Shown here in pieces: positions 1-64,000 of a DNA stretch of 64,000 bases. The translations under genes were made by a program, and so were the position numbers. Under the pieces are notes generated by a model. It saw only the letters and a list, made by a program, of their open reading frames with translations, did no database searches and was not told where the DNA came from. Where the stretch lies: the NCBI GenBank assembly GCA_903873485.1, contig CAIQOO010000175.1, forward strand, positions 62,001 through 126,000, in the 5' to 3' direction. The stretch's first letter is position 1; each line of letters begins with the position of its first letter. This DNA is from an uncultured beta proteobacterium. Its GTDB lineage: Bacteria > Pseudomonadota > Gammaproteobacteria > Burkholderiales > Burkholderiaceae_C.

Positions 1-1
1 G

Positions 2-643
2 GCACGCGCCTTGCTGATGTTTCTGGGGCTGCTGCTGGCGCTCTCTGCTGTCGGCATTGACCTGACGGCGCTGTCGGTGCTGGGCGGCGCGATTGGCGTG
101 GGCATTGGTCTGGGCCTGCAAAAACTTGCCGCCAACTATGTGTCGGGTTTTGTCATTCTGGCCGAGCGCAGCATGCGCATCGGCGACAGTGTGCAGGTGG
201 ACAACTTCAGCGGGGTCATCACGCAGATCAATGCGCGCTACACCGTGATCCGCTCGCTATCCGGCCGCGAATCGATTGTGCCCAACGAAATGCTGATCAC
301 CAGCCGGGTCGAAAACCACTCGCTGGCCGATACCAAAGTCTGGCAATCGACCATGGTGTCGGTGGCCTATGACAGTGATGTGCAGCAGGTCATGGCGCTG
401 CTGACACAAGCCGCCCTGGCGCAGACCCGGGTGTTGCGTGAACCGAACCCCTCGGTGGCATTGTCAAATTTTGCCCCCGACGGGCTGGAATTTACCCTGG
501 GCTTCTGGATTGGCGACCCTGAAAATGGCAGCCTGAACATCAGGTCGCAGGTCAACCTGGAGGTGTTGCGGCTGTTTCGTGAAAATAGTATCGAGATACC
601 ATTTCCGCAGCGCGTTATCCACCAGCGCACAGGCTGTTTATAA
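2..643 (+). CDS. Mechanosensitive channel, MscS family (5' part missing)
   Basis: This is the C-terminal part (about 213 residues) of a small-conductance mechanosensitive channel, an inner-membrane protein that opens under membrane tension to release solutes. The frame is open to the window edge, so the N-terminal membrane segments lie upstream. The Gly/Ala-rich pore helix (AIGVGIGLGLQKLAANYVSG) is followed by the MscS beta-domain signature (RSMRIGDSVQV, then an IVPNEMLI stretch) and the cytoplasmic alpha/beta domain. The stop codon overlaps the -10 box of the promoter proposed for etfB, so the two genes are probably separate units. The family is certain. The exact subfamily cannot be told from the fragment. 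Confidence 0.9.
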   Translation, partial: ARALLMFLGLLLALSAVGIDLTALSVLGGAIGVGIGLGLQKLAANYVSGFVILAERSMRIGDSVQVDNFSGVITQINARYTVIRSLSGRESIVPNEMLITSRVENHSLADTKVWQSTMVSVAYDSDVQQVMALLTQAALAQTRVLREPNPSVALSNFAPDGLEFTLGFWIGDPENGSLNIRSQVNLEVLRLFRENSIEIPFPQRVIHQRTGCL

Positions 644-644
644 T
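615..644 (+). promoter_or_regulatory. Candidate etfBA promoter
   Basis: A consensus -10 box TATAAT lies at 639-644 and a weak -35 (TTATCC) at 615-620, with an 18-bp spacer. The -10 overlaps the mscS stop codon. A palindrome directly downstream looks like a repressor site. The transcript would have a leader of about 165 nt before etfB. Based on motif reading only. Confidence 0.45.
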
Positions 645-647
645 AAA

Positions 648-661
648 AGCACGATCGTTCT
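648..661. promoter_or_regulatory. Candidate TetR-type operator before etfB
   Basis: AGCACGATCGTTCT is a 14-bp near-perfect palindrome with one mismatched pair, centred on ACGATCGT. It starts four bases after the TATAAT box, so a bound protein would block RNA polymerase. TetR regulators of fatty-acid oxidation genes commonly use such sites, which fits the downstream ETF genes. No TetR gene is in the window. Confidence 0.45.
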
Positions 662-815
662 ATTTTGTTTGGTCGATGCGCAGATTGCGGGTGCCACAGC
701 AATGTCGGCAAAGTTGGCCGCATAGAATACCGAAGTTGACGCGCACGTCAATCAGATTGATGTTTGCGCGATGTGTTAGCAACCTTACTTTTAACCATCC
801 TGGAGAAAAATACTC

Positions 816-1565
816 ATGAAAGTCCTGGTCGCAGTCAAGCGCGTGGTGGACTACAACGTCAAGGTCCGCGTCAAATCGGACAACACCGGTGTAGATATCG
901 CCAACGTCAAAATGAGCATGAACCCGTTTGACGAAATTGCTATCGAAGAGGCGGTTCGCCTGAAAGAAAAGGGTGTTGTCACCGAAATCATCGCGGTTTC
1001 CTGTGGCGTCACCCAATGCCAGGAAACCCTGCGCACCGCCATGGCAATTGGTGCTGACCGCGCCATCCTGGTCGAAAGCACCGAAGAACTGCAGCCGCTG
1101 GCGGTCGCCAAACTGCTCAAGGCGCTGATCGACAAGGAACAGCCCGGACTCATCATTCTGGGCAAGCAAGCCATCGATGACGACTGCAACCAGACCGGTC
1201 AGATGCTCGCCGCGCTGGCCGGCCTGCCGCAAGTCACCTGCGCCAGCAAAGTGCTGATTGCCGATGGCAAGGCCACCATCATCCGCGAAATTGACGGTGG
1301 TCTGGAAACCCTGGTCGTCACCCTGCCGGCCGTCATGACGGCTGATTTGCGCCTCAACGAGCCACGTTATGTGACCCTGCCCAATATTATGAAGGCCAAG
1401 AAAAAGCCGCTTCAAGTCCTCAAGCCAGCCGAACTGGGTGTCGATGTGACACCACGCATCAAAACCCTCAAGGTCAATGAGCCGCCTAAACGCAGCGCCG
1501 GCATCAAGGTGCCCGACGTGGCAACGCTGGTGGACAAACTCAAGAACGAAGCCAAGGTAATCTGA
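816..1565 (+). CDS. etfB: Electron transfer flavoprotein subunit beta
   Basis: The beta subunit of the heterodimeric ETF binds AMP and helps pass electrons from acyl-CoA dehydrogenases to ETF:quinone oxidoreductase. The protein has 249 residues, the usual length. It starts [20 protein letters not shown] and carries the typical ETF adenine-nucleotide fold, with [17 protein letters not shown] early and the [20 protein letters not shown] signature in the last third. A GGAG Shine-Dalgarno precedes the ATG. etfA follows after 83 bp and an acyl-CoA dehydrogenase comes next, so this is a beta-oxidation electron-transfer locus. Control by the palindromic operator upstream is inferred. Confidence 0.97.
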
Positions 1566-1648
1566 CAGCTTCTGCTGGGGCAGTGCCCGGTTTGCCAGGC
1601 AAATTGGTGCTGCGTTTAACTGATTGATAACTTTTTTGGGACCAAAAA

Positions 1649-2584
<936 letters not shown>

Positions 2585-2599
2585 CGCCATCCTGACTTG

Positions 2600-2627
2600 G
2601 GGCATCCGCTGCGATGCCCTTTTTTTT
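2600..2627 (+). terminator. Rho-independent terminator after etfA
   Basis: A perfect 7-bp stem GGGCATC/GATGCCC with a 6-nt loop is followed by eight T residues. It separates etfBA from the acyl-CoA dehydrogenase gene. Confidence 0.85.
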
Positions 2628-2688
2628 CGCCTGCTGCGTGCGCTTGGCGCAGCCGTTCTGATTCGCTTGAAACCCCCAGGAGATTGCC

Positions 2689-4479
2689 ATGAGTTACATC
2701 GCCCCCCTCAAAGACATGTTGTTCAACATCAAGTACCTCGCCGGCATTGACCAGATTGCGCAGTTGCCGGGCATGGAAGATGCCGGGTTTGATACCGCAC
2801 AGGCAGTGCTGGAAGAAGCCGCCAAGTTCAATGAAGGTGTCATCAGCCCGCTGAACTGGTCGGGTGATCAGCATCCCACCAGTTGGCAAGACGGTGTCGT
2901 CACCGCCAGCCCCGGGTTCAAAGAGGCGTTCAAACAGTTTACCGAGGCCGGCTGGCAGGGTTTGCAGCACCCGGTGGCCTTTGGCGGACAGGGTCTGCCC
3001 AAAACCATTGGCTCGGCTGTTGGCGAGATGCAGAATTCAGCAAATTTGAGTTTTGCCCTGTGCCCCTTGCTGACCGATGGCGCAATTGAAGCGCTGCTGA
3101 CGGCCGGCTCGGACGCGCTCAATGCCACTTACCTCGAAAAGCTGGTCAGCGGCGAATGGACCGGCACCATGAACCTGACCGAGCCGCAAGCTGGCAGTGA
3201 CCTCGCCGCCGTGCGCACCAAAGCCGAGCCACAGCCCGACGGCAGCTACAAAATAGCCGGCACCAAGATTTTCATCACCTGGGGCGAGCATGACATGGCG
3301 GATAACATCATCCACCTGGTGCTGGCCCGGGTGGTGGGTGCGCCTGAAGGCGTCAAAGGCATCAGCCTGTTTGTGGTGCCGAAGTTTATGGTCAATCCGG
3401 ACGGCTCCGTCGGTGCGCGCAATGATGTGCAGTGCGTCAGCATCGAACACAAAATGGGCATTCAGGCCAGCCCGACCTGCGTGCTGCAGTTTGGCGACCA
3501 TGGCGGTGCAGTCGGTTATCTGGTGGGGCAGGAAAACCGCGGTCTCGAATACATGTTCATCATGATGAATGCCGCGCGTTACGGGGTTGGCGTGCAGGGC
3601 ATTGCGGTGGCCCAGATGGCCTATCAGAAGGCGGTGCAGTTTGCCAAAGACCGCATCCAGAGCCGCCCGGTCGATGGTTCGCTCAAAACCGCCGGCCCAA
3701 TCATCCATCACCCCGATGTCAAGCGCATGCTGATGACCATGCGCGCCTACACCGAGGGTTGTCGCGCGCTGGCCAGCGTGGCGGCAGCGGCTTATGACGC
3801 AGCGCATCATCACCCCGATGCCGAAACCCGTCGGCAAAACGAGATCTTTTATGACTTCATGGTGCCGCTGATCAAGGGCTACAGCACCGAAATGAGCCAG
3901 GAAGTCACCTCGCTGGGTGTTCAGGTGCATGGCGGCATGGGTTTTATCGAAGAAACCGGCTGCGCCCAGTATTACCGCGATGCCAAGATTTTGACAATTT
4001 ACGAAGGCACCACCGCGATTCAGGCCAATGACCTGGTGGGTCGCAAGACCTCGCGCGATGGTGGTCAAACCGCCAAGGCGCTGGCGCGGCAAATTGAGGC
4101 CACCGAAGCCGCCCTGACTGCCAGCGGCAGCGCCGATGCGCTGGCCGTGGCCAAGCGCCTGGCGGCAGCCCGGTTGGCTTTTCTCGATGTGGTGGACTTT
4201 GTGGCGGGCAACACCAAGGCGCTGCCCAACGACGTGTTTGCCGGCAGCGTGCCGTATCTGATGCTGGCCGGCAACCTGATGGCTGGCTGGCAAATGGCGC
4301 GTGCCTTGCTGGCAGCGCAGGATGCCATTGCCCGCAGTGAAGAGGTGGCCTTCATGCAGGCCAAGATCATCACCGCCCGCTTTTACGCCGACCATCTGCT
4401 GACCAAGGCACCCGGCATGCGCGATGCCATTGTCGAAGGTGCCCCGTGTGTGACCGCGCTGGCGCTTGAGGCGTTTTAA
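2689..4479 (+). CDS. Acyl-CoA dehydrogenase, about 600-residue class
   Basis: An FAD enzyme that introduces the alpha-beta double bond into an acyl-CoA and passes electrons to ETF. At 596 residues it belongs to the longer class that has an N-terminal extension and a C-terminal helical domain after the core. Visible motifs are MNLTEPQAGSDLAAVRTKAE (flavin and substrate loop), GVQVHGGMGFIEETG and the ILTIYEGTTAIQANDL signature near the end of the core. AGGAG lies just before the ATG. Location directly after etfBA suggests the encoded ETF is its electron acceptor, although the terminator between them indicates its own promoter. Substrate chain length cannot be read from the sequence. Confidence 0.93.
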   Translation: MSYIAPLKDMLFNIKYLAGIDQIAQLPGMEDAGFDTAQAVLEEAAKFNEGVISPLNWSGDQHPTSWQDGVVTASPGFKEAFKQFTEAGWQGLQHPVAFGGQGLPKTIGSAVGEMQNSANLSFALCPLLTDGAIEALLTAGSDALNATYLEKLVSGEWTGTMNLTEPQAGSDLAAVRTKAEPQPDGSYKIAGTKIFITWGEHDMADNIIHLVLARVVGAPEGVKGISLFVVPKFMVNPDGSVGARNDVQCVSIEHKMGIQASPTCVLQFGDHGGAVGYLVGQENRGLEYMFIMMNAARYGVGVQGIAVAQMAYQKAVQFAKDRIQSRPVDGSLKTAGPIIHHPDVKRMLMTMRAYTEGCRALASVAAAAYDAAHHHPDAETRRQNEIFYDFMVPLIKGYSTEMSQEVTSLGVQVHGGMGFIEETGCAQYYRDAKILTIYEGTTAIQANDLVGRKTSRDGGQTAKALARQIEATEAALTASGSADALAVAKRLAAARLAFLDVVDFVAGNTKALPNDVFAGSVPYLMLAGNLMAGWQMARALLAAQDAIARSEEVAFMQAKIITARFYADHLLTKAPGMRDAIVEGAPCVTALALEAF

Positions 4480-4624
4480 GCTATGCGATATAACAATTGA
4501 CTTATTTACCCAGGTATTCACCAAAATAGTGACATTTCATGGTGCAACGCCGACAATGTCGGGCTGTCGCCATCAAGAAGGTTTGATGGGCAAAGTTTTT
4601 TTCAACTACTCAGGAAATAATCCA

Positions 4625-4927
4625 ATGACAAATCGTCGCGTATTCATTTTGCAATCGGTTATCGGCACCACCGCCCTGGCTTCTGGCGTGGTCATGGCCG
4701 CACCCATGGTGGACGAAAAAGATGCTGCCGCCACGGGCTTGGGCTATGCGGCTGACACGGCCAAGGTAGATGCCAAGAAGTACCCCAAGCATGCTGCTGC
4801 ACAAATGTGCAGCAACTGCGCTCTGTACACCGGCAAGGCTGGCGCGGCTTCTGGCCCTTGCCCCTTGTTTGCCGGTAAAGAAGTTGCTGCCAAAGGCTGG
4901 TGCAGCGCTTACGCCAAGAAAGCTTAA
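4625..4927 (+). CDS. High-potential iron-sulfur protein (HiPIP), Tat-exported
   Basis: A small periplasmic electron carrier with one [4Fe-4S] cluster. The 100-residue product begins MTNRRVFILQS followed by a hydrophobic stretch, a twin-arginine type signal cleaved near Ala-26. The four cluster cysteines are seen at 62, 65, 79 and 93 in the HiPIP order C-x2-C, C, then WC near the C-terminus. The frame extends upstream into the acyl-CoA dehydrogenase gene, but the ATG at 4625 is preceded by AGGAAAT and starts exactly at the Tat signal, so I chose it. It is monocistronic, closed by a terminator. HiPIPs donate electrons to photosynthetic reaction centres or to cytochrome oxidases. No partner is visible here. 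Confidence 0.92.
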   Translation: MTNRRVFILQSVIGTTALASGVVMAAPMVDEKDAAATGLGYAADTAKVDAKKYPKHAAAQMCSNCALYTGKAGAASGPCPLFAGKEVAAKGWCSAYAKKA

Positions 4928-4982
4928 GTCTTTTTTGCACCCTCCCTCCTTCAGCGTTCATGAATGGAGCGCCGGGGGTCTC

Positions 4983-5012
4983 AAGCCCACCTTTATGGTG
5001 GGCTTTGTTTTT
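4983..5012 (+). terminator. Rho-independent terminator after the HiPIP gene
   Basis: A 9-bp perfect stem AAGCCCACC/GGTGGGCTT with a TTTAT loop is followed by TGTTTTT. Confidence 0.85.
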
Positions 5013-5069
5013 GGAAGGCCGCTTGGCAGAGACCATTTTTTCGAGCGATAAATTTCAGATAATCCGGGC

Positions 5070-5795
5070 ATGAACACAAGCATCAACGCCGACGCTGCCG
5101 AACTGGCTAAATTTTCCGACCTGGCTCACCGCTGGTGGGATGCCGACGGCGAGTTCCGTCCGCTGCACCAAATCAACCCCCTTCGGCTGGCCTGGATACA
5201 AGGCCTGTGCCCGCTGGCAGGCCTCAAGGTACTTGACGTGGGTTGTGGTGGCGGCATCCTGACCGACTCGCTGGCCAGATCAGGTGCTGCAGCCACCGGC
5301 ATTGATTTGTCCGGCAAGGTGTTGCGGATTGCCCAATTGCACGCGCTCGACGCACAAACCGACAACGTGCAATACCGCGAGATCAGCGCCGAAGCAATGG
5401 CGATTGAGCAGCCAGCCAGTTTTGATGTGGTGACTTGCATGGAAATGCTGGAGCATGTGCCTGACCCGGCCTCGGTGGTGCGCGCCTGTGCTGCGCTGGT
5501 GAAACCCGGTGGCTGGGTGTTTTTTTCGACCCTTAACCGCAACCCCAAATCTTTTCTGCTGGCCATTGTGGGTGCTGAATATGTGCTGAACATGTTGCCA
5601 CGCGGCACCCATGAATACGCCAAAATGATCCGCCCCAGTGAGCTGGCAGGCTTTTGCCGGTCAGCCGGATTGACCGTGTCGCACAGCCGGGGGCTGTCGT
5701 TCAACCCGTTGACGCAGCGCTACTGGCTTAACGACGACACCAGCGTCAATTATCTTTTGGCGACCCAAAAGTCACCGGCGAACTGGCAGCCGTGA
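5070..5795 (+). CDS. ubiG: Ubiquinone biosynthesis O-methyltransferase
   Basis: A SAM-dependent enzyme that performs both O-methylation steps of ubiquinone synthesis. The product has 241 residues, typical of UbiG. The N-terminus has the family pattern DAAELAKFSDLAHRWWDADG and PLHQINPLRLAWI. SAM motif I is LDVGCGGG at residues 55-62, and a later TCMEMLEHVPDP motif matches UbiG. The C-terminal part (GTHEYAKMIRPSEL) is also characteristic. The stop codon shares one base with the ATG of the next gene, so ubiG and gph are translationally coupled, as in relatives. Confidence 0.96.
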   Translation: MNTSINADAAELAKFSDLAHRWWDADGEFRPLHQINPLRLAWIQGLCPLAGLKVLDVGCGGGILTDSLARSGAAATGIDLSGKVLRIAQLHALDAQTDNVQYREISAEAMAIEQPASFDVVTCMEMLEHVPDPASVVRACAALVKPGGWVFFSTLNRNPKSFLLAIVGAEYVLNMLPRGTHEYAKMIRPSELAGFCRSAGLTVSHSRGLSFNPLTQRYWLNDDTSVNYLLATQKSPANWQP

Positions 5796-6475
5796 TGGTG
5801 GCGAATTGCCGGTTTGCCGATGTCCAGGCGGTGCTGTTTGATTTGGACGGCACGCTGATTGACAGCGCCCCCGACCTGGGTGCCGCAGTTGACCTGATGC
5901 GGCAGGTGCGGGGTTTGCCTTCTTTGCCGCTGGCCGACTACCGCCCGATGGCCGGTGCTGGTGCCCGTGGCATGTTGGGCATCGGATTTGGCATCACGCC
6001 GGAGCACCCTGACTTTGATACCCTGCGTGAAGAGTTTTTTTCAAACTACCAAAAATCCCTGACCGGAAAAACCTTGGTGTTCGAGGGCGTGGCAGAGTTG
6101 CTGGCGGCCATCAGCGCCAGTGGTCTGCCTTGGGGTGTGGTGACCAACAAGTCGGCCCGTTTCACCACACCGCTGACTCGGGCCATGCCGCTGTTTGCCA
6201 CCGCTGGCACCATCATCAGCGGCGACACCACACCTTACGCCAAGCCGCACCCGCAGCCGCTGCTGGAAGCGGCACAGCGCTTGGGGCTGCGGCCGGCACA
6301 TTGCGTTTATGTCGGCGACGACGAACGCGACATCGTGGCCGGGCTGGCGGCCGGCATGATGACGGTGGCGGTAACCTATGGCTATCTGGGGCAGCAGGCC
6401 GATACCCGCCGGTGGGGTGCCCACGCCACCATCGATTCTGCCGGGGAGCTATTGCCATTGATTGCCAAGCCCTGA
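5795..6475 (+). CDS. gph: Phosphoglycolate phosphatase, HAD family
   Basis: A HAD-superfamily hydrolase that removes phosphate from 2-phosphoglycolate, a product of oxidative DNA damage and of RuBisCO oxygenation. The product has 226 residues. The catalytic motif I is FDLDGT with nucleophile Asp-16 and Asp-18; motif II is VVTNKS; the distal acidic motif is VGDDERDI. A GTG one codon upstream (5792) is an alternative start; the ATG sharing a base with the ubiG stop is preferred. The pair ubiG-gph is a conserved operon in this group. The substrate is assigned by family and context only. Confidence 0.9.
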   Translation: MVANCRFADVQAVLFDLDGTLIDSAPDLGAAVDLMRQVRGLPSLPLADYRPMAGAGARGMLGIGFGITPEHPDFDTLREEFFSNYQKSLTGKTLVFEGVAELLAAISASGLPWGVVTNKSARFTTPLTRAMPLFATAGTIISGDTTPYAKPHPQPLLEAAQRLGLRPAHCVYVGDDERDIVAGLAAGMMTVAVTYGYLGQQADTRRWGAHATIDSAGELLPLIAKP

Positions 6476-7379
6476 TTCATTGCAACAATTGCCCAGTCTT
6501 ACCCTAGCTGGCGCCCCCCGCCCAAGAATGCTGAACTTGCGCCCCCGTCTTACCCGGGCCGTTGCGCTGCTGCAGCAGGTGTCGGCCATCAACGAATTGG
6601 GCCATTGCATTAGCGTCTCGATACCCGCCGAGCGAGCACTGACGGTATATGTTGACAAGCACGAACTGGTCACGCTGATGACCCTGGGCACCCACCCCGA
6701 GCTGCTGGTGCTGGGCTTTTTGCGCAACCAGCGGCTGCTGGCATCGGCGCATGAGCTTGAATCCATCACGGTGGATTGGGAGGTAGGTGCTGCCGCCGTC
6801 AAGACCCGCTTGGGTATTTCCGACATCCAGACGCGCACTGCCAGGCGGGTGGTGACCACCGGTTGCGGCCAGGGCAGCATGTTTGGTGACCTGATGGCCG
6901 AGGTGGATGGCCTTGCGCTACCCGAGGCAACACTGAGCCAGTCGCAGCTTTACCGCATCGTCAACACCATTCGCCTCCAAGAAAGCACCTACAAGTCAGC
7001 CGGTTCGGTGCATGCGTGTGCGCTGTTTTGCGCCGATGAGATGCTGCTGTTTGTTGAAGACGTGGGCCGCCACAACGCCATCGACACCATTGCCGGCTGG
7101 ATATGGCTGCAGGGTGACAGCGGCATGAGTGGCATCGACAAGGTTTTTTACACCACCGGGCGGCTGACCAGCGAGATGGTCATCAAATCGGCGCAACTGG
7201 GCGTGCCGATTGTGGTGTCGCGCAGTGGCATTACTGCAATGGCATTTGAGCTGGCACAACGCCTGGGTCTGTGCGCCATTGGCCGGGCTACCAACCAGCG
7301 CTTTCTTTGCTACACCGGCGCGCAGCGTCTGCTGTTGGCACCGGGTCTGCTGGCTGGTCGGCATTCAGCCAGCACCTGA
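6462..7379 (+). CDS. fdhD: Formate dehydrogenase sulfurtransferase FdhD
   Basis: FdhD transfers sulfur from the desulfurase IscS to the molybdenum or tungsten cofactor of formate dehydrogenase. The product has 305 residues from a TTG overlapping the end of gph by 14 bases; an internal ATG at 6528 would give 283 residues. Family signatures are YVDKHELVTLMTLGTHPELL, FLRNQRLL and the C-terminal FVEDVGRHNAIDTIAGW. The sulfur-carrying loop reads TTGCGQGSMF with a single cysteine (Cys-135) where E. coli has CxxC. No formate dehydrogenase structural gene is present, so the target enzyme is encoded elsewhere. Confidence 0.9.
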   Translation: MPSPDSLQQLPSLTLAGAPRPRMLNLRPRLTRAVALLQQVSAINELGHCISVSIPAERALTVYVDKHELVTLMTLGTHPELLVLGFLRNQRLLASAHELESITVDWEVGAAAVKTRLGISDIQTRTARRVVTTGCGQGSMFGDLMAEVDGLALPEATLSQSQLYRIVNTIRLQESTYKSAGSVHACALFCADEMLLFVEDVGRHNAIDTIAGWIWLQGDSGMSGIDKVFYTTGRLTSEMVIKSAQLGVPIVVSRSGITAMAFELAQRLGLCAIGRATNQRFLCYTGAQRLLLAPGLLAGRHSAST

Positions 7380-7466
7380 TCACCCGCCCGTAGCGCAGGC
7401 CGACTCTTTTTGGGTTGAAAAGCCCGCTCGTGGGCGACTTTTGGGCGACTGCGGTATCGTGCCGTC

Positions 7467-9986
7467 ATGACTATTTCATTTTTTCAGTTGGGCTGGCGTT
7501 CATTGATCCGCGATTTGCGCGCTGGCGAGTTGCGCCTGTTGATGGTGGCGGTGACGCTGGCGGTGGCGGCGCTGACGGCAGTGGGGTTCTTTGCTGATCG
7601 CCTCAAAGGTGGTTTGCAGCGCGATGCGCGCCAGTTGCTGGGGGGCGATGCGGTGATCGTCAGCGACAACCCGATGCCGGCGGCGTTTTTGGAGCAGGCC
7701 CGTCGGATTGGACTGCAGCAGGTGCAAACCCTGAGCTTTCCGACCATGGCGCGCGCCACCGACACGCAAGGCGGGCAGAGCAAACTGGTGGCACTCAAAG
7801 TGGTGCAGCCGGGCTACCCGCTGCGCGGCAACTTGCGTGTGGGCGAGACACCCGGCAGCCCCGGTGCCTTGACCCGTGATGTGCCAATGCCTGGCCAAGT
7901 CTGGGTCGAGGCCACGCTACTGGAGGCCTTGAGTCTGCGCATGGGCGACCCACTGCTGCTGGGTGACAGCAGCCTGCGCATCGCCAGGGTGATCGTCAAC
8001 GAGCCGGATCGCGGTGCCGGTTTCATGAATTTTTCGCCCAGGGTGATGATCAACCAAGCCGATCTGGCCGCCACCGGCCTGGTCCAGCCCGCCAGCCGGC
8101 TGAGCTACCGGATGGCTGTGGCCGGCGAAGAGGTTTTGGTTCAGGCCTTTGTCGATTGGTCGCAACAGCAGGTGCTGGCCCGATCGGTGCGCGGCATTCG
8201 GGTCGAGGCCTTGCAGGGTGGCCGCCCGGAACTCAGCACCACCCTGGACCGGGCGGAGAAATTCCTCAATCTGGTGGCCTTGCTGGCGGCCCTGTTGAGT
8301 GCCGTGGCGGTGGCGCTGGCCGCGCGCGGTTTTGCTGCCAGCCATTTGGACGACTGCGCCATGCTGCGGGTGCTGGGCTTGTCGCAGCGCCACATTGCCG
8401 CTGCCTACAGCCTTGAATTTGTGCTGATTGGCCTGCTGGCCAGTGCTGCCGGGGTGGTGCTGGGCTTTGCCGTGCATTACGGCTTTGTGGCCTTGCTGGC
8501 CGGTCTGGTGGATGCCGGTTTGCCGGCACCGGGCTGGTGGCCGGTGCTATTTGGCATGGGCATGGGCCTGACCCTGCTGCTGGCCTTTGGCCTGCCGCCG
8601 GTGCTGCAACTGGCGCAGGTGCCGGCACTGCGGGTGATTCGCCGTGATGTCGGCGGACTCAAGCCGACATCGCTGCTGGTGCTGGGCCTGGGCGTGCTGG
8701 GTTTTGCCGCGCTGCTGCTGGCCGCCAGCAGCGACCTCAAGCTCGGACTGATCGCCGTCGGCGGCTTTGCTGCGGCCACGCTGCTGTTTGCCGCGCTGAG
8801 CTGGCTGGCGGTCAAGCTGCTGCGCGCCATCGTCAACGATGCCACCGCTCCCACCGCGCTGGTGCTGGCGACCCGGCAAATCTCGGCCCGGCCAGCCTTT
8901 GCGGTGGTGCAGGTCAGCAGCCTGGCGGTGGGCCTCTTGGCGCTGGTGCTGCTGGTGCTGCTGCGCACCGACCTGATCAGCAGTTGGCGCCAGGCCTCGC
9001 CGGCCAATGCCCCGAACCGTTTTGTCATCAACATCATGCCCGAGCAAGGCACCGCCTTTACCCAACGCCTCAAGGATGCCGGCGTCAGCGAATTTGACTG
9101 GTTCCCGATGATTCGTGGCCGTCTGGTGGCCATCAATGGCCGCGAGGTTAGCCCCGACGATTACACCGACGAGCGTGCCCGGCGGCTGGTTGACCGCGAA
9201 TTCAACCTGTCCCATAGCGCCCGGCTGCCGACCCAAAACGTGGTGGTGGCCGGGCGCTGGCGGCCTGACGAGCCAGGCGCCATCAGCCTGGAGGAAGGCA
9301 TTGCCAAGAGCCTGGGTTTGACGATTGGCGACAGCCTCAAGTTTGATGTCGGCGGCCAGCAAACCGAGACCAAAATCACCTCGCTGCGTCAGGTTGATTG
9401 GGGTTCGATGCGGGCCAATTTTTTTGCCATGTACCCGGTGGACCAGCTTGACAATTTGCCCGCCACTTACATGAGTGCCTTCAGGGCACCAACCATGCCG
9501 GGCTTTGACAATGCCCTGGTGCGCCAGTTTCCCAACATCACGGTGGTGGATGCCACCACCACCATCGCCCAGATTCAGCGCGTGCTTGACCAGGTGATTG
9601 CGGCGGTAGAATTTTTGTTTGCATTCACGCTGGCCGCTGGTCTGGTAGTGCTGTTTGCCGCCGTCACCGCCACCCGCGAGGAGCGCGCCCGTGAATACGC
9701 CATCATGCGAGCGATCGGTGCTGGTGCCCGCCTGCTGCGCTTGGTGCAACGCATTGAACTGATCGGAGTCGGCCTGCTGGCGGGGTTTCTGGCCTCGGTG
9801 GTGGCCAGCGGGGTGGGTTGGGCGCTGGCCCGCTTTGTGTTTGACTTTGTCTGGGTGGTGTCGCTGTGGGTGCCGCTGCTGGGCGCGCTGTGTGGCGCGC
9901 TGCTGGCGCTGGCGGCGGGCTGGTGGGGGCTGCATGATGTGCTGCGCCGCCCGGTGCTGCAAACGCTGCGGCAGGCCGCCACCTGA
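7467..9986 (+). CDS. FtsX-like ABC transporter permease
   Basis: An inner-membrane permease of the FtsX/MacB type, 839 residues. One N-terminal membrane helix (about residues 20-42) is followed by a large periplasmic domain (LLGGDAVIVSDNPMP). A cluster of helices lies at about 265-420, then a second periplasmic domain, and three C-terminal helices after residue 705. This two-module layout matches YbbP-type permeases, which work with an ATPase subunit (YbbA) in exporting or processing envelope substrates. No ATPase gene lies beside it. This is the last core gene before the defence island. Confidence 0.85.
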   Translation: MTISFFQLGWRSLIRDLRAGELRLLMVAVTLAVAALTAVGFFADRLKGGLQRDARQLLGGDAVIVSDNPMPAAFLEQARRIGLQQVQTLSFPTMARATDTQGGQSKLVALKVVQPGYPLRGNLRVGETPGSPGALTRDVPMPGQVWVEATLLEALSLRMGDPLLLGDSSLRIARVIVNEPDRGAGFMNFSPRVMINQADLAATGLVQPASRLSYRMAVAGEEVLVQAFVDWSQQQVLARSVRGIRVEALQGGRPELSTTLDRAEKFLNLVALLAALLSAVAVALAARGFAASHLDDCAMLRVLGLSQRHIAAAYSLEFVLIGLLASAAGVVLGFAVHYGFVALLAGLVDAGLPAPGWWPVLFGMGMGLTLLLAFGLPPVLQLAQVPALRVIRRDVGGLKPTSLLVLGLGVLGFAALLLAASSDLKLGLIAVGGFAAATLLFAALSWLAVKLLRAIVNDATAPTALVLATRQISARPAFAVVQVSSLAVGLLALVLLVLLRTDLISSWRQASPANAPNRFVINIMPEQGTAFTQRLKDAGVSEFDWFPMIRGRLVAINGREVSPDDYTDERARRLVDREFNLSHSARLPTQNVVVAGRWRPDEPGAISLEEGIAKSLGLTIGDSLKFDVGGQQTETKITSLRQVDWGSMRANFFAMYPVDQLDNLPATYMSAFRAPTMPGFDNALVRQFPNITVVDATTTIAQIQRVLDQVIAAVEFLFAFTLAAGLVVLFAAVTATREERAREYAIMRAIGAGARLLRLVQRIELIGVGLLAGFLASVVASGVGWALARFVFDFVWVVSLWVPLLGALCGALLALAAGWWGLHDVLRRPVLQTLRQAAT

Positions 9987-10427
9987 GCCGCTGGCGTGGT
10001 AGCCACGCAAACCCTTGGCTACGCAATAATTTGACAAAATTTCGACCTGTACGATTCATTAAGCCGCGTGCCTATTGCGCAAGCTGCTATCAAAAAAGTA
10101 TAAACTATGACAGCGGCCCAGATACCACCAGCCTGAACTGCCAGCCTTGCACCCTGTCAAGCCGCCTGCCGCACTGCGGCATCACTGCCAGACCGGTGGC
10201 GATGCGTCTTGGCTGGTCATGGATGTCTGATCTGATCGTCTGCCTGTGCTGCTAGTCGGCGCTACACTCTTTGCCTTTTCCTGGGTCGGAAAGTTTGAAA
10301 AATTGCGTACTCTGCATGGATGTCAACACTCGGCGATCTGGCTCGCTGATGCCAGACCAGCCAAATCCGAAAGCTTCGTCTTTCAACCAGTTCAGTCATC
10401 GAACATGAATCCGGGGAGCGCCATCCA
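9987..10427. other. 441-bp gene-free spacer at the left edge of the defence island
   Basis: No convincing coding sequence was found. It holds a hairpin-forming stretch just after the permease stop (GTAGCCA/TGGCTAC, no T-run), a possible promoter TTGCGC-18 bp-TATAAA at 10075-10104, and a TTGACA at 10031 without a good -10. GGGGAG at 10414-10419 is the ribosome-binding site of the next gene. Its base composition is more AT-rich than the permease gene. This is the probable island boundary, but no attachment-site repeat was recognised. Confidence 0.5.
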
Positions 10428-13400
10428 ATGAATGATTCGACACCAAGCCTTGAAAGCCAGACCGCCATAGCCGCAGCGACAACGGCTACGGCAGCAGCAA
10501 CAACGGCAACAGCACGTATCCAGGCCACGCTGGTCGGCAAACTCAATCTGGCAGACTTCCAGAATGCCGTGCCGCTGCTGCGCGAGCTGATCATCGTCAA
10601 TGACGGCCAGGCCGAAATCAGCGGGCTGCAACTGCGGGTTGAATCGGTGCCAGCCTTCCTCAAGCCCCGGCTCTGGCACATTGATGCCGTGGCAGCCGGC
10701 CAGTCGCGCCAGATTACCCCGCTTGATGTGCAGCTTGACGGCGCATTGCTGACGCGCCTGACCGAAGCCGAGAAGGCCAGCGTGAGTTTTGTCCTGAGCC
10801 AGGGCACCGCCGAGCCACCCGCAGAACTGGCGCGGCTGGAGTTGCCCCTTGAGTTGCTGCCACGCAACCAGTGGGGCGGCCTGTCACAACTGCCCGAGAT
10901 GGTGGCGGCCTTCGTTCAGCCCAATGACCCGCAGATTGATCGCCTGCTCAAGCAAGCCGCCGAGGTGCTGCGCAAGAACGGCAAGAACCCGGCTCTTGAT
11001 GGCTATCGCGGTGGTGCCAAACGGGCTTGGGAACAGGCCTCGGGCATCTGGAGTGCCGTCTCTGCCATGGGCCTGGACTACGCGCTGCCGCCCGCCAGCT
11101 TCGAGCACACGGGCCAGAAGGTCCGGGGACCAGCCCAGATTGCCGAATCCGGCCTGGCTACCTGTCTGGATATCGCCCTGCTGTTTTGCGCCGCCCTTGA
11201 ACAGGCCGGGCTGAACCCCCTGCTGGTCTTTACCAAGGGCCATGCCCTGGCCGGCTTCTGGCTCAAGGCGGAAGAGTTTTCAACCAGCGTGGTTGATGAC
11301 GTAACCGCCCTGCGCAAGCGCATCAAGCTCAATGAACTGGTGCTGTTCGAGACCACCGTGGTGACGCACCGGCCGGTGCCCGCGTTTTCACACGCGGCGC
11401 AGCTTGGGAGCCAGCAGATCAGCGACGACAAGGAAGATACGTTCGAGCTGGCCATCGACATCCGGCGCGCCCGCCTGCAGCGCATCAAGCCGCTGGCCAG
11501 TGCCGAGGTGCCGGTGGTGCTTGATCCGCTGGCAGTGCCGGTTAATCGGGAGCCGATTTTCGACGAAGCCCCTGACTTGCCCGACGACACGGCCTTGACC
11601 GAGCCAGACCCGGCCACGCTCAGCCCGACCGACCGGCTGGCGCGCTGGCAACGCAAGCTGCTCGATTTGTCGCTGCGCAACAACCTGCTGAATTTTCGCA
11701 GCGGCAAAAAAGCCTTGAAGCTCGAAGCGGCTGATGCTGGTTTGCTGGAGGATGCGCTGTCAGACGGCCAGACCCTCAAGCTGCTGCCCCGGCCCGACCT
11801 GATGGACGGGGCCGATCCGCGCGACCAGGCCACCTACGAGGCGCGCGCGGGCGAAGATGTCCGGCGCGGCCATGCCCGCGATGCCTTGAAGCGCCGCGAG
11901 GTTTTTATCGCCCTGGCCAAAGACGAGCTGAACCTGCGCCTAGTCGATCTGTACCGCGCCGCGCGTGCCACCTTGCAAGAAGGTGGCTCCAACACGCTTT
12001 ATCTGGCGATGGGCTTTCTGGTCTGGAACCGCGACGACAAGCCCGGCCAGCGCTGCCGCGCCCCGCTGATTTTGGTGCCGGTCACGCTGAACCGCAAAAG
12101 TGCCCGCGCCGGCTTCACCCTGACCCTGTACGACGATGAGCCACGCTTCAACCCGACCCTGATCGAGATGCTGCGGCAGGATTTCAAGCTCAGCCTGGGG
12201 GTGACCGACGCTGCCCTGCCCAAGGACGAGACCGGCATTGACGTGGCGAGTGTCTGGAAGGCGGTTTCACACGCAGTCAAGGACATCAAGGGCTGGGAAG
12301 TGACCGAAGAAGTGGTGCTGGCGATGTTCTCCTTTGCCAAGCACCTGATGTGGAAAGACTTGGCCGAGCGCACCGACCAGTTGCGCCAAAACGCGGTGGT
12401 GCGGCATTTGATCGACACGCCGCGCGAGAGTTATCCGGCAGGCGTGGCCTTTCCGGATCCGCGCAACCTGGACCGCGACTTTGCCCCCGAGCAGACTTTT
12501 TTGCCGCTGCCAGCCGATTCATCGCAACTGTCTGCCGTCATGGCGGCGGTTGGCGGCAAGGATTTTGTGCTGATCGGCCCGCCCGGCACCGGCAAGAGCC
12601 AGACCATTGCCAACCTGATCGCCCAATGCTTGGCCGAGCATAAGCGGGTGCTGTTTGTCTCCGAGAAGGTGGCTGCTCTTGATGTGGTCTATCGGCGCCT
12701 GCGCGAGGTCGGTTTGGGCGAGTTTTGTCTTGAACTGCACTCCAGCAAGGCGCGCAAGCTTGATGTGCTGGCCCAGTTACGCCGCTCCTGGGAAGCGCAG
12801 GGCAGCATTGATGCACAGGCCTGGCGCGCCGAGGGGCAGCGTCTCAAGCAGTTGCGCGACCAGTTGAATGTCTATGTCGAACGGCTGCACCTGCGCCATG
12901 CCAACGGCCTGACGATTTTTGAAGCGATTGGACGGGTGGCACGCGGCCAGGGCATCGCGCTGGCAAGCCTGTCCTGGCCCGCTGCCGATGCCCACGATGC
13001 GACCGCCATGCAGGCCCTGCGCGATGTCGCTGACCGGCTGGAGGTCAACGCCCACGCCATCGGCCAAGGCGGATTGCAGCAAAACCCGCTGGCCGTCATC
13101 GGCAACAGCGACTGGTCGCCCGGCTGGCAGCAGCGCCTGATGGATGCGGCGCGCGCAGTAGCTCCGGCTGCCCATGCGCTGGAACAGTCGGCTCAAGGCT
13201 TTGTCAAGGCAGTCGGCCTGCCGCCCGCTGAGCTGACCCGCCGCGTGCGTGATGCCCTGGCGGTGCTGGCCCGTGTCTTGCCAGTGGCTGCCGGGTGGGA
13301 CTGGCGTTTTGTGCTGCGCCCGGATGCCCGATCCATCCTGGAGCAGTGCCAGCAAGGTCTGGCGCAACTCGCCGGGCGGCTGGCCGCCAGCGCCGACGGC

Positions 13401-15926
13401 CCGTCGGCCTGGCCTGATTCCGTCATCGGCAACTGCCGCATCGAACTTGATGGCCTGCTGCCGCAGCGCCATACGTTCGAGCAACTTGGCCAGGCCTGGA
13501 GCAGCGACTTGGCTGACCGGCTGAACCAGGGACACAAGCTGCTTGATGGCATCGACCAGGCCACCCGACAGTTGTCGGTGCGGTACGGCGTGCAGATTGA
13601 GCAGTTGAACCTCAGCCAGCTTCAGCAGGCCTGGGCCAAGGCAGAAAAGTCGCTATGGCCGATGTCCTGGCTGGGCCGGCGCCGGATTCGCGCCACCCTG
13701 AGTGCTGCCATGGTGGGCATTGGCCAGCCCGATGCGGCAAAGGATATTGATCTGCTGGTGCAGATTCGGGCAAGCTGCGCCGAACTGCTGGCGCTGGATC
13801 TGACCGGCCTATGGCAGACCCTGACCAGCCGCGTGGATGTGCTGGCGCAGGCGCTGACATTGCACGCCTCGCTGCTGGCCGCAGCCACCCATCTGGCAGC
13901 CACCCCGGATGACTTTGCGGCCATTGTGGTATTGCTCAACCGCCAGATGGGCGACTCCAACGCCTTGCTGCAGCCGGGCGGCCAGATTGCGGAGTCGGGC
14001 GCGGTGTATCTGGCGGCCTGGGGTGCGCTGCAGCCGGTGATCGACAAGCTGCTGACCCAGGGCGGTGTGCCGGAGCCAGCCAGAACCCGGCTGGCCGACG
14101 CGCCGCTGGCCGAACTGGTGGCCTGCTGCCAGGCCATCCTGAAGTCCGAGAGCCGACTGCACGCCTGGTGCGCCTGGCGCCTGGTGTGCGAGGAGGCGCA
14201 GCCGCTCGGCCTGCAGCCGCTGGCCGCCGCGATTGAGCGCGGCGAGGTTCAGCGTGGCACGGTGCGCGAGCTGTTCGAGACCAATTACTGCCGCTGGTGG
14301 CTCAATGCAGTGGTTGACCAGGAACCGGTGATCCGCAGTTTTGTGTCGGCCCAGCATGAAAAGCGCATCGCCGATTTCCGTGCGCTTGACGATCATTTCA
14401 CCAGCCTGACCCGGGACTGGATCCGGGCCAGCCTGTGCGCTGGCCTGCCGGCCCAGGACGGCATCACCCGACACTCGGAGTGGGGCATCCTGCGCCACGA
14501 GATCAACAAGAAAAAGCGCCATATCCCGCTGCGCGAGCTGATGAGCAGCATTCCGACCGCGCTGACCCAACTGACCCCCTGCCTGCTGATGAGCCCGCTG
14601 TCGATCGCCCAGTACCTGGCGGCTGATGCGACGATTTTCGACATTGTGGTGTTTGACGAAGCCTCGCAGATTTGTGTCTGGGATGCGATTGGCGCCATCG
14701 CCCGTGGCAAGCAGGTGGTGATGGTCGGTGACCCCAAGCAGTTGCCGCCGACCAACTTCTTTGACCGGGCCGAGTCCGAGGCCGACGAAGAAGATGTCGA
14801 GGCTGACCTGGAAAGCATTCTTGACGAGTGCCTTGGCTCCAGCCTGCCGACCATGAACCTGGCCTGGCACTACCGCAGCCGACACGAAAGCCTGATCGCC
14901 TTTTCGAATTACCATTACTACGGCGGCGCACTGGTGACTTTCCCCTCGCCGGTGACCGAGGATCGGGCGGTCAGCTTCCACCCGGTGCAGGGCAGCTACG
15001 AAAAGGGCGGCGCACGCATCAACAAGCCCGAAGCCCGGGCGCTGGTGGCCGATCTGGTGGCGCGGCTAAGCTCTGCCGACTTTCGCGCATCAAAGCTGAC
15101 GATTGGGGTGGTCACCTTTAACACCGAGCAGCAGGCGCTGATCGAAGACCTGCTTGACGAAGAGCGGCGCCGTGACCCGGCCATCGAGTGCTATTTTTCT
15201 GATGCCGAACTCGAACCGGTGTTTGTCAAAAACCTGGAAAGCGTGCAGGGCGACGAGCGCGACATCATGTATTTCTCGATCACTTATGGCCCGGATCAGT
15301 CCGGAGTGGTGTCGATGAACTTCGGCCCGATGAACCGCGAGGGCGGCGAGCGGCGGCTGAATGTGGCCATTACCCGGGCGCGCCATGAACTGCGGGTGTT
15401 CTCCAGCCTGCGCGCCGAGCAGATGGACTTGGCCCGCACCCAGGCAGTTGGCGTGCGTGACCTCAAGCATTTTCTGGACTTTGCCGAACGCGGCCCGCGC
15501 GTATTGGCGCAGGCCAGCGCTGGCAGTCTGGGCGGTTTCGAGAGCCCCTTTGAAGAAGCCGTGGCAGCCGCCCTGGCGCGCAAGGGCTGGAAGCTGCATA
15601 CCCAGGTGGGGGCTTCGGCTTTTCGCATTGATCTGGCGGTGGTGCACCCGGATGCCCCCGGCAGCTATCTGACCGGTGTCGAATGCGACGGCGCCACCTA
15701 CCACCGCAGTGCCACCGCGCGGGATCGCGACAAGCTGCGCGAGCAGGTGCTGCGCGGCCTGGGCTGGGAGATTCTGCGGGTCTGGTCAACCGACTGGTGG
15801 ATTGATGCGGCCCATACTCTGGAACAACTGGATCTGGCGCTGCAGGCCTTGCTGGCCGCCAGCCGGGCCAAACGAGCCAAGGCAGCCACTCCGGCGACCG
15901 ACGCAAGCGCAGAACCGGTCAGCTAA
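10428..15926 (+). CDS. Large DUF4011 / SF1 helicase / Vsr-like nuclease defence protein
   Basis: An 1832-residue multidomain protein. Reading from the N-terminus: an Ala/Thr-rich leader; a beta-rich domain (about 30-125); a transglutaminase-like region with Cys-246, His-272 and possibly Glu-308; DUF4011 starting near 400 (LARWQRKLLDLSLRNNLLNF); a superfamily 1 helicase with Walker A GPPGTGKS at 717-724, Walker B VFDEAS with Asp-1410/Glu-1411, DPKQLPP, and motif VI NVAITRARHEL from 1645; and a C-terminal Vsr/MTES_1575-type endonuclease domain (about 1700-1810) with VECDGATYH, acidic residues Glu-1752 and Asp-1754, and WEILRVWSTDWW. This architecture is known in single-gene phage-defence proteins (from memory, 'hhe' in defence surveys). 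It stands alone, followed by the type I restriction operon. Confidence 0.88.
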   Translation: MNDSTPSLESQTAIAAATTATAAATTATARIQATLVGKLNLADFQNAVPLLRELIIVNDGQAEISGLQLRVESVPAFLKPRLWHIDAVAAGQSRQITPLDVQLDGALLTRLTEAEKASVSFVLSQGTAEPPAELARLELPLELLPRNQWGGLSQLPEMVAAFVQPNDPQIDRLLKQAAEVLRKNGKNPALDGYRGGAKRAWEQASGIWSAVSAMGLDYALPPASFEHTGQKVRGPAQIAESGLATCLDIALLFCAALEQAGLNPLLVFTKGHALAGFWLKAEEFSTSVVDDVTALRKRIKLNELVLFETTVVTHRPVPAFSHAAQLGSQQISDDKEDTFELAIDIRRARLQRIKPLASAEVPVVLDPLAVPVNREPIFDEAPDLPDDTALTEPDPATLSPTDRLARWQRKLLDLSLRNNLLNFRSGKKALKLEAADAGLLEDALSDGQTLKLLPRPDLMDGADPRDQATYEARAGEDVRRGHARDALKRREVFIALAKDELNLRLVDLYRAARATLQEGGSNTLYLAMGFLVWNRDDKPGQRCRAPLILVPVTLNRKSARAGFTLTLYDDEPRFNPTLIEMLRQDFKLSLGVTDAALPKDETGIDVASVWKAVSHAVKDIKGWEVTEEVVLAMFSFAKHLMWKDLAERTDQLRQNAVVRHLIDTPRESYPAGVAFPDPRNLDRDFAPEQTFLPLPADSSQLSAVMAAVGGKDFVLIGPPGTGKSQTIANLIAQCLAEHKRVLFVSEKVAALDVVYRRLREVGLGEFCLELHSSKARKLDVLAQLRRSWEAQGSIDAQAWRAEGQRLKQLRDQLNVYVERLHLRHANGLTIFEAIGRVARGQGIALASLSWPAADAHDATAMQALRDVADRLEVNAHAIGQGGLQQNPLAVIGNSDWSPGWQQRLMDAARAVAPAAHALEQSAQGFVKAVGLPPAELTRRVRDALAVLARVLPVAAGWDWRFVLRPDARSILEQCQQGLAQLAGRLAASADGPSAWPDSVIGNCRIELDGLLPQRHTFEQLGQAWSSDLADRLNQGHKLLDGIDQATRQLSVRYGVQIEQLNLSQLQQAWAKAEKSLWPMSWLGRRRIRATLSAAMVGIGQPDAAKDIDLLVQIRASCAELLALDLTGLWQTLTSRVDVLAQALTLHASLLAAATHLAATPDDFAAIVVLLNRQMGDSNALLQPGGQIAESGAVYLAAWGALQPVIDKLLTQGGVPEPARTRLADAPLAELVACCQAILKSESRLHAWCAWRLVCEEAQPLGLQPLAAAIERGEVQRGTVRELFETNYCRWWLNAVVDQEPVIRSFVSAQHEKRIADFRALDDHFTSLTRDWIRASLCAGLPAQDGITRHSEWGILRHEINKKKRHIPLRELMSSIPTALTQLTPCLLMSPLSIAQYLAADATIFDIVVFDEASQICVWDAIGAIARGKQVVMVGDPKQLPPTNFFDRAESEADEEDVEADLESILDECLGSSLPTMNLAWHYRSRHESLIAFSNYHYYGGALVTFPSPVTEDRAVSFHPVQGSYEKGGARINKPEARALVADLVARLSSADFRASKLTIGVVTFNTEQQALIEDLLDEERRRDPAIECYFSDAELEPVFVKNLESVQGDERDIMYFSITYGPDQSGVVSMNFGPMNREGGERRLNVAITRARHELRVFSSLRAEQMDLARTQAVGVRDLKHFLDFAERGPRVLAQASAGSLGGFESPFEEAVAAALARKGWKLHTQVGASAFRIDLAVVHPDAPGSYLTGVECDGATYHRSATARDRDKLREQVLRGLGWEILRVWSTDWWIDAAHTLEQLDLALQALLAASRAKRAKAATPATDASAEPVS
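10473..10514 (+). repeat. 21-bp tandem duplication in the helicase gene
   Basis: Two adjacent 21-bp units (10473-10493 and 10494-10514) differ at four positions and encode AATTATA twice in the Ala/Thr-rich N-terminal leader. The unit length is a multiple of three, so copy-number change would keep the frame. Confidence 0.7.
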
Positions 15927-15940
15927 TTGCTGCATTTTAT

Positions 15941-15982
15941 ATAGCTACTAGCGCTTATCCCATAAGGCCTACAGGGCTTTTT
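15941..15982 (+). repeat. Comamonadaceae-type 42-bp intergenic repeat, copy 1
   Basis: ATAGCTACTAGCGCTTATCC followed by CATAAGGCCTACAGGGCTTT. It fills most of the 68-bp gap between the helicase gene and hsdM. It matches the other copies in this window in both the AGCGCTT and ATAAGG..TA.AGG blocks. Confidence 0.75.
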
Positions 15983-15994
15983 TCCTTAAAATTC

Positions 15995-18283
15995 ATGAAA
16001 AACCTCGATGCCTTTAAAACCCACGGCGACATCATCTGGAACATTGCCAACCTGCTGCGCGGCCCCTACCGCCCGCCGCAGTACCGAAGGGTGATGATTC
16101 CGCTGACGGTTTTGCGACGCCTGGACTGCGTTTTGGAAGCCTCCAAACAGGCGGTCATCAAGCATCACAAACAACTCAAAGAACAAACCGACAAGGACGG
16201 CAAGACCAAGTACCAGGTGGAAGCCATCGAAAAAATGGTCAACCACCAATTTGGCCTGTCGTTCTACAACACCAGCGAATTCACCTTTGAATCCCTGCTG
16301 GGTGACCCCGACAAACTGGCCGCCAACCTGGCCAACTACATGGCGGGTTTCTCCAGCCGTGCCCGCAAGATCATCGAAAAATTCAAGTTTGACGAAGAGA
16401 TTGAAAAACTCGATGAAGCCAACCGCCTGTTTGACGTGGTCAAGCAAATCGCTGCCGTCGATCTGCACCCCAAGACCATCCCCAATATCGCCATGGGCTA
16501 TTTGTTTGAAGACCTAGTGCGCCGCTTTAACGAGCAGGCCAATGAAGAGGCGGGCGACCACTTCACCCCGCGTGAAGTCATCAAACTCATGGTCAACCTG
16601 CTGTTCACCCATGATGACCTGGTCTATCGCAAAGCCAAACTCATCAAGATTTACGACCCGACCTGCGGCACCGGCGGCATGTTGTCAGAGTCTGAAAAGG
16701 TCATCAAAGACCCGGAAACCGGCCTGAACCCCAGTGCCGATGTGCGCCTGTTCGGTCAGGAATACAACCCCGAGTCCTTCGCCATTTGCGGCTCAGACCT
16801 GATGATCAAGGGCGAAGAAGTGCAAAACATCGTCTTTGGCGACACGCTGGGCACCGGCAAGATCAAGGATGGCGTGGCCGATGGCGACGGCCACCCCGGC
16901 GAGCGTTTTCACTTCATGCTGGCGAATCCACCGTTTGGCGTGGAATGGAAACCCGAAAAAGACTTTGTCACCAAAGAGCATGACACTTTTGGTTTCAAGG
17001 GCCGTTTTGGCCCTGGCCTGCCGCGCATCAATGACGGTGCGCTGTTGTTTTTGCTGCACATGATGTCAAAAATGCAGCCTGCACTCCGGCAAGGCGGCGA
17101 AGGCTCGCGCATCGCCATTGTCTTCAACGGCTCGCCATTGTTCACCGGCGATGCTGGCAGTGGCGAGAGCAACATCCGCCGCTGGATCATCGAGCACGAC
17201 ATGCTCGAAGCAGTCATCGGCCTACCCGACCAGTTGTTTTACAACACCGGCATTTACACATACGTTTGGATCGTGACCAACCGCAAGACTGCCCAGCGCG
17301 CTGGCAAAGTGCAGCTCATTAACGGATGCGACTTTGCCTGGAAGATGAAGAAAAGCCTGGGCGACAAGCGCAAACGCATGGGCGACGGCACGGACGGCAC
17401 CCCCGACCACATTGCTGCCATTACTCGCCTGTATGGCGACTTTGGCCATGAGGTGCGCCAAACCGTGGCCGACATTCAAACCAACATCGACCCCAAGCGC
17501 GATCAAACCAAGCGCCTGCTTGTCAGCAAGGTGTTTGACAACCAGGATTTCGGTTTTCTCAAGATCACCGTGGAACGCCCGCTGCGGCTGAATTTCTGCG
17601 TTACCCCCGAGCGCATCACCCGCGTGCAGGTCACCGGAGCGTTTGCTGACCTGGTGCTGTCGCGCAAACGCAAGGACAAGGCCCGGGTCAAGGAAGAAAT
17701 CCTGCTGGGGGAAGCAGCTCAAGCCGCCATTCTGGAGGTACTCAAAGCCATGTTGCCAGGTTTTGCCCATGGCGAACTCGTCAAAGATCGCAGCGTTTTT
17801 GAGTTGCAACTAACAAAAGCCTTTGCCACCGCAGGTATCGACCTCGATGCCAAGCTGAAAACCGCTTTGCTTTGCGCCGGTGCCCTGGGTGAAAAAGACC
17901 CCAGCGCCGAAGTCTGCTGGAACAAAAAGGGCGAGTCTGAGCCCGACCCCGACCTGCGCGACACTGAAAACGTGCCGCTGCCGCCCGGCATTGCCCTGCC
18001 CCTGCCGCTGGACTATGAAGGCAAAAAGAACAAGGGCAAGATCGATATTGACCCGCTATTGGCCCTGGTGGAAAACCATTGCGAAGCCTATCTGGCCGCT
18101 GAAGTGCTGCCCTACCGGGCTGATGCCTGGATAGACCACAGCAAAACCAAGGTAGGTTACGAGATACCGTTTAACCGCCACTTTTACGAATATCAGCCAC
18201 CCCGCCCGCTGGAAACGATTGAAGCCGACATCCTGGCGCTGGAAAAAGACATCATGGCGATGCTGAAGGACGTGACAGCATGA
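15995..18283 (+). CDS. hsdM: Type I restriction-modification system, methyltransferase subunit HsdM
   Basis: The modification subunit N6-methylates adenine in the sequence chosen by HsdS. The product has 762 residues, clearly longer than E. coli HsdM (about 530) because of an extended C-terminal part. An HsdM N-terminal helical domain (ILWNIANLLRG-like start, PLTVLRRLDCVLE) precedes the SAM motif DPTCGTGG at 221-228 and the catalytic NPPF at 311-314. Its TGA overlaps the ATG of the following rhuM remnant by four bases. Order hsdM, rhuM remnant, hsdS, ATPase, hsdR, all co-directional, marks a type I operon with extra genes. Confidence 0.95.
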   Translation: MKNLDAFKTHGDIIWNIANLLRGPYRPPQYRRVMIPLTVLRRLDCVLEASKQAVIKHHKQLKEQTDKDGKTKYQVEAIEKMVNHQFGLSFYNTSEFTFESLLGDPDKLAANLANYMAGFSSRARKIIEKFKFDEEIEKLDEANRLFDVVKQIAAVDLHPKTIPNIAMGYLFEDLVRRFNEQANEEAGDHFTPREVIKLMVNLLFTHDDLVYRKAKLIKIYDPTCGTGGMLSESEKVIKDPETGLNPSADVRLFGQEYNPESFAICGSDLMIKGEEVQNIVFGDTLGTGKIKDGVADGDGHPGERFHFMLANPPFGVEWKPEKDFVTKEHDTFGFKGRFGPGLPRINDGALLFLLHMMSKMQPALRQGGEGSRIAIVFNGSPLFTGDAGSGESNIRRWIIEHDMLEAVIGLPDQLFYNTGIYTYVWIVTNRKTAQRAGKVQLINGCDFAWKMKKSLGDKRKRMGDGTDGTPDHIAAITRLYGDFGHEVRQTVADIQTNIDPKRDQTKRLLVSKVFDNQDFGFLKITVERPLRLNFCVTPERITRVQVTGAFADLVLSRKRKDKARVKEEILLGEAAQAAILEVLKAMLPGFAHGELVKDRSVFELQLTKAFATAGIDLDAKLKTALLCAGALGEKDPSAEVCWNKKGESEPDPDLRDTENVPLPPGIALPLPLDYEGKKNKGKIDIDPLLALVENHCEAYLAAEVLPYRADAWIDHSKTKVGYEIPFNRHFYEYQPPRPLETIEADILALEKDIMAMLKDVTA

Positions 18284-18573
18284 GCAACCCACTTCAACCC
18301 GCCTTGCCGGACGGCGAATTTATTCTTTACCAAACCGAGGATGGCCGCACCCGGTTGGAAGTTCGCTTTCAGGGAAACAACGTCTGGTTGTCACTCAATC
18401 AACTGGCTGACCTGTTTCAGCGTGACAAGTCTGTGATCTCCCGCCATATCAAAAACGCGTTTGAAGAAGGTGAGTTGCAGCAAGCTCGAACTGTTGCGAA
18501 ATCTGCAACAGTTCAAAGCGAGGGGGGCAAGCAGGTCACGCGATTCATCGAGTTCTATAACCTCGATGTCATC

Positions 18574-18669
18574 TATCGTGATTCCAGCGAGGCCGACTAT
18601 CGTCATTCCCGCGAACCCAATCATCGTCATTCCAGCGAACCCAACTATCGTCATTCCCGCGAAGGCGGG
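18574..18669 (+). repeat. 24-bp tandem array (4 units) left of the GIY-YIG gene
   Basis: Units begin at 18574, 18598, 18622 and 18646, each built on TATCGTCATTCCCGCGAACC with small changes. The first unit starts exactly where RhuM similarity stops. The last unit runs into a palindromic repeat arm. Confidence 0.85.
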
Positions 18670-18675
18670 AATCCA
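18650..18675 (+). repeat. Palindromic repeat arm, left side
   Basis: A 26-bp GTCATTCCCGCGAA..GCGGGAATCCA arm, itself an imperfect hairpin (TTCCCGC/GCGGGAA). It is the widespread REP-like repeat whose translation gives IVIPAKAGIQ. The arm right of the GIY-YIG gene at 19119-19144 differs at only two positions. Confidence 0.8.
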
Positions 18676-18691
18676 GCCGCGACTCCAACCC

Positions 18692-18982
18692 ATGAAGCAC
18701 CCTGTCGTTTACATCCTTGCAAGCCAGCGAAATGGCACCTTATATATCGGTGTCACCAGCGACATCGTCAAGCGTATTTGGGAGCACAAAAACGATGTTG
18801 TCGAAAGCTTCACCCAAAAATACAAAGTCCATCAACTGGTCTACTTCGAGCAATACACAGACATGCTTGCCGCGATCACGCGCGAAAAACAGCTCAAAAA
18901 ATGGAATCGTTCATGGAAATTGGCGTTGATCGAAAGGACCAACCCCGAGTGGCGCGATCTTTGGAGCGACATTGCGGGCTGA
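18692..18982 (+). CDS. Small GIY-YIG endonuclease-family protein
   Basis: A 96-residue single-domain GIY-YIG protein. The signature is VYI at residues 6-8 and YIG at 18-20, with the expected Arg-28, Glu-31 and metal-binding Glu-65 (REKQLKKW), so the active site looks intact. The C-terminal ERTNPEWRDLW is typical of the small stand-alone group found in many betaproteobacteria. The frame is open further upstream through the tandem repeats, but the ATG at 18692 fits the domain start. It lies inside the broken rhuM gene in a different frame and is flanked on both sides by tandem arrays ending in near-identical palindromic arms. Function unknown; an association with the repeats is inferred from position. 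Confidence 0.88.
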   Translation: MKHPVVYILASQRNGTLYIGVTSDIVKRIWEHKNDVVESFTQKYKVHQLVYFEQYTDMLAAITREKQLKKWNRSWKLALIERTNPEWRDLWSDIAG

Positions 18983-19031
18983 GTCTTCGGTGCTGCACAT
19001 TGTCCACAAGCTTATTTCAGCCAAGTCAAAG

Positions 19032-19130
19032 CTCGCGAAGATTCCCGCAACGCAAAAACCTGTTGTTGCTCCCGTCGCGCAAAAACCCGTTGTCATCCCC
19101 GTTGCTGGAAAACCTGTTGTCATTCTCGCG
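19032..19130 (+). repeat. 27-bp tandem array right of the GIY-YIG gene
   Basis: Degenerate 27-bp units begin at 19032, 19059, 19086 and 19113 with the core CCTGTTGTCATTCCCG-like followed by CGCAAAAA. As on the left flank, the last unit merges with a palindromic arm. Confidence 0.75.
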
Positions 19131-19178
19131 AATGCGGGAATCCAGAACTGCATGGATTCCCGCATTCGCGGGAATGAC
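19119..19178. repeat. Full inverted repeat, right side of the cassette
   Basis: Two 26-bp arms (19119-19144 and 19153-19178) are reverse complements with one mismatch, separated by the 8-bp spacer GAACTGCA. The left arm matches the single arm at 18650-18675. The transcript would form a strong hairpin just before the RhuM C-terminal remnant. Confidence 0.9.
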
Positions 19179-19370
19179 GGGGGTAACGGTGTACCACGCT
19201 GGCCACGTCTCTGCGGCCCACGCCAAAGTCAAAGCCGAACTGGAATACGCCAACTATCGCAAGCAACAAGACTTGCTGCCGTGTGCGGTGGATGCGGACT
19301 TTGAACGGGTGGCGAACGAGTTGAAAGCTTTGCCGCCATTGAAGCGGGTGACACGAAAAGGGAGTGGGAA

Positions 19371-20714
19371 GTGAACAACCAGGCGGCTTCCGGCACCAGC
19401 GAAGCAAATACACCGCATGAGTCAGATATGCCAACGGGCTGGATCGTTCGTCGCTTGAAATTTCTGGCCACCTGTAACGACGAAGCGCTACCGGAAACAA
19501 CCGACCCCGAATTTGAAATGGAGTATGTGGATATTTCCAGCGTCAATCTCATAGACGGGATTACCAACATTGAAACGCTGACCTTCGAGAAAGCACCTTC
19601 CCGTGCCAGACGAGTCGTAAAAGACGGTGACACCATCGTTTCCACGGTGCGAACCTATCTGAAAGCAATCGCGCCCATTGAGTTGCCGCCAAGGAACATG
19701 GTTGTTTCGACGGGCTTTGCTGTGATTCGGGCGCTTGAATTCATGGATAGCAAATACTTGGGGTACGCACTTCAAAATGTTGCGTTCATTGATGCAGTGG
19801 TCGCCAATTCAACCGGTGTCAGCTATCCCGCAATCAATCCGACAGCACTGGTTTGTTTATCCATGTCGTACCCCGAAGACAAGGCAACACAGCAGCAAGT
19901 CGCAGCCTTCCTGGACTGGAAAACCAGCCAGATCGACGCGCTGATCGCCAAGAAACAAGAGTTGCTGCAAAAGCTCAAAGAAAAGCGCCTGGCCGTCATC
20001 ACCCAAGCCGTTACCAAGGGCCTCAATCCTGATGCGCCGATGCTTGATTCCGGCATCGCTTGGATAGGTAAAGTGCCAGAACATTGGATCGTCAAGCGTC
20101 TGAAGTTCATCGCACGAATTGGTAATGGCTCCACGCCCAACAGAGAAGATTCTTCGTATTGGGACGCTGGCAATTACCCATGGCTCAACAGCTCGGTCGT
20201 AAATCAAGAATCTGTGACCGAAGCCGACCAGTTTGTTACGCCGCTTGCGTTGTCAGAATGTCACTTGCCACGTATCGCCCCGCCAGCCGTGCTGGTTGGT
20301 ATCACGGGGCAAGGCAAGACGCGGGGAATGGCCACCACACTATTGTTTGAAGCCACTATCAACCAACATCTGGCCTACGTTAAACCCGACGGATCAAAAG
20401 CTGTGGTTGGCTTTCTTCGGCGTGTGTTTGATATGGCTTACTCGCATTTGCGCAGTGAAAGCGAGAACGGCGGAAGCACCAAGGGGGCAATCACTTGCGA
20501 GCAGATTGCAGAATTACCTGTGCCTATTCCTCCAATAGCGGAGCAAACCGCCATTACAGCCTCTGTTGATCAAGCCATAGTCAGAATCGACCGCATGGCA
20601 GATAACGCCCAGTCCGCCATCACCCGCCTCACCGAATACCGCACCGCCCTGATCACCGCAGCCACCACCGGCAAAATCGACGTGCGCCAAGTCAAAATTC
20701 CCGCTTCCTCCTGA
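19371..20714 (+). CDS. hsdS: Type I restriction-modification system, specificity subunit HsdS
   Basis: The DNA-recognition subunit that directs HsdM and HsdR. The product has 447 residues with two target-recognition domains: the first introduced by GWIVRRLKFLATCN, the second by KVPEHWIVKRLKFIARIGNG. They are separated by the central conserved helix (KTSQIDALIAKKQELLQKLK) and the second is followed by the distal conserved helix (DQAIVRIDRMADNAQSAITR). It starts with GTG that overlaps the stop of the rhuM remnant, implying translation coupled to the preceding frame. The recognition sequence cannot be predicted from reading. Confidence 0.95.
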   Translation: MNNQAASGTSEANTPHESDMPTGWIVRRLKFLATCNDEALPETTDPEFEMEYVDISSVNLIDGITNIETLTFEKAPSRARRVVKDGDTIVSTVRTYLKAIAPIELPPRNMVVSTGFAVIRALEFMDSKYLGYALQNVAFIDAVVANSTGVSYPAINPTALVCLSMSYPEDKATQQQVAAFLDWKTSQIDALIAKKQELLQKLKEKRLAVITQAVTKGLNPDAPMLDSGIAWIGKVPEHWIVKRLKFIARIGNGSTPNREDSSYWDAGNYPWLNSSVVNQESVTEADQFVTPLALSECHLPRIAPPAVLVGITGQGKTRGMATTLLFEATINQHLAYVKPDGSKAVVGFLRRVFDMAYSHLRSESENGGSTKGAITCEQIAELPVPIPPIAEQTAITASVDQAIVRIDRMADNAQSAITRLTEYRTALITAATTGKIDVRQVKIPASS

Positions 20715-20728
20715 CGGAACCTCAAGCC

Positions 20729-22540
20729 ATGCGCCTGCTGCACTATCTGGAAATAGAGAACTTCAAATGCTTTGGCGACAGGCAGCGCATTGAACTTGAT
20801 CACCCCGCCGTGCTGATTGGCCCCAATAACTGCGGCAAAACCAGCGCCATTCAGGCGCTGGCGCTGTGGTCGCAGGCGGTCAAGACCTGGTATGACGTAC
20901 GCCGGGACTCCAACGCCAAAGAGCGCACCGCCACGGCACTGAACCGGCTCAACATAGTGGCGGTGCCGGTGCGGCGCACCCGATTTTTCTGGCACAACAC
21001 GAATGTGCGTGCAGGCACCAAAGACATTGCGCTCACCCTCACCGTCGGTATTGAATTCCGGGGGCAGCTTATCGCCTTGCCGATGCGCTTTACCAACAAG
21101 GGCGATGAATTGGTCTATTGCAAACCCGATGATGCGGTGGTGGCCAATCTGGAGTTTTTGCAGTACGCGGCACTGATCAACGTGGCGTTGCTCTACCCGA
21201 TGTCTGGGCTGGAAACCGAAGAGCCGATTTTGCAGCCTGGCCGCATTGATGTCTTGCTGGGCCATGGCCAGACGGCACAGGTGCTGCGCAACCTGTGTCT
21301 GATGGTGGCCAAAGACAACCCCGATGACTGGAAACGCATCGTGGCGCTGATGCGTCGGCTGTTCGATGTGACCCTGGATACGCCACAGGAAACCACCCGT
21401 GGCGCGATCGAGTTGCGCTACAAGCAGCCTGGCGTGCGGGATGCCCTGGACGTGTCTTCCAGCGGGCGCGGCTTTCAGCAAATGCTGCTGATTTTTGCCT
21501 ATCTGTACTCCCACAAGCGCAGTGTGCTGCTGGTGGACGAGCCAGATGCGCACCTGGAAATCCTGCGGCAAAAGCAGGTCTATGTGCTGCTGCGCGACAT
21601 TGCGGCAGACAACCAGTCGCAGGTAGTGATGGTGACGCACTCCGAGGTGATTCTGGAAGAGGCGCTGGACTACAACCTGACCTTGCTGATGGATGGCAAG
21701 GCGGACGATCTGGCGCGCAAGACCGACATTCGCAACAGCCTGAAGCACTTTGGCACCGACCATTACATCAAGGCCCGCGAGCGCGGGTATGTGCTGTATG
21801 TCGAGGGCGGCACCGATGTGGACATGCTGCGCGCCCTGGCCGAGCGGCTCAAACACCCGGTAGCTGCGCTTTGGGATGAACGCATCAATTCGTTCTATGT
21901 GCAAAACAATTACCCCGACAAGTCGCTCGATAGCGAACTGGAGCGGGTCGAAGGCGGCTTTGGCGTGACACCACGCGATCACTTCAAGGGCCTGAGCAGC
22001 TTGCTGCCACAACTCAAAGGCCTGGCGCTGCTGGACAACGATGGGCGCAACCGACAGGGTGCGATGGAAGGCAATTTGCAGTTGGCGTACTGGAAACGTT
22101 ACGAGGCTGAAAATTACTTTGTCACCCCCACTGTCTTGCGGCGCTACGCTGTAGAGCACTTTGCCGAAATCGAATTGTTTGGCGGCTTTCCAACGGAAAT
22201 TGACAACGTGCTGGATGCCTTGCTGCTTGAGCAGGTGTTTGACGGTACACAGGCAGACTTTGCGGCCTGGAAGCAGTCGCCGCCAGAAGTGGTGCGCATC
22301 GTCTGGGAGGCCAAGACACAGCGCCTCAAACTCAGCACATTGGCCGAAGAGTTCTTCAGGCGCTTAAGCAGCCGCGTGGGTGGCGGCATGCTCCTCAAGA
22401 AAGGCCAGTTGCACCGTTTGGTAGCCGTGGTTGAACCCAAATCCATTCCGGCAGAAGTCAGCGAAAAGCTGGATTTGCTGCATCAGCTTTTCAAATCAGC
22501 GGCGCTGCCTTCGGAAGTTTTTGAGCCGACTTCAGCCTGA
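20729..22540 (+). CDS. OLD-like AAA ATPase with C-terminal TOPRIM domain
   Basis: A 603-residue protein. An ABC-type ATPase domain comes first, with Walker A GPNNCGKT at 31-38, a signature-like SSGRGFQQML, Walker B LLVDEPDAHLE with Asp-270/Glu-271, and a switch His in MVTHSE. A TOPRIM-type nuclease domain follows, with Glu-359 (YVEGGTD) and the DND pair Asp-436/Asp-438. This is the OLD-family layout: ATPase plus metal-dependent nuclease. It lies 14 bp after hsdS and 40 bp before hsdR, so it is co-transcribed with the restriction genes. Extra ATPase genes inside hsd operons (rlo-type) are known, and several take part in phage defence. A defence role here is inferred. Confidence 0.85.
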   Translation: MRLLHYLEIENFKCFGDRQRIELDHPAVLIGPNNCGKTSAIQALALWSQAVKTWYDVRRDSNAKERTATALNRLNIVAVPVRRTRFFWHNTNVRAGTKDIALTLTVGIEFRGQLIALPMRFTNKGDELVYCKPDDAVVANLEFLQYAALINVALLYPMSGLETEEPILQPGRIDVLLGHGQTAQVLRNLCLMVAKDNPDDWKRIVALMRRLFDVTLDTPQETTRGAIELRYKQPGVRDALDVSSSGRGFQQMLLIFAYLYSHKRSVLLVDEPDAHLEILRQKQVYVLLRDIAADNQSQVVMVTHSEVILEEALDYNLTLLMDGKADDLARKTDIRNSLKHFGTDHYIKARERGYVLYVEGGTDVDMLRALAERLKHPVAALWDERINSFYVQNNYPDKSLDSELERVEGGFGVTPRDHFKGLSSLLPQLKGLALLDNDGRNRQGAMEGNLQLAYWKRYEAENYFVTPTVLRRYAVEHFAEIELFGGFPTEIDNVLDALLLEQVFDGTQADFAAWKQSPPEVVRIVWEAKTQRLKLSTLAEEFFRRLSSRVGGGMLLKKGQLHRLVAVVEPKSIPAEVSEKLDLLHQLFKSAALPSEVFEPTSA

Positions 22541-22580
22541 CAAAACCGCAGGTGAACTTCTCTTCAAGCATGAATTCAAT

Positions 22581-25500
22581 ATGAAAAAACACACCGAAGC
22601 CCGGCTGGAAGATGCCATTGTCGATAGCCTGACCAGCCAGGGCGGCTTTGTGTTTGTGGACTACCACTCGGGTGCTGCCGCTGGCCGCTATGACAAGGCG
22701 CGGGCGCTGGACCCGGCACTGGTGTTGGGTTTTATCCAGGCTACCCAGCCCAAGCTATGGCAAAGCCTGCACGCCATTCATAAGGACGAAACGGCCAAAG
22801 TGGTGCTGGATCATTTGGTCAAAGAACTCGACACCAAGGGCATGCTCAAGGTGTTGCGCCAGGGCTTCAAGTGTTATGGCAAAAAGCTGCGCGTGGCAGT
22901 GTTTGCGCCCAACAACGCGCTAAACCCCGACACGCTGGCGCTGTATGCGCAGAATGTGCTGAGCGTGACGCGCCAGCTTTTTTACAGCGAAGCGCACAGC
23001 AAATCGCTGGATTTGATGCTGTTTTTGAACGGCCTGCCGATTGTTTCGGCAGAGCTGAAAAACCCGCTGTCAGGCCAGACGGTGGAAGATGCCAAGAAGC
23101 AATACAAACGCGACCGCGACCCGCGTGAACTGTTGTTTGAGTTCAAAAAGCGCACGCTGGTGCATTTTGCGGTGGATCAGGATCAGGTCTTTATGGCTAC
23201 CCGCCTGAGTGGCGACAAAACCCACTTTTTGCCGTTCAACCTCGGCGACCACGGCCACGCGGGCAATCCGCCTGCCGCAGATGGCGGCTACCGCACCGCC
23301 TACCTGTGGCGCGAGGTGTGGCAGCGCAGCAGCCTGCTCGACATCGTGGGCCGCTTCATGCACTTGCAGGAAGCTGAAAAACGCATCCTGACCGACACCG
23401 GCATCAAGAAAATCACCACTGAGACGATGATCTTCCCGCGCTACCACCAACTGGATGCGGTGCGGCAACTGGTGGCACACGCCCAGGCGCATGGGCCGGG
23501 GCGCAATTACTTGGTGCAGCATTCGGCAGGCTCTGGCAAGTCCAATTCAATTGCCTGGCTGGCACACCGCTTGAGCAGCCTGCACGATGCGCAAAACCAC
23601 AAGGTGTTTGACTCGGTGATTGTGGTCACCGACCGGCAGGTGCTCGACACCCAGTTGCAAGACACTATTTACCAGTTTGAGCACAAACAGGGCGTGGTGC
23701 AAAAGATTGACGAAGACACGCGTCAACTGGCCCAGGCGCTGGCCGGGGGTACTCCCATCATCATCACCACGCTGCAAAAGTTTCCGTTCATCGCCGAAAC
23801 GCTGGACAAGCTGCGCAAAGAGAACCACCCCGGCATCACCATCGACACCCAGGACAAGCAGTTTGCGGTGATCGTGGACGAGGCGCACAGCTCGCAGTCG
23901 GGTGAAAACGCCATGGAACTCAAAGGCGTGCTCAACGCCCACCGCATTGAAGAAGCTGCCATCAACCACCTTTTGGAACAGGGGCTGAACCGGGATGACG
24001 ACACGGATGATGCCGACCAACTGGCAGGCGTGGTGCGCGAGATGATTAAGCGCGGCAAGCAAGACAACCTGAGCTTTTTTGCCTTTACCGCCACGCCCAA
24101 GTACAAGACCAAAAAGGTGTTTGACGAACCCGGCCCCGGCGGCGATGCCCCTTTTCACCTGTACACCATGCGCCAGGCGATTGCGGAAAAGTTCATTCTG
24201 GACGTGCTGAAAAACTACATCACCTACGAGGCCTACTTTCGGCTGGTGCAGGTGGGTGACGATGACCCGCATGTAGAACGTAAAAAAGCGGCCCGCGCAT
24301 TGGCGCACACGCTCACCTTTCATGAGGTCAACCTGCGCAGCAAGTCCGAAGTGATGGTGGAGCACTTTTGCACCCATGTACGCCACAGGATCGGTGGCCG
24401 AGCCAAAGCCATGGTAGTCACCGAAGGTCGCCTGCACGCGGTGCGTTACAAACAAACTTTTGATGCCTACATTGCCGAGAAGGGCTACACCGACATTAAA
24501 ACCCTGGTGGCGTTTTCAGGCACAGTAGAAGACCCGCGCTTGCCGGGCAAGAGTCTGACCGAAGTGGGCATGAACGGCGGCATCAAGGAAAAAGAGCTGC
24601 CCGAAAAGTTTGAAAGCAATGAATACCAGGTGCTGCTGGTGGCCGAAAAATACCAGACCGGGTTTGACCAACCTCTGTTGCACACCATGTATGTGGACAA
24701 AAAACTGACCGGTTTGCAAGCGGTGCAGACCTTGTCGCGCCTGAACCGCAGTTGCATCGGCAAGGAAGACACGTTCATCCTGGACTTTCGCAACACGCCA
24801 GAAGAAATTTTCAAGGCCTTCAAGCCCTACTATGAAGACACGCCCACCGAGCCGCTGACCGATGCGCAGCACCTGTACCGTCTGCACCACCAGATTGAAG
24901 AAACCGGGCTGATCTTTGACGAAGAGGTGAAGGCATTTTGCTTGGTGTATTTCAAACCTGTTCGCAAACAATCCGTCAGTGACCATGCGGCCATGAACGG
25001 CGTGCTGGACCAGGCTGTGGACCGGTTCAAGGAGCAGGATGAAGAAAAGTGCGAAGAGGTCAAAGCGCTGCTGGTGAACTTTCGCAACCTATACGCCTTT
25101 ATGTCGCAGGTGATTCCGTACCAGGATTCAGACCTGGAGCGGCTCTACACCTACCTGCGCTTTTTGCTGACCAAGCTGCCCCGGCGCGAGGGCGGTGGCG
25201 TGGTGCAACTCGATGATGAGGTGGAACTACAGTACTACCGCCTGCAAAAAATTGGTGAGGGCCGCATTGACTTGACTGGCGGCGAAAGCAGAGCCCTCAA
25301 AGGCCCTGGCGATGTGGGCACCGGGCAAGAAGATCAACCCATTCGCTTGTCGGAACTGATTGACTTGCTCAATGAGCGTTTTGGCACGGACTTTACGCAG
25401 GCCGACCAGTTGTTTTTTGACCAGATTCAGGAACAAGCCATTGAAAGCGATGCGCTCAAGCAAGCGGCAGAGACCAACTCAAAAGATGACTTCCGTTATG

Positions 25501-25673
25501 TGTTTGAGAAGGCGTTTGAAGGCCTGGTGATCGACCGCATGGAGGGCAACGAAGAGATTTTTGGCAAGCTGATGGCCGATGGCGAATTCCGCAAACTGGC
25601 GCTGGAACACCTGTTGCACAAGGTTTACAAAACCTTGAACGGCGACCAGAGCGAACCCTATGGCACACCGTAA
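22581..25673 (+). CDS. hsdR: Type I restriction enzyme, endonuclease/translocase subunit HsdR
   Basis: The motor and nuclease subunit, which translocates DNA and cuts away from the recognition site. The product is 1030 residues. The N-terminal nuclease domain has a PD-(D/E)xK site with Asp-144, Glu-158 and Lys-160 (SAELKN). The SF2 translocase has Walker A around Lys-320 (SAGSGKS) and the DEAH box at 433-436. A helicase C-lobe motif LLVAEKYQTGFDQPLLHTMY and a helical C-terminus follow. The frame is open 150 bases further upstream inside the ATPase gene. The ATG at 22581 (MKKHTEARLEDAI) matches the family start. It is the last island gene and converges on accD. Confidence 0.95.
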   Translation: MKKHTEARLEDAIVDSLTSQGGFVFVDYHSGAAAGRYDKARALDPALVLGFIQATQPKLWQSLHAIHKDETAKVVLDHLVKELDTKGMLKVLRQGFKCYGKKLRVAVFAPNNALNPDTLALYAQNVLSVTRQLFYSEAHSKSLDLMLFLNGLPIVSAELKNPLSGQTVEDAKKQYKRDRDPRELLFEFKKRTLVHFAVDQDQVFMATRLSGDKTHFLPFNLGDHGHAGNPPAADGGYRTAYLWREVWQRSSLLDIVGRFMHLQEAEKRILTDTGIKKITTETMIFPRYHQLDAVRQLVAHAQAHGPGRNYLVQHSAGSGKSNSIAWLAHRLSSLHDAQNHKVFDSVIVVTDRQVLDTQLQDTIYQFEHKQGVVQKIDEDTRQLAQALAGGTPIIITTLQKFPFIAETLDKLRKENHPGITIDTQDKQFAVIVDEAHSSQSGENAMELKGVLNAHRIEEAAINHLLEQGLNRDDDTDDADQLAGVVREMIKRGKQDNLSFFAFTATPKYKTKKVFDEPGPGGDAPFHLYTMRQAIAEKFILDVLKNYITYEAYFRLVQVGDDDPHVERKKAARALAHTLTFHEVNLRSKSEVMVEHFCTHVRHRIGGRAKAMVVTEGRLHAVRYKQTFDAYIAEKGYTDIKTLVAFSGTVEDPRLPGKSLTEVGMNGGIKEKELPEKFESNEYQVLLVAEKYQTGFDQPLLHTMYVDKKLTGLQAVQTLSRLNRSCIGKEDTFILDFRNTPEEIFKAFKPYYEDTPTEPLTDAQHLYRLHHQIEETGLIFDEEVKAFCLVYFKPVRKQSVSDHAAMNGVLDQAVDRFKEQDEEKCEEVKALLVNFRNLYAFMSQVIPYQDSDLERLYTYLRFLLTKLPRREGGGVVQLDDEVELQYYRLQKIGEGRIDLTGGESRALKGPGDVGTGQEDQPIRLSELIDLLNERFGTDFTQADQLFFDQIQEQAIESDALKQAAETNSKDDFRYVFEKAFEGLVIDRMEGNEEIFGKLMADGEFRKLALEHLLHKVYKTLNGDQSEPYGTP

Positions 25674-25692
25674 TGCCTGACGTAAAAAACCC

Positions 25693-25719
25693 AAAAAATG
25701 CGCTGACGGCCATGTCAGC
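25693..25719 (-). terminator. Rho-independent terminator of the accD operon, overlapping the stop codon
   Basis: On the minus strand a perfect 6-bp stem GCTGAC/GTCAGC with a 6-nt loop is followed by GCATTTTTT. The stem includes the accD stop codon. A second T-run follows shortly. It also lies just after the converging hsdR gene. Confidence 0.65.
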
Positions 25720-26587
25720 CCACCGCATCGGCACTTTGGCGCGTCAGTATCGCCAGCGTGTTGGCGATGGTGCTGCGCAGTTCACGCCGGTCACAGATCA
25801 AATCGACAGCACCTTTGCCTTGCAGGAATTCGGCACGCTGAAAACCTTCGGGCAGGGTGACCCGCACGGTCGATTCAATCACCCGGGGTCCGGCAAAACC
25901 GATCAAGGCCTTGGGTTCGGCGATCACCACATCGCCCAAAAAGGCAAAACCGGCGCTCACGCCGCCCATCGTCGGGTCGGTCAGCACGCTGATGTAGGGC
26001 AGCCCTTTTTTCGCCAGACGGGTCAGCGACGCATTGGTTTTGGCCATTTGCATCAGGCTCAGCAAGCCTTCTTGCATGCGCGCGCCGCCGGTGGCGGTAA
26101 AGCAGACAAACGGCACTTTTTGCTCAATTGCGGTGTGCACGCCACGGACAAAACGCTCACCCACCACCGAGCCCATGCTGCCGCCCATGAACTCAAATTC
26201 AAAGCAGGCGGCCACCAGCCCAATACCGAGCACGGTGCCACCCATTACCACCAGGGCATCGGTTTCACCGGTGTTTTCCAGCGCCTCCTTGAGCCGCTCC
26301 GGGTATTTGCGGCTGTCCTTGAACTTGAGCACATCGACCGGCAGCACTTCCTGGCCGATTTCATAACGGCCCTCGTTGTCGAGAAAGACGTTGAGCCGGG
26401 TTCGCGCCGCAATCCGGTGGTGGTGGTTGCAGCTTGGGCAAACGTTCTGGTTTTGCTCCAGATCGGTCTTGTACAGCACTGCGTCACAGGCCGGGCACTT
26501 GATCCACACGCCCTCGGGCACGCTGCGCCGGTCTTTCGGGTTGGTGCGCTGGATTTTCGGGGGCAGCAGTTTTTCAAGCCAACTCAT
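25715..26587 (-). CDS. accD: Acetyl-CoA carboxylase, carboxyltransferase subunit beta
   Basis: The beta subunit of the carboxyltransferase moves the carboxyl group from biotin to acetyl-CoA, the first step of fatty-acid synthesis. The product is 290 residues, typical. The N-terminal zinc ribbon has Cys-31, 34, 50 and 53. The carboxyltransferase core shows [19 protein letters not shown] and a [19 protein letters not shown] stretch. A longer frame begins at 26701, but [15 protein letters not shown] is the conserved family start. It is the last gene of the trpF-trpB-trpA-accD string. Confidence 0.97.
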
Positions 26588-26624
26588 ATCCGTTCTCCAA
26601 AAAATCTTGGTTTGTTGCAATCCA

Positions 26625-27446
26625 TCATGAATCCAGTGCGACTCGAATCTGGCGCAAAAAGGCTTGCGCCGTTGCGCCGACCCGGTCTCTGGGCTGATCA
26701 CCGATCAACTCGATGATTTTGCTGCCAATCACCACCGCATCGGCCACCTTGCCAATGGCGCGGGCGGTGTCGGCATCGCGAATGCCAAAACCGACACCCA
26801 CCGGCACGCTGACATGTGCCCGAATGCGCGGCAGCATGGCTTCGACTGCCGCAGTGTCGAGCGCGCCCGAGCCGGTCACGCCCTTGAGCGACACGTAATA
26901 GACATAGCCGCTGGCGATGCGCGCCACCTGCGCCATGCGCTCGTCGGTGCTGGTGGGGGCCAGCAAGAAAATCAGGTCCATGCCATGGGCTTTGAGTTCG
27001 GCTGCAAAGTCTTCACACTCTTCGGGCGGGTAATCGACGATCAGCACGCCATCGACGCCAACTGAGGCGGCATCTTGCACAAAAGCGCTGCCACCGGTGC
27101 TGCTGGCGTGTTTCTGGTTGTAGCGCTCCACCGGGTTGGCGTAGCCCATCAGCACCACCGGCGTGGCTTGATTCTGGGTGCGAAACAGCCGCACCATGTC
27201 GAGCACCTGAACTAGGCCGATGCCAAACGCCAGCGCTTTGTCGCCGGCTTGCTGGATCACCGGGCCATCGGCGCTGGGGTCGGAAAACGGCACGCCAAGC
27301 TCGATCACGTCAGCACCGCCGGCCACCATGGCATGCATCAGCTCGGGTGTCACGTCGGCAAACGGGAAGCCGGCGGTGACAAACGGAATCAGCGCCTGGC
27401 GGCCCTGCGCTTGCAGTTGGGCCAAGGCAGCGGCGATGCGGCTCAT
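26625..27446 (-). CDS. trpA: Tryptophan synthase alpha chain
   Basis: Cleaves indole-3-glycerol phosphate to indole and glyceraldehyde 3-phosphate. Indole passes through a channel to the beta chain. The product has 273 residues. The catalytic pair Glu-49 and Asp-60 lies in [14 protein letters not shown], numbered exactly as in E. coli. The phosphate-binding [12 protein letters not shown] is near the C-terminus. The start overlaps the trpB stop by four bases, indicating translational coupling. accD follows, as in many proteobacteria. Confidence 0.97.
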
Positions 27447-28768
27447 TTAGATACTCCTGAAAAAATAGCTGACTGCGCTTGTTCCATAAGGGCTACAGGC
27501 TGATTTGATTCATTTCCCTTGACCGACTGGCGGTGGCAACTGGGGCGGCAGAAAAAGTCGGCGCCCGACAAGTCGGCGACAGTGCCGATGTCCTTGTCGC
27601 CGCGACCTGACAGGTTGACCAGAATCGACTGGTCAACCGACATGGTTTTGGCCAACTGCAGGGCATAGGCGACGGCGTGGCTGGACTCCAGCGCCGGGAT
27701 GATGCCCTCAGTGCGGCACAGGTAGTGAAAAGCCGCCAGCGCTTGCGCGTCGGTGATGCCGACATATTGCGCCCGGCCAATGTCGTTTAAAAACGCATGT
27801 TCCGGGCCGACTCCGGGGTAGTCCAGCCCGGCGCTGATGCTGTGGGTCTCGGTGACCTGGCCATTGTCGTCTTGCAGCACATAGGTGCGGTTGCCGTGCA
27901 GCACGCCGGGGCTGCCGCGCTGGATGCTGGCCGAATGCTGGCCGCTGTCGATGCCGGCACCGGCGGCTTCGACCCCAATCAGCCGGGTTCCCTGATGATG
28001 GATATAAGGGTAAAAAATGCCCATGGCGTTGCTGCCGCCGCCAACACAGGCCAGCACCACATCGGGCTGGGTGCTGCTGCAACCAGCGTTTTTCAGCATG
28101 TCGGGCATTTGCACCAGACATTCTTTGCCGATGACGCTCTGAAAATCGCGCACCATCATCGGGTAAGGGTGCGGGCCGGCCACGGTGCCGATGATGTAGA
28201 AGGTGTTGTCAACATTTGCCACCCAGTCGCGCATCGCCTCGTTGAGCGCATCTTTCAGGGTGCGGCTGCCGCTGGTGACCGGCACCACGGTGGCACCGAG
28301 CAGCTTCATGCGATAGACATTCGGGCTTTGGCGCTTGACATCTTCACTGCCCATATAGACCACACATTGCATGCCATAGCGGGCGCAGATGGTGGCGGTG
28401 GCCACACCATGCTGGCCGGCACCGGTTTCGGCAATCACCCGTGGCTTGCCCATGCGTTTGGCCAGCATGGCCTGGCCGATGGTGTTGTTGATTTTGTGCG
28501 CGCCGGTGTGGTTGAGGTCTTCGCGCTTGAGAAAAATCTGCGCGCCACCGGTCTCGCGGCTGATGCGGGCAGCGTGGTAAACGGGCGAGGGGCGGCCAAC
28601 AAAATGCGCCAGTTCGGAGGCGAATTCGGCCATGAAGGCCGGGTCAAACTGGTATTTTGCGTAAGCCGCCTTGAGTTCATCGATGGCGTGGGTCAGTGTC
28701 TCAGAGACAAAACTGCCGCCGTAAATGCCAAAGTGGCCGCGTTGGTCGGGTTGCTGGTAGTTGAACAT
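27443..28768 (-). CDS. trpB: Tryptophan synthase beta chain, with repeat-derived C-terminal tail
   Basis: The PLP enzyme that condenses indole with serine to give tryptophan. The product has 441 residues, about 40 more than the usual roughly 400. PLP is held by Lys-92 in HTGAHKINN; the phosphate loop is [10 protein letters not shown]; the substrate loop is [12 protein letters not shown]. The extra length is at the C-terminus. Residues about 421-435 ([14 protein letters not shown]) are encoded by an in-frame copy of the 42-bp family repeat. The last codons overlap trpA. The catalytic core is intact, so the enzyme should be active. Confidence 0.96.
27465..27506 (+). repeat. 42-bp family repeat inside the 3' end of trpB
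   Basis: ATAGCTGACTGCGCTTGTTCC followed directly by CATAAGGGCTACAGGCTGATTT. Read on the minus strand it encodes part of the TrpB C-terminal tail. Confidence 0.85.
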
Positions 28769-28783
28769 GATGTTATGAAATAA

Positions 28784-28825
28784 ATAGCTGTCAGCGCTTG
28801 CTGCATAAGGGCTAGAGGCCTATTT
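28784..28825 (+). repeat. 42-bp family repeat upstream of trpB
   Basis: ATAGCTGTCAGCGCTTGCTGC followed by ATAAGGGCTAGAGGCCTATTT. It lies 15 bp before the trpB start codon, so it is part of the trpB leader. It is the closest copy to the consensus in this window. Confidence 0.85.
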
Positions 28826-28873
28826 GTTATATAAGAAGCACCGGCTTGAATGGTCGCTGCGTTCAGGTTGAGC

Positions 28874-28930
28874 CGGTCGGAGACCGACCGCTGTGTCAGC
28901 CGGCCCTTCGACTGCGCTCAGGGTGAACGG
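28874..28930. repeat. Hairpin and half REP-like repeat in the trpF-trpB spacer
   Basis: A perfect 7-bp stem CGGTCGG/CCGACCG with an AGA loop at 28874-28890 is followed at 28904-28930 by a CCCTTCGAC..CTCAGGGTGAACGG repeat. The latter matches the inner repeat of the mobile-like element near 60.8 kb. No T-run follows, so it is not a standard terminator. Confidence 0.65.
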
Positions 28931-28954
28931 GGGGCATGGAAGTTTGATTGGGTG

Positions 28955-29662
28955 TCAAGTTGTGCCTGAAAGTTGCTCGGCACGGCGTACTGCCGCAACA
29001 AACTCGCGCATTCGTTCGGGGTCCTTGATGCCTTTTTGGCCTGGCACCTCAATGCCGGAGCTGACATCCACCGCCAGCGTTTTACAGCGTGGCCGCACCA
29101 TGGTGATGCCATCGATCACGTTGGCAGCGTTGAGCCCACCACTCAAGACGAGGTGAGCGTTGACGTTTGGAGGAAGCAGTGACCAATTGAATGCGTGCCC
29201 GCCACCGCCGTACCCGTCAATCTGCGCGTCCAGCAAAATGGCCTGAGCCTGTGAAAAACAAGATGTGAATTCTATGAGATTGAAATTGAGCCCGGCCGCG
29301 CCCAGGGGAATGCGCGCCGCCCGCAGGTAAGGGCGCTGGCCGGGTGCGCAAGCCGCCTGGCAGTCCTGTGGCGATTCATCACCATGAAACTGGGCTGTAG
29401 CCCCCGTCACCATTGCGCAGTTAGCTATAACATTTATAGTATCTGAATTGACGAACAGCAGCACCGGGGTGACAAACGGCGGCAGTCTGCGGGCCAGTTC
29501 GGCGGCGCGCGCCGGCGACACATAACGCGGGCTTTTGTCGTACAGCACAAAACCGATGGCGTCGGCGCCAACTGCCACGGCGGCATCGACATCTTGCTCA
29601 CGCGTGAAGCCGCACATCTTGATACGGATGCGCGTGGCGGGCAGGGCAGGGGGGTGGGACAT
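28955..29662 (-). CDS. trpF: Phosphoribosylanthranilate isomerase
   Basis: Third enzyme of the tryptophan branch, isomerising N-(5'-phosphoribosyl)anthranilate. The product has 235 residues from ATG (a GTG one codon earlier is possible). The catalytic Cys-17 is in KMCGFT and the catalytic Asp in LAVDVSSGIE. The middle section TINVIANCAMVTG is encoded by a stretch (about 29412-29445) that resembles a truncated copy of the family repeat (TACTAT..ATAGCT..GCGC). Seven bases separate it from truA upstream. trpB is 186 bp downstream. Confidence 0.95.
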   Translation of the reverse strand: MSHPPALPATRIRIKMCGFTREQDVDAAVAVGADAIGFVLYDKSPRYVSPARAAELARRLPPFVTPVLLFVNSDTINVIANCAMVTGATAQFHGDESPQDCQAACAPGQRPYLRAARIPLGAAGLNFNLIEFTSCFSQAQAILLDAQIDGYGGGGHAFNWSLLPPNVNAHLVLSGGLNAANVIDGITMVRPRCKTLAVDVSSGIEVPGQKGIKDPERMREFVAAVRRAEQLSGTT

Positions 29663-29668
29663 CACAAA

Positions 29669-30457
29669 TCAGGCTCCTGGCAAGCCGTCAAACAGGACGG
29701 TCTGTTCTGGCAGACCCCAAACCGGGTCGTAGCGCGGGCCTAAAAAATACAGGCCGTGGGGCGAAAAGGTCGGTGCTGCGGCATCCCGGTCACGCGCTGC
29801 CAGTACCTCGTTGACCCAATCGGGGTGGCGGCGGCCGTCGCCTACCATGATCAGGCAGCCCATCAGGTTGCGGATCATGTGGTGCAAAAAAGCGTTCGCC
29901 TCAAACTCAAAGCGCCAGTAGGCGCCACGGCGCGAGATGTTGATCTGCATCAGGTGTTTGACCGGCGACAGCGCCTGGCAGGCACTGGCGCGAAACGAGC
30001 TGAAGTCGTGCTCGCCGATCAACTGCTCTGCGGCCTGCTGCATCCGGTCCAGCGCCAGCGGCTGATAGACCCAGCCGACGCGACCGGTGTCAATGCTGGG
30101 GCGAACCGGCGAATCCAGCAAAACATAGGCGTAGCGCCGAGAGCGGGCACTGGCGCGGCAATGGAACCCGGCCGGAACCACTTTGGCCCATTGCACCGCA
30201 ATGTCATGCGGCAGCAGCGCGTTGGGGCCGCGCACCCAGGCCGATTCGGGGCGCTCCAGCAGGGTATCGAAGTGAATCACCTGCATCAGGCCATGCACGC
30301 CAGCATCGGTGCGACCGGCGCACAGCGTGGTGATTCTTTGTGTTGTGAATTGGCGCAGTGCAGTTTCGAGCCTGTCTTGCACCGTCAGGCCGGTGGCCTG
30401 GCTTTGCCAGCCCTGGTAAGCCAGCCCGTTGTAGCTGATGCCGAGCGCCAGTCTCAC
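29669..30457 (-). CDS. truA: tRNA pseudouridine(38-40) synthase
   Basis: Makes pseudouridine at positions 38-40 of the tRNA anticodon arm. The product has 262 residues. The catalytic Asp-51 is in GRTDAGVHGLMQV. The N-terminal LGISYNGLAYQGWQSQ and C-terminal FLHHMIRNLMGCLI are family signatures. Translation starts at GTG. The gene lies between fimV and trpF, the usual order in this group. Confidence 0.96.
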   Translation of the reverse strand: MRLALGISYNGLAYQGWQSQATGLTVQDRLETALRQFTTQRITTLCAGRTDAGVHGLMQVIHFDTLLERPESAWVRGPNALLPHDIAVQWAKVVPAGFHCRASARSRRYAYVLLDSPVRPSIDTGRVGWVYQPLALDRMQQAAEQLIGEHDFSSFRASACQALSPVKHLMQINISRRGAYWRFEFEANAFLHHMIRNLMGCLIMVGDGRRHPDWVNEVLAARDRDAAAPTFSPHGLYFLGPRYDPVWGLPEQTVLFDGLPGA

Positions 30458-30500
30458 GGCATCAGGCCAGCCCGGCCGGGCAAGACATCAAGCAGGATGG

Positions 30501-33107
30501 TCAAAGCCGGCTGAGCGCGCGCTGGGCCTTGGCCTTCATGTCACCGGAGGCTTCAGCGATGACCTCCTCGATCAGGGCGCGGGCGCCGTCGTCATCGCCG
30601 ATGGCCCGGAACTCGTCGGCCAATGCCAGCTTGGTTTCGAGTGGATCCTGCCCTTCAGGAGCAAGCGAGCCTGCCACCGTGACCGGTTCGTCGTCGCCCA
30701 AGTCAAGCGACAGGGAACCCAGATCAAACTCCAGCAAGTCGGCATTTGCCGAGCTTGCGGCCTTGGGTGTTGCGCTGGGCAGTTGCTGAGTGGTCTGATC
30801 GTCATCGAACGAGAGTTCGTTGTCAGAAGGCGATGGCAGGGAAAAGTCCAGGCTGTGGCTGAGCGTGTCGTCGGTCAAATCAGGCTCGGGCTGCGGCTCA
30901 GGCTCGATGGGTGGCACTGGCGGCAGGTCCAGCATGTCCATCGAAATCGGCGGCAGCGGCTCGGCCACTTGGGTCACCGGGCTTGGTGCTGGCGGCTGGC
31001 CTGCGCCGGGTTCATCGGCAGAGAAGTCCAGATCGAAGTCAAGGAAAACCGAGGCGCTGTCCGATTTTTCGCCGACGTCGACTTGCGGTGCCAGCGGAAC
31101 AGTGGGTGGCCCGGATGCGGCGTCAAAAGGTGCCGGTCCGGTCAGCGGGCTGGGTCTTGCAAAAGGCTGCCCACCGGGCAGATAGAGCGCGTTGTCGGGG
31201 TCAATGCTCAGCCCTTTCTCGCAAATCTGCTCCCAATCCGGGCCGCTGCCATCAGTCAGGTTAAAGGCCTGCGTGGCGGTTGCTTCAAAGGCCTTGGTAT
31301 CACGCATCTTGACATAAATCTCAAGCAGCTTGTGATGGATTGCCAGACGTTCCGGGTTGCTGCGCAAGGCATCCTTGAGTATTTCCTCGGCCTGCAGGTG
31401 ACGCCCGTAAGCGAGGTAAACATCGGCTTCGGCCACCGGGTCAACCTCATCGACGGCGTTCAACTGGCTCGGCGAGTAAACCATCGACGAGCCAGTCGTC
31501 AGGTTGTCGCTGGTGTCAACACTCTGGCCACCACTGGCACCCAAGAACGAATCGGGGCGATCAATCAGGCTGCTATCGACTTGGGCGGCTTTCTTGCGCT
31601 GCCTGACTTTGTAAATCCCCAGGCCTGCCAGCAGCGCAAGCAATGCGGCAGCGCCGATTGGCAACAAGGGGTTGGCGACCAGATCGTCAAGCAAGCCTGG
31701 CTCGGGCAGCGGCTCAGGCGCGGGGGGTGCAGGTTTTCTGGGCGCAGAAACGGCTGGCTTGGCGGCCGAGGCTGCTGCGCTTGCCAGGGCGACCGGTGCT
31801 GATGCAACCGGTGTTGGTGCCGATGCAACCGGTGCCGCTGCCGACGCGATGGGTGCCGGTGCGGATGCAACTGGTGCCGCTGCGACCGGTGCCGATGCGG
31901 CGACTGGGACAGAGGCTGGCAGCGGTGCCGCAGTGATGGTGGCAAGCGCCGGCTTGCTGGTGGCCGAAGCGCTCGCACTGGCAGCACCCGAGATGGCTGC
32001 GAGCTTGTTGAGATCGCTGATGTTTTTGCTCAGTTCGGCGGCTCGGCTGGCGGTTTCCCTGGCGTTTTTCGCCTGTGCCAGTTGGTCTTCACCCGCCTTG
32101 GCCGGTACCGCGCCTTTGGACAGGGTGAGTTTGTCGGCTGTCGTTGCAGTCGGTTTCTTGTCTTGCACGGTGGCTTGAACCTTGCCGCTGACATCACGAC
32201 TGGCCGACTGCACCGAGGCCAATGGCGCGCTGGTGGCGAATTGGCGCCGGAAATCGTTGAAGTCCTGGCTTTGCGCGATGATGATCTGGCGGGCCTGCGT
32301 GGCTGGTGTGCTGGCGGCTTGCTCCGGGGTTGGCAGTTCCAGCACCGAGCCGGCCTTGAGGCGGTTGATGTTGTCCTTGATGAAGGCATCCGGGTTAGCG
32401 CGCAACAAGGCCACCAGCATCTGGTCAAGCGACACGTCGCCTGGCTTGTTGGCGGCTGCAATGCGTCCGGCAGTGTCGCCGGCCTTGACGGTGACGGTTT
32501 GGCCACCATCGGGCTGGCTGGCTGGCTTCAACGGGGCCGGTGCATTGGCAGTTGGCTTCTTGGTAACCGAAGCGACAGGCTTGGCGGGTGCTGCGGAGGG
32601 CGCATCGGGTGCTGCAATCTGTGGCAGTGTCGCGCCCGACCGCGCCGGAGCCGGGATTTGCCCGGGAGCGGGTACCGCCGTGCCGGCAGCGCGCGCGCCT
32701 GGCGGGTCAAACAGCATGGTGTAGTCGCGCACAATGCGCCCGGAACTCCAACTGGTCTCCAGAATCATGTCAACAAACGGGTCATTGATGGCCCGGTCGC
32801 TGCTGAGTTTGATAAAGGCCCGGCCATCGGGGCGACGCTGCAAGCTGGTTTGCAGGTTGCCCATGGCGGGATGGTAGTCCAGCCCGGCTGCCTTGAAGGT
32901 TTCGGACGCCGCCACCTTGGTGGTCAAGGTGGCGGCTTCTTCGGCGTTGATGTCAAGAATGTCGATCTCCGCCTTGAGCGGCTCTCCCAGAGCCGACTGC
33001 ACGGTGACTCGTCCAAGGGACAATGCGCTTGCATCGGTTCCCCACAAACCCAGAAGCGCCGCAACCGCGATGGCACTCAATTGCCATTGATGAGACTTTG
33101 CAATCAA
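30501..33107 (-). CDS. fimV: FimV/HubP-family polar hub protein
   Basis: A cell-envelope protein that organises the pole and type IV pilus machinery in relatives. 868 residues. It has an N-terminal signal peptide (ending near ASALS), a FimV N-terminal domain (LGRVTVQSALGEPLKAEIDI), a LysM-type peptidoglycan-binding segment around 200-260 (QTVTVKAGDTAGRIA), a long Ala/Pro/Ser-rich linker, one membrane helix near 478-500 followed by KVRQRKK, TPR-like helices (QAEEILKDALRSNPERLAIH), an acidic region and the conserved FimV C-terminal domain (FRAIGDDDGARALIEEVIAE). The start is TTG with GGAG eight bases upstream; no ATG is available before the signal peptide. Confidence 0.93.
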   Translation of the reverse strand: MIAKSHQWQLSAIAVAALLGLWGTDASALSLGRVTVQSALGEPLKAEIDILDINAEEAATLTTKVAASETFKAAGLDYHPAMGNLQTSLQRRPDGRAFIKLSSDRAINDPFVDMILETSWSSGRIVRDYTMLFDPPGARAAGTAVPAPGQIPAPARSGATLPQIAAPDAPSAAPAKPVASVTKKPTANAPAPLKPASQPDGGQTVTVKAGDTAGRIAAANKPGDVSLDQMLVALLRANPDAFIKDNINRLKAGSVLELPTPEQAASTPATQARQIIIAQSQDFNDFRRQFATSAPLASVQSASRDVSGKVQATVQDKKPTATTADKLTLSKGAVPAKAGEDQLAQAKNARETASRAAELSKNISDLNKLAAISGAASASASATSKPALATITAAPLPASVPVAASAPVAAAPVASAPAPIASAAAPVASAPTPVASAPVALASAAASAAKPAVSAPRKPAPPAPEPLPEPGLLDDLVANPLLPIGAAALLALLAGLGIYKVRQRKKAAQVDSSLIDRPDSFLGASGGQSVDTSDNLTTGSSMVYSPSQLNAVDEVDPVAEADVYLAYGRHLQAEEILKDALRSNPERLAIHHKLLEIYVKMRDTKAFEATATQAFNLTDGSGPDWEQICEKGLSIDPDNALYLPGGQPFARPSPLTGPAPFDAASGPPTVPLAPQVDVGEKSDSASVFLDFDLDFSADEPGAGQPPAPSPVTQVAEPLPPISMDMLDLPPVPPIEPEPQPEPDLTDDTLSHSLDFSLPSPSDNELSFDDDQTTQQLPSATPKAASSANADLLEFDLGSLSLDLGDDEPVTVAGSLAPEGQDPLETKLALADEFRAIGDDDGARALIEEVIAEASGDMKAKAQRALSRL

Positions 33108-33340
33108 TTTGTAAACTCCGGTTTTACAGCCAGTGGCAGATGGTCTGTTTCAAGATCAAAACGCCACTGTTTTTCATAATTTAAAAGTACCATAGCATCA
33201 ATGTACTGGCCTGACAAGTTGAGAATGCCACGAATCTGTTGCTGTGTCTTTTGTAGATGTTGAACCGCGATTCTATGTGGTAGCGCAACAACGACCCAAA
33301 AGGTGTCGGTTTTCAAGGTGCGCCAGTCCCATGTCAAAAC

Positions 33341-34477
33341 TCAGGCCTGCAACAAAATCCGCAACATGCGCCGCAGTGGTTCTGCTGCCCCCCATAACAG
33401 TTGGTCACCGATGGTGAAAGCGCCCAGGTAGTGTGGCCCCATGGCCAGCTTGCGAATGCGGCCAACCGGAATCGTCATGGTGCCGGTAACAGCCACCGGC
33501 GTCAGGTCTTTCAGGGTGGCTTCGCGGGTGTTGGGAACCACCTTGACCCAGGCGTTGTCGGCGGCCAGCATGGCCTCGACATCGGCCACCGGCACATCAC
33601 TTTTGAGTTTGAAGGTCAAGGCCTGGCTATGGCAGCGCATGGCTCCCACACGCACGCAAAAACCATCCACCGGCACTGCCGCAGTGCCAAAAGCCTCGCC
33701 TAGCCCGATGATTTTGTTGGTCTCGGCCATGCCTTTCCATTCTTCTTTGCTCATGCCATTGCCCAGATCCTTGTCAATCCAGGGAATCAGCGAGCCGCCC
33801 AGCGGCACGCCGAAGTTGGCGGTCTCGGCAGTGGTCAATGCGCGCTGTTTGGCGATGACCTGGCGGTCAATTTCCAGGATCGCGCTGTTGGGGTCATCGA
33901 GCAGGGCCTTGACTTCGGCGTTGAGCGTGCCGTATTGGGTCAGCAGTTCGCGCATGTGCTGGGCGCCACCGCCACTGGCGGCCTGGTAGGTTTGGGTACA
34001 CATCCATTCCACCAGACCAGCCTTGTAAAGGGCGCCTACGCCCATCAGCATGCAACTGACCGTGCAGTTGCCGCCAATCCAGTTGTTGCCGCCTTTGGCC
34101 AAGGCAGACTCGATCACCGGCAGGTTGACCGGGTCGAGGATGATGACTGCGTCTTTGTCCATGCGCAGCGTGGAGGCGGCATCAATCCAGTGGCCGCGCC
34201 AGCCGCTGGCACGCAATTTGGGAAAGACTTCAGTGGTGTAGTCACCGCCCTGGGCGCTGATGATGATGTCGCAGCGCTTGAGCGCATCGATATTGAAAGC
34301 GTCTTGCAGCACGGTTTCGTTTTTGGCCAGTGCCGGTGCTGTTGCGCCAGCGCTGGAGGTTGAAAAAAAGACCGGTTCAATCAAGTCAAAATCACCCTCC
34401 GCCTGCATGCGGTCGAGCAACACCGAGCCGACCATGCCGCGCCAGCCCACCAAACCTGTCAAATTGCCAATTCTCAT
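33341..34477 (-). CDS. asd: Aspartate-semialdehyde dehydrogenase
   Basis: Reduces aspartyl phosphate to aspartate semialdehyde, the branch point for lysine, diaminopimelate, threonine and methionine. The product has 378 residues, the length of the E. coli-type enzyme. It opens with the NADP loop [13 protein letters not shown]. The nucleophile is Cys-138 in GGNCTVSC, and further signatures are [15 protein letters not shown] and [13 protein letters not shown]. The frame extends 16 codons upstream; I chose [14 protein letters not shown]. The gene follows leuB by 31 bp, a common arrangement. Confidence 0.96.
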
Positions 34478-34508
34478 GTCATGACCTTGTCTATAAATAA
34501 TGAAGGGT

Positions 34509-35582
34509 TCAGGATGACAGGGCACGCACGACAGCGTTGCCCATTTCCACGGTGGAGACGCGTGTGCTGCCTTCGCTGAAGATATCGGCGGTGCGCAGAC
34601 CCTGAGCCAGCACTGTTTTCACCGCCGTTTCAATGCGTTGTGCTGCGGCTTCCTGGTTCAGGCTGAAACGCAGCATCATGGCGGCGCTCAAAATGGTCGC
34701 CAGCGGATTGGCAATGCCCTGGCCTGCGATATCTGGGGCGCTGCCGTGGCTTGGCTCGTACAGGCCCTGGTTGCTGGCATTCAGGCTGGCCGATGGCAGC
34801 ATGCCAATCGAGCCGGTCAGCATCGAGGCCTGATCCGACAGGATGTCGCCAAACATGTTGCCGGTGACGATCACGTCAAACTTTTTCGGTGCCTTGACCA
34901 GTTGCATGGCGGCGTTGTCAACATACATGTGGTCCAGCGCCACGTCAGGGTATTGCAAGCCGACCTCGGAAACCACGTCTTTCCAGAACTGAAAGGTTTC
35001 CAGCACATTGGCCTTATCGACACTGGTGACACGCTTGCCGCGTTTGCGCGCCGCCTGAAACGCCACATGAGCAATGCGCTCGATTTCCGGCTTGCTGTAG
35101 CGCATGGTGTCAAAAGCTTCCTCGGCACCGGGGAAAAGCCCGTCAGTCGCCACACGGCGACCGCGTGGCTGGCCAAAGTAAATGTCGCCGGTCAATTCGC
35201 GGATGATCAGGATGTCCAGGCCCGACACCAGTTCAGGCTTGAGGCTGGAGGCGGCCACCAGGGGTTCATGGCAAATGGCCGGGCGAAAGTTGGCAAACAG
35301 GCCCAAGTTCTTGCGCAGGCCCAAAATGGCTTGCTCGGGGCGCAAATGCCGCTCCAGCTTGTCATATTTCCAGTCGCCGACAGCGCCAAACAGTACGGCA
35401 TCGGCCTGTTTGGCGAGTGCCAGCGTGGCCTCTGGCAACGGGTGACCATGGGCGGCGTAGGCGGCCCCGCCGACCAGCGCCGTTTCCATCTCGAATGGAA
35501 GGTCGAGCGCTTGCAGCACCTTGACGGCCTCTGCAACAATTTCGGTACCGATGCCATCACCTGGCAAGACTGCGATTTTCAT
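34509..35582 (-). CDS. leuB: 3-Isopropylmalate dehydrogenase
   Basis: Oxidatively decarboxylates 3-isopropylmalate to 2-oxoisocaproate in leucine synthesis. The product has 357 residues. The N-terminus [13 protein letters not shown], the substrate loop [14 protein letters not shown] (isopropylmalate-specific rather than isocitrate-specific), [13 protein letters not shown] and the NAD site [18 protein letters not shown] are all present. It is preceded by leuD and followed by asd on the same strand. Confidence 0.97.
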
Positions 35583-35643
35583 GAGATTCTTTCTGGTCAG
35601 GCTTTCGGGCTGGGTCGCCTGGTGCTATCTAATTTAGGTCATG

Positions 35644-36294
35644 TCAGGCAAGCATGGTGCGGGCTAGCCAGGGTTTTTGTGCCAAACGCAGGGCCTCAAA
35701 GGCCTTGATCTTGTCGGCGTGGCGCAGCGTCAAACCAATATCATCAAAGCCATTGAGCAAGCAATATTTGCGAAAAGCCTGCACCTCAAAAGGCTGTTCG
35801 TCGCCACCGGGTTTCACCAGCACTTGCCGATCCAGGTCAACCGACAGGGTGTAGCCCGGAAACGCCAGCACCTCGTCGAACAACTGACGCACCTGCTGCT
35901 CGCCGAGCACAATTGGCAGCAGGCCATTCTTGAAGCAATTGTCAAAAAAGATGTCAGCATAGCTCGGGGCAATAATGGCGCGAAAACCAAATTGCGCCAA
36001 CGCCCATGGCGCATGTTCACGCGATGATCCGCAGCCGAAATTTTTGCGTGCTATCAGGATAGATGCACCCTGATAGCGTGGCTGATTAAGCACGAACTCG
36101 GGGTTGGGCTGGCGGCTGGCAGGGTCTTGGCCCGGATAGCCCGGATCAAGGTAGCGCCATGCGTCAAACAGGTTCTCGCCAAAACCGGTTTTCCGGATGG
36201 ATTTGAGAAATTGTTTTGGAATGATGGCATCGGTATCGACGTTTTCCCGATCCATCGGGGCTACCAAACCGGTGAGGTGCGTGAATTTTTGCAT
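35644..36294 (-). CDS. leuD: 3-Isopropylmalate dehydratase small subunit
   Basis: The swivel subunit that completes the isopropylmalate isomerase active site with LeuC. The product has 216 residues. [20 protein letters not shown] and the [15 protein letters not shown] motif identify it. An in-frame ATG 12 codons upstream exists, but [20 protein letters not shown] is the conserved start. It is separated from leuC by the entericidin gene, an arrangement seen in relatives. Confidence 0.97.
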
Positions 36295-36307
36295 GAAATG
36301 GCTCAGA

Positions 36308-36436
36308 TTATTTTTTGGCAGCGCCTTCAATGACGGCTCCGGCTTTCTGGATGTCCTGGCCCACGCCTTTGACGGTGTTGCAGCCCAACAGGGTCAGAAA
36401 ACCCACGATTGCCAGCAGTGCAGTCAACGATCGCAT
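36308..36436 (-). CDS. ecnB: Entericidin-family small lipoprotein
   Basis: A 42-residue lipoprotein. After [17 protein letters not shown] comes the lipobox LLGC, and the mature part [20 protein letters not shown] is the entericidin A/B signature. Entericidin B in E. coli is a stress-induced lipoprotein linked to programmed lysis; its role between leuC and leuD is unknown. A longer frame starts at 36607 inside leuC but has no lipoprotein logic. Confidence 0.88.
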
Positions 36437-36458
36437 CAAATGTTCCCTAGATGGAAGC

Positions 36459-37931
36459 TTAGACAAATTGTCTGACATCGACAAAATGGCCGTGAACTGC
36501 TGCTGCCGCTGCCATCGCCGGGCTGACCAGATGGGTGCGGCCACCTGCGCCCTGGCGGCCTTCAAAGTTGCGGTTGCTGGTAGAGGCGCAGCGCTCGCCA
36601 GGCTCAAGCCGGTCTGAATTCATCGCCAGGCACATGGAACAACCCGGCTCACGCCACTCAAAGCCTGCCGCCTTGAAAATCTCGTGAAGCCCCTCGCGCT
36701 CAGCCTGTTCCTTGACCAGGCCGGAGCCTGGCACCACCATGGCCAGCCGAATGTTGGCGGCTACCTTGCGGCCCAGCGTCTTGACGGTGGCAGCGGCTTC
36801 GCGCATGTCTTCAATTCGGCTGTTGGTGCAAGAGCCGATGAAGACTTTGTCAACATACAGGTCGTCGAGTGCCTTGCCGGGTTCCAGCCCCATATAGGTC
36901 AATGCCCGCTCGATCGCACTGCGTTTGCCGGCATCCTTTTCCTTGTCGGGATCAGGCACGCGTTCGTTGATGCCCAAAACCATTTCCGGTGACGTACCCC
37001 AGGTGACTTGCGGCACCAGGTTGGCGGCATCGATGCCGACAATCGCATCAAAGTGTGCGCCAGGGTCGGATTGAAGTGTTCGCCAGTAGGCGACAGCCTG
37101 CTCCCATTCCACGGCAGCCGCTGTCTCGGTGCTTGCCGCATGACCCGGTGCGAGCGGGCGGCCTTTGACGTACTGAATGGTTTTGTCATCCACGGCGACC
37201 AGTCCGGCGCGGGCACCGGCCTCGATGGCCATGTTGCAGACGGTCATGCGGCCTTCCATGCTGAGGGCACGAATCGCAGAACCAGCAAACTCGATGGTGT
37301 AACCGGTGCCGCCGGCGGTGCCAATTTTTCCTATCACTGCCAACACAATGTCCTTGCCGCCACAGCCCCGGGGCAACTGGCCTTCCACGCGAACCAGCAT
37401 GTTCTTGGCCTTTTTGGCCAGCAGGGTTTGCGTTGCCATGACATGTTCGACCTCGCTGGTGCCAATGCCATGAGCCAGGGCACCAAAGGCGCCGTGGGTG
37501 GATGTGTGCGAATCACCACAAACGACGGTCATGCCGGGCAGGGTGGCCCCGCTTTCCGGACCAATCACATGGACGATGCCTTGCCGCCTGGACAAAAACG
37601 GAAAATAGGCGGCCGCGCCATATTCCTTGATGTTGGCATCGAGCGTCATCACCTGCTCTTTGCTGGTGGGATCGGTGATGGCATCAAGACCATTTTCCCA
37701 GCCGGTGGTGGGCGTGTTGTGATCGGCTGTCGCGACGATGGAACTGACCCGCCAGACCTTGCGGCCAGCTTGCCGCAAACCTTCAAAGGCTTGCGGGCTG
37801 GTCACTTCGTGTACCAGGTGCCGGTCAATATAGAGCAGGGCCGTCCCGTCTTCTTCGGTGTGAACAACATGTTCATCCCAGAGCTTGTCATACAGCGTGC
37901 GGGCGCGTGGTGTGGATTGCATGTGTTTCAT
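36459..37931 (-). CDS. leuC: 3-Isopropylmalate dehydratase large subunit
   Basis: The [4Fe-4S] subunit of isopropylmalate isomerase. About 490 residues. [13 protein letters not shown] near the N-terminus, [11 protein letters not shown], the first cluster cysteine in [13 protein letters not shown] and the pair in [10 protein letters not shown] identify it. Several ATG codons precede the conserved start (37955, 37952, 37931, 37922) and none has a clear ribosome site; 37931 is a compromise. It is first in the leuC-ecn-leuD-leuB-asd run. Confidence 0.95.
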
Positions 37932-37986
37932 CGTGCGTTTGGCTATTGGCATCATTCTAAACAGCAGGTTGAATTGAATTCAGCAT

Positions 37987-38022
37987 AAAAAAACGCCCGC
38001 CGGTGTTGCCAGCCGGCGGGCG
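37987..38022 (-). terminator. Rho-independent terminator after gltA
   Basis: On the minus strand a perfect 10-bp GC-rich stem (CGCCCGCCGG/CCGGCGGGCG) with a 9-nt loop is followed by seven T residues. The opposite side has TTTT, so it could also act in the other direction. It separates gltA from leuC. Confidence 0.9.
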
Positions 38023-38038
38023 TTTTGGCAAAGACACT

Positions 38039-39349
38039 TTAACGTTCGGCCACTGGCTTGACATCGCGTGAGACAGAACCCACGAACAACTGGCGGGGGC
38101 GACCGATCTTGTACTCCGGGTCGCCAATCATTTCATTCAACTGGGCAATCCAGCCCACTGTGCGGGCCAGCGTGAAAATGCCGGTGAATAAGTTGACCGG
38201 AATGCCGATGGCCCGCTGAACAATGCCAGAGTAGAAATCGACATTGGGATAAAGCTTGCGCTGCACAAAGTAGTCGTCTTCAAGTGCAATTTTTTCAAGC
38301 TCTTTGGCCAGCTTGAACAAGGGGTCGTTTTCCAGGCCCATCTCGGCGAGCACTTCGTTGCAGGTTTCCTGCATGAGCTTGGCGCGTGGATCATAGTTTT
38401 TATAGACACGGTGACCAAAACCCATCAGCTTGACGCCGGAATTTTTGTCCTTGACCTGCTCCATAAACTGGCCAACCTTGGCCACGCCGCCCTGGCGCTG
38501 GATGTCTTCGAGCATGTTCAGGCAGGCCTCATTGGCACCACCATGCGCAGGACCCCACAAGCACGCCACGCCAGCCGCGATGGCGGCAAACGGGTTGGTG
38601 CCTGAAGACCCGCACAAACGCACCGTCGAGGTGGATGCGTTTTGCTCGTGGTCTGCGTGCAAGATGAAAATCCGGTCCAATGCACGTTCGAGCACCGGAT
38701 TGACCTTGTAGTCTTCACAGGGCGTGCCAAACATCATGCGCAAGAAGTTGCCGGCGTAGCTCAAATCGTTGCGCGGGTACATGTAGGGTTCACCCACACC
38801 GTATTTATAGGCCATGGCGACCAGCGTGGGCATTTTTGCAATCAGGCGAATGGCCGCTATGTCCCGATGTTCCGGGTTGTTGATGTCGGTGCTGTCATGG
38901 TAAAAGGCCGACATCGCACCGACCAAGCCGGTGAGCACCGCCATTGGATGCGCATCGCGACGAAAACCCCGCAAGAAAAACTGCATCTGCTCGTTGACCA
39001 TGGTGTGGTGAATCACCAGCTTATGGAAATCTTCGCGAGCTTTTTGATTGGGCAACTCGCCCTTGAGCAGCAAATAGCAAGTGTCAAGATAATCGCACTG
39101 CGTAGCCAGTTGCTCGATCGGGTAGCCACGATAGAGCAACTCGCCCTTGTCACCATCAATATAAGTGATCTCTGACTGGCAGGCGGCCGTGGACAAAAAC
39201 CCGGGGTCATAGGTGAACATTCCGGTTTGAGCGTAAAGCTTGCGAATGTCAATCACATCAGGGCCGATACTGCCCTGATAAACTGGCAAGTCAACGCTGG
39301 GGCTGCCGTTGCTGAACGACAGGGTGGCTTTATTCTCGGCTAACTTCAT
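38039..39349 (-). CDS. gltA: Citrate synthase (type II)
   Basis: Condenses oxaloacetate and acetyl-CoA to citrate. 436 residues, the hexameric NADH-sensitive class common in Gram-negative bacteria. Catalytic histidines lie in [15 protein letters not shown] and [15 protein letters not shown]; the catalytic Asp is in the later [11 protein letters not shown]. Its start overlaps the sdhE stop by four bases, so it is the last gene of the sdh operon. A strong terminator follows. Confidence 0.98.
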
Positions 39350-39657
39350 ATCGACCTTTCAGGGGTTGCGCGCAACATATTCAAAACTTCAGAGACATCT
39401 TCGCGTGCCAGATCCGGTTCAACTTGCGCCAAGGCCTTGCGTCCCAGATGCAAATCAAGCAGATCATTATCGCTAAGCTCCATTAGAGCGCCAAGACCTT
39501 GCGCCTGCTTGACAGTCAGGGCGGATCCGTATCTTTTGAAGAATCGATCAATGAAAATATCATTTTCCAGCAAACCCCTGCGGCAGCGCCACCGAAGCTT
39601 GCTCAACGCTCTTTCGTCAATCAGATCGTCTGGCAAAACCGCCGCAAGGTGTTCCAT
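39346..39657 (-). CDS. sdhE: Succinate dehydrogenase FAD assembly factor SdhE
   Basis: A small protein that promotes covalent attachment of FAD to SdhA. 103 residues with the family core [19 protein letters not shown], including the RGxxE motif. It lies between sdhB and gltA and overlaps gltA by four bases. Confidence 0.93.
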
Positions 39658-39667
39658 GACATCCAGA

Positions 39668-40372
39668 TCAGATGGCGCGACGCACCATCAACTCTTTGAT
39701 CTTGCCAATAGCAGCAGTAGGGTTCAGGCTTTTCGGGCAAACATCAACGCAATTCATGATGGTAGTGCAGCGAAACAGACGGTAGGGGTCTTCCAGATTG
39801 TCAAGGCGCTCGCTGGTCGCTTCGTCGCGGCTGTCGGCAATGAAGCGGTAAGCCTGCAGCAGGCCGGCCGGGCCGACAAACTTGTCCGGGTTCCACCAGA
39901 AAACTGGACAGCTTGTAGAGCAGCTTGCACACAGGATGCATTCATATAGGCCGTTCAAGACCTCTCGCTCTTCCGGGCTTTGCAGACGTTCTTTTTCGGG
40001 CGGGCGGTTTTCGGTGATCAGATAGGGTTTGATCGAGTGGTATTGCTGGAAAAACAGCGTCATGTCCACGATCAGATCGCGGATGACCGGCAAACCCGGC
40101 AGTGGCTTGAGGACGATGGTGCCGGGCAAGGTGCGCATGTTGATCAGACAAGCCAGGCCGTTTTTGCCATTGATGTTCATGGCATCCGATCCGCAGACAC
40201 CTTCGCGGCAGGACCGGCGATATGAAATGGTCGGATCGACTTTTTTGAGCTTGATCAGCGCATCGAGCAGCATGCGCTCGCTGCCGTCAAGCTCCACGTC
40301 GATGGTCTGCATGTAGGGCTTGGCGTCGGTGTCGGGGTTGTAGCGGTAGATTTGGAAAGTACGTGTTGCCAT
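39668..40372 (-). CDS. sdhB: Succinate dehydrogenase iron-sulfur subunit
   Basis: Carries electrons from SdhA to ubiquinone. 234 residues. [2Fe-2S] ligands are in SCREGVCGSDAMNINGKNGL and the Cys just after. The [4Fe-4S] site is CILCASCSTSC and the [3Fe-4S] site CTTIMNCVDVCP. It is co-transcribed with sdhA. Confidence 0.98.
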   Translation of the reverse strand: MATRTFQIYRYNPDTDAKPYMQTIDVELDGSERMLLDALIKLKKVDPTISYRRSCREGVCGSDAMNINGKNGLACLINMRTLPGTIVLKPLPGLPVIRDLIVDMTLFFQQYHSIKPYLITENRPPEKERLQSPEEREVLNGLYECILCASCSTSCPVFWWNPDKFVGPAGLLQAYRFIADSRDEATSERLDNLEDPYRLFRCTTIMNCVDVCPKSLNPTAAIGKIKELMVRRAI

Positions 40373-40406
40373 GGTGTGTTTTCTCGCTGATCAGGAGGTC
40401 TTGAAG

Positions 40407-42203
40407 TTAGAAGCTGCGCACAGTCAGGGGAACAGAATCAACCGTCAAAGGCTTCATTTGCACCGACTTGTAACTCAGGGAGTTGGTGGCACGATCCCAC
40501 AAGGTGTGTTTGTGCCACTCGGTGTCATTGCGACCATTCGGGAATTGCGGGCTGTCGCCGTAGTCGTTGACCGAGTGGGCACCACGGCTCTCATGCCGTG
40601 CAGCGGCAGACACGATGGTCGCCTGGGCGGCTTCGATCAGGTTTTCTACCTCCAGCGCTTCGATGCGCGCCGTGTTGAAGATTTTCGACTTGTCTTTGAG
40701 GCCAATCGATTTGACCCGCTCGCGCAGGGCCGCTATCTTTACGACACCTTCATTCATGCTGGCCTGGGTGCGGAACACGCCGGCGTGCTGCTGCATGGTG
40801 ACACGAATCTCATGCGCGACATCCTGGGCATAAGTGCCGTCCTTGGCGTTGTCCAGGCGGGCAACCCGGGCCAGAGTGACATCTGCCGCGTTGGCGGGCA
40901 AGTCTTTGTGGGTCTTGTTGGCATTGTTGAATTCAACAATATGGTTGCCGGCAGCGCGTCCAAACACCAGCAGGTCCAGCAGGGAGTTGGTGCCAAGCCG
41001 ATTGGCGCCATGCACGCTGACGCAGGCACATTCGCCGACTGCATACAAGCCGTTGATCACCACGCTCTTGTTGTCGGCGTTTTGCGTGACCACCTGGCCG
41101 TGAATGTTGGTTGGAATGCCGCCCATCTGGTAATGAATCGTGGGTACCACCGGAATCGGTTCCTTGGTGATGTCCACATTGGCAAAATTATGGCCAATTT
41201 CCTGCACTGACGGCAGACGTTTGGCGATGGTGTCAACACCGAGGTGTGTCATGTCCAGGTTGATGTAGTCCTTGTTCGGGCCGCAACCACGGCCTTCCTT
41301 GATTTCCTGATCCATGCAGCGCGAGACGTAGTCGCGCGGCGCCAAGTCTTTGTAGGCGGGGGCATAGCGCTCCATGAAGCGCTCGCCATTGCTGTTGCGC
41401 AAAATCGCACCTTCACCACGACAACCTTCGGTCAGCAACACGCCGGCGCCATGAACGCCCGTGGGATGAAACTGCCAGAATTCCATGTCTTGCAGGGCAA
41501 TGTTGGCGCGTGCCGCCATGCCCAGGCCATCACCGGTGTTAATGAAGGCGTTGGTCGATGCGGCAAAAATGCGACCGGCGCCACCGGTGGCCAGCATGGT
41601 GGTCTTGGCTTCAAAAATGTGAATGTCACCGGTTTCCATCTCGATAGCCGTGACACCGATGACATCACCTGCTGCATCACGGATCAAGTCAAGTGCCAGC
41701 CATTCGACAAAGAAACTGGTGCGCTCCTTGACATTTTGCTGGTACAGGGTATGGAGCATGGCGTGACCGGTGCGGTCGGCGGCAGCGCAGGCGCGTTCAA
41801 CTGCTTTTTCACCATAGTTGGCGGTGTGGCCGCCGAAGGGCCGCTGGTAAATGGTGCCATCTGGATTGCGGTCAAAGGGCATGCCCATGTGCTCCAGGTC
41901 ATACACCACCTTGGGCGCCTCGCGACACATGTATTCAATGGCATCCTGGTCGCCCAGCCAGTCGGATCCCTTGACAGTGTCGTAAAAGTGATAGTGCCAG
42001 TTGTCGTCATTCATGTTGCCCAGGGACGCGCCGATGCCGCCCTGCGCGGCCACGGTGTGGGAGCGGGTTGGAAACACCTTGGTGAGCACCGCGACGTTCA
42101 GGCCGGCACGGGCGAGTTGCAGGGAGGCACGCATGCCGGCCCCCCCGGCCCCAACGATAACGACATCAAATTTGCGCTTTGGAAGTTTGGAAGTTGCAGT
42201 CAT
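40407..42203 (-). CDS. sdhA: Succinate dehydrogenase flavoprotein subunit
   Basis: Oxidises succinate to fumarate with covalently bound FAD. The product has 598 residues. The dinucleotide fold is VVIVGAGGAGMRASL, FAD attachment is at His-49 in RSHTVAAQGG, and HPTGVHGAGVL and the capping-domain Arg region are in place. A longer open frame continues upstream to 42419. MTATSKLPKRKFDVVIVGAG fits the family start and the spacing to sdhD. Confidence 0.98.
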   Translation of the reverse strand: MTATSKLPKRKFDVVIVGAGGAGMRASLQLARAGLNVAVLTKVFPTRSHTVAAQGGIGASLGNMNDDNWHYHFYDTVKGSDWLGDQDAIEYMCREAPKVVYDLEHMGMPFDRNPDGTIYQRPFGGHTANYGEKAVERACAAADRTGHAMLHTLYQQNVKERTSFFVEWLALDLIRDAAGDVIGVTAIEMETGDIHIFEAKTTMLATGGAGRIFAASTNAFINTGDGLGMAARANIALQDMEFWQFHPTGVHGAGVLLTEGCRGEGAILRNSNGERFMERYAPAYKDLAPRDYVSRCMDQEIKEGRGCGPNKDYINLDMTHLGVDTIAKRLPSVQEIGHNFANVDITKEPIPVVPTIHYQMGGIPTNIHGQVVTQNADNKSVVINGLYAVGECACVSVHGANRLGTNSLLDLLVFGRAAGNHIVEFNNANKTHKDLPANAADVTLARVARLDNAKDGTYAQDVAHEIRVTMQQHAGVFRTQASMNEGVVKIAALRERVKSIGLKDKSKIFNTARIEALEVENLIEAAQATIVSAAARHESRGAHSVNDYGDSPQFPNGRNDTEWHKHTLWDRATNSLSYKSVQMKPLTVDSVPLTVRSF

Positions 42204-42282
42204 GATAATTTTTGAATCTGGTTTTTTTTTGAAGGTCACGCCCAAAAGCCTCTGGTGCCGGGCGCTACAGCGGCTCTGGGGT

Positions 42283-42648
42283 TCAAAGACGCCACAAAAC
42301 CTGAATGGCCCAGCCGGCGCAGCCCACCAGCCAGACAATGGCGAAAACATGCATGACGAACCTGAACGCATAGGGCTTGACGTAGTCCATGAAGATGTTG
42401 CGCATGCCCACCCAAACATGGTACAGCAGCGAGACGATCACCACGAAGGTGAGTGTTTTCATCCATTGCGCTGAAAAAATTCCGGCCCATAGCTCATAGC
42501 CGACCGGACCTTTGCTAAAGATAATCTGCGCCAGTACCAAAACTGTGAAAAGTGCCATGACGACAGCCGTCACGCGTTGCGACAACCAGTCGCGCATCCC
42601 GTAATGCGCACCAACGACCGTCCGATGGGAACCGTAATTAACAGACAT
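42283..42648 (-). CDS. sdhD: Succinate dehydrogenase membrane anchor SdhD
   Basis: A membrane subunit of 121 residues that helps bind haem b and quinone. Three membrane helices are visible: about 25-45, 60-80 and 95-118. The haem-ligand region LLYHVWVGMRNIFMDYVKP is typical. It sits between sdhC and sdhA. Confidence 0.94.
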   Translation of the reverse strand: MSVNYGSHRTVVGAHYGMRDWLSQRVTAVVMALFTVLVLAQIIFSKGPVGYELWAGIFSAQWMKTLTFVVIVSLLYHVWVGMRNIFMDYVKPYAFRFVMHVFAIVWLVGCAGWAIQVLWRL

Positions 42649-42662
42649 GAGTGACTCCTGAA

Positions 42663-43106
42663 TTAGTAAAGACCAAAAAGCTTGGCGCCCAGCACAGCGG
42701 TCAGGCCAAGAGTAAGCACCAGTACCGTTGCGGCAGTCTGGCGGCCAAAATCCTTGCTGACATGATGGTGATGGGTGTCCATCCAGAGATGGCGAATGCC
42801 TGCGATGAAATGGTGCAGGCTGGCCCAGATCAGTCCGAGCGCTACCAATTTCCAGATGAACCCGGGCAGGCCCAGCATGCCATCGTTGAATGCAGCCTTG
42901 AATTTCAAGAATGAAATTTCGGAAGAGACGGAATTGTCAAACATCCAGATGATGAAGGGCATCAGGAAGAACATGATTGCACCACTCACCCGATGCATCC
43001 CGGAGGCGAGTGACGCAAGCGGCCATCGGTAACTGGTGAGGCTGGGGAAGTCGATGTTCCGGAACTCGGGACGCTCTTTTTTTGTGTTGGCCGCTGATTC
43101 AGACAT
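42663..43106 (-). CDS. sdhC: Succinate dehydrogenase cytochrome b556 subunit SdhC
   Basis: The first gene of the sdh operon, 147 residues with three membrane helices. RPEFRNIDFPSLTSYRWPLA and SGMHRVSGAIMFFLMPFI are family signatures, and the haem-binding His is in HHFIAGIRHLWMD. An open frame runs 39 codons further upstream. MSESAANTKKERPEF was chosen because the upstream part is promoter-like and AT-rich. Confidence 0.94.
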   Translation of the reverse strand: MSESAANTKKERPEFRNIDFPSLTSYRWPLASLASGMHRVSGAIMFFLMPFIIWMFDNSVSSEISFLKFKAAFNDGMLGLPGFIWKLVALGLIWASLHHFIAGIRHLWMDTHHHHVSKDFGRQTAATVLVLTLGLTAVLGAKLFGLY

Positions 43107-43234
43107 ACCTTGCTTTCTATGTTTGGTGTTACTTGTGTTGATAACCGAGATGCGCCGGTCACCGGTAAATTCTATTGCAATGCAGCATGGCGAATTGAAA
43201 TAGACCTCTTTTTTGTCGTTCAAACCGGCTTAAT

Positions 43235-43251
43235 TCTTGTCAGACACAAGA
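43235..43251. promoter_or_regulatory. Candidate GntR operator upstream of sdhC
   Basis: TCTTGTCAGACACAAGA: perfect 6-bp inverted arms around CAGAC, in the 196-bp gene-free stretch between gntR and sdhC. The half-site resembles that of the palindrome beside mdh. Only visual comparison supports it. Confidence 0.4.
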
Positions 43252-43302
43252 CTTGTGGTGAAAACCGGCGTGAAGCTGACGCCGGGGTTACAGCCAATCG
43301 GT

Positions 43303-44106
43303 TCAATTCATGGCATTGTGGTAGTAATGCGTGTCGGTGCGGTAATAGCCCCGGCGCAATTCAATCGGCTCGTTCTGGTAGGTGTAAGCGATCCGCTCGA
43401 CGCTCAAAAGAGGTGTATTTCGCTTCACTTTCAGCAGCGTGGCCTGAATGCCCATTGCCGCAACTGCCCGTATTTTTTCGTCAGCCCGAACCATCCGGAC
43501 ATTGAATTCGGTTTCAAACAGCGCATACATGGGACCCTGGTAATTGGCCAGACGATCAGCCGTCAAACCTTTGAATGGCACGGCCGGAAGCCAAATATCT
43601 TCCAGAATGACTGGTGTGCCGCCAAAGCTGAGCACCCGGCGCACTTGCAACACAGTGTCGCCGGATCGCAACGAAAGCGCCTTGGCGATGTCCGCACTGG
43701 CACGGGCGCGGCGGCATTCAATGATGTCGCGCTGGGCTGGTCCCTCGCTGCCACGGGTGCCACTGTCGGGCACCAGCCGGAGAAACCGGAATTGCACCTG
43801 CTGTTCGGCGTGGGTTGCGACAAAAGTCCCCTTGCCCTGGCGGCGCAGCAGCAGGTTTTCGGCAGCAAGTTCATCAATTGCCTTGCGCACCGTGCCCTGG
43901 CTTACCTGAAAACGCAAAGCCAGATCCGTCTCGCTGGGAATCGCCTCACCTGGCTTCCACTCGCTCGCGCGCAAGCTGTTGAGAATGAAGCCTTTGATTT
44001 GCTGATACAGGGGGCTGAATGCGGGTGTATTGACGGCGCTGGCAGTCGTGCTTGTCTCCCGTAACACCATGTCATTTTCGGTATTGGGATCAGGCGTGTT
44101 CTGCAT
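43303..44106 (-). CDS. GntR-family regulator, HutC type (UTRA domain)
   Basis: A transcriptional regulator of 267 residues from this ATG (255 from the ATG at 44070; neither has a clear ribosome site). The winged-helix domain covers about residues 25-95 (AIPSETDLALRFQVSQGTVR, then LLLRRQGKGTFVA). The UTRA effector domain follows (VLQVRRVLSFGGTPVILEDI, then YYRTDTHYYHNAMN at the C-terminus). It lies between the sdhCDAB-sdhE-gltA operon and the divergent mdh gene, so it probably controls TCA-cycle genes. Its ligand is unknown. The palindrome at 44150 lies in its promoter region and may also allow autoregulation. Confidence 0.9.
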   Translation of the reverse strand: MQNTPDPNTENDMVLRETSTTASAVNTPAFSPLYQQIKGFILNSLRASEWKPGEAIPSETDLALRFQVSQGTVRKAIDELAAENLLLRRQGKGTFVATHAEQQVQFRFLRLVPDSGTRGSEGPAQRDIIECRRARASADIAKALSLRSGDTVLQVRRVLSFGGTPVILEDIWLPAVPFKGLTADRLANYQGPMYALFETEFNVRMVRADEKIRAVAAMGIQATLLKVKRNTPLLSVERIAYTYQNEPIELRRGYYRTDTHYYHNAMN

Positions 44107-44149
44107 GGGAAAGGGTGTTTTTGTGAAGTGGTCTCTTTCGCAAATCATA

Positions 44150-44161
44150 TCTTATATAAGA
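44150..44161. promoter_or_regulatory. Candidate GntR/HutC operator between gntR and mdh
   Basis: TCTTATATAAGA is a perfect 12-bp palindrome, followed by CATAAGACA which adds a half-site. HutC-type regulators bind short AT-centred palindromes of this kind. It lies between the divergent gntR and mdh starts and just upstream of the proposed mdh -35. Confidence 0.5.
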
Positions 44162-44172
44162 CATAAGACAAG

Positions 44173-44202
44173 TTGGCGATTCAGGAGTTTCAGCGTTACA
44201 CT
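44173..44202 (+). promoter_or_regulatory. Candidate mdh promoter
   Basis: TTGGCG at 44173-44178 and TACACT at 44197-44202 with an 18-bp spacer; the leader to the mdh ATG would be about 75 nt. GGAG precedes the ATG. Confidence 0.35.
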
Positions 44203-44285
44203 GTTGCCGCTCGGCAGTAGATGGCATCTGATCATCTTCGCTGTGCCCGCTGAATTTTTTTCAATAAATTTCTGGAGTTTTCATC

Positions 44286-45272
44286 ATGAGCAAAAAGCCC
44301 GTTCGCGTTGCCGTCACTGGCGCTGCAGGTCAAATTGGTTACGCCATTCTGTTCCGTATTGCTTCCGGCGAGATGCTGGGCAAGGATCAACCGGTTGTTT
44401 TAAGTCTGCTGGAAGTGCCCGTCGAAAAAGCGCAGCAAGCGCTGCAAGGGGTGATCATGGAGTTGGAGGATTGCGCTTTTCCGCTGCTCGCCGGCATTGA
44501 AGCGCACAGCGATCCGATGACCGCCTTCAAGGACATCGATTACGCGATGCTGATTGGCTCGCGTCCGCGCGGCCCCGGCATGGAACGTGCCGAGTTGCTG
44601 GCTGTCAATGCCGAAATTTTCACGGCACAAGGCAAGGCCTTGAATGCTGTGGCCAGTCGTGATGTGCGGGTTCTGGTGGTGGGCAATCCCGCCAATACCA
44701 ACGCCTACATTGCCATGAAGAGCGCGCCAGACCTGCCACGCAAGAACTTCACTGCCATGCTGCGTCTGGATCACAACCGCGCGTTAAGCCAACTGGCAGC
44801 CAAGACTGGCAAGGCGGTGGCTGACATTGAAAAAATGGCGGTCTGGGGCAACCATTCGCCCACCATGTACGCTGACTACCGTTTTGCCACCATCAACGGC
44901 GAAAGCGTCAAGGACATGATCAACGACCATGACTGGAATGCCAACACATTCCTGCCAACCGTTGGCAAGCGTGGCGCCGCCATCATTGCGGCACGCGGCG
45001 TGTCGTCGGCAGCCTCTGCCGCCAACGCAGCCATCGACCACATGCATGACTGGGCACTGGGCACTAACGGCAAGTGGGTCACCATGGGTGTTCCGTCCGA
45101 TGGCCAATATGGCATTCCGAAAGACACCATGTTTGGCTTTCCGGTGACTTGCGCCGGTGGCGAGTACACGCTGGTTGAAGGCTTGGCCATTGATGCGTTT
45201 AGCCAGGAATGCATTAACAAGACGCTCAAGGAGTTGCAGGACGAACAAGCCGGTGTTGCGCATCTTTTGTAA
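44286..45272 (+). CDS. mdh: Malate dehydrogenase
   Basis: Interconverts malate and oxaloacetate with NAD. The product has 328 residues of the cytosolic-MDH-like class. The NAD loop is [20 protein letters not shown], the substrate arginines lie in [26 protein letters not shown] follows, and the catalytic His is in [12 protein letters not shown]. It is the first gene of a plus-strand run leading to acnB. The gntR gene is divergent. Confidence 0.98.
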
Positions 45273-45292
45273 GCTGATTGAAAGGCCGGATC

Positions 45293-46339
45293 GTGACTCA
45301 CCCTCGCAATGTCTTGCTCGGCGCGGCTGTGGCCGCACCGCTGCCGGTTTGTGACCATTTCTGCGGCATCGAGTTGCGGATGGTTAAAAGTCTGGCATTG
45401 CAGAACGAGCTTGCCCGGCAGTACGGCACTTGTGTCTTCGATGTCACGCTCGATTGTGAAGACGGGGCGCCGGTGGGTGGCGAGGTTGACCATGCTTTTA
45501 TGGTCGCAGCCCTTGCCAATCAAGCGTACCTAGCTAGTAAAAATATAGCAAATGGAGCGGTTGCCAGAGTTGCGGCAAGAGTTCATCCGGTCAATCATCC
45601 GTCATTTGAATCTGATGTCGAGATCATTGTTGGCCGCGCTGGTGGCGCTTTGTGCCATTTGATGCTGCCTAAAGTCGAGTCGGTTGCCGACCTTGATCGC
45701 GCTGTGTCGGCCGTGGATTCTGTCTGGCGCGCGGCTGATCGATCCGGCTTTCTTGCCATTCATGCCCTGATTGAATCGCCGCTGGCGGTGCAACGGGTGG
45801 CGGCCATTGCCGCGCATCCACGGGTTCAGTCACTGAGTTTTGGATTGATGGATTTTGTTTCTGCGCACGGCGGCGCCATTCCCGCCAGCGCCATGGGGCT
45901 GAGCTCAGCAGATTCTGGTGCCGAGTTTGACCAGTTCAATCATCCGCTGGTGGTTCGCGCCAAGCTCGATATTTCTTCTGCCTGTCACGCGGCGGGCAAA
46001 GTGCCGTCCCATTGCGTGGTGACTGAGTTCAAAGATCTGGCGGCGGTTGAAACCGCCGCCAGGCGCGCCAGCCAGGCTTTCGGCTACACCCGCATGTGGA
46101 GCATCCATCCCGATCAGATCAGACCGATCTTGAGCGCGTTTTCACCCAGAGATGACGAAATTGAATTGGCCAGTGCCATCATTTGTGCGGCCAAGGCTAT
46201 CGCCTGGGCACCCATATCGGTGCGCGGAAAGCTGCATGACCGTGCCAGTTATCGCTATTTTTGGCAGGTGCTTGAAAGGGCACATCAGACTGCGCGACTT
46301 GGCCATGATGATCCGGCCCAGGCTTTTTTTGTCGGGTGA
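45293..46339 (+). CDS. CitE-like HpcH/HpaI-family CoA-ester lyase
   Basis: A member of the citrate lyase beta/HpcH aldolase superfamily, 348 residues. These TIM-barrel enzymes cleave or form C-C bonds of acids or acyl-CoA thioesters such as malyl-CoA or citryl-CoA. The metal and substrate residues are suggested by [21 protein letters not shown] and [13 protein letters not shown] chose GTG at 45293, with AAAGG before it, over a TTG at 45278. It is 20 bp after mdh and precedes acnB, so a link to the TCA cycle is likely, but the substrate is unknown. A short AT-rich segment at about 45530-45556 resembles repeat debris. Confidence 0.82.
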
Positions 46340-46421
46340 GTGACGATCATCATCATTCCAGCGAAGTCAATTTCATGGAATTAGGGCCACGAAATTATTT
46401 CCACTTCAACCGGAGTTCATT

Positions 46422-47027
46422 TTGACAAAAGAACGGATGTTTTTGTCCCTGGCTGTCATGGTGTCGGGCTGGTTTGCCGGGCCATCCTTCGCAGCAGAAG
46501 CAGACAAAAAGCCTGGCACGACAAGTGCCAGCAAGCCAGCGGTGAGTCGGCTCGAACTCAAGAGCCGGGCCAATCAAATGGCTACAGGCATCCGGGCCGC
46601 CGAACTGGCCCTGACACCTGCCGAATTGGCGATCGCCCAACGTGTGGAAGTCGGCGAAGTCGCTTGTGAACTCGGTGTGACAGTGAATGTCAAATCAGAT
46701 GCCCGCATGCCCGGCTACTTTGATGTGCAAGTCAAAAAATTCAAATTTCGGATGACACCGGTAGTCACCAGCACCGGGGCCATCCGGCTAGAGGATCTGC
46801 GAGCCGGCGCTGTGTGGCTTCAGTTGTCCAATAAATCCATGCTGATGAGCCAAAAACAGGGGTCACGATTGGCCGATGTCTGCATGAATCCGGCTCAACG
46901 GGCGGTCGCCCATGCCATGGAAATCAATCCGCCCGTCAGTTTGCTTGAGCCTGTACAAGCACCCAGTCAGGCGGCAGTGCCAACACCCGCGCCCACCGTG
47001 CCGCCGCCCGTCACGGTTGTTCAATAA
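46422..47027 (+). CDS. Exported hypothetical protein between the CitE-like gene and acnB
   Basis: I do not recognise a domain. The 201-residue product has a signal peptide (MTKERMFLSLAVMVSGWFAG then FAAEA), a Lys/Ser-rich linker, a central region with VEVGEVACELGVTVNVKSDA and two cysteines (in VACELG and DVCMN), and a Pro/Ala/Thr-rich tail. The TTG start is supported by GGAG six bases upstream; an ATG five codons later is an alternative. The cysteines suggest a periplasmic disulfide. It lies in the mdh-acnB run and is probably co-transcribed. Confidence 0.75.
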   Translation: MTKERMFLSLAVMVSGWFAGPSFAAEADKKPGTTSASKPAVSRLELKSRANQMATGIRAAELALTPAELAIAQRVEVGEVACELGVTVNVKSDARMPGYFDVQVKKFKFRMTPVVTSTGAIRLEDLRAGAVWLQLSNKSMLMSQKQGSRLADVCMNPAQRAVAHAMEINPPVSLLEPVQAPSQAAVPTPAPTVPPPVTVVQ

Positions 47028-47091
47028 ACTGCTGTTTTGAACCCCCGCTTCAAGTTATTGTTCGCCATTTTTGTTTGATAAGGAGTTTCTC

Positions 47092-49689
47092 ATGTTGCAA
47101 GCCTATCGCGCCCATGTTGCAGAGCGCGCCACTCTCGGCATCCCTGCGCTGCCTCTGACTGCCCAGCAGACTGCAGAACTGATCGAGTTGCTGAAAAGTC
47201 CGCCCAAGGGCGAGGAGTCATTCCTGCTTGAGTTGATCACGCATCGGGTGCCCGCCGGCGTCGATGATGCCGCAAAGGTCAAGGCCAGCTACCTGGCGGC
47301 TGTGGCGCACGGCACAGAAATTTGTTCGTTGATCAGCCGTGAAAAGGCCACTGAACTGCTGGGCACCATGCTGGGCGGCTACAACCTGACCCCGCTGATC
47401 GACTTGCTTGATGACGCAGCAGTGGCTGGTGTGGCGGCAGAGGCGTTAAAGAAGACTTTGCTGATGTTTGACCAGTTCCACGATGTCAAGGAAAAAGCCG
47501 ACAAGGGCAATGCCTATGCCAAGGCGGTTTTGCAAAGCTGGGCCGATGCCGAGTGGTTCACCAGCCGCCCCGAAGTGCCAAAAAGCATCACCTTGACTGT
47601 GCTCAAGGTCACCGGCGAAACCAACACAGACGACCTGAGCCCGGCCCCTGATGCCTGGAGCCGCCCCGACATTCCGCTGCATGCACTGGCCATGCTCAAA
47701 AACAAGCGCGACGGCATCACGCCGGAAGAAGACGGCAAGCGTGGCCCGGTCAAGTTCATTGAAGACCTGCGTGCGCGGGGCAATCTGGTGGCTTATGTCG
47801 GTGATGTCGTTGGCACCGGGTCGAGCCGCAAATCGGCCACCAACAGCGTGTTGTGGTTTACTGGCGAAGACATTCCTTTTGTGCCTAACAAGCGTTTTGG
47901 CGGTGTTTGTCTGGGTGCCAAAATTGCCCCGATTTTTTACAACACCATGGAAGATGCCGGCGCGTTGCCGATCGAGCTGGACGTGAGCCAGATGAACATG
48001 GGCGACACGATTGAATTGCGCCCCTACGATGGCACCGCACTCAAGGACGGTCAGGTGATTGCCAAGTTCACGCTTAAAAGCGAGGTGCTGCTGGATGAAG
48101 TGCGCGCTGGTGGGCGCATTCCCTTGATCATTGGTCGCGGTTTGACCGCCAAGGCGCGTGAGTCACTGGGCCTGCCGGTATCTGCGCTGTTCCGTTTGCC
48201 GCAAAACCCCAAGGCGACCGGCAAGGGTTTCACTCTGGCGCAAAAAATGGTCGGTCGCGCCTGCGGCTTGCCAGAAGGCCAGGGCGTGTTGCCCGGCACC
48301 TATTGCGAGCCAAAAATGACCAGCGTCGGCTCGCAGGACACCACCGGCCCGATGACGCGTGACGAACTCAAAGACCTGGCCTGCCTGGGTTTCAGTGCGG
48401 ATTTGGTGATGCAGTCCTTCTGCCACACGGCGGCTTACCCGAAACTGGTGGACGTGAAAATGCACCACGAGCTGCCTGAGTTCATCAGCAATCGCGGCGG
48501 CATTCCGCTGCGCCCGGGCGACGGCATCATCCACAGTTGGCTCAACCGCATGTTGCTGCCCGATACCGTGGGCACCGGTGGCGACAGTCACACCCGTTTC
48601 CCGATTGGCATCAGCTTCCCGGCCGGTTCGGGCCTGGTGGCCTTTGGCGCGGCCACCGGCGTGATGCCGCTCGACATGCCCGAGAGCGTGCTGGTGCGTT
48701 TCAAAGGTCAGATGCAGCCTGGCATCACCTTGCGTGACCTGGTCAACGCCATTCCGCTGTATGCCATCAAGGCTGGCTTGCTGACAGTGGCCAAGCAAGG
48801 CAAGAAAAACGTGTTTTCAGGCCGAATCCTTGAAATCGAGGGCCTGCCAGACCTCAAGGTCGAACAGGCGTTTGAATTGAGTGATGCCTCTGCCGAGCGC
48901 AGCGCTGCTGGCTGCACCGTGTTTCTGAATAAGGAACCGATCATTGAATACATCAACAGCAATATCGTGATGCTCAAGTGGATGATCGCCAATGGCTACT
49001 CTGACGTGCGCACCATCAACCGTCGCATCAAGGCGATGGAAGCCTGGCTGGCCAATCCGCAATTGCTCAAGGCCGATGCCGATGCCGAATATGACAGTGT
49101 GATCGAGATCGATCTGGCCGATATCCATGAACCCATCGTGGCTTGCCCGAACGATCCTGACGATGTCAAAACCTTGGCCGACGTGGCCGGTGCAAAAATT
49201 GACGAGGTGTTCATTGGTTCTTGCATGACCAATATCGGCCACTTCCGCGCGGCTTCCAAACTGCTGGAAAACAAGCGTGATATCCCGGTCAAGCTGTGGA
49301 TGGCGCCTCCCACCAAAATGGATGCCAAACAACTCACCGAAGAAGGTCATTACGGCGTGCTTGGCTCGGCTGGCGCCCGCATGGAAATGCCGGGCTGCAG
49401 CCTGTGCATGGGCAATCAGGCGCAGGTGAAAGAAGGGGCTACGGTGTTTTCCACCAGCACGCGCAACTTCCCGAACCGCCTGGGCAAAAACAGCAATGTG
49501 TATCTGGGCAGTGCCGAACTGGCTGCGATTTGCTCCAAGCTGGGCCGCATCCCGACCAAGGCCGAGTACATGGCCGACATGGGTGTATTGACGGCGGCCA
49601 GCAGCAAAATTTACCAGTATCTGAATTTTGACAAGGTGCAAGACTACACCGACGCTGCCGCAACCGTCAAGGAAACTGCCGCTGTTTGA
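47092..49689 (+). CDS. acnB: Aconitate hydratase B / 2-methylisocitrate dehydratase
   Basis: A TCA-cycle [4Fe-4S] enzyme that isomerises citrate and isocitrate; AcnB also handles 2-methylisocitrate. The product has 865 residues with the AcnB-specific N-terminal HEAT-like domain ([20 protein letters not shown]). A swivel domain follows, and then the catalytic domains. Cluster cysteines are in [16 protein letters not shown] and [17 protein letters not shown] lies before the ATG, which favours it over an in-frame start at 47071. A terminator follows. Confidence 0.97.
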
Positions 49690-49730
49690 GTGATCCGGGT
49701 CTGGCCAGAGCCGGCCAGATGACAAGACAA

Positions 49731-49765
49731 ACGCCTCGCGATGGAAGTCGTGAGGCGTTTTTTTT
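49731..49765 (+). terminator. Rho-independent terminator after acnB
   Basis: A 10-bp stem ACGCCTCGCG/CGTGAGGCGT (one G-T pair) with an 8-nt loop runs into eight or nine T residues. Confidence 0.9.
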
Positions 49766-49776
49766 GACAACGTGAC

Positions 49777-50298
49777 TCACATCGGTGGCAAGCTGGCACC
49801 CGGGCCAAGTGCCTTGTCCATCAGCACGACATCAAGCCATCGGTCAAACTTCCAGCCGCAGCACTTGAGCACCCCCGCATCGGTAAAGCCGGCGCTACGG
49901 TGCACGCCAATCGATGCCGTGTTGGCAGAGTCGCCGATCACGGCAATCAGTTTTCTGACCCCCACTTGCTGGGCACGGCTGGCCAGTTCACCCAGCAATG
50001 CGCGCCCCAGGCCGCTGCCTGCTGCCTTGTGGACAAGATAAATCGAGTCTTCAGCCGAAAAGCGGTAAGCCGGACGCGGCTTGAACCAGTTGCAGTAGGC
50101 AAAACCCAAAACCTGTTGACCATCTACGGCAACCAGGTAAGGCAGGTTTTTGGCCAGCACATCGGCGCGTCGTTGCGCCATGTCCAGGGCACTCGGGGGT
50201 TCAATCTCGAAAGTGCCAGTGCCATGGAGAACATGGTGCCGGTATATATCGGTGATTTGCGCGATGTCGTCGTCTTGACTGTTTCTGATGATGGGCAT
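49777..50298 (-). CDS. GNAT acetyltransferase, phosphinothricin acetyltransferase-like
   Basis: A 173-residue N-acetyltransferase. The N-terminus IIRNSQDDDIAQITDIYRHH, GTFEIEPPS, and the acetyl-CoA loop HKAAGSGLGRALLGEL are those of the Pat/Bar-like GNAT group, which in many bacteria acetylates phosphinothricin, methionine sulfoximine or related amines. A longer frame reaches 50364, but MPIIRNSQDDD is the family start. It is divergent from rpsP. The natural substrate is not known. Confidence 0.88.
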   Translation of the reverse strand: MPIIRNSQDDDIAQITDIYRHHVLHGTGTFEIEPPSALDMAQRRADVLAKNLPYLVAVDGQQVLGFAYCNWFKPRPAYRFSAEDSIYLVHKAAGSGLGRALLGELASRAQQVGVRKLIAVIGDSANTASIGVHRSAGFTDAGVLKCCGWKFDRWLDVVLMDKALGPGASLPPM

Positions 50299-50311
50299 GG
50301 TGTGTATTGGA

Positions 50312-50317
50312 TATAAT
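50312..50317 (+). promoter_or_regulatory. Candidate -10 box of the rpsP operon
   Basis: TATAAT in the gap between the divergent GNAT gene and rpsP. No good -35 is visible, only TGATGG at the right distance. The leader would be about 100 nt. Confidence 0.35.
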
Positions 50318-50424
50318 GCTGGGTTGTCTGGCGTGCTGCTGACCGGCTGGTCGGCGGGCTGCAAACATCAGGCTGCTTGCTCAATTCATGTGGAATTCAA
50401 TCTCCACTTCCCAAAGGATAAATC

Positions 50425-50676
50425 ATGGTCGTCATTCGACTCGCCCGTGGCGGTGCAAAAGCTCGCCCGTTTTTCAATATTGTGGTTTCTGACAAGCGTA
50501 ACCGCCGTGATGGTCGTTTCATTGAGCGCATCGGTTTTTACAATCCGATCGCCACCGCCAGCGAAGAGAGTATTCGGGTGGCCCAAGATCGCTTGACTTA
50601 CTGGATGAGTGTGGGTGCCCAAGCCTCGCCCACGGTGGAGCGGCTGGTCAGTCAGGCGGCCAAAAAAGCCGCCTGA
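50425..50676 (+). CDS. rpsP: 30S ribosomal protein S16
   Basis: The 83-residue small-subunit protein, opening [20 protein letters not shown] with the conserved [14 protein letters not shown]. It is first in the conserved operon rpsP-rimM-trmD-rplS, with AAAGGAT before the ATG. Confidence 0.98.
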
Positions 50677-50684
50677 CAACTTTC

Positions 50685-51248
50685 ATGTTGCCCGGCCTGG
50701 AGGCCACCCAATTGCCGGTCGATGCCATCGAAGTTGGGCGCATCGCCGAGGCCTGGGGCATCAAGGGCTGGTTCAAGGTACTGCCCTACAGCGCCGATCC
50801 CGAGGCGCTTTTTTCTTCCCCCTGCTGGTTTTTGCTGCCTGCAGAAAAAGGCGCCAAGGCTTTCATCGGTGTTGGCAAACTGGCCATCAAAGAAGCCAAG
50901 ACTCATTCGGACACCGTGGTGGCGTGCGCCCATCAAGTCGATGACAGAAATGCTGCTGACGCTCTTCGCGGTGCCCGCATTTTCATCTCCCGGGCCAGTT
51001 TTCCTGCTGCTTCCAAAGACGAGTATTACTGGGTTGACCTGATCGGGCTTGAAGTGGTCAATCGGGAGCAGCAGTCTCTGGGGCAGGTGCGCGATCTGTT
51101 GTCAACTGGTCCGCAAACTGTGCTGATGATCGACTTTGTTGCCGACGGGAAAACGCAAGAGCGGATGATTCCATTTGTCTCGGTTTATATTGACGACGTC
51201 GATTTGAACGCAAAAAAAATCCGGGTGGACTGGCAAGCCGATTTTTAG
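50685..51248 (+). CDS. rimM: Ribosome maturation factor RimM
   Basis: Assists assembly of the 30S head. 187 residues. The N-terminal domain has [20 protein letters not shown] and the PRC-barrel domain has [15 protein letters not shown] and [14 protein letters not shown]. It starts eight bases after rpsP. Confidence 0.97.
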
Positions 51249-51258
51249 CCACACCATC

Positions 51259-52002
51259 ATGCAATTTGATGTTGTCACGCTGTTTCCCGAACTGTTTGCC
51301 GCCTTTTTGACCACCGGCATCACCCGCCGGGCGTTTGCCTCGGGGCAGGTCAGCGTCAAGCTTACCAATCCGCGCGACTTCGCCGTCGGCAATTACCGTC
51401 GCATCGATGACCGACCTTTTGGCGGTGGCCCCGGCATGGTCATGCTGGCCGAGCCGCTTGACCAGTGCCTGTCGGCGATTCGCGCGCAACGAAACGATGC
51501 AGCGCCGGTGCTGTTGTTTTCGCCGGCGGGGCAGGTCCTGAACCACGCCATGGTGTCGCACTGGGCGGCCAGCGAAGGGGCGGTGCTGGTGTGTGGACGG
51601 TATGAGGGCATTGACCAGCGTTTTATCGATCAACATGTCACCGGGCAAATCAGTCTGGGTGATTTTGTCTTGTCGGGTGGCGAAATCGCGGCGATGGCCT
51701 TGCTTGATGCCGTGGCCCGTTTGCAGCCGGGTGTGCTGGGCGATGCTGACAGCCATGCGCAAGACAGCTTCAACCCGGCGCTTGACGGTCTGCTCGATTG
51801 CCCGCATTACACCCGGCCTGAAAGCTGGCAGGGCAGGCCGGTGCCCGAGGTACTTTTGTCGGGTCACCATCTGCGCATTGAGCGCTGGCGGCGCGACCAG
51901 CGGCTGGCCCTGACGGCGCGGCAGCGCCCGCAGCTTATCGCCTTGGCCAGGCAGGCAGGACGGCTGACCGCTGCTGATGAAGCCCTGCTGGCCGGGCTAT
52001 AA
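51259..52002 (+). CDS. trmD: tRNA (guanine-37-N1)-methyltransferase
   Basis: Methylates G37 of tRNAs to prevent frameshifting. 247 residues. SPOUT-family signatures are [13 protein letters not shown], the [12 protein letters not shown] loop and the trefoil-knot segment [20 protein letters not shown]. Ten bases separate it from rimM. Confidence 0.98.
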
Positions 52003-52099
52003 TGGCGGGCTAACCGATCCTCTGCAAGGCCGTCTGGGCATCCACCCAGGCACACATCAATTCTGATGCTGGCGCTGGCAAGATCATTGAAGGCACTCC

Positions 52100-52486
52100 A
52101 TGAATCTGATTCAAACTCTTGAGCAAGAAGAAATTGCTCGTCTCAACAAAACCATTCCTGATTTTGGTCCCGGTGACACGGTGATTGTCAGCCTCAACGT
52201 GGTTGAAGGTGCGCGCAAGCGGCTGCAGGCCTACGAAGGGGTTGTGATTGCCAAGCGCAACCGGGGTTTCAACAGCGGCTTTACGGTTCGCAAGATATCC
52301 AGCGGTGAAGGGGTCGAACGCACTTTCCAGACCTACAGCCCGTTGATCGCCAGCATTGAGGTCAAGCGTCGCGGTGATGTGCGCCGTGCCAAGCTCTACT
52401 ACCTGCGTGACCGCAGCGGCAAGTCGGCGCGCATCAAAGAAAAACTGCCGGCCCGCAAGGTGGCTACCGCTGCTGCTGCTGCGTAA
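52100..52486 (+). CDS. rplS: 50S ribosomal protein L19
   Basis: 128 residues, with the L19 core [32 protein letters not shown] and [19 protein letters not shown]. It closes the rpsP operon. The 97-bp gap after trmD holds no gene. A terminator follows. Confidence 0.98.
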
Positions 52487-52503
52487 ATCGGCACTCGCCC
52501 CAA

Positions 52504-52539
52504 AAAAGCCGCCTTCTGGTCGCAGTGGCGGTTTTTTTT
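52504..52539 (+). terminator. Rho-independent terminator after rplS
   Basis: The stem AAAAGCCGCC/GGCGGTTTTT, with a GT pair and a 13-nt loop, ends in eight T residues. Confidence 0.8.
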
Positions 52540-52556
52540 CGCTTGTCATTTTTCCC

Positions 52557-53237
52557 ATGTCCGAAGCCAGATTGCCGCAAATCGACCCGCGTCAGGTACC
52601 GGCGTTTCAGGTTGACCGCCATTTGCCGATGATCGCGCCGGGCCAGCTCCAGCCTGCTGCCTTGCGCCAGCGTTTTGCCAGTCCACCATGCTGGCAGCCC
52701 GAACTGGTGGCTGAAAAGAAATTCATGGATCGCCCGCCAATGCAGGCGGCGGTGTTGATCCCCATCGTGATGCGTCGGGCGCCGATGGTGTTGCTGACCC
52801 AGCGCACCCAGCATTTGTCCACCCATTCCGGTCAGATCGCTTTTCCGGGCGGCAAGGTTGATGCGACTGATGCAGGTGTGCAGGCGGCGGCTTTGCGCGA
52901 AGCGTTTGAGGAAGTCGGCTTGCGGGGCAGTTTTGTTGAAGTCCTTGGTCAATTGCCGGTCTATACCACCGGTTCCTCGTTTTTGGTGACTCCGGTGGTG
53001 GCGCTGGTCAGCCCGGGCTTTGGCCTGAACCCGAATGCGCAAGAAGTTTCCGACGTGTTTGAGGTGCCGCTGTCGTTCTTGATGAATCCGGCCAACCATC
53101 GCCATCACCAGGTGGAGTGGCAGGGGGTGCAGCGCCACTGGCTGTCCATGCCGTATCAGGACGGCCCGGTTGAGCGCTTTGTCTGGGGCGCGACAGCCGG
53201 CATGTTGCGCAACTTTTACCGATTTCTGGCGGCCTGA
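52557..53237 (+). CDS. NUDIX hydrolase, CoA pyrophosphatase type
   Basis: A 226-residue NUDIX protein. The NUDIX box runs from GGKVDATDAGVQAAALREA to FEEVGL, preceded by the CoA-pyrophosphatase-like LLTQRTQHLSTHSGQIAFPG. Such enzymes (NudL/YeaB type) split CoA or CoA-esters into 4'-phosphopantetheine and 3',5'-ADP. The frame is open far upstream inside rplS, but MSEARLPQIDPRQVPAF starts just after the terminator. The CobD-like gene follows 25 bp later. Confidence 0.9.
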   Translation: MSEARLPQIDPRQVPAFQVDRHLPMIAPGQLQPAALRQRFASPPCWQPELVAEKKFMDRPPMQAAVLIPIVMRRAPMVLLTQRTQHLSTHSGQIAFPGGKVDATDAGVQAAALREAFEEVGLRGSFVEVLGQLPVYTTGSSFLVTPVVALVSPGFGLNPNAQEVSDVFEVPLSFLMNPANHRHHQVEWQGVQRHWLSMPYQDGPVERFVWGATAGMLRNFYRFLAA

Positions 53238-53262
53238 GTGCCGCTGCCGCTATGATGATTGC

Positions 53263-54222
53263 ATGAGCTTTATCTCTGTCTTGTTTGCCTTGCTGCTGGA
53301 ACAGGCCAAACCGCTGACGCGCGGCAACCCGATTCACGCGGCCATGCGCGCCTGGGTGCGCTGGTCCACCCACAGCTTTGATGCTGGCAAGCCGTTTCAC
53401 GGCTGGCTGGCCTGGGGTTTTGCCGTGGCCGGTCCGGCACTGCTGGCACTGCTGATTTACCGCTTGCTGGGCCACTTTGTCGGCTGGTCGCTGGATGTGC
53501 TCTGGAGTGCTCTGGTGCTGTACATATCGCTCGGCTTTCGCCAGTTCAGCTCGCACTTTACCGATATCCGCAATGCCCTGGCCAATGACGACGATGCCCG
53601 CGCCCGGGCTTTGCTGGCCAACTGGCAGCAGATTGAAGTCAGGGAGATGCCGCGCAGCGCCATTCTTGGCAAGGTGATCGAGTTCTCGGTGCTGGCCGCA
53701 CACCGCCATGTGTTTGGCGTGCTGGCCTGGTTTTCGGTGCTGGCGGCGTTTGGACTTGGGCCGACCGGGGCGGTGCTGTACCGCTTGAGCGAATTTGTGG
53801 TGCGCTACTGGCAGCATCAGAGCAACGCGCACTACCAGCCGGTCAGTGCCGCCTTGCAGGGCAATGCCCAGACGGCGTGGACCCTGATCGACTGGTTTCC
53901 GGCGCGCGCCACGGCCATTGGTTTTGCCGTCATGGGCAACTTTGAAGAAGCCATTGACGGCTGGCGGCGCTATGCCCAGCGTACCGATGTCAGCAACGAC
54001 GGCCTGGTGCTGGCGGCCACGGCGGGTGCGGTGAATATCCATTTGCCCGGCCTTGGCCTGGATGGGTTGGCCGCGCCTGGCGCAAGTATGGATGAGTTTG
54101 CCAGTGCCCGCCCCTGGCCGGAACTGCCGCACCTGGCGATTGTGGTGGGCCTGGTGTGGCGCGCGGTGGTGATGTGGATCGTGCTGCTGGCCCTGCTGAC
54201 GCTGGCCCGGCTGCTCGGCTAA
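53263..54222 (+). CDS. CobD/CbiB-family membrane protein
   Basis: A 319-residue membrane protein whose N-terminus (FISVLFALLLEQAKPL) and RNALANDDDARARALL region match the CobD/CbiB family. True CobD/CbiB attaches aminopropanol to cobyric acid. No other cobalamin gene is here, and the related AmpE subgroup has other roles, so only the family name is safe. Helices lie at about 45-70, 75-90, 145-165 and at the C-terminus. Followed after 72 bp by hisC. Confidence 0.8.
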   Translation: MSFISVLFALLLEQAKPLTRGNPIHAAMRAWVRWSTHSFDAGKPFHGWLAWGFAVAGPALLALLIYRLLGHFVGWSLDVLWSALVLYISLGFRQFSSHFTDIRNALANDDDARARALLANWQQIEVREMPRSAILGKVIEFSVLAAHRHVFGVLAWFSVLAAFGLGPTGAVLYRLSEFVVRYWQHQSNAHYQPVSAALQGNAQTAWTLIDWFPARATAIGFAVMGNFEEAIDGWRRYAQRTDVSNDGLVLAATAGAVNIHLPGLGLDGLAAPGASMDEFASARPWPELPHLAIVVGLVWRAVVMWIVLLALLTLARLLG

Positions 54223-54232
54223 TTTTTATATC

Positions 54233-54275
54233 AAATTGGCCTCTAGCCCTTGCTGCACCTGCGCTTGCAGCTATA
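54233..54275 (-). repeat. 42-bp family repeat between the cobD-like gene and hisC
   Basis: On the minus strand it reads AAATATAGCTGCAAGCGCAG then GTGCAGCAAGGGCTAGAGGCCAATTT, in two blocks. It fills most of the 72-bp gap. Confidence 0.75.
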
Positions 54276-54294
54276 TTTTTTAAAGTGATTAGTC

Positions 54295-55377
54295 ATGTCA
54301 TCAAGTTTCTGCAGTCCGGTGGTGGCCGGCCTGGTGCCTTATGTTCCGGGTGAACAGCCCAACATCGACAAGCTGGTCAAGCTCAATACCAACGAAAACC
54401 CCTACCCGCCGTCGCCTTGGGTGGTGTCGGCCATCACCGAGGCGGCACGCCACGGTTTGCAGTTCTATCCTGACCCGGAGTCTTCGGCGCTGCGGCAGGC
54501 GATTGCCGCACACCTCGGTCTTGCTGCGCCCCAGGTGTTTTTGGGCAACGGCTCGGACGAGGTGCTGGCGCATGCGTTTTTTGCCTTTTTCCAGCACGGC
54601 TGCCCGCTGCTGATGCCCGACATCAGTTACAGCTTTTACCAGGTCTATTGCCGGCTTTACAGCATTGCGGTGCAAACCGTGGCCTTGGCCGATGGCTTGC
54701 GGCTGCAGGTGGCGGATTACGCCTGCGCGCCAGATTTGAGCGTGGCCGGCGTGGTGCTGGCCAACCCGAATGCCCCGACCGGCATCGGTTTGCCGCTGGC
54801 CGATATCGAGGCCCTGCTGCAAATGCACCCGCAGCGGGTGGTGCTGGTCGATGAAGCCTATGTCGATTTTGGCGGCCAAAGCGCGATTGGCCTGATTGCC
54901 GCTTACCCGAACCTGCTGGTGGTGCATACCCTGTCCAAGTCGCGCTCGCTGGCCGGGCTGCGCATTGGTTATGCCTGCGGCCAGCCGCCCCTGATCGAGG
55001 CGCTGGAGCGGGTGAAAAACAGTTTCAATTCCTACCCGCTTGACCGGCTGGCTATCGCTGGCGGAATAGCCGCCTTTGCCGACCAGGCCTATTTTGAGCA
55101 AACCCGCAACGCCGTGATGAGCAGCCGCGAAGGTCTGGCGCTGGCGCTCGAAGACCTCGGTTTTGTGGTGCTGCCGTCGCAGGCGAATTTTCTGTTTGCG
55201 CAGCATCCGGCGCACGATGCGGCTGCTCTGGCGGCTGATTTGCGCGCATTGGGCGTGCTGGTGCGGCATTTCAAGCTGGCGCGCATCGCCCAATACCTGC
55301 GCATCAGTGTTGGCACGCCGACCCAGTGCGACCGCCTGGTGCAGGTGTTGCAAGCGCTATTGCAAGCGGGCGCCTGA
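54295..55377 (+). CDS. hisC: Histidinol-phosphate aminotransferase
   Basis: A PLP enzyme of histidine synthesis, class I/II aminotransferase fold, 360 residues. The N-terminal [31 protein letters not shown], the [15 protein letters not shown] loop, [12 protein letters not shown] and the PLP-lysine segment [19 protein letters not shown] are typical of HisC. No other his gene is nearby. HisC paralogues can act on aromatic amino acids, so the substrate is inferred. Confidence 0.9.
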
Positions 55378-55436
55378 CGGCGGTCTGCCGGTGCGGGCGT
55401 GGCCAGCAGCGGCTGGCAGTTGCGCCGGCGATGCCG

Positions 55437-56369
55437 TCAATAACGTCTGGCCTGCTTTAATTCAGCGTACAAGTCGCTGTAAATTTTATAGCGGTTAGCG
55501 CTTATTCCATCAGGGCCGGGACCTGATTTGACCCTTGACATCACGCCACAGCCCGGCTCATGCAAATGGCTGCAGTTGTAAAACTTGCACTGCGCCACAT
55601 GGGGTTTGAGGTCCGGCATATAGGCCGCCAGTTGTGCCGGGTCGATGTGGTTGAGGCCAAATTCCTGAAAACCGGGTGAATCCAGCAGCGCGGTGGTTTT
55701 GGCCTCATCGATCCAGTACCAGGTGGTGCTGGTGGTAGTGTGCTTGCCAGAACCCAGCGCCTGCGACAGTTCGCCGGTTGCTGCCAGCGCCCCAGGCAGC
55801 AGGCAGTTGATCAGCGTGCTTTTGCCAGCCCCTGAGGGGCCGAGTACCAGCGTCGTTTTGCCCGACAGCCGCTGCAGCAGTTCGGCCCGATCAGCCTCGC
55901 TGTTGTCGGCCAGCGCCAGCGCCAGCACGTCGTAGCCCATCTGGCGGTACGGCAACAACCAGTCCCAGGCGCGCGCAAAGGGTTCGGTCAAATCACGCTT
56001 GTTGAGCGCGATGATCGGCGTGATGTGCTGTTCTTCTGCCGCGATCAAGGCGCGCGAGAGCTGGCTGCTGGAAAACTCCGGTTCTGCAGCGAGCAAGATC
56101 AGCACCATGTCCAGATTGCTGGCAAATGACTTGGTGCGAACCTCGTCCTGACGGTAAAACAGGTTGCGTCGGGCTTCGATCTTTTCGATTGTTCCTTCGT
56201 CTTCGGAGGCCTGCCACTGCACCCGGTCACCCACCACGCCCAGGCTTTTCTTGCCGCGCGAATGGCAGATCAGCCGCTCGCCCGCCGGGTTTTCGACCAG
56301 AAAATGGCGACCGTGGTTGGCCACGATCAGGCCGCTCTGGCGTTGGGCGGAGGCTGGAACTTGCGCCAT
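55437..56369 (-). CDS. rsgA: Small ribosomal subunit biogenesis GTPase RsgA
   Basis: A circularly permuted GTPase that checks 30S maturation. The product has 310 residues. After an OB-fold domain come NKRD (G4, 123-126), the G1 loop GPSGAGKST (177-185), the G3 DSPGFQEFGL and the zinc knuckle CKFYNCSHLHEPGC. Residues 281-294, including GISANRY, are encoded by an in-frame copy of the 42-bp repeat, which nevertheless supplies the family's IS..RY..IY helix start. The frame continues upstream into phhB; MAQVPASAQRQSGLIVANHG is the family start. Confidence 0.95.
   Translation of the reverse strand: MAQVPASAQRQSGLIVANHGRHFLVENPAGERLICHSRGKKSLGVVGDRVQWQASEDEGTIEKIEARRNLFYRQDEVRTKSFASNLDMVLILLAAEPEFSSSQLSRALIAAEEQHITPIIALNKRDLTEPFARAWDWLLPYRQMGYDVLALALADNSEADRAELLQRLSGKTTLVLGPSGAGKSTLINCLLPGALAATGELSQALGSGKHTTTSTTWYWIDEAKTTALLDSPGFQEFGLNHIDPAQLAAYMPDLKPHVAQCKFYNCSHLHEPGCGVMSRVKSGPGPDGISANRYKIYSDLYAELKQARRY
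55488..55529 (+). repeat. 42-bp family repeat inside the 3' end of rsgA
   Basis: ATAGCGGTTAGCGCTTATTCC followed by ATCAGGGCCGGGACCTGATTT. On the minus strand it encodes RsgA residues 281-294 in frame. Confidence 0.75.
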
Positions 56370-56391
56370 CAGGCGGGCTGGCCGGGCCGCT

Positions 56392-56703
56392 TCATGCCAG
56401 CAGCGCGTCAATGCGCGTGGCGCAGTCAAAGTCGGCCAGACTGATGCCGGCCACGTCATGGGTGTGCCAGCGCACCCGGCATTGGCGGTACTGCACGGTC
56501 AGTTCCGGGTGGTGGTTTTGCGCGTGCGCAACAAAGGCCACGGCATTCACGAAAGCCATGGTCTGGTAATAGTCGGCAAAACCAAAAGTCTTTTCAATGC
56601 CGATGTCGGCACCATCGCCTGACAGCCGCCAGCCCTCGACGCGGGCCAGATTTGCTACTATTTGCGTAGCTGTCAGCGCTTGTCTATCAAGGGCTAGAGG
56701 CAT
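56392..56703 (-). CDS. phhB: Pterin-4a-carbinolamine dehydratase
   Basis: Dehydrates 4a-hydroxytetrahydrobiopterin, recycling the cofactor of phenylalanine hydroxylase. The product has 103 residues. HNHHPELTVQYRQ-like active-site segment (AQNHHPELTVQY) and RWHTHDVAGIS hold the catalytic histidines. The start codon and the first about 13 residues (MPLALDRQALTAT) are encoded by a copy of the 42-bp repeat. No alternative start is visible before the domain. It is flanked by the M48 protease gene (18 bp) and rsgA (22 bp) on the same strand. Confidence 0.92.
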   Translation of the reverse strand: MPLALDRQALTATQIVANLARVEGWRLSGDGADIGIEKTFGFADYYQTMAFVNAVAFVAHAQNHHPELTVQYRQCRVRWHTHDVAGISLADFDCATRIDALLA

Positions 56704-56707
56704 ATTT
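56666..56707 (+). repeat. 42-bp family repeat covering the phhB start
   Basis: GTAGCTGTCAGCGCTTGTCT followed by ATCAAGGGCTAGAGGCATATTT. The ATG of phhB (minus strand) lies in the AGGCAT part. Confidence 0.85.
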
Positions 56708-56721
56708 CTTATATATTTGTT

Positions 56722-58026
56722 TCAGATCGGCTGGCCTGCCACTGGCGCGTGCGCCAGCATCCGGGCCAGCCGCTCGGATGCGCCAGGGTGCGAGTAGTAA
56801 AACGCCACATACACCGGGTCTGGGGTCAGGGTCGAGGCATTGTCCTGGTACATCTTGAGCAGGGCAGCGGCCAGGTCTGGCCCGCTGGTTTGCGCTACCG
56901 CATAGGCATCGGCTTCAAACTCGTGCTGGCGCGACAACTGGGCAAAAATCGGCGCGACAAAAAAGCCAAACACCGGCAGCGCAAGCATGAACAGCAGCAA
57001 GGCCAGCGCATCATTCGGGCCGGCAACATTCGGCTGCACCCCAAGCCCAGTGTAGAACCAGACCTGCTGCGCCAGCCAGCCCAGCAGCGCAAAGCCGGCC
57101 AGGCTGATGGCAAACATCGATGCGATACGCTTTTGAATGTGGCGGTGCCGGAAATGCCCCAACTCATGCGCCAGCACCGCATCGACTTCCGGCGGGCTTA
57201 ACTTGGCCAGCAGCGTGTCATAAAACACCACCCGCTTGGCCGCGCCAAAGCCGGTGAAATAGGCGTTGGCATGGGCGCTGCGCTTGCTGCCGTCCATGAC
57301 AAACAAGCCCTTGGCCGAAAAGCCGCAGCGCTGCATCAGTTGGTTGACCCGCTGTTTGAGCACCGCATCTTCAAGCGGGGTGAACTGGTTGAACAGCGGT
57401 GCGATCAGCGTCGGATAAATCACCAGCAGCAGCAGATTGAAACCCATCCAGACACACCAGGCCCACAGCCACCACAGGCCGCCGCTGGCCCCCATCAGCC
57501 ACAACATCAGCGCGGCAATCGGCAGCCCGATCAGTACCCCCATCAGGCTGGATTTGACCAGGTCGGCCAGCCAGAGCCTGACGCTCATCTTGTTGAAACC
57601 AAAGCGCGCTTCCAGCACAAAGGTCTGGTGCAGCGACAGCGGCAAATCAATCAGTCCGTTGATCACGACAAAGCCGGCCAGCAGCGCCAATTGCTGCAGC
57701 ATGCCGGCCCCGAGCCACGACAGCAGCGCCTGGTTCAGCGCCGACAGCCCGCCCAGCAGCGTCCAGCCCAGCAGCACGGTGCTGCCGACGGCCAGCTCCA
57801 GCAAGCCCAGCCGGGCTTTGGCCAGCGTGTAATCAGCGGCCTTGTGGTGGGCCGCTAAGCTGATGGTCTGGGCGAATGCCGCTGGCACTTGGTCCCGGTG
57901 CCGCGCCACATGGCGGATCTGGCGCGAGCTGAGCCAAAATTTCAGCAGCAGGCTCAGCACCAGGGCGCTGGCAAAGGCGCTGGTCAACAAAAGAGATGGA
58001 TCAGAGAAAAGCTGGGTGTCAGGCAT
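56722..58026 (-). CDS. M48-family membrane metalloprotease, Ste24 type
   Basis: A membrane zinc protease of 434 residues. Its zinc site is HELGH at residues 287-291, followed by a second [10 protein letters not shown] motif supplying the glutamate ligand. There are about six membrane helices, and an N-terminal Ste24/CAAX-protease-type domain ([19 protein letters not shown]). Bacterial members act in envelope protein quality control. The frame extends 23 codons upstream; [13 protein letters not shown] is more typical. It is the first gene of the unit with phhB and rsgA, and is divergent from orn. Confidence 0.9.
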
Positions 58027-58064
58027 GGCGGCGAAGTTTAGGCGATCAGCGACAATTTGCCCCC

Positions 58065-58652
58065 ATGTCCACCCCCAACATCCCCACTGAAACACCTACC
58101 TTGCCCAAGTCGGATCAAAACCTGGTCTGGCTTGACTGCGAAATGACCGGACTGGAACCCGAAACCGAGCGCATTCTGGAAATTGCCGTCATCGTCACCG
58201 GCCCCCGGCTTGAACAGCGCATCGAAGGCCCGGTGCTGGTGCTGCACCAAAGCGATGCGCTGCTGGCCGCCATGGACAAGTGGAACCAAAGCACCCACAG
58301 CAAAAGCGGCCTGATCGACAAGGTGCGGGCCTCAACTCTGACCGAAGACGAGGCGCAAGAGCAGATTCTGGCCTTTTTGAAACATTTTGTACCGAAAAGC
58401 GGATCACCCATGTGTGGCAACAGCATCGGGCAAGACCGGCGCTTTCTGGCCAAATACATGCCCCGGCTCGAAGCATTCTTCCATTACCGCAATCTGGATG
58501 TGAGCACCCTCAAAGAACTCTCCAAGCGCTGGGCGCCAGAGGTTTACAAAGGTTTCAAGAAGAAGCAGCGCCATACGGCGCTCGCCGATGTGCATGAGTC
58601 GATTGACGAGCTGGAGCATTACCGGGAACACTTTCTCAAAGTGCCGGGGTAG
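58065..58652 (+). CDS. orn: Oligoribonuclease
   Basis: A 3'-5' exoribonuclease that degrades 2-5-nt RNA and pGpG. It has 195 residues. The DEDDh active site begins with Asp-24 and Glu-26 in [37 protein letters not shown] and [14 protein letters not shown] complete it. The ATG at 58065 gives the family start. The 38-bp gap to the divergent M48 gene holds both promoters. Confidence 0.97.
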
Positions 58653-58686
58653 CGCCGCTGCCCGCATCAGTAGAAACCCGGACTTG

Positions 58687-58695
58687 TGCCATAAT
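58687..58695 (+). promoter_or_regulatory. Candidate extended -10 promoter of the DEAD-box gene
   Basis: TGCCATAAT is an extended -10 motif 35 bases after the orn stop, giving a leader of about 205 nt before the helicase gene. No clear -35 is seen. Confidence 0.4.
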
Positions 58696-58908
58696 CTCGC
58701 GCTGCACTGCCGAGCGCAGCGCAAACTTGCACATCTCCCAACATTCACCAGGCTCAAGGTCATCCTGCTGCAGGACTGACAAAAAGGGCCTCCCGGCACT
58801 CCATCTCACCCACGGTGAGTCGGCGCCGGTTCCGTTTGATGGTTGATGTTTTTTAACCATTAACGGAGCCGCCGCACATCCTGCGCGGCTTGCGTATGAA
58901 AGAAATCC

Positions 58909-60744
58909 ATGACTGACGCCACTTTGGCGACGGGCGACTGCTCGCCTGTCGAAATTATTTCCAATGACCCCATCGATCACGATGGCCCTGATCGTGCTGC
59001 CGCCGCGCAAGTGCCAGAGGTACCCAATGGCTTTATCGCCATGGGCCTGGCCCCCGAGTTGCTGCATGCCGTGAAAGACCTGGGCTTTACCCAGCCCACC
59101 GCCGTTCAGTTGAAAACCATTCCGCTGGCCATGCAAGGCCACGGCGCCGGCGCCAAAGACGCTCGCTTTATCGACCTGATGGTGTCGAGCCAGACCGGCA
59201 GCGGCAAGACTGCGGCATTTTTGCTGCCGGTGCTGCACACCCTGCTGACCCAGCAGACTCAAGCCGAAGCCAAAGAGCGCGAAGACTACCAGCGTGCTGT
59301 AGCCGATGCTGCCGCCAAGGGCGAACCTGCCCCCAAGCGCGCCAAGCGCAAGGACCCGACCAACCCGCGCCACTTCACCGCACCCACCCCCGGCGCGCTG
59401 GTGGTTTGCCCCACCCGTGAACTGGCCCAGCAGGTGGCGCATGACGCAATCGATCTGGTGCAGCATTGCCGCGGCCTGCGCATTGCCAATATCGTCGGCG
59501 GCATGCCTTACCAGTTGCAAATCGCCAAGCTGCAAAACGCCAATCTGGTGGTGGCGACGCCAGGGCGTTTGCTGGATTTGCAGCGTTCCATGCAGATCAA
59601 GCTTGATCAGGTGCAGTTTCTGGTAGTCGATGAGGCCGACCGCATGCTCGACCTGGGCTTTTCGGACGATCTGGCCGAAATCAACCAGCTCACCATTGCG
59701 CGCAAGCAAACCATGATGTTTTCTGCCACCTTTGCGCCGCGCATTCAGCAGTTGGCGGCCCGCGTCATGCGCGAACCGCAACGCATCACGATTGACAACC
59801 CGCAAGAAAAACACGTCAACATCAAGCAGGTGCTGTTCTGGGCCGACAACGCCCAGCACAAGCGCAAACTGCTCGACCACTGGCTGCGCGACACCGGCAT
59901 CAACCAGGCGATCGTGTTTGCCAGCACGCAGATTGAATGCGATGGCCTGGCCAATGACCTGCAGCAAGACGGCTTTGATGCGGTGGCGCTGCACGGCGCC
60001 TTGAGCCAGGGCTTGCGCAACCGCCGCTTGATGGCGTTGCGCCAGGGCCAGGTGCAGATTCTGGTAGCCACCGATGTGGCGGCACGCGGCCTCGACGTGC
60101 CCACCGTCACCCATGTGTTCAACTTTGGCTTGCCGATGAAGGCCGAGGACTACACCCACCGCATTGGCCGCACTGGCCGCGCCGGGCGTGATGGGCTGGC
60201 GGTGACCTTTGCCGAGTTCCGCGACCGGCGCAAGATTTTTGATATTGAAGCCTTCACCCGCCAGCCGATCAAGGCCGAAGTGGTGCCCGGCCTAGAGCCG
60301 CAGCAGCGCATGCCGGAGCCGGCGCGCAGCGGCTTTGGCGGTCGCGGTGGCTCAGACTTTGGCAACCGGGATCGCAAGTTTGGTGGTGGTGCGGGCCGCC
60401 CGGCGGCGGGCGGCTTTGGCGGCAATCGCGGTTTTGCTGACAACCGCAGTGGTTTTGCCGACCGAAACGCCAGCGGCCCGCGGGTGATGGGCGCTGACAG
60501 CTTTTCCAGCAGCAGGCCCGCTGGTTTTGCGCCACGGGATGACCGCCCGGCAGCACCGCCCGCGCGTGATGCATTCAGCTACGAGCGCAAAGGCGGCTTT
60601 AACGACCGTTTTGCCGGAGAGCGCAGCGCGGCACCGCGCGGCGATTTTGCCGCCCGCAAACCAGCCTTTGGCAAACCAGCAGGTGGCGGCAAGGTGTTTG
60701 TGCCGCGTGATGCGCAAAAGCGTTTCTCGAAAAACGACCGCTGA
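58909..60744 (+). CDS. DEAD-box ATP-dependent RNA helicase
   Basis: An RNA helicase of 611 residues. The Q motif FTQPTAVQLKTIPLAMQ precedes Walker A QTGSGKT (95-101). PTRELAQQ, DEAD at 241-244, SAT and HRIGRTGRAGRDG follow. An insertion of about 45 charged residues lies between Walker A and motif Ia. The C-terminal 150 residues are a Gly/Phe/Arg-rich tail (FGGRGGSDFGNRDRKFGGG), as in RhlE/CsdA-type helicases that act in cold adaptation and ribosome assembly. A 256-bp gene-free leader precedes it. Confidence 0.94.
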   Translation: MTDATLATGDCSPVEIISNDPIDHDGPDRAAAAQVPEVPNGFIAMGLAPELLHAVKDLGFTQPTAVQLKTIPLAMQGHGAGAKDARFIDLMVSSQTGSGKTAAFLLPVLHTLLTQQTQAEAKEREDYQRAVADAAAKGEPAPKRAKRKDPTNPRHFTAPTPGALVVCPTRELAQQVAHDAIDLVQHCRGLRIANIVGGMPYQLQIAKLQNANLVVATPGRLLDLQRSMQIKLDQVQFLVVDEADRMLDLGFSDDLAEINQLTIARKQTMMFSATFAPRIQQLAARVMREPQRITIDNPQEKHVNIKQVLFWADNAQHKRKLLDHWLRDTGINQAIVFASTQIECDGLANDLQQDGFDAVALHGALSQGLRNRRLMALRQGQVQILVATDVAARGLDVPTVTHVFNFGLPMKAEDYTHRIGRTGRAGRDGLAVTFAEFRDRRKIFDIEAFTRQPIKAEVVPGLEPQQRMPEPARSGFGGRGGSDFGNRDRKFGGGAGRPAAGGFGGNRGFADNRSGFADRNASGPRVMGADSFSSSRPAGFAPRDDRPAAPPARDAFSYERKGGFNDRFAGERSAAPRGDFAARKPAFGKPAGGGKVFVPRDAQKRFSKNDR

Positions 60745-60764
60745 TCGGGTCAAACCTAAAAAAG

Positions 60765-60797
60765 TCCGCAGGCATGGCCGCCTGCAGGTTTTTTTTT
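60765..60797 (+). terminator. Rho-independent terminator after the DEAD-box gene
   Basis: The stem GCAGGC/GCCTGC, with a 6-nt loop, ends in nine T residues. The mobile-like element begins immediately after it. Confidence 0.8.
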
Positions 60798-60798
60798 C

Positions 60799-60944
60799 GG
60801 CATCCAGGGCAATGGCACTGACTTAAAAGGGTTTCCGTTCGGGCTGAGCTTGTCGAAGCCTTCATTGCCCTTCGACAAACTCAGGGCGAACGGGAGAATT
60901 TGGCAAGCAATCGTGTTTAAGTCAGTGCCATTGGGCATCCAGGG
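60799..60944. mobile_element. MITE-like element with 18-bp inverted ends and 11-bp target duplication
   Basis: The core spans 60810-60933 (124 bp). Its ends, CAATGGCACTGACTTAAA and TTTAAGTCAGTGCCATTG, are perfect 18-bp inverted repeats. They are flanked by the direct repeat GGCATCCAGGG at 60799-60809 and 60934-60944, the form of an 11-bp target-site duplication. End length, an AATG-rich start and duplication size recall IS4-family elements. No transposase is encoded, so it would be non-autonomous. Confidence 0.8.
60835..60893. repeat. Inner inverted repeat of the MITE-like element
   Basis: Arms at 60835-60858 and 60870-60893 are 24 bp each, pairing at 21 positions, separated by 11 bp. The arm sequence (CTTCGACAAACTCAGGG..) is a widespread proteobacterial repeat, also present as a half copy at 28904-28930. 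Confidence 0.8.
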
Positions 60945-60997
60945 TGTATCGGGGTGCTGCCATTCGCCCCAGGCAACGGTGTGCCAATGCCGACTGG

Positions 60998-61531
60998 CTA
61001 ACGGGCGCGCCGTACCCGCAGCAGTTCGTCGAGAATCAGGCAGGCGGCACCCAGGGTGATGGCGCTGTCGGCCACATTGAAGGCCGGAAAATGCCAGCCG
61101 CTATGGTGAAAATCCAGAAAATCGACCACATAGCCATACAGCACCCGGTCAATCACATTGCCCACGGCACCGCCCAGAATGCAAGCCAGCGCAAAGGCAA
61201 ACAACTTTTGCCCGGCATGCGACTTCAGCAGCCACAGAATCACGCCCGCCGCCAGCAGTCCGATGCCGGTAAAAAACCAGCGTTGCCAGCCACCGGCAGC
61301 GGCCAGAAACGAGAATGCCGCGCCGCTGTTGTGCACCCGCACCACATTAAAAAAGCTGGCCACCGGGGTCTGGTCACCGAGCTGGTAGTAGCCCAGCACC
61401 AGCACCTTGGTGAACTGATCCACTATCAGCACAATCACCGCCCAGGCCAGCCAGGGCAGCAAGCTGGCGGAACTGCCGGGCTTGAAGCCCTGGCCGGCTC
61501 TGGCGGGCGCAATGCCGGGCTGGCGTGCCAT
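60998..61531 (-). CDS. lspA: Lipoprotein signal peptidase (signal peptidase II)
   Basis: Cleaves signal peptides of lipidated prolipoproteins. The product has 177 residues with four membrane helices. The catalytic aspartates lie in [20 protein letters not shown], and [13 protein letters not shown] is the family N-terminal motif. An open frame reaches 61597 inside ile[14 protein letters not shown] is preferred. It lies 34 bp after ileS, the classic ileS-lspA pair. Confidence 0.95.
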
Positions 61532-61565
61532 CAGGCCGGCCCGCAGCGTGTTGGGGCGGACGGCT

Positions 61566-64000
61566 TCATGCAAAGGTCCGTGCTTCACCGGCACCAAACA
61601 GGTTGCTGGTGCAGCGACCGCACAGGGTCGGGTGGGCGCGGTCTAGCCCGACATCTTCGCGGTAATGCCAGCAGCGCTCGCATTTCACATCATTTGAGGC
61701 GCTAGCCCTTATGCACAGTGCGTCTCCAGCTATTAATTCAATAGTAGATGTGATGAACACAAACTTCAGGTCGGCGCCCAGGCTGGCCAGCAAGGAATGG
61801 TCGAAGGCGCTGACCGTCAGGCTGATATTGGCTTGCAGCGATGAGCCCAACTGACCATCGGCGCGCAGCACCTCAATATGCTTGTTGGCAGCATCGCGCA
61901 GCGCGCGGATGCGCGACCACTTGGCCAGCAAGCTGCTGTCAGGCTCTGCCAGGCTGCAATAGCTGTCGATGAAGATTGATTCGCGGCTGGCAGCAGGCGT
62001 TTTGCCCTCGCGGCCCAGCACGCGCCAGGCCTCTTCGGCGGTAAAGCTCAAAAACGGCGCCATCCAGCGCAGCATGGCCTGCGATATTTGCCACAGCGCG
62101 GTCTGCGCACTGCGCCGCGCCAGCGACTTTGGCGCGGTGGTGTAGAGCCGGTCTTTCAGGATGTCGAGGTAAAACGAGCCTAAATCCTCGCTGCAATAGA
62201 TTTGCAATTTGGCCACCACCGGGTGAAATTCATACACCTCGTAATGCGCCAGGATGTCGGCCTGCAAGATGGCGGCCTGGCTTAGCGCGTAGCGGTCAAT
62301 CTCCAGCAGTTGCCCGGGTGGCACGGCATCGGCATCGGGGTCGAAATCACTGACATTGGCGAGCAAAAACTTCAGCGTGTTGCGAATGCGCCGGTAGGTA
62401 TCGACGACCCGCGCCAAAATTTTGTCGTCACCGGCAATGTCACCCGAATAATCGCTGGCAGCAACCCACAGGCGGATGATTTCGGCCCCGAGTTTTTTGC
62501 TGGTTTCCTGCGGATCGACACCATTGCCGCCGCTCTTGCTCATCTTGTGGCCTTTGCTATCGACGGTGAAGCCGTGCGTCAGAATGCCTTTGTAGGGTGC
62601 CCGGTCGTACATGGCGCAGGCTGTCAGCAGCGACGAGTGGAACCAGCCACGGTGCTGGTCGTGGCCTTCGAGATACAGGTCGGCCTCGGGGCCGGGCGCG
62701 CCAGTGCGGGGGTCGATGTCCTGGTGGCCGCTGCCGGGGTGCGAGCCTTTGAGCACCGTGGTGTGGGTGGTGCCGGAGTCAAACCAGACCTCCAGAATGT
62801 CACTGCTCTTGCGGTAGTGGGCGGCATCCTCGGCGCCCAGAATCGATTCGGTGCTGGCCTTGCTCCAGGCTTCAATGCCGCCGGTTTCCACCATGCTGGC
62901 GGCCAGGTCGAGCAGTTCCATGGTGCGCGGGTGCAGCTCGCCACTGTCCTTGTGCAGAAAAAACGGCAGCGGCACGCCCCAACTGCGCTGGCGGCTGATG
63001 CACCAGTCAGGCCGCCCGGCAATCATGTCGCGCAGGCGAATCTTGCCGCTTTCGGGGTAAAACGCGGTGTTTTCAATCGCGTCAAGTGCCGTCTGCCGCA
63101 GCGTTTTGGGCGCTTTGTCTTTGGTGAAAACACCCGCGCCCGCATCCATGCGGATAAACCACTGGGCGGCGGCGCGGTAGATCACCGGGGTTTTGTGGCG
63201 CCAGCAATGCGGGTAGCTGTGAACGATGGTCTCGGTGGCAAACAGGCGACCGGCCGCGCGCAGCGTGTCGATGATGACCGGGCAGGCTTTCCAGATGTTC
63301 ATGCCGCCAAACAGCGCAAAGTCGGGCGCATAAGTGCCATTGCCCTGCACCGGGTTCAGGATGTCGTCATAAGCCATGCCGTGGGCCACACAACTGTTGA
63401 AATCCTCCACGCCGTAAGCCGGTGCCGAGTGCACGATGCCGGTGCCGTCTTCGGCGGTGGCGTAGTCGGCTAGATAAACCGGGCTGAGACGGTCAAAGCC
63501 GGCATCGACCGCGCAAAGCGGGTGCCTGAACTGCAGTCCGCCGAGGTTTTTGCCCGCTGTGGTGGCGATCACCGTGCCGGTCAGCCCGAAGCGTGCCAGG
63601 CATGACTCGACCAATGTTTCGGCCAGCAGCAGCAGGCCACGCTCGGTATCCACCAGCGCAAAGCTCAAGGCCGGATTCAGGTTGAGCGCCTGGTTGGCGG
63701 GAATGGTCCAGGCGGTGGTGGTCCAGATGACGGCAAAAGCGTCTTTCTCGATCTTCTCCAGGCCGAAAGCGGCTGCCAGCCTGGCCGGTTCTGCACACAA
63801 AAAACTGACATCCAGCGTTTGGGATTTTTTGTCGGCGTATTCGATCTCGAACTCGGCCAGGCTGGAGCCGCAGTCAAAGCACCAATAGACCGGTTTCAAG
63901 CCCCGATAAACAAAGCCGCGCTCAATCACCCGCTTGAAGGCGCGAATCTCGTCGGCCTCGTTCTTGAAGTCCATGGTGCGGTAGGGCTTGTCCCAGTCGC
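61566..64000 (-). CDS. ileS: Isoleucine-tRNA ligase (5' part outside the window)
   Basis: About 810 C-terminal residues of the class I synthetase that charges tRNA-Ile and edits valine. The frame continues past the edge ([11 protein letters not shown]), so the N-terminal HIGH motif is missing. The editing-domain [15 protein letters not shown], the [15 protein letters not shown] motif and the KMSKS loop are present, and the C-terminal zinc site has CERCWHY and CGRC. A segment just before the zinc site ([11 protein letters not shown]) is encoded by a copy of the family repeat. Confidence 0.97.
61697..61734 (-). repeat. Family repeat inside ileS
   Basis: On the minus strand it reads AATAGCTGGAGACGCACTG then TGCATAAGGGCTAGCGCCT, preceded by TACTATTGAATT. 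It is translated in frame within IleS. Confidence 0.75.

Follow-up and report, generated by a model that had tools for sequence, protein, structure and literature searches.

A small GIY-YIG nuclease gene is lodged together with CGTC-tagged palindromic repeats in rhuM, apparently in place of the middle of that gene, in the 64,000-nucleotide stretch of beta-proteobacterial DNA analyzed here (the window), and relatives of the nuclease gene co-occur with such palindromes across many bacteria. A CGTC-type unit lies within 400 bp of the gene in 99 of 109 loci, whereas control windows taken from these loci at a distance of 1.6-2 kb contain one in 6 of 161 cases; the first count takes two sides per locus and the second single windows, and the like-for-like figure is 162 of 205 single complete 400-bp sides of the gene. 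The link between enzyme and repeats, which an earlier note on this DNA had drawn from position, is thus real. We consider the cassette to be probably an Ssn-type GIY-YIG gene with its cognate CGTC-1 REPs lodged in rhuM, a reading that would include cutting and dispersal of the repeats by the enzyme. This co-occurrence points to an enzyme for repeats that had been described as having none. What the earlier note had observed is confirmed, and its interpretation is partly supported.

The nuclease gene and its repeats in the rhuM locus

The nuclease gene is intact (ATG at 18692, stop codon at 18980-18982) and sits between arms and arrays, where the earlier note had placed it (Table 1). Its only Pfam match at E <= 0.01 is to GIY-YIG (PF01541, E 1.7e-15, score 57.5 bits, cut-off 22.6), which assigns the protein to the GIY-YIG superfamily and not to the HUH tyrosine transposases, and family-model searches matched the gene to no transposase family. 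The active site had been described as apparently complete. This holds for the tyrosine and glycine of YIG (Y18 and G20), R28 and E65, which together with H32 are 99-100% conserved in a 98-row alignment, but not for the isoleucine of YIG and Glu31, which fall below 90% conservation. The conserved Tyr/Gly, Arg and Glu residues are presumably catalytic.

The AlphaFold model, built from 33 aligned sequences, has a mean pLDDT of 91.9. Foldseek returned nothing for it at E <= 0.001; the best match was 1zg2 (TM 0.58, E 3e-3), followed by 1ywl and Slx1. UPF0213-type GIY-YIG proteins, the UvrC N-terminal domain and Slx1 share the fold with the window nuclease but differ widely from it in sequence, the best match reaching 24%. 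Sequence matches in the PDB to WD-40 designs were regarded as spurious. A defence function was set aside (no PADLOC match at 1e-5), as was a phage or viral carrier: exact peptide patterns found one relative in viral contigs, and all 11 phage records were below 60% identity.

Table 1. Features of the cassette and the surrounding operon, in window positions
Feature	Position	Strand	Evidence or remark
hsdM, type I RM (context)	15995..18283	+	
rhuM 5' part, residues 1-98	18280..18573	+	blastp to L107, L111 and L258 RhuM; PF13310 partial
24-bp tandem array of half-arm units	18573..18663	+	unit GTCATTCCAGCGAACCCAACTATC, 3.8 copies
CGTC-1 REP arm 1	18650..18675	+	CGTC tag from 18649, stem 8, loop 4, CCA tail
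Ssn-type GIY-YIG nuclease gene, 96 aa	18692..18982	+	PF01541; 98-row alignment; AlphaFold
27-bp tandem array	19043..19123	+	2.7-3 copies; runs into arm 2
CGTC-1 REP arm 2	19119..19144	+	TGTC tag, one stem mismatch
CGTC-1 REP arm 3	19153..19178	-	inverse orientation
Tail-to-tail doublet, arms 2 and 3	19119-19178		
rhuM 3' remnant, probable	19189..19374	+	frame of the 5' part; overlaps start of hsdS; weak C-terminal similarity
hsdS, type I RM (context)	19371..20714	+	

The arms, each 26 bp long, have the form GTCATTCCCGCGAANGCGGGAATCCA; one precedes the nuclease gene and two mutually inverse ones follow it. Arms 1 and 2 differ at 2 of 26 positions, exactly as first reported, and arm 3 is 96% complementary to arm 2; as single-stranded DNA, arms 2 and 3 form one long hairpin (z -10.7). 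Allowing up to three mismatches, the palindrome matches four times in the window, compared with 0.52 expected, and 1 of 100 shuffles reached four; three of the four matches are arms 1-3. In Di Nocera et al. 2013 (PMC3733652), which defines the CGTC REPs and identifies CGTC-1 of Neisseria with dRS3, the CGTC-1 class has a CGTC or TGTC tag, an 8-bp stem beginning with AT, a 4-nt loop and a CCA tail; the dRS3 pattern is also given in PMC3898611. Arms 1 and 3 fit this family exactly, and arm 2 fits it with a TGTC tag and one stem mismatch. Besides tag, stem, loop and tail, the arms share with the described repeats their dimers and their location inside genes, both already reported in PMC3733652. 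Two sub-threshold Rfam matches, both on the doublet, were taken as chance.

The arrays had been counted as 4 x 24 bp and 4 x 27 bp. The left one stands, at 3.8 copies with 83% matches, and the right one is reduced from four copies to 2.7 with 78% matches (19051-19123) or, on another count, to three, the others being 63-74% like the reference copy (19043-19123).

On the + strand, the gene order is hsdM, rhuM without its middle, the GIY-YIG gene in the gap, hsdS and an AAA ATPase gene. RhuM similarity extends to residue 98 (about 50% identity, E 1e-23 to 4e-24, blastp against L107, L111 and L258), with a partial PF13310 match below its cut-off (E 3.8e-5, 23.5 bits against 33.7). Codon 98 (18571-18573) is the last with RhuM similarity and the left array starts there, a coincidence that the earlier note had rightly pointed out. 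Beyond that, no RhuM likeness is seen before about residue 304-307, where a short C-terminal match sets in. This match is weak: shuffled sequences scored as high in Smith-Waterman alignments in 0 of 2000 cases for L107, 60 of 2000 for L258 and 35 of 2000 for L111, and tblastn of the 61 C-terminal residues gave only chance-level matches in 11 rhuM loci and in plasmids. All three alignments are placed at the RhuM C-terminus. Taking the C-terminal match at face value, the missing residues are 95-288 of L107 and 88-284 of L258, or about 195. L258 is a Rhodobacter plasmid with an uninterrupted hsdM-rhuM-hsdS operon in which rhuM overlaps hsdS, and the end of the window reading frame likewise overlaps hsdS by a few bases. 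Because similarity resumes at the C-terminus and the overlap with hsdS is as in L258, we think that about 195 rhuM residues have probably been lost and that the cassette stands in their place. The original placement inside rhuM is accordingly kept for the N-terminal part up to residue 98 and amended for the rest. The rhuM frame is stop-free from 18280 to 19374, across the cassette. We rejected this as a sign of selection and regard it as unremarkable, because 12 of 109 relatives likewise have this frame stop-free across their nuclease gene.

The earlier note had proposed a comparison with rhuM loci that lack the nuclease gene. A dRS3-type palindrome was found in none of 14 other rhuM loci (about 2-4 kb each) and a looser CGTC-type unit, one each, in three of them; this is weaker evidence because no close rhuM was found, the compared homologues (L258 among them) being 42-59% identical in the RhuM N-terminus. 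Elsewhere among the sampled genomes of the family, the best rhuM N-terminus reaches 59% identity. In a genome of the same genus (G231), hsdM and the second half of hsdS are 90% identical to those of the window, and the hsdM-hsdS distance of about 120 bp (by eye) leaves no space for rhuM.

The type I operon (15995-22540) carries exchangeable extra genes, which in the window are rhuM and the AAA ATPase gene; in G231 (L218), rhuM is absent and the first half of hsdS and the downstream gene differ from the window (by eye). Elsewhere in the window's genome, three arms, one single and one doublet, lie in frame inside pglX (C119, L009 1505-1676), within a 67-residue insert relative to the pglX of Polaromonas JS666. 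An MmeI-type gene (C11, L003 1527-1546) contains another in-frame arm, placed between its N-terminal and helical domains. Restriction or defence genes hold three arm sites of this genome: pglX, the MmeI-type gene and the type I operon.

Nuclease genes and CGTC-tagged palindromes across bacteria

A scan of one genome per species yielded at least 570 relatives of the nuclease gene, the best 80 of which were kept, favouring close relatives. The 109 loci comprise these 80, the window, 10 from a family survey, one viral contig and 17 records of a plasmid collection (17 of 33 records used). They are not independent (three Sphingobium strains, for example), and many are metagenome bins, so their phylum labels may carry binning errors. 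To count as a CGTC-type unit, a sequence had to carry a GTC tag, a perfect stem of 7-10 that starts with AT, AC, GT or GC, and a loop of 3-11.

Enrichment of the palindrome beside relatives, the check that the earlier note had put forward, is clear. An exact palindrome lies within 500 bp of the gene in 62 of 80 loci (the best 80 of at least 570 relatives), exact arms number 2.9-3.7 per kb in the nearest 200 bp but 0.015-0.09 per kb at distances above 1 kb, and two scrambled palindrome patterns gave no match around the same 80 loci. CGTC-type units flank the gene on both sides in 73 of the 109 loci. In the same test, the other tags were found in 3 (GTAG, the tag of REPtrons), 3 (CAG) and 12 (TAG) of 109 loci. 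The tail of the units is CCA in 261 and, next, CTA in 23. Other GIY-YIG genes differ from the Ssn type in this respect. Across 11 arm-bearing genomes, none of 19 non-Ssn GIY-YIG genes (from a GIY-YIG model search, 14 of them exceeding the family cut-off) has a unit within 400 bp or elsewhere in the fetched locus; the Ssn genes in the same genomes have a CGTC-type unit in 4 of 5 cases.

Among 200 genomes of the family, the gene (E <= 1e-20) was detected in 10, the canonical arm in 17 and both in 6, and the arm is present in 6 of the 10 genomes with the gene compared with 11 of the 190 without it (Fisher p 2.6e-5). Counting against a strict bond, 11 of the 17 arm-bearing genomes have no relative of the gene even at E 1e-3. 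Four of the 10 gene-bearing genomes lack the canonical arm, and 10 of the 109 loci have no CGTC unit by this definition.

The palindromes vary along with the enzyme. The canonical ATTCCC(N8)GGGAAT is found within 400 bp in 69 of 109 loci, and a different GTC-tagged unit is found in 30 of the remaining 40, which leaves 10 with neither. The variants include ATTCCGGC (L097), ATTGCGGC/G (L102 and L099), ACCCCCGA (L101), two with a stem of 9, ATCCTCGGG (L224-L226 and L233) and ATCCCAGGG (L121), and one with a 9-nt loop, ATCCCCGA (L056, L069 and L076). Stem 8 with loop 4, stem 8 with loop 5 and stem 9 with loop 5 match CGTC classes described in PMC3733652, and stem 8 with loop 9, the commonest unit in 8 of 109 loci, belongs to none of the four CGTC families defined there. 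Palindromes outside these families, with a GTC tag, stem 8 and a loop of 9-11, were seen at L053, L055, L056, L063, L069, L076, L078, L091, L045 and others. On a plasmid of Azospirillum lipoferum 4B (L223), the gene lies between sufB and sufC with ATCCCCGC units nearby. Canonical versus other arms require 21 changes on the gene tree (94 columns, 58 of 93 inner branches unresolved), against a shuffled mean of 25.5 and with values as low in 6 of 200 shuffles; arm class is clustered on the tree only loosely, which we count against our preferred explanation.

A relative from Neisseria gonorrhoeae (L116), 64% identical to the window protein and flanked by exact dRS3 palindromes, establishes kinship with Ssn, if L116 is Ssn, as we assume. 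In a 2025 Nature Communications paper by Chenal, Veyrier and colleagues, Ssn proteins are reported to be GIY-YIG nucleases specific for single-stranded DNA; that of N. meningitidis is said to act on the repeat NTS, and many homologues are said to have cognate sequences. We take the window nuclease to belong to this family of site-specific single-strand nucleases. The single-strand specificity that we ascribe to it would rest on that paper, by whose account the gene-repeat pair would also be of an already known kind. Like the Ssn family, the window has a small GIY-YIG protein with the same palindrome class alongside; it differs in that its gene is lodged in rhuM with half-site arrays and in that the activity, single-strand specificity and cut site of its enzyme are putative. 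In our partial coverage of the literature, we found no paper joining dRS3 with GIY-YIG and none linking REP elements with GIY-YIG. PMC3733652 describes CGTC REPs as apparently without a dedicated transposase, whereas nearly all nuclease relatives examined here have such units close by.

Doublets and half-site arrays

The palindromes take several forms: singlets, tail-to-tail doublets whose length hardly varies and, at some loci, tandem arrays of half-sites. Dispersed tail-to-tail doublets of the REPIN kind number 37 in G035 and 27 in G052. All 15 doublets aligned from each genome are tail-to-tail, with a length of 95-98 bp in 14 of 15 from G035 (one is 109 bp) and 148-150 bp in 15 of 15 from G052. 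Identity is 97% at the arm positions that the search pattern left free, a value somewhat inflated because the search demanded intact arm cores, and 42% (G035) and 69% (G052) in the spacers. In a third genome (G031), all three doublets examined are tail-to-tail and 65 bp each. Away from the gene, close arm pairs at the 80 loci (the best 80 of at least 570) comprise 28 tail-to-tail, 6 head-to-head and 9 direct pairs. Matches to the window doublet (76-91% identity over about 60 bp) are present in at least 8 other genomes of its genus, some of which hold several.

The earlier note had likened the layout to REP sequences with their RAYT transposases. The likeness is borne out: one enzyme gene, cognate palindromes alongside and dispersed inverted doublets. 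REPtrons, as PMC8266576 describes them, carry TnpA-REP (RAYT) in a mostly single-copy gene bordered by palindromes that are tagged at one end, with dispersed inverted doublets. They differ from the present loci in having an HUH transposase and a GTAG tag, where here we find a GIY-YIG nuclease and a CGTC tag.

Tandem arrays lie within 400 bp of the gene in 43 of 109 loci, compared with 4 of 161 control windows. Many of the 18-27 bp units, when rotated to best fit, read GTCAT[TC]C plus a species-specific filler. Runs in which at least three GTCAT[TC]C follow one another on the same strand at intervals of 14-32 bp are found within 500 bp in 14 of 109 loci and 1 of 293 control windows, and the left array of the window is one case of this recurring form. 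Half-site arrays may be traces of local duplication at the half-site that the enzyme would recognize. On a plasmid of Planktothrix agardhii (L120), a relative of the gene lies between genes annotated as MmeI and drmA (DISARM), with half-site arrays and no full CGTC unit by our definition.

Dispersal, host function and gene exchange

We infer that the enzyme drives the dispersal of the repeats. It would recognize the tag and the 5' stem (GTCATTCCCGC...) in single-stranded DNA and cut there; this DNA could be the lagging strand or enter the cell by transformation. Host enzymes would then join or repair the cut ends at other REPs, so that the repeats, and occasionally the gene between two repeats, would be copied to new places; arrays would arise by local duplication. 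It counts against this reading that GIY-YIG enzymes are not known to us to carry out strand transfer. This role would parallel the one proposed for TnpA-REP/RAYT on GTAG REPs, with different chemistry. It predicts for each species that a CGTC REP should be recognized by the nuclease whose gene adjoins it, and it would make the near-fixed doublet spacing and the half-site arrays measurable traces of enzyme action. A broader proposal, which we advance tentatively and do not ourselves expect to hold in full, is that Ssn-type nucleases are the dedicated enzymes of the whole CGTC-REP superfamily, and that such a 'GIY-REPtron' disperses doublets of set length by cutting single-stranded DNA, moves between species and constitutes a second, chemically independent origin of REPIN-like elements. 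If true, two unrelated enzyme folds independently became partners of REPs.

Somewhat more doubtful still is that the nuclease is a domesticated host factor acting to restrict or shape natural transformation, for which the arms would mark DNA and the enzyme would cut incoming single strands at them, while the repeats spread by other means (for example recombination or phage integrases). N. meningitidis Ssn is reportedly a modulator of transformation through its repeat, which favours this reading, as do the dRS3 palindromes beside the Neisseria relative and the family genomes that bear arms without the gene. PMC3898611 also names dRS3 as a target of a filamentous phage integrase. The host-factor reading leaves unexplained both the near-fixed length of doublets whose spacers differ and the tight placement of the arms around the gene.

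Orthologous sites with and without the cassette bear on a further alternative, homing, in which the nuclease cuts a gene-free repeat and the gene is copied in by repair between repeats. In the genus of G015, the gap between gltB and gltD is 16 bp in G146, 19 bp in G311 and 711 bp in G015, where the insert contains the nuclease gene and four arms; the genes flanking it match glutamate synthase domains. Gene and arms are thus jointly present or absent at one orthologous site. Among 16 other species, the gap measures 16-178 bp in 11 and contains no arm matching the search patterns, holds an unrelated gene in four and, in one (G304), has the nuclease gene and arms. The GIY-YIG fold, the location of the gene between units in most loci and the loss from rhuM, which could be a repair tract, are in keeping with homing, as is a sub-threshold match to the group I intron endonuclease model TIGR01453 (E 9e-4, score 19.3 bits, cut-off 56), which does not place the protein in that family; an Rfam scan of 18200-19500 detected no group I intron. 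Against it, the 11 short gltB-gltD gaps offer no arm of the searched patterns as a possible target, and the gene is single-copy in 9 of the 10 family genomes that bear it, though 6 of these genomes have further repeats. We regard homing as unlikely.

It is highly improbable that the two are bystanders, with REPs and small horizontally acquired genes both gathering in flexible regions: other genes do occupy gltB-gltD in related species and the window's genome has arms in pglX and an MmeI-type gene, but the control windows of the same loci and the other GIY-YIG genes are nearly or wholly free of CGTC units, and diverged enzymes adjoin other palindromes bearing the same tag.

For the nuclease-driven dispersal that we prefer, the gltB-gltD site gives a limited picture of movement. 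The ends of the insert do not coincide with the arms, which are inverted, and four of the 16 gaps hold unrelated genes; gain and loss of the gene are therefore explicable by ordinary gene exchange. The suggestion in the earlier note that the system may be mobile is supported as far as presence and absence at this site and the state of rhuM go; movement of the repeats, or of the gene itself, by the enzyme is what we infer beyond that. In plasmids, the surroundings of L121 and L118 matched as single flanks or as the occupied site (among 40 of 124 and 30 of 165 matches listed). The gltB-gltD gap in the genus of G015 is an exchange site. The unrelated genes in it are GST-like or OsmC-like, as judged by eye (L202-L217 set), and the gap in G304 holds another ORF besides the nuclease cassette.

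The gene tree suggests transfer of the gene between phyla. Nine phylum labels require 14 changes, against a shuffled mean of 13.9, in a test of low power, given that Pseudomonadota make up 62 of the 76 labelled rows, and on bins that may be mixed. Pseudomonadota taken alone are slightly clustered, with 11 changes, a shuffled mean of 13.1 and values as low in 26 of 500 shuffles.
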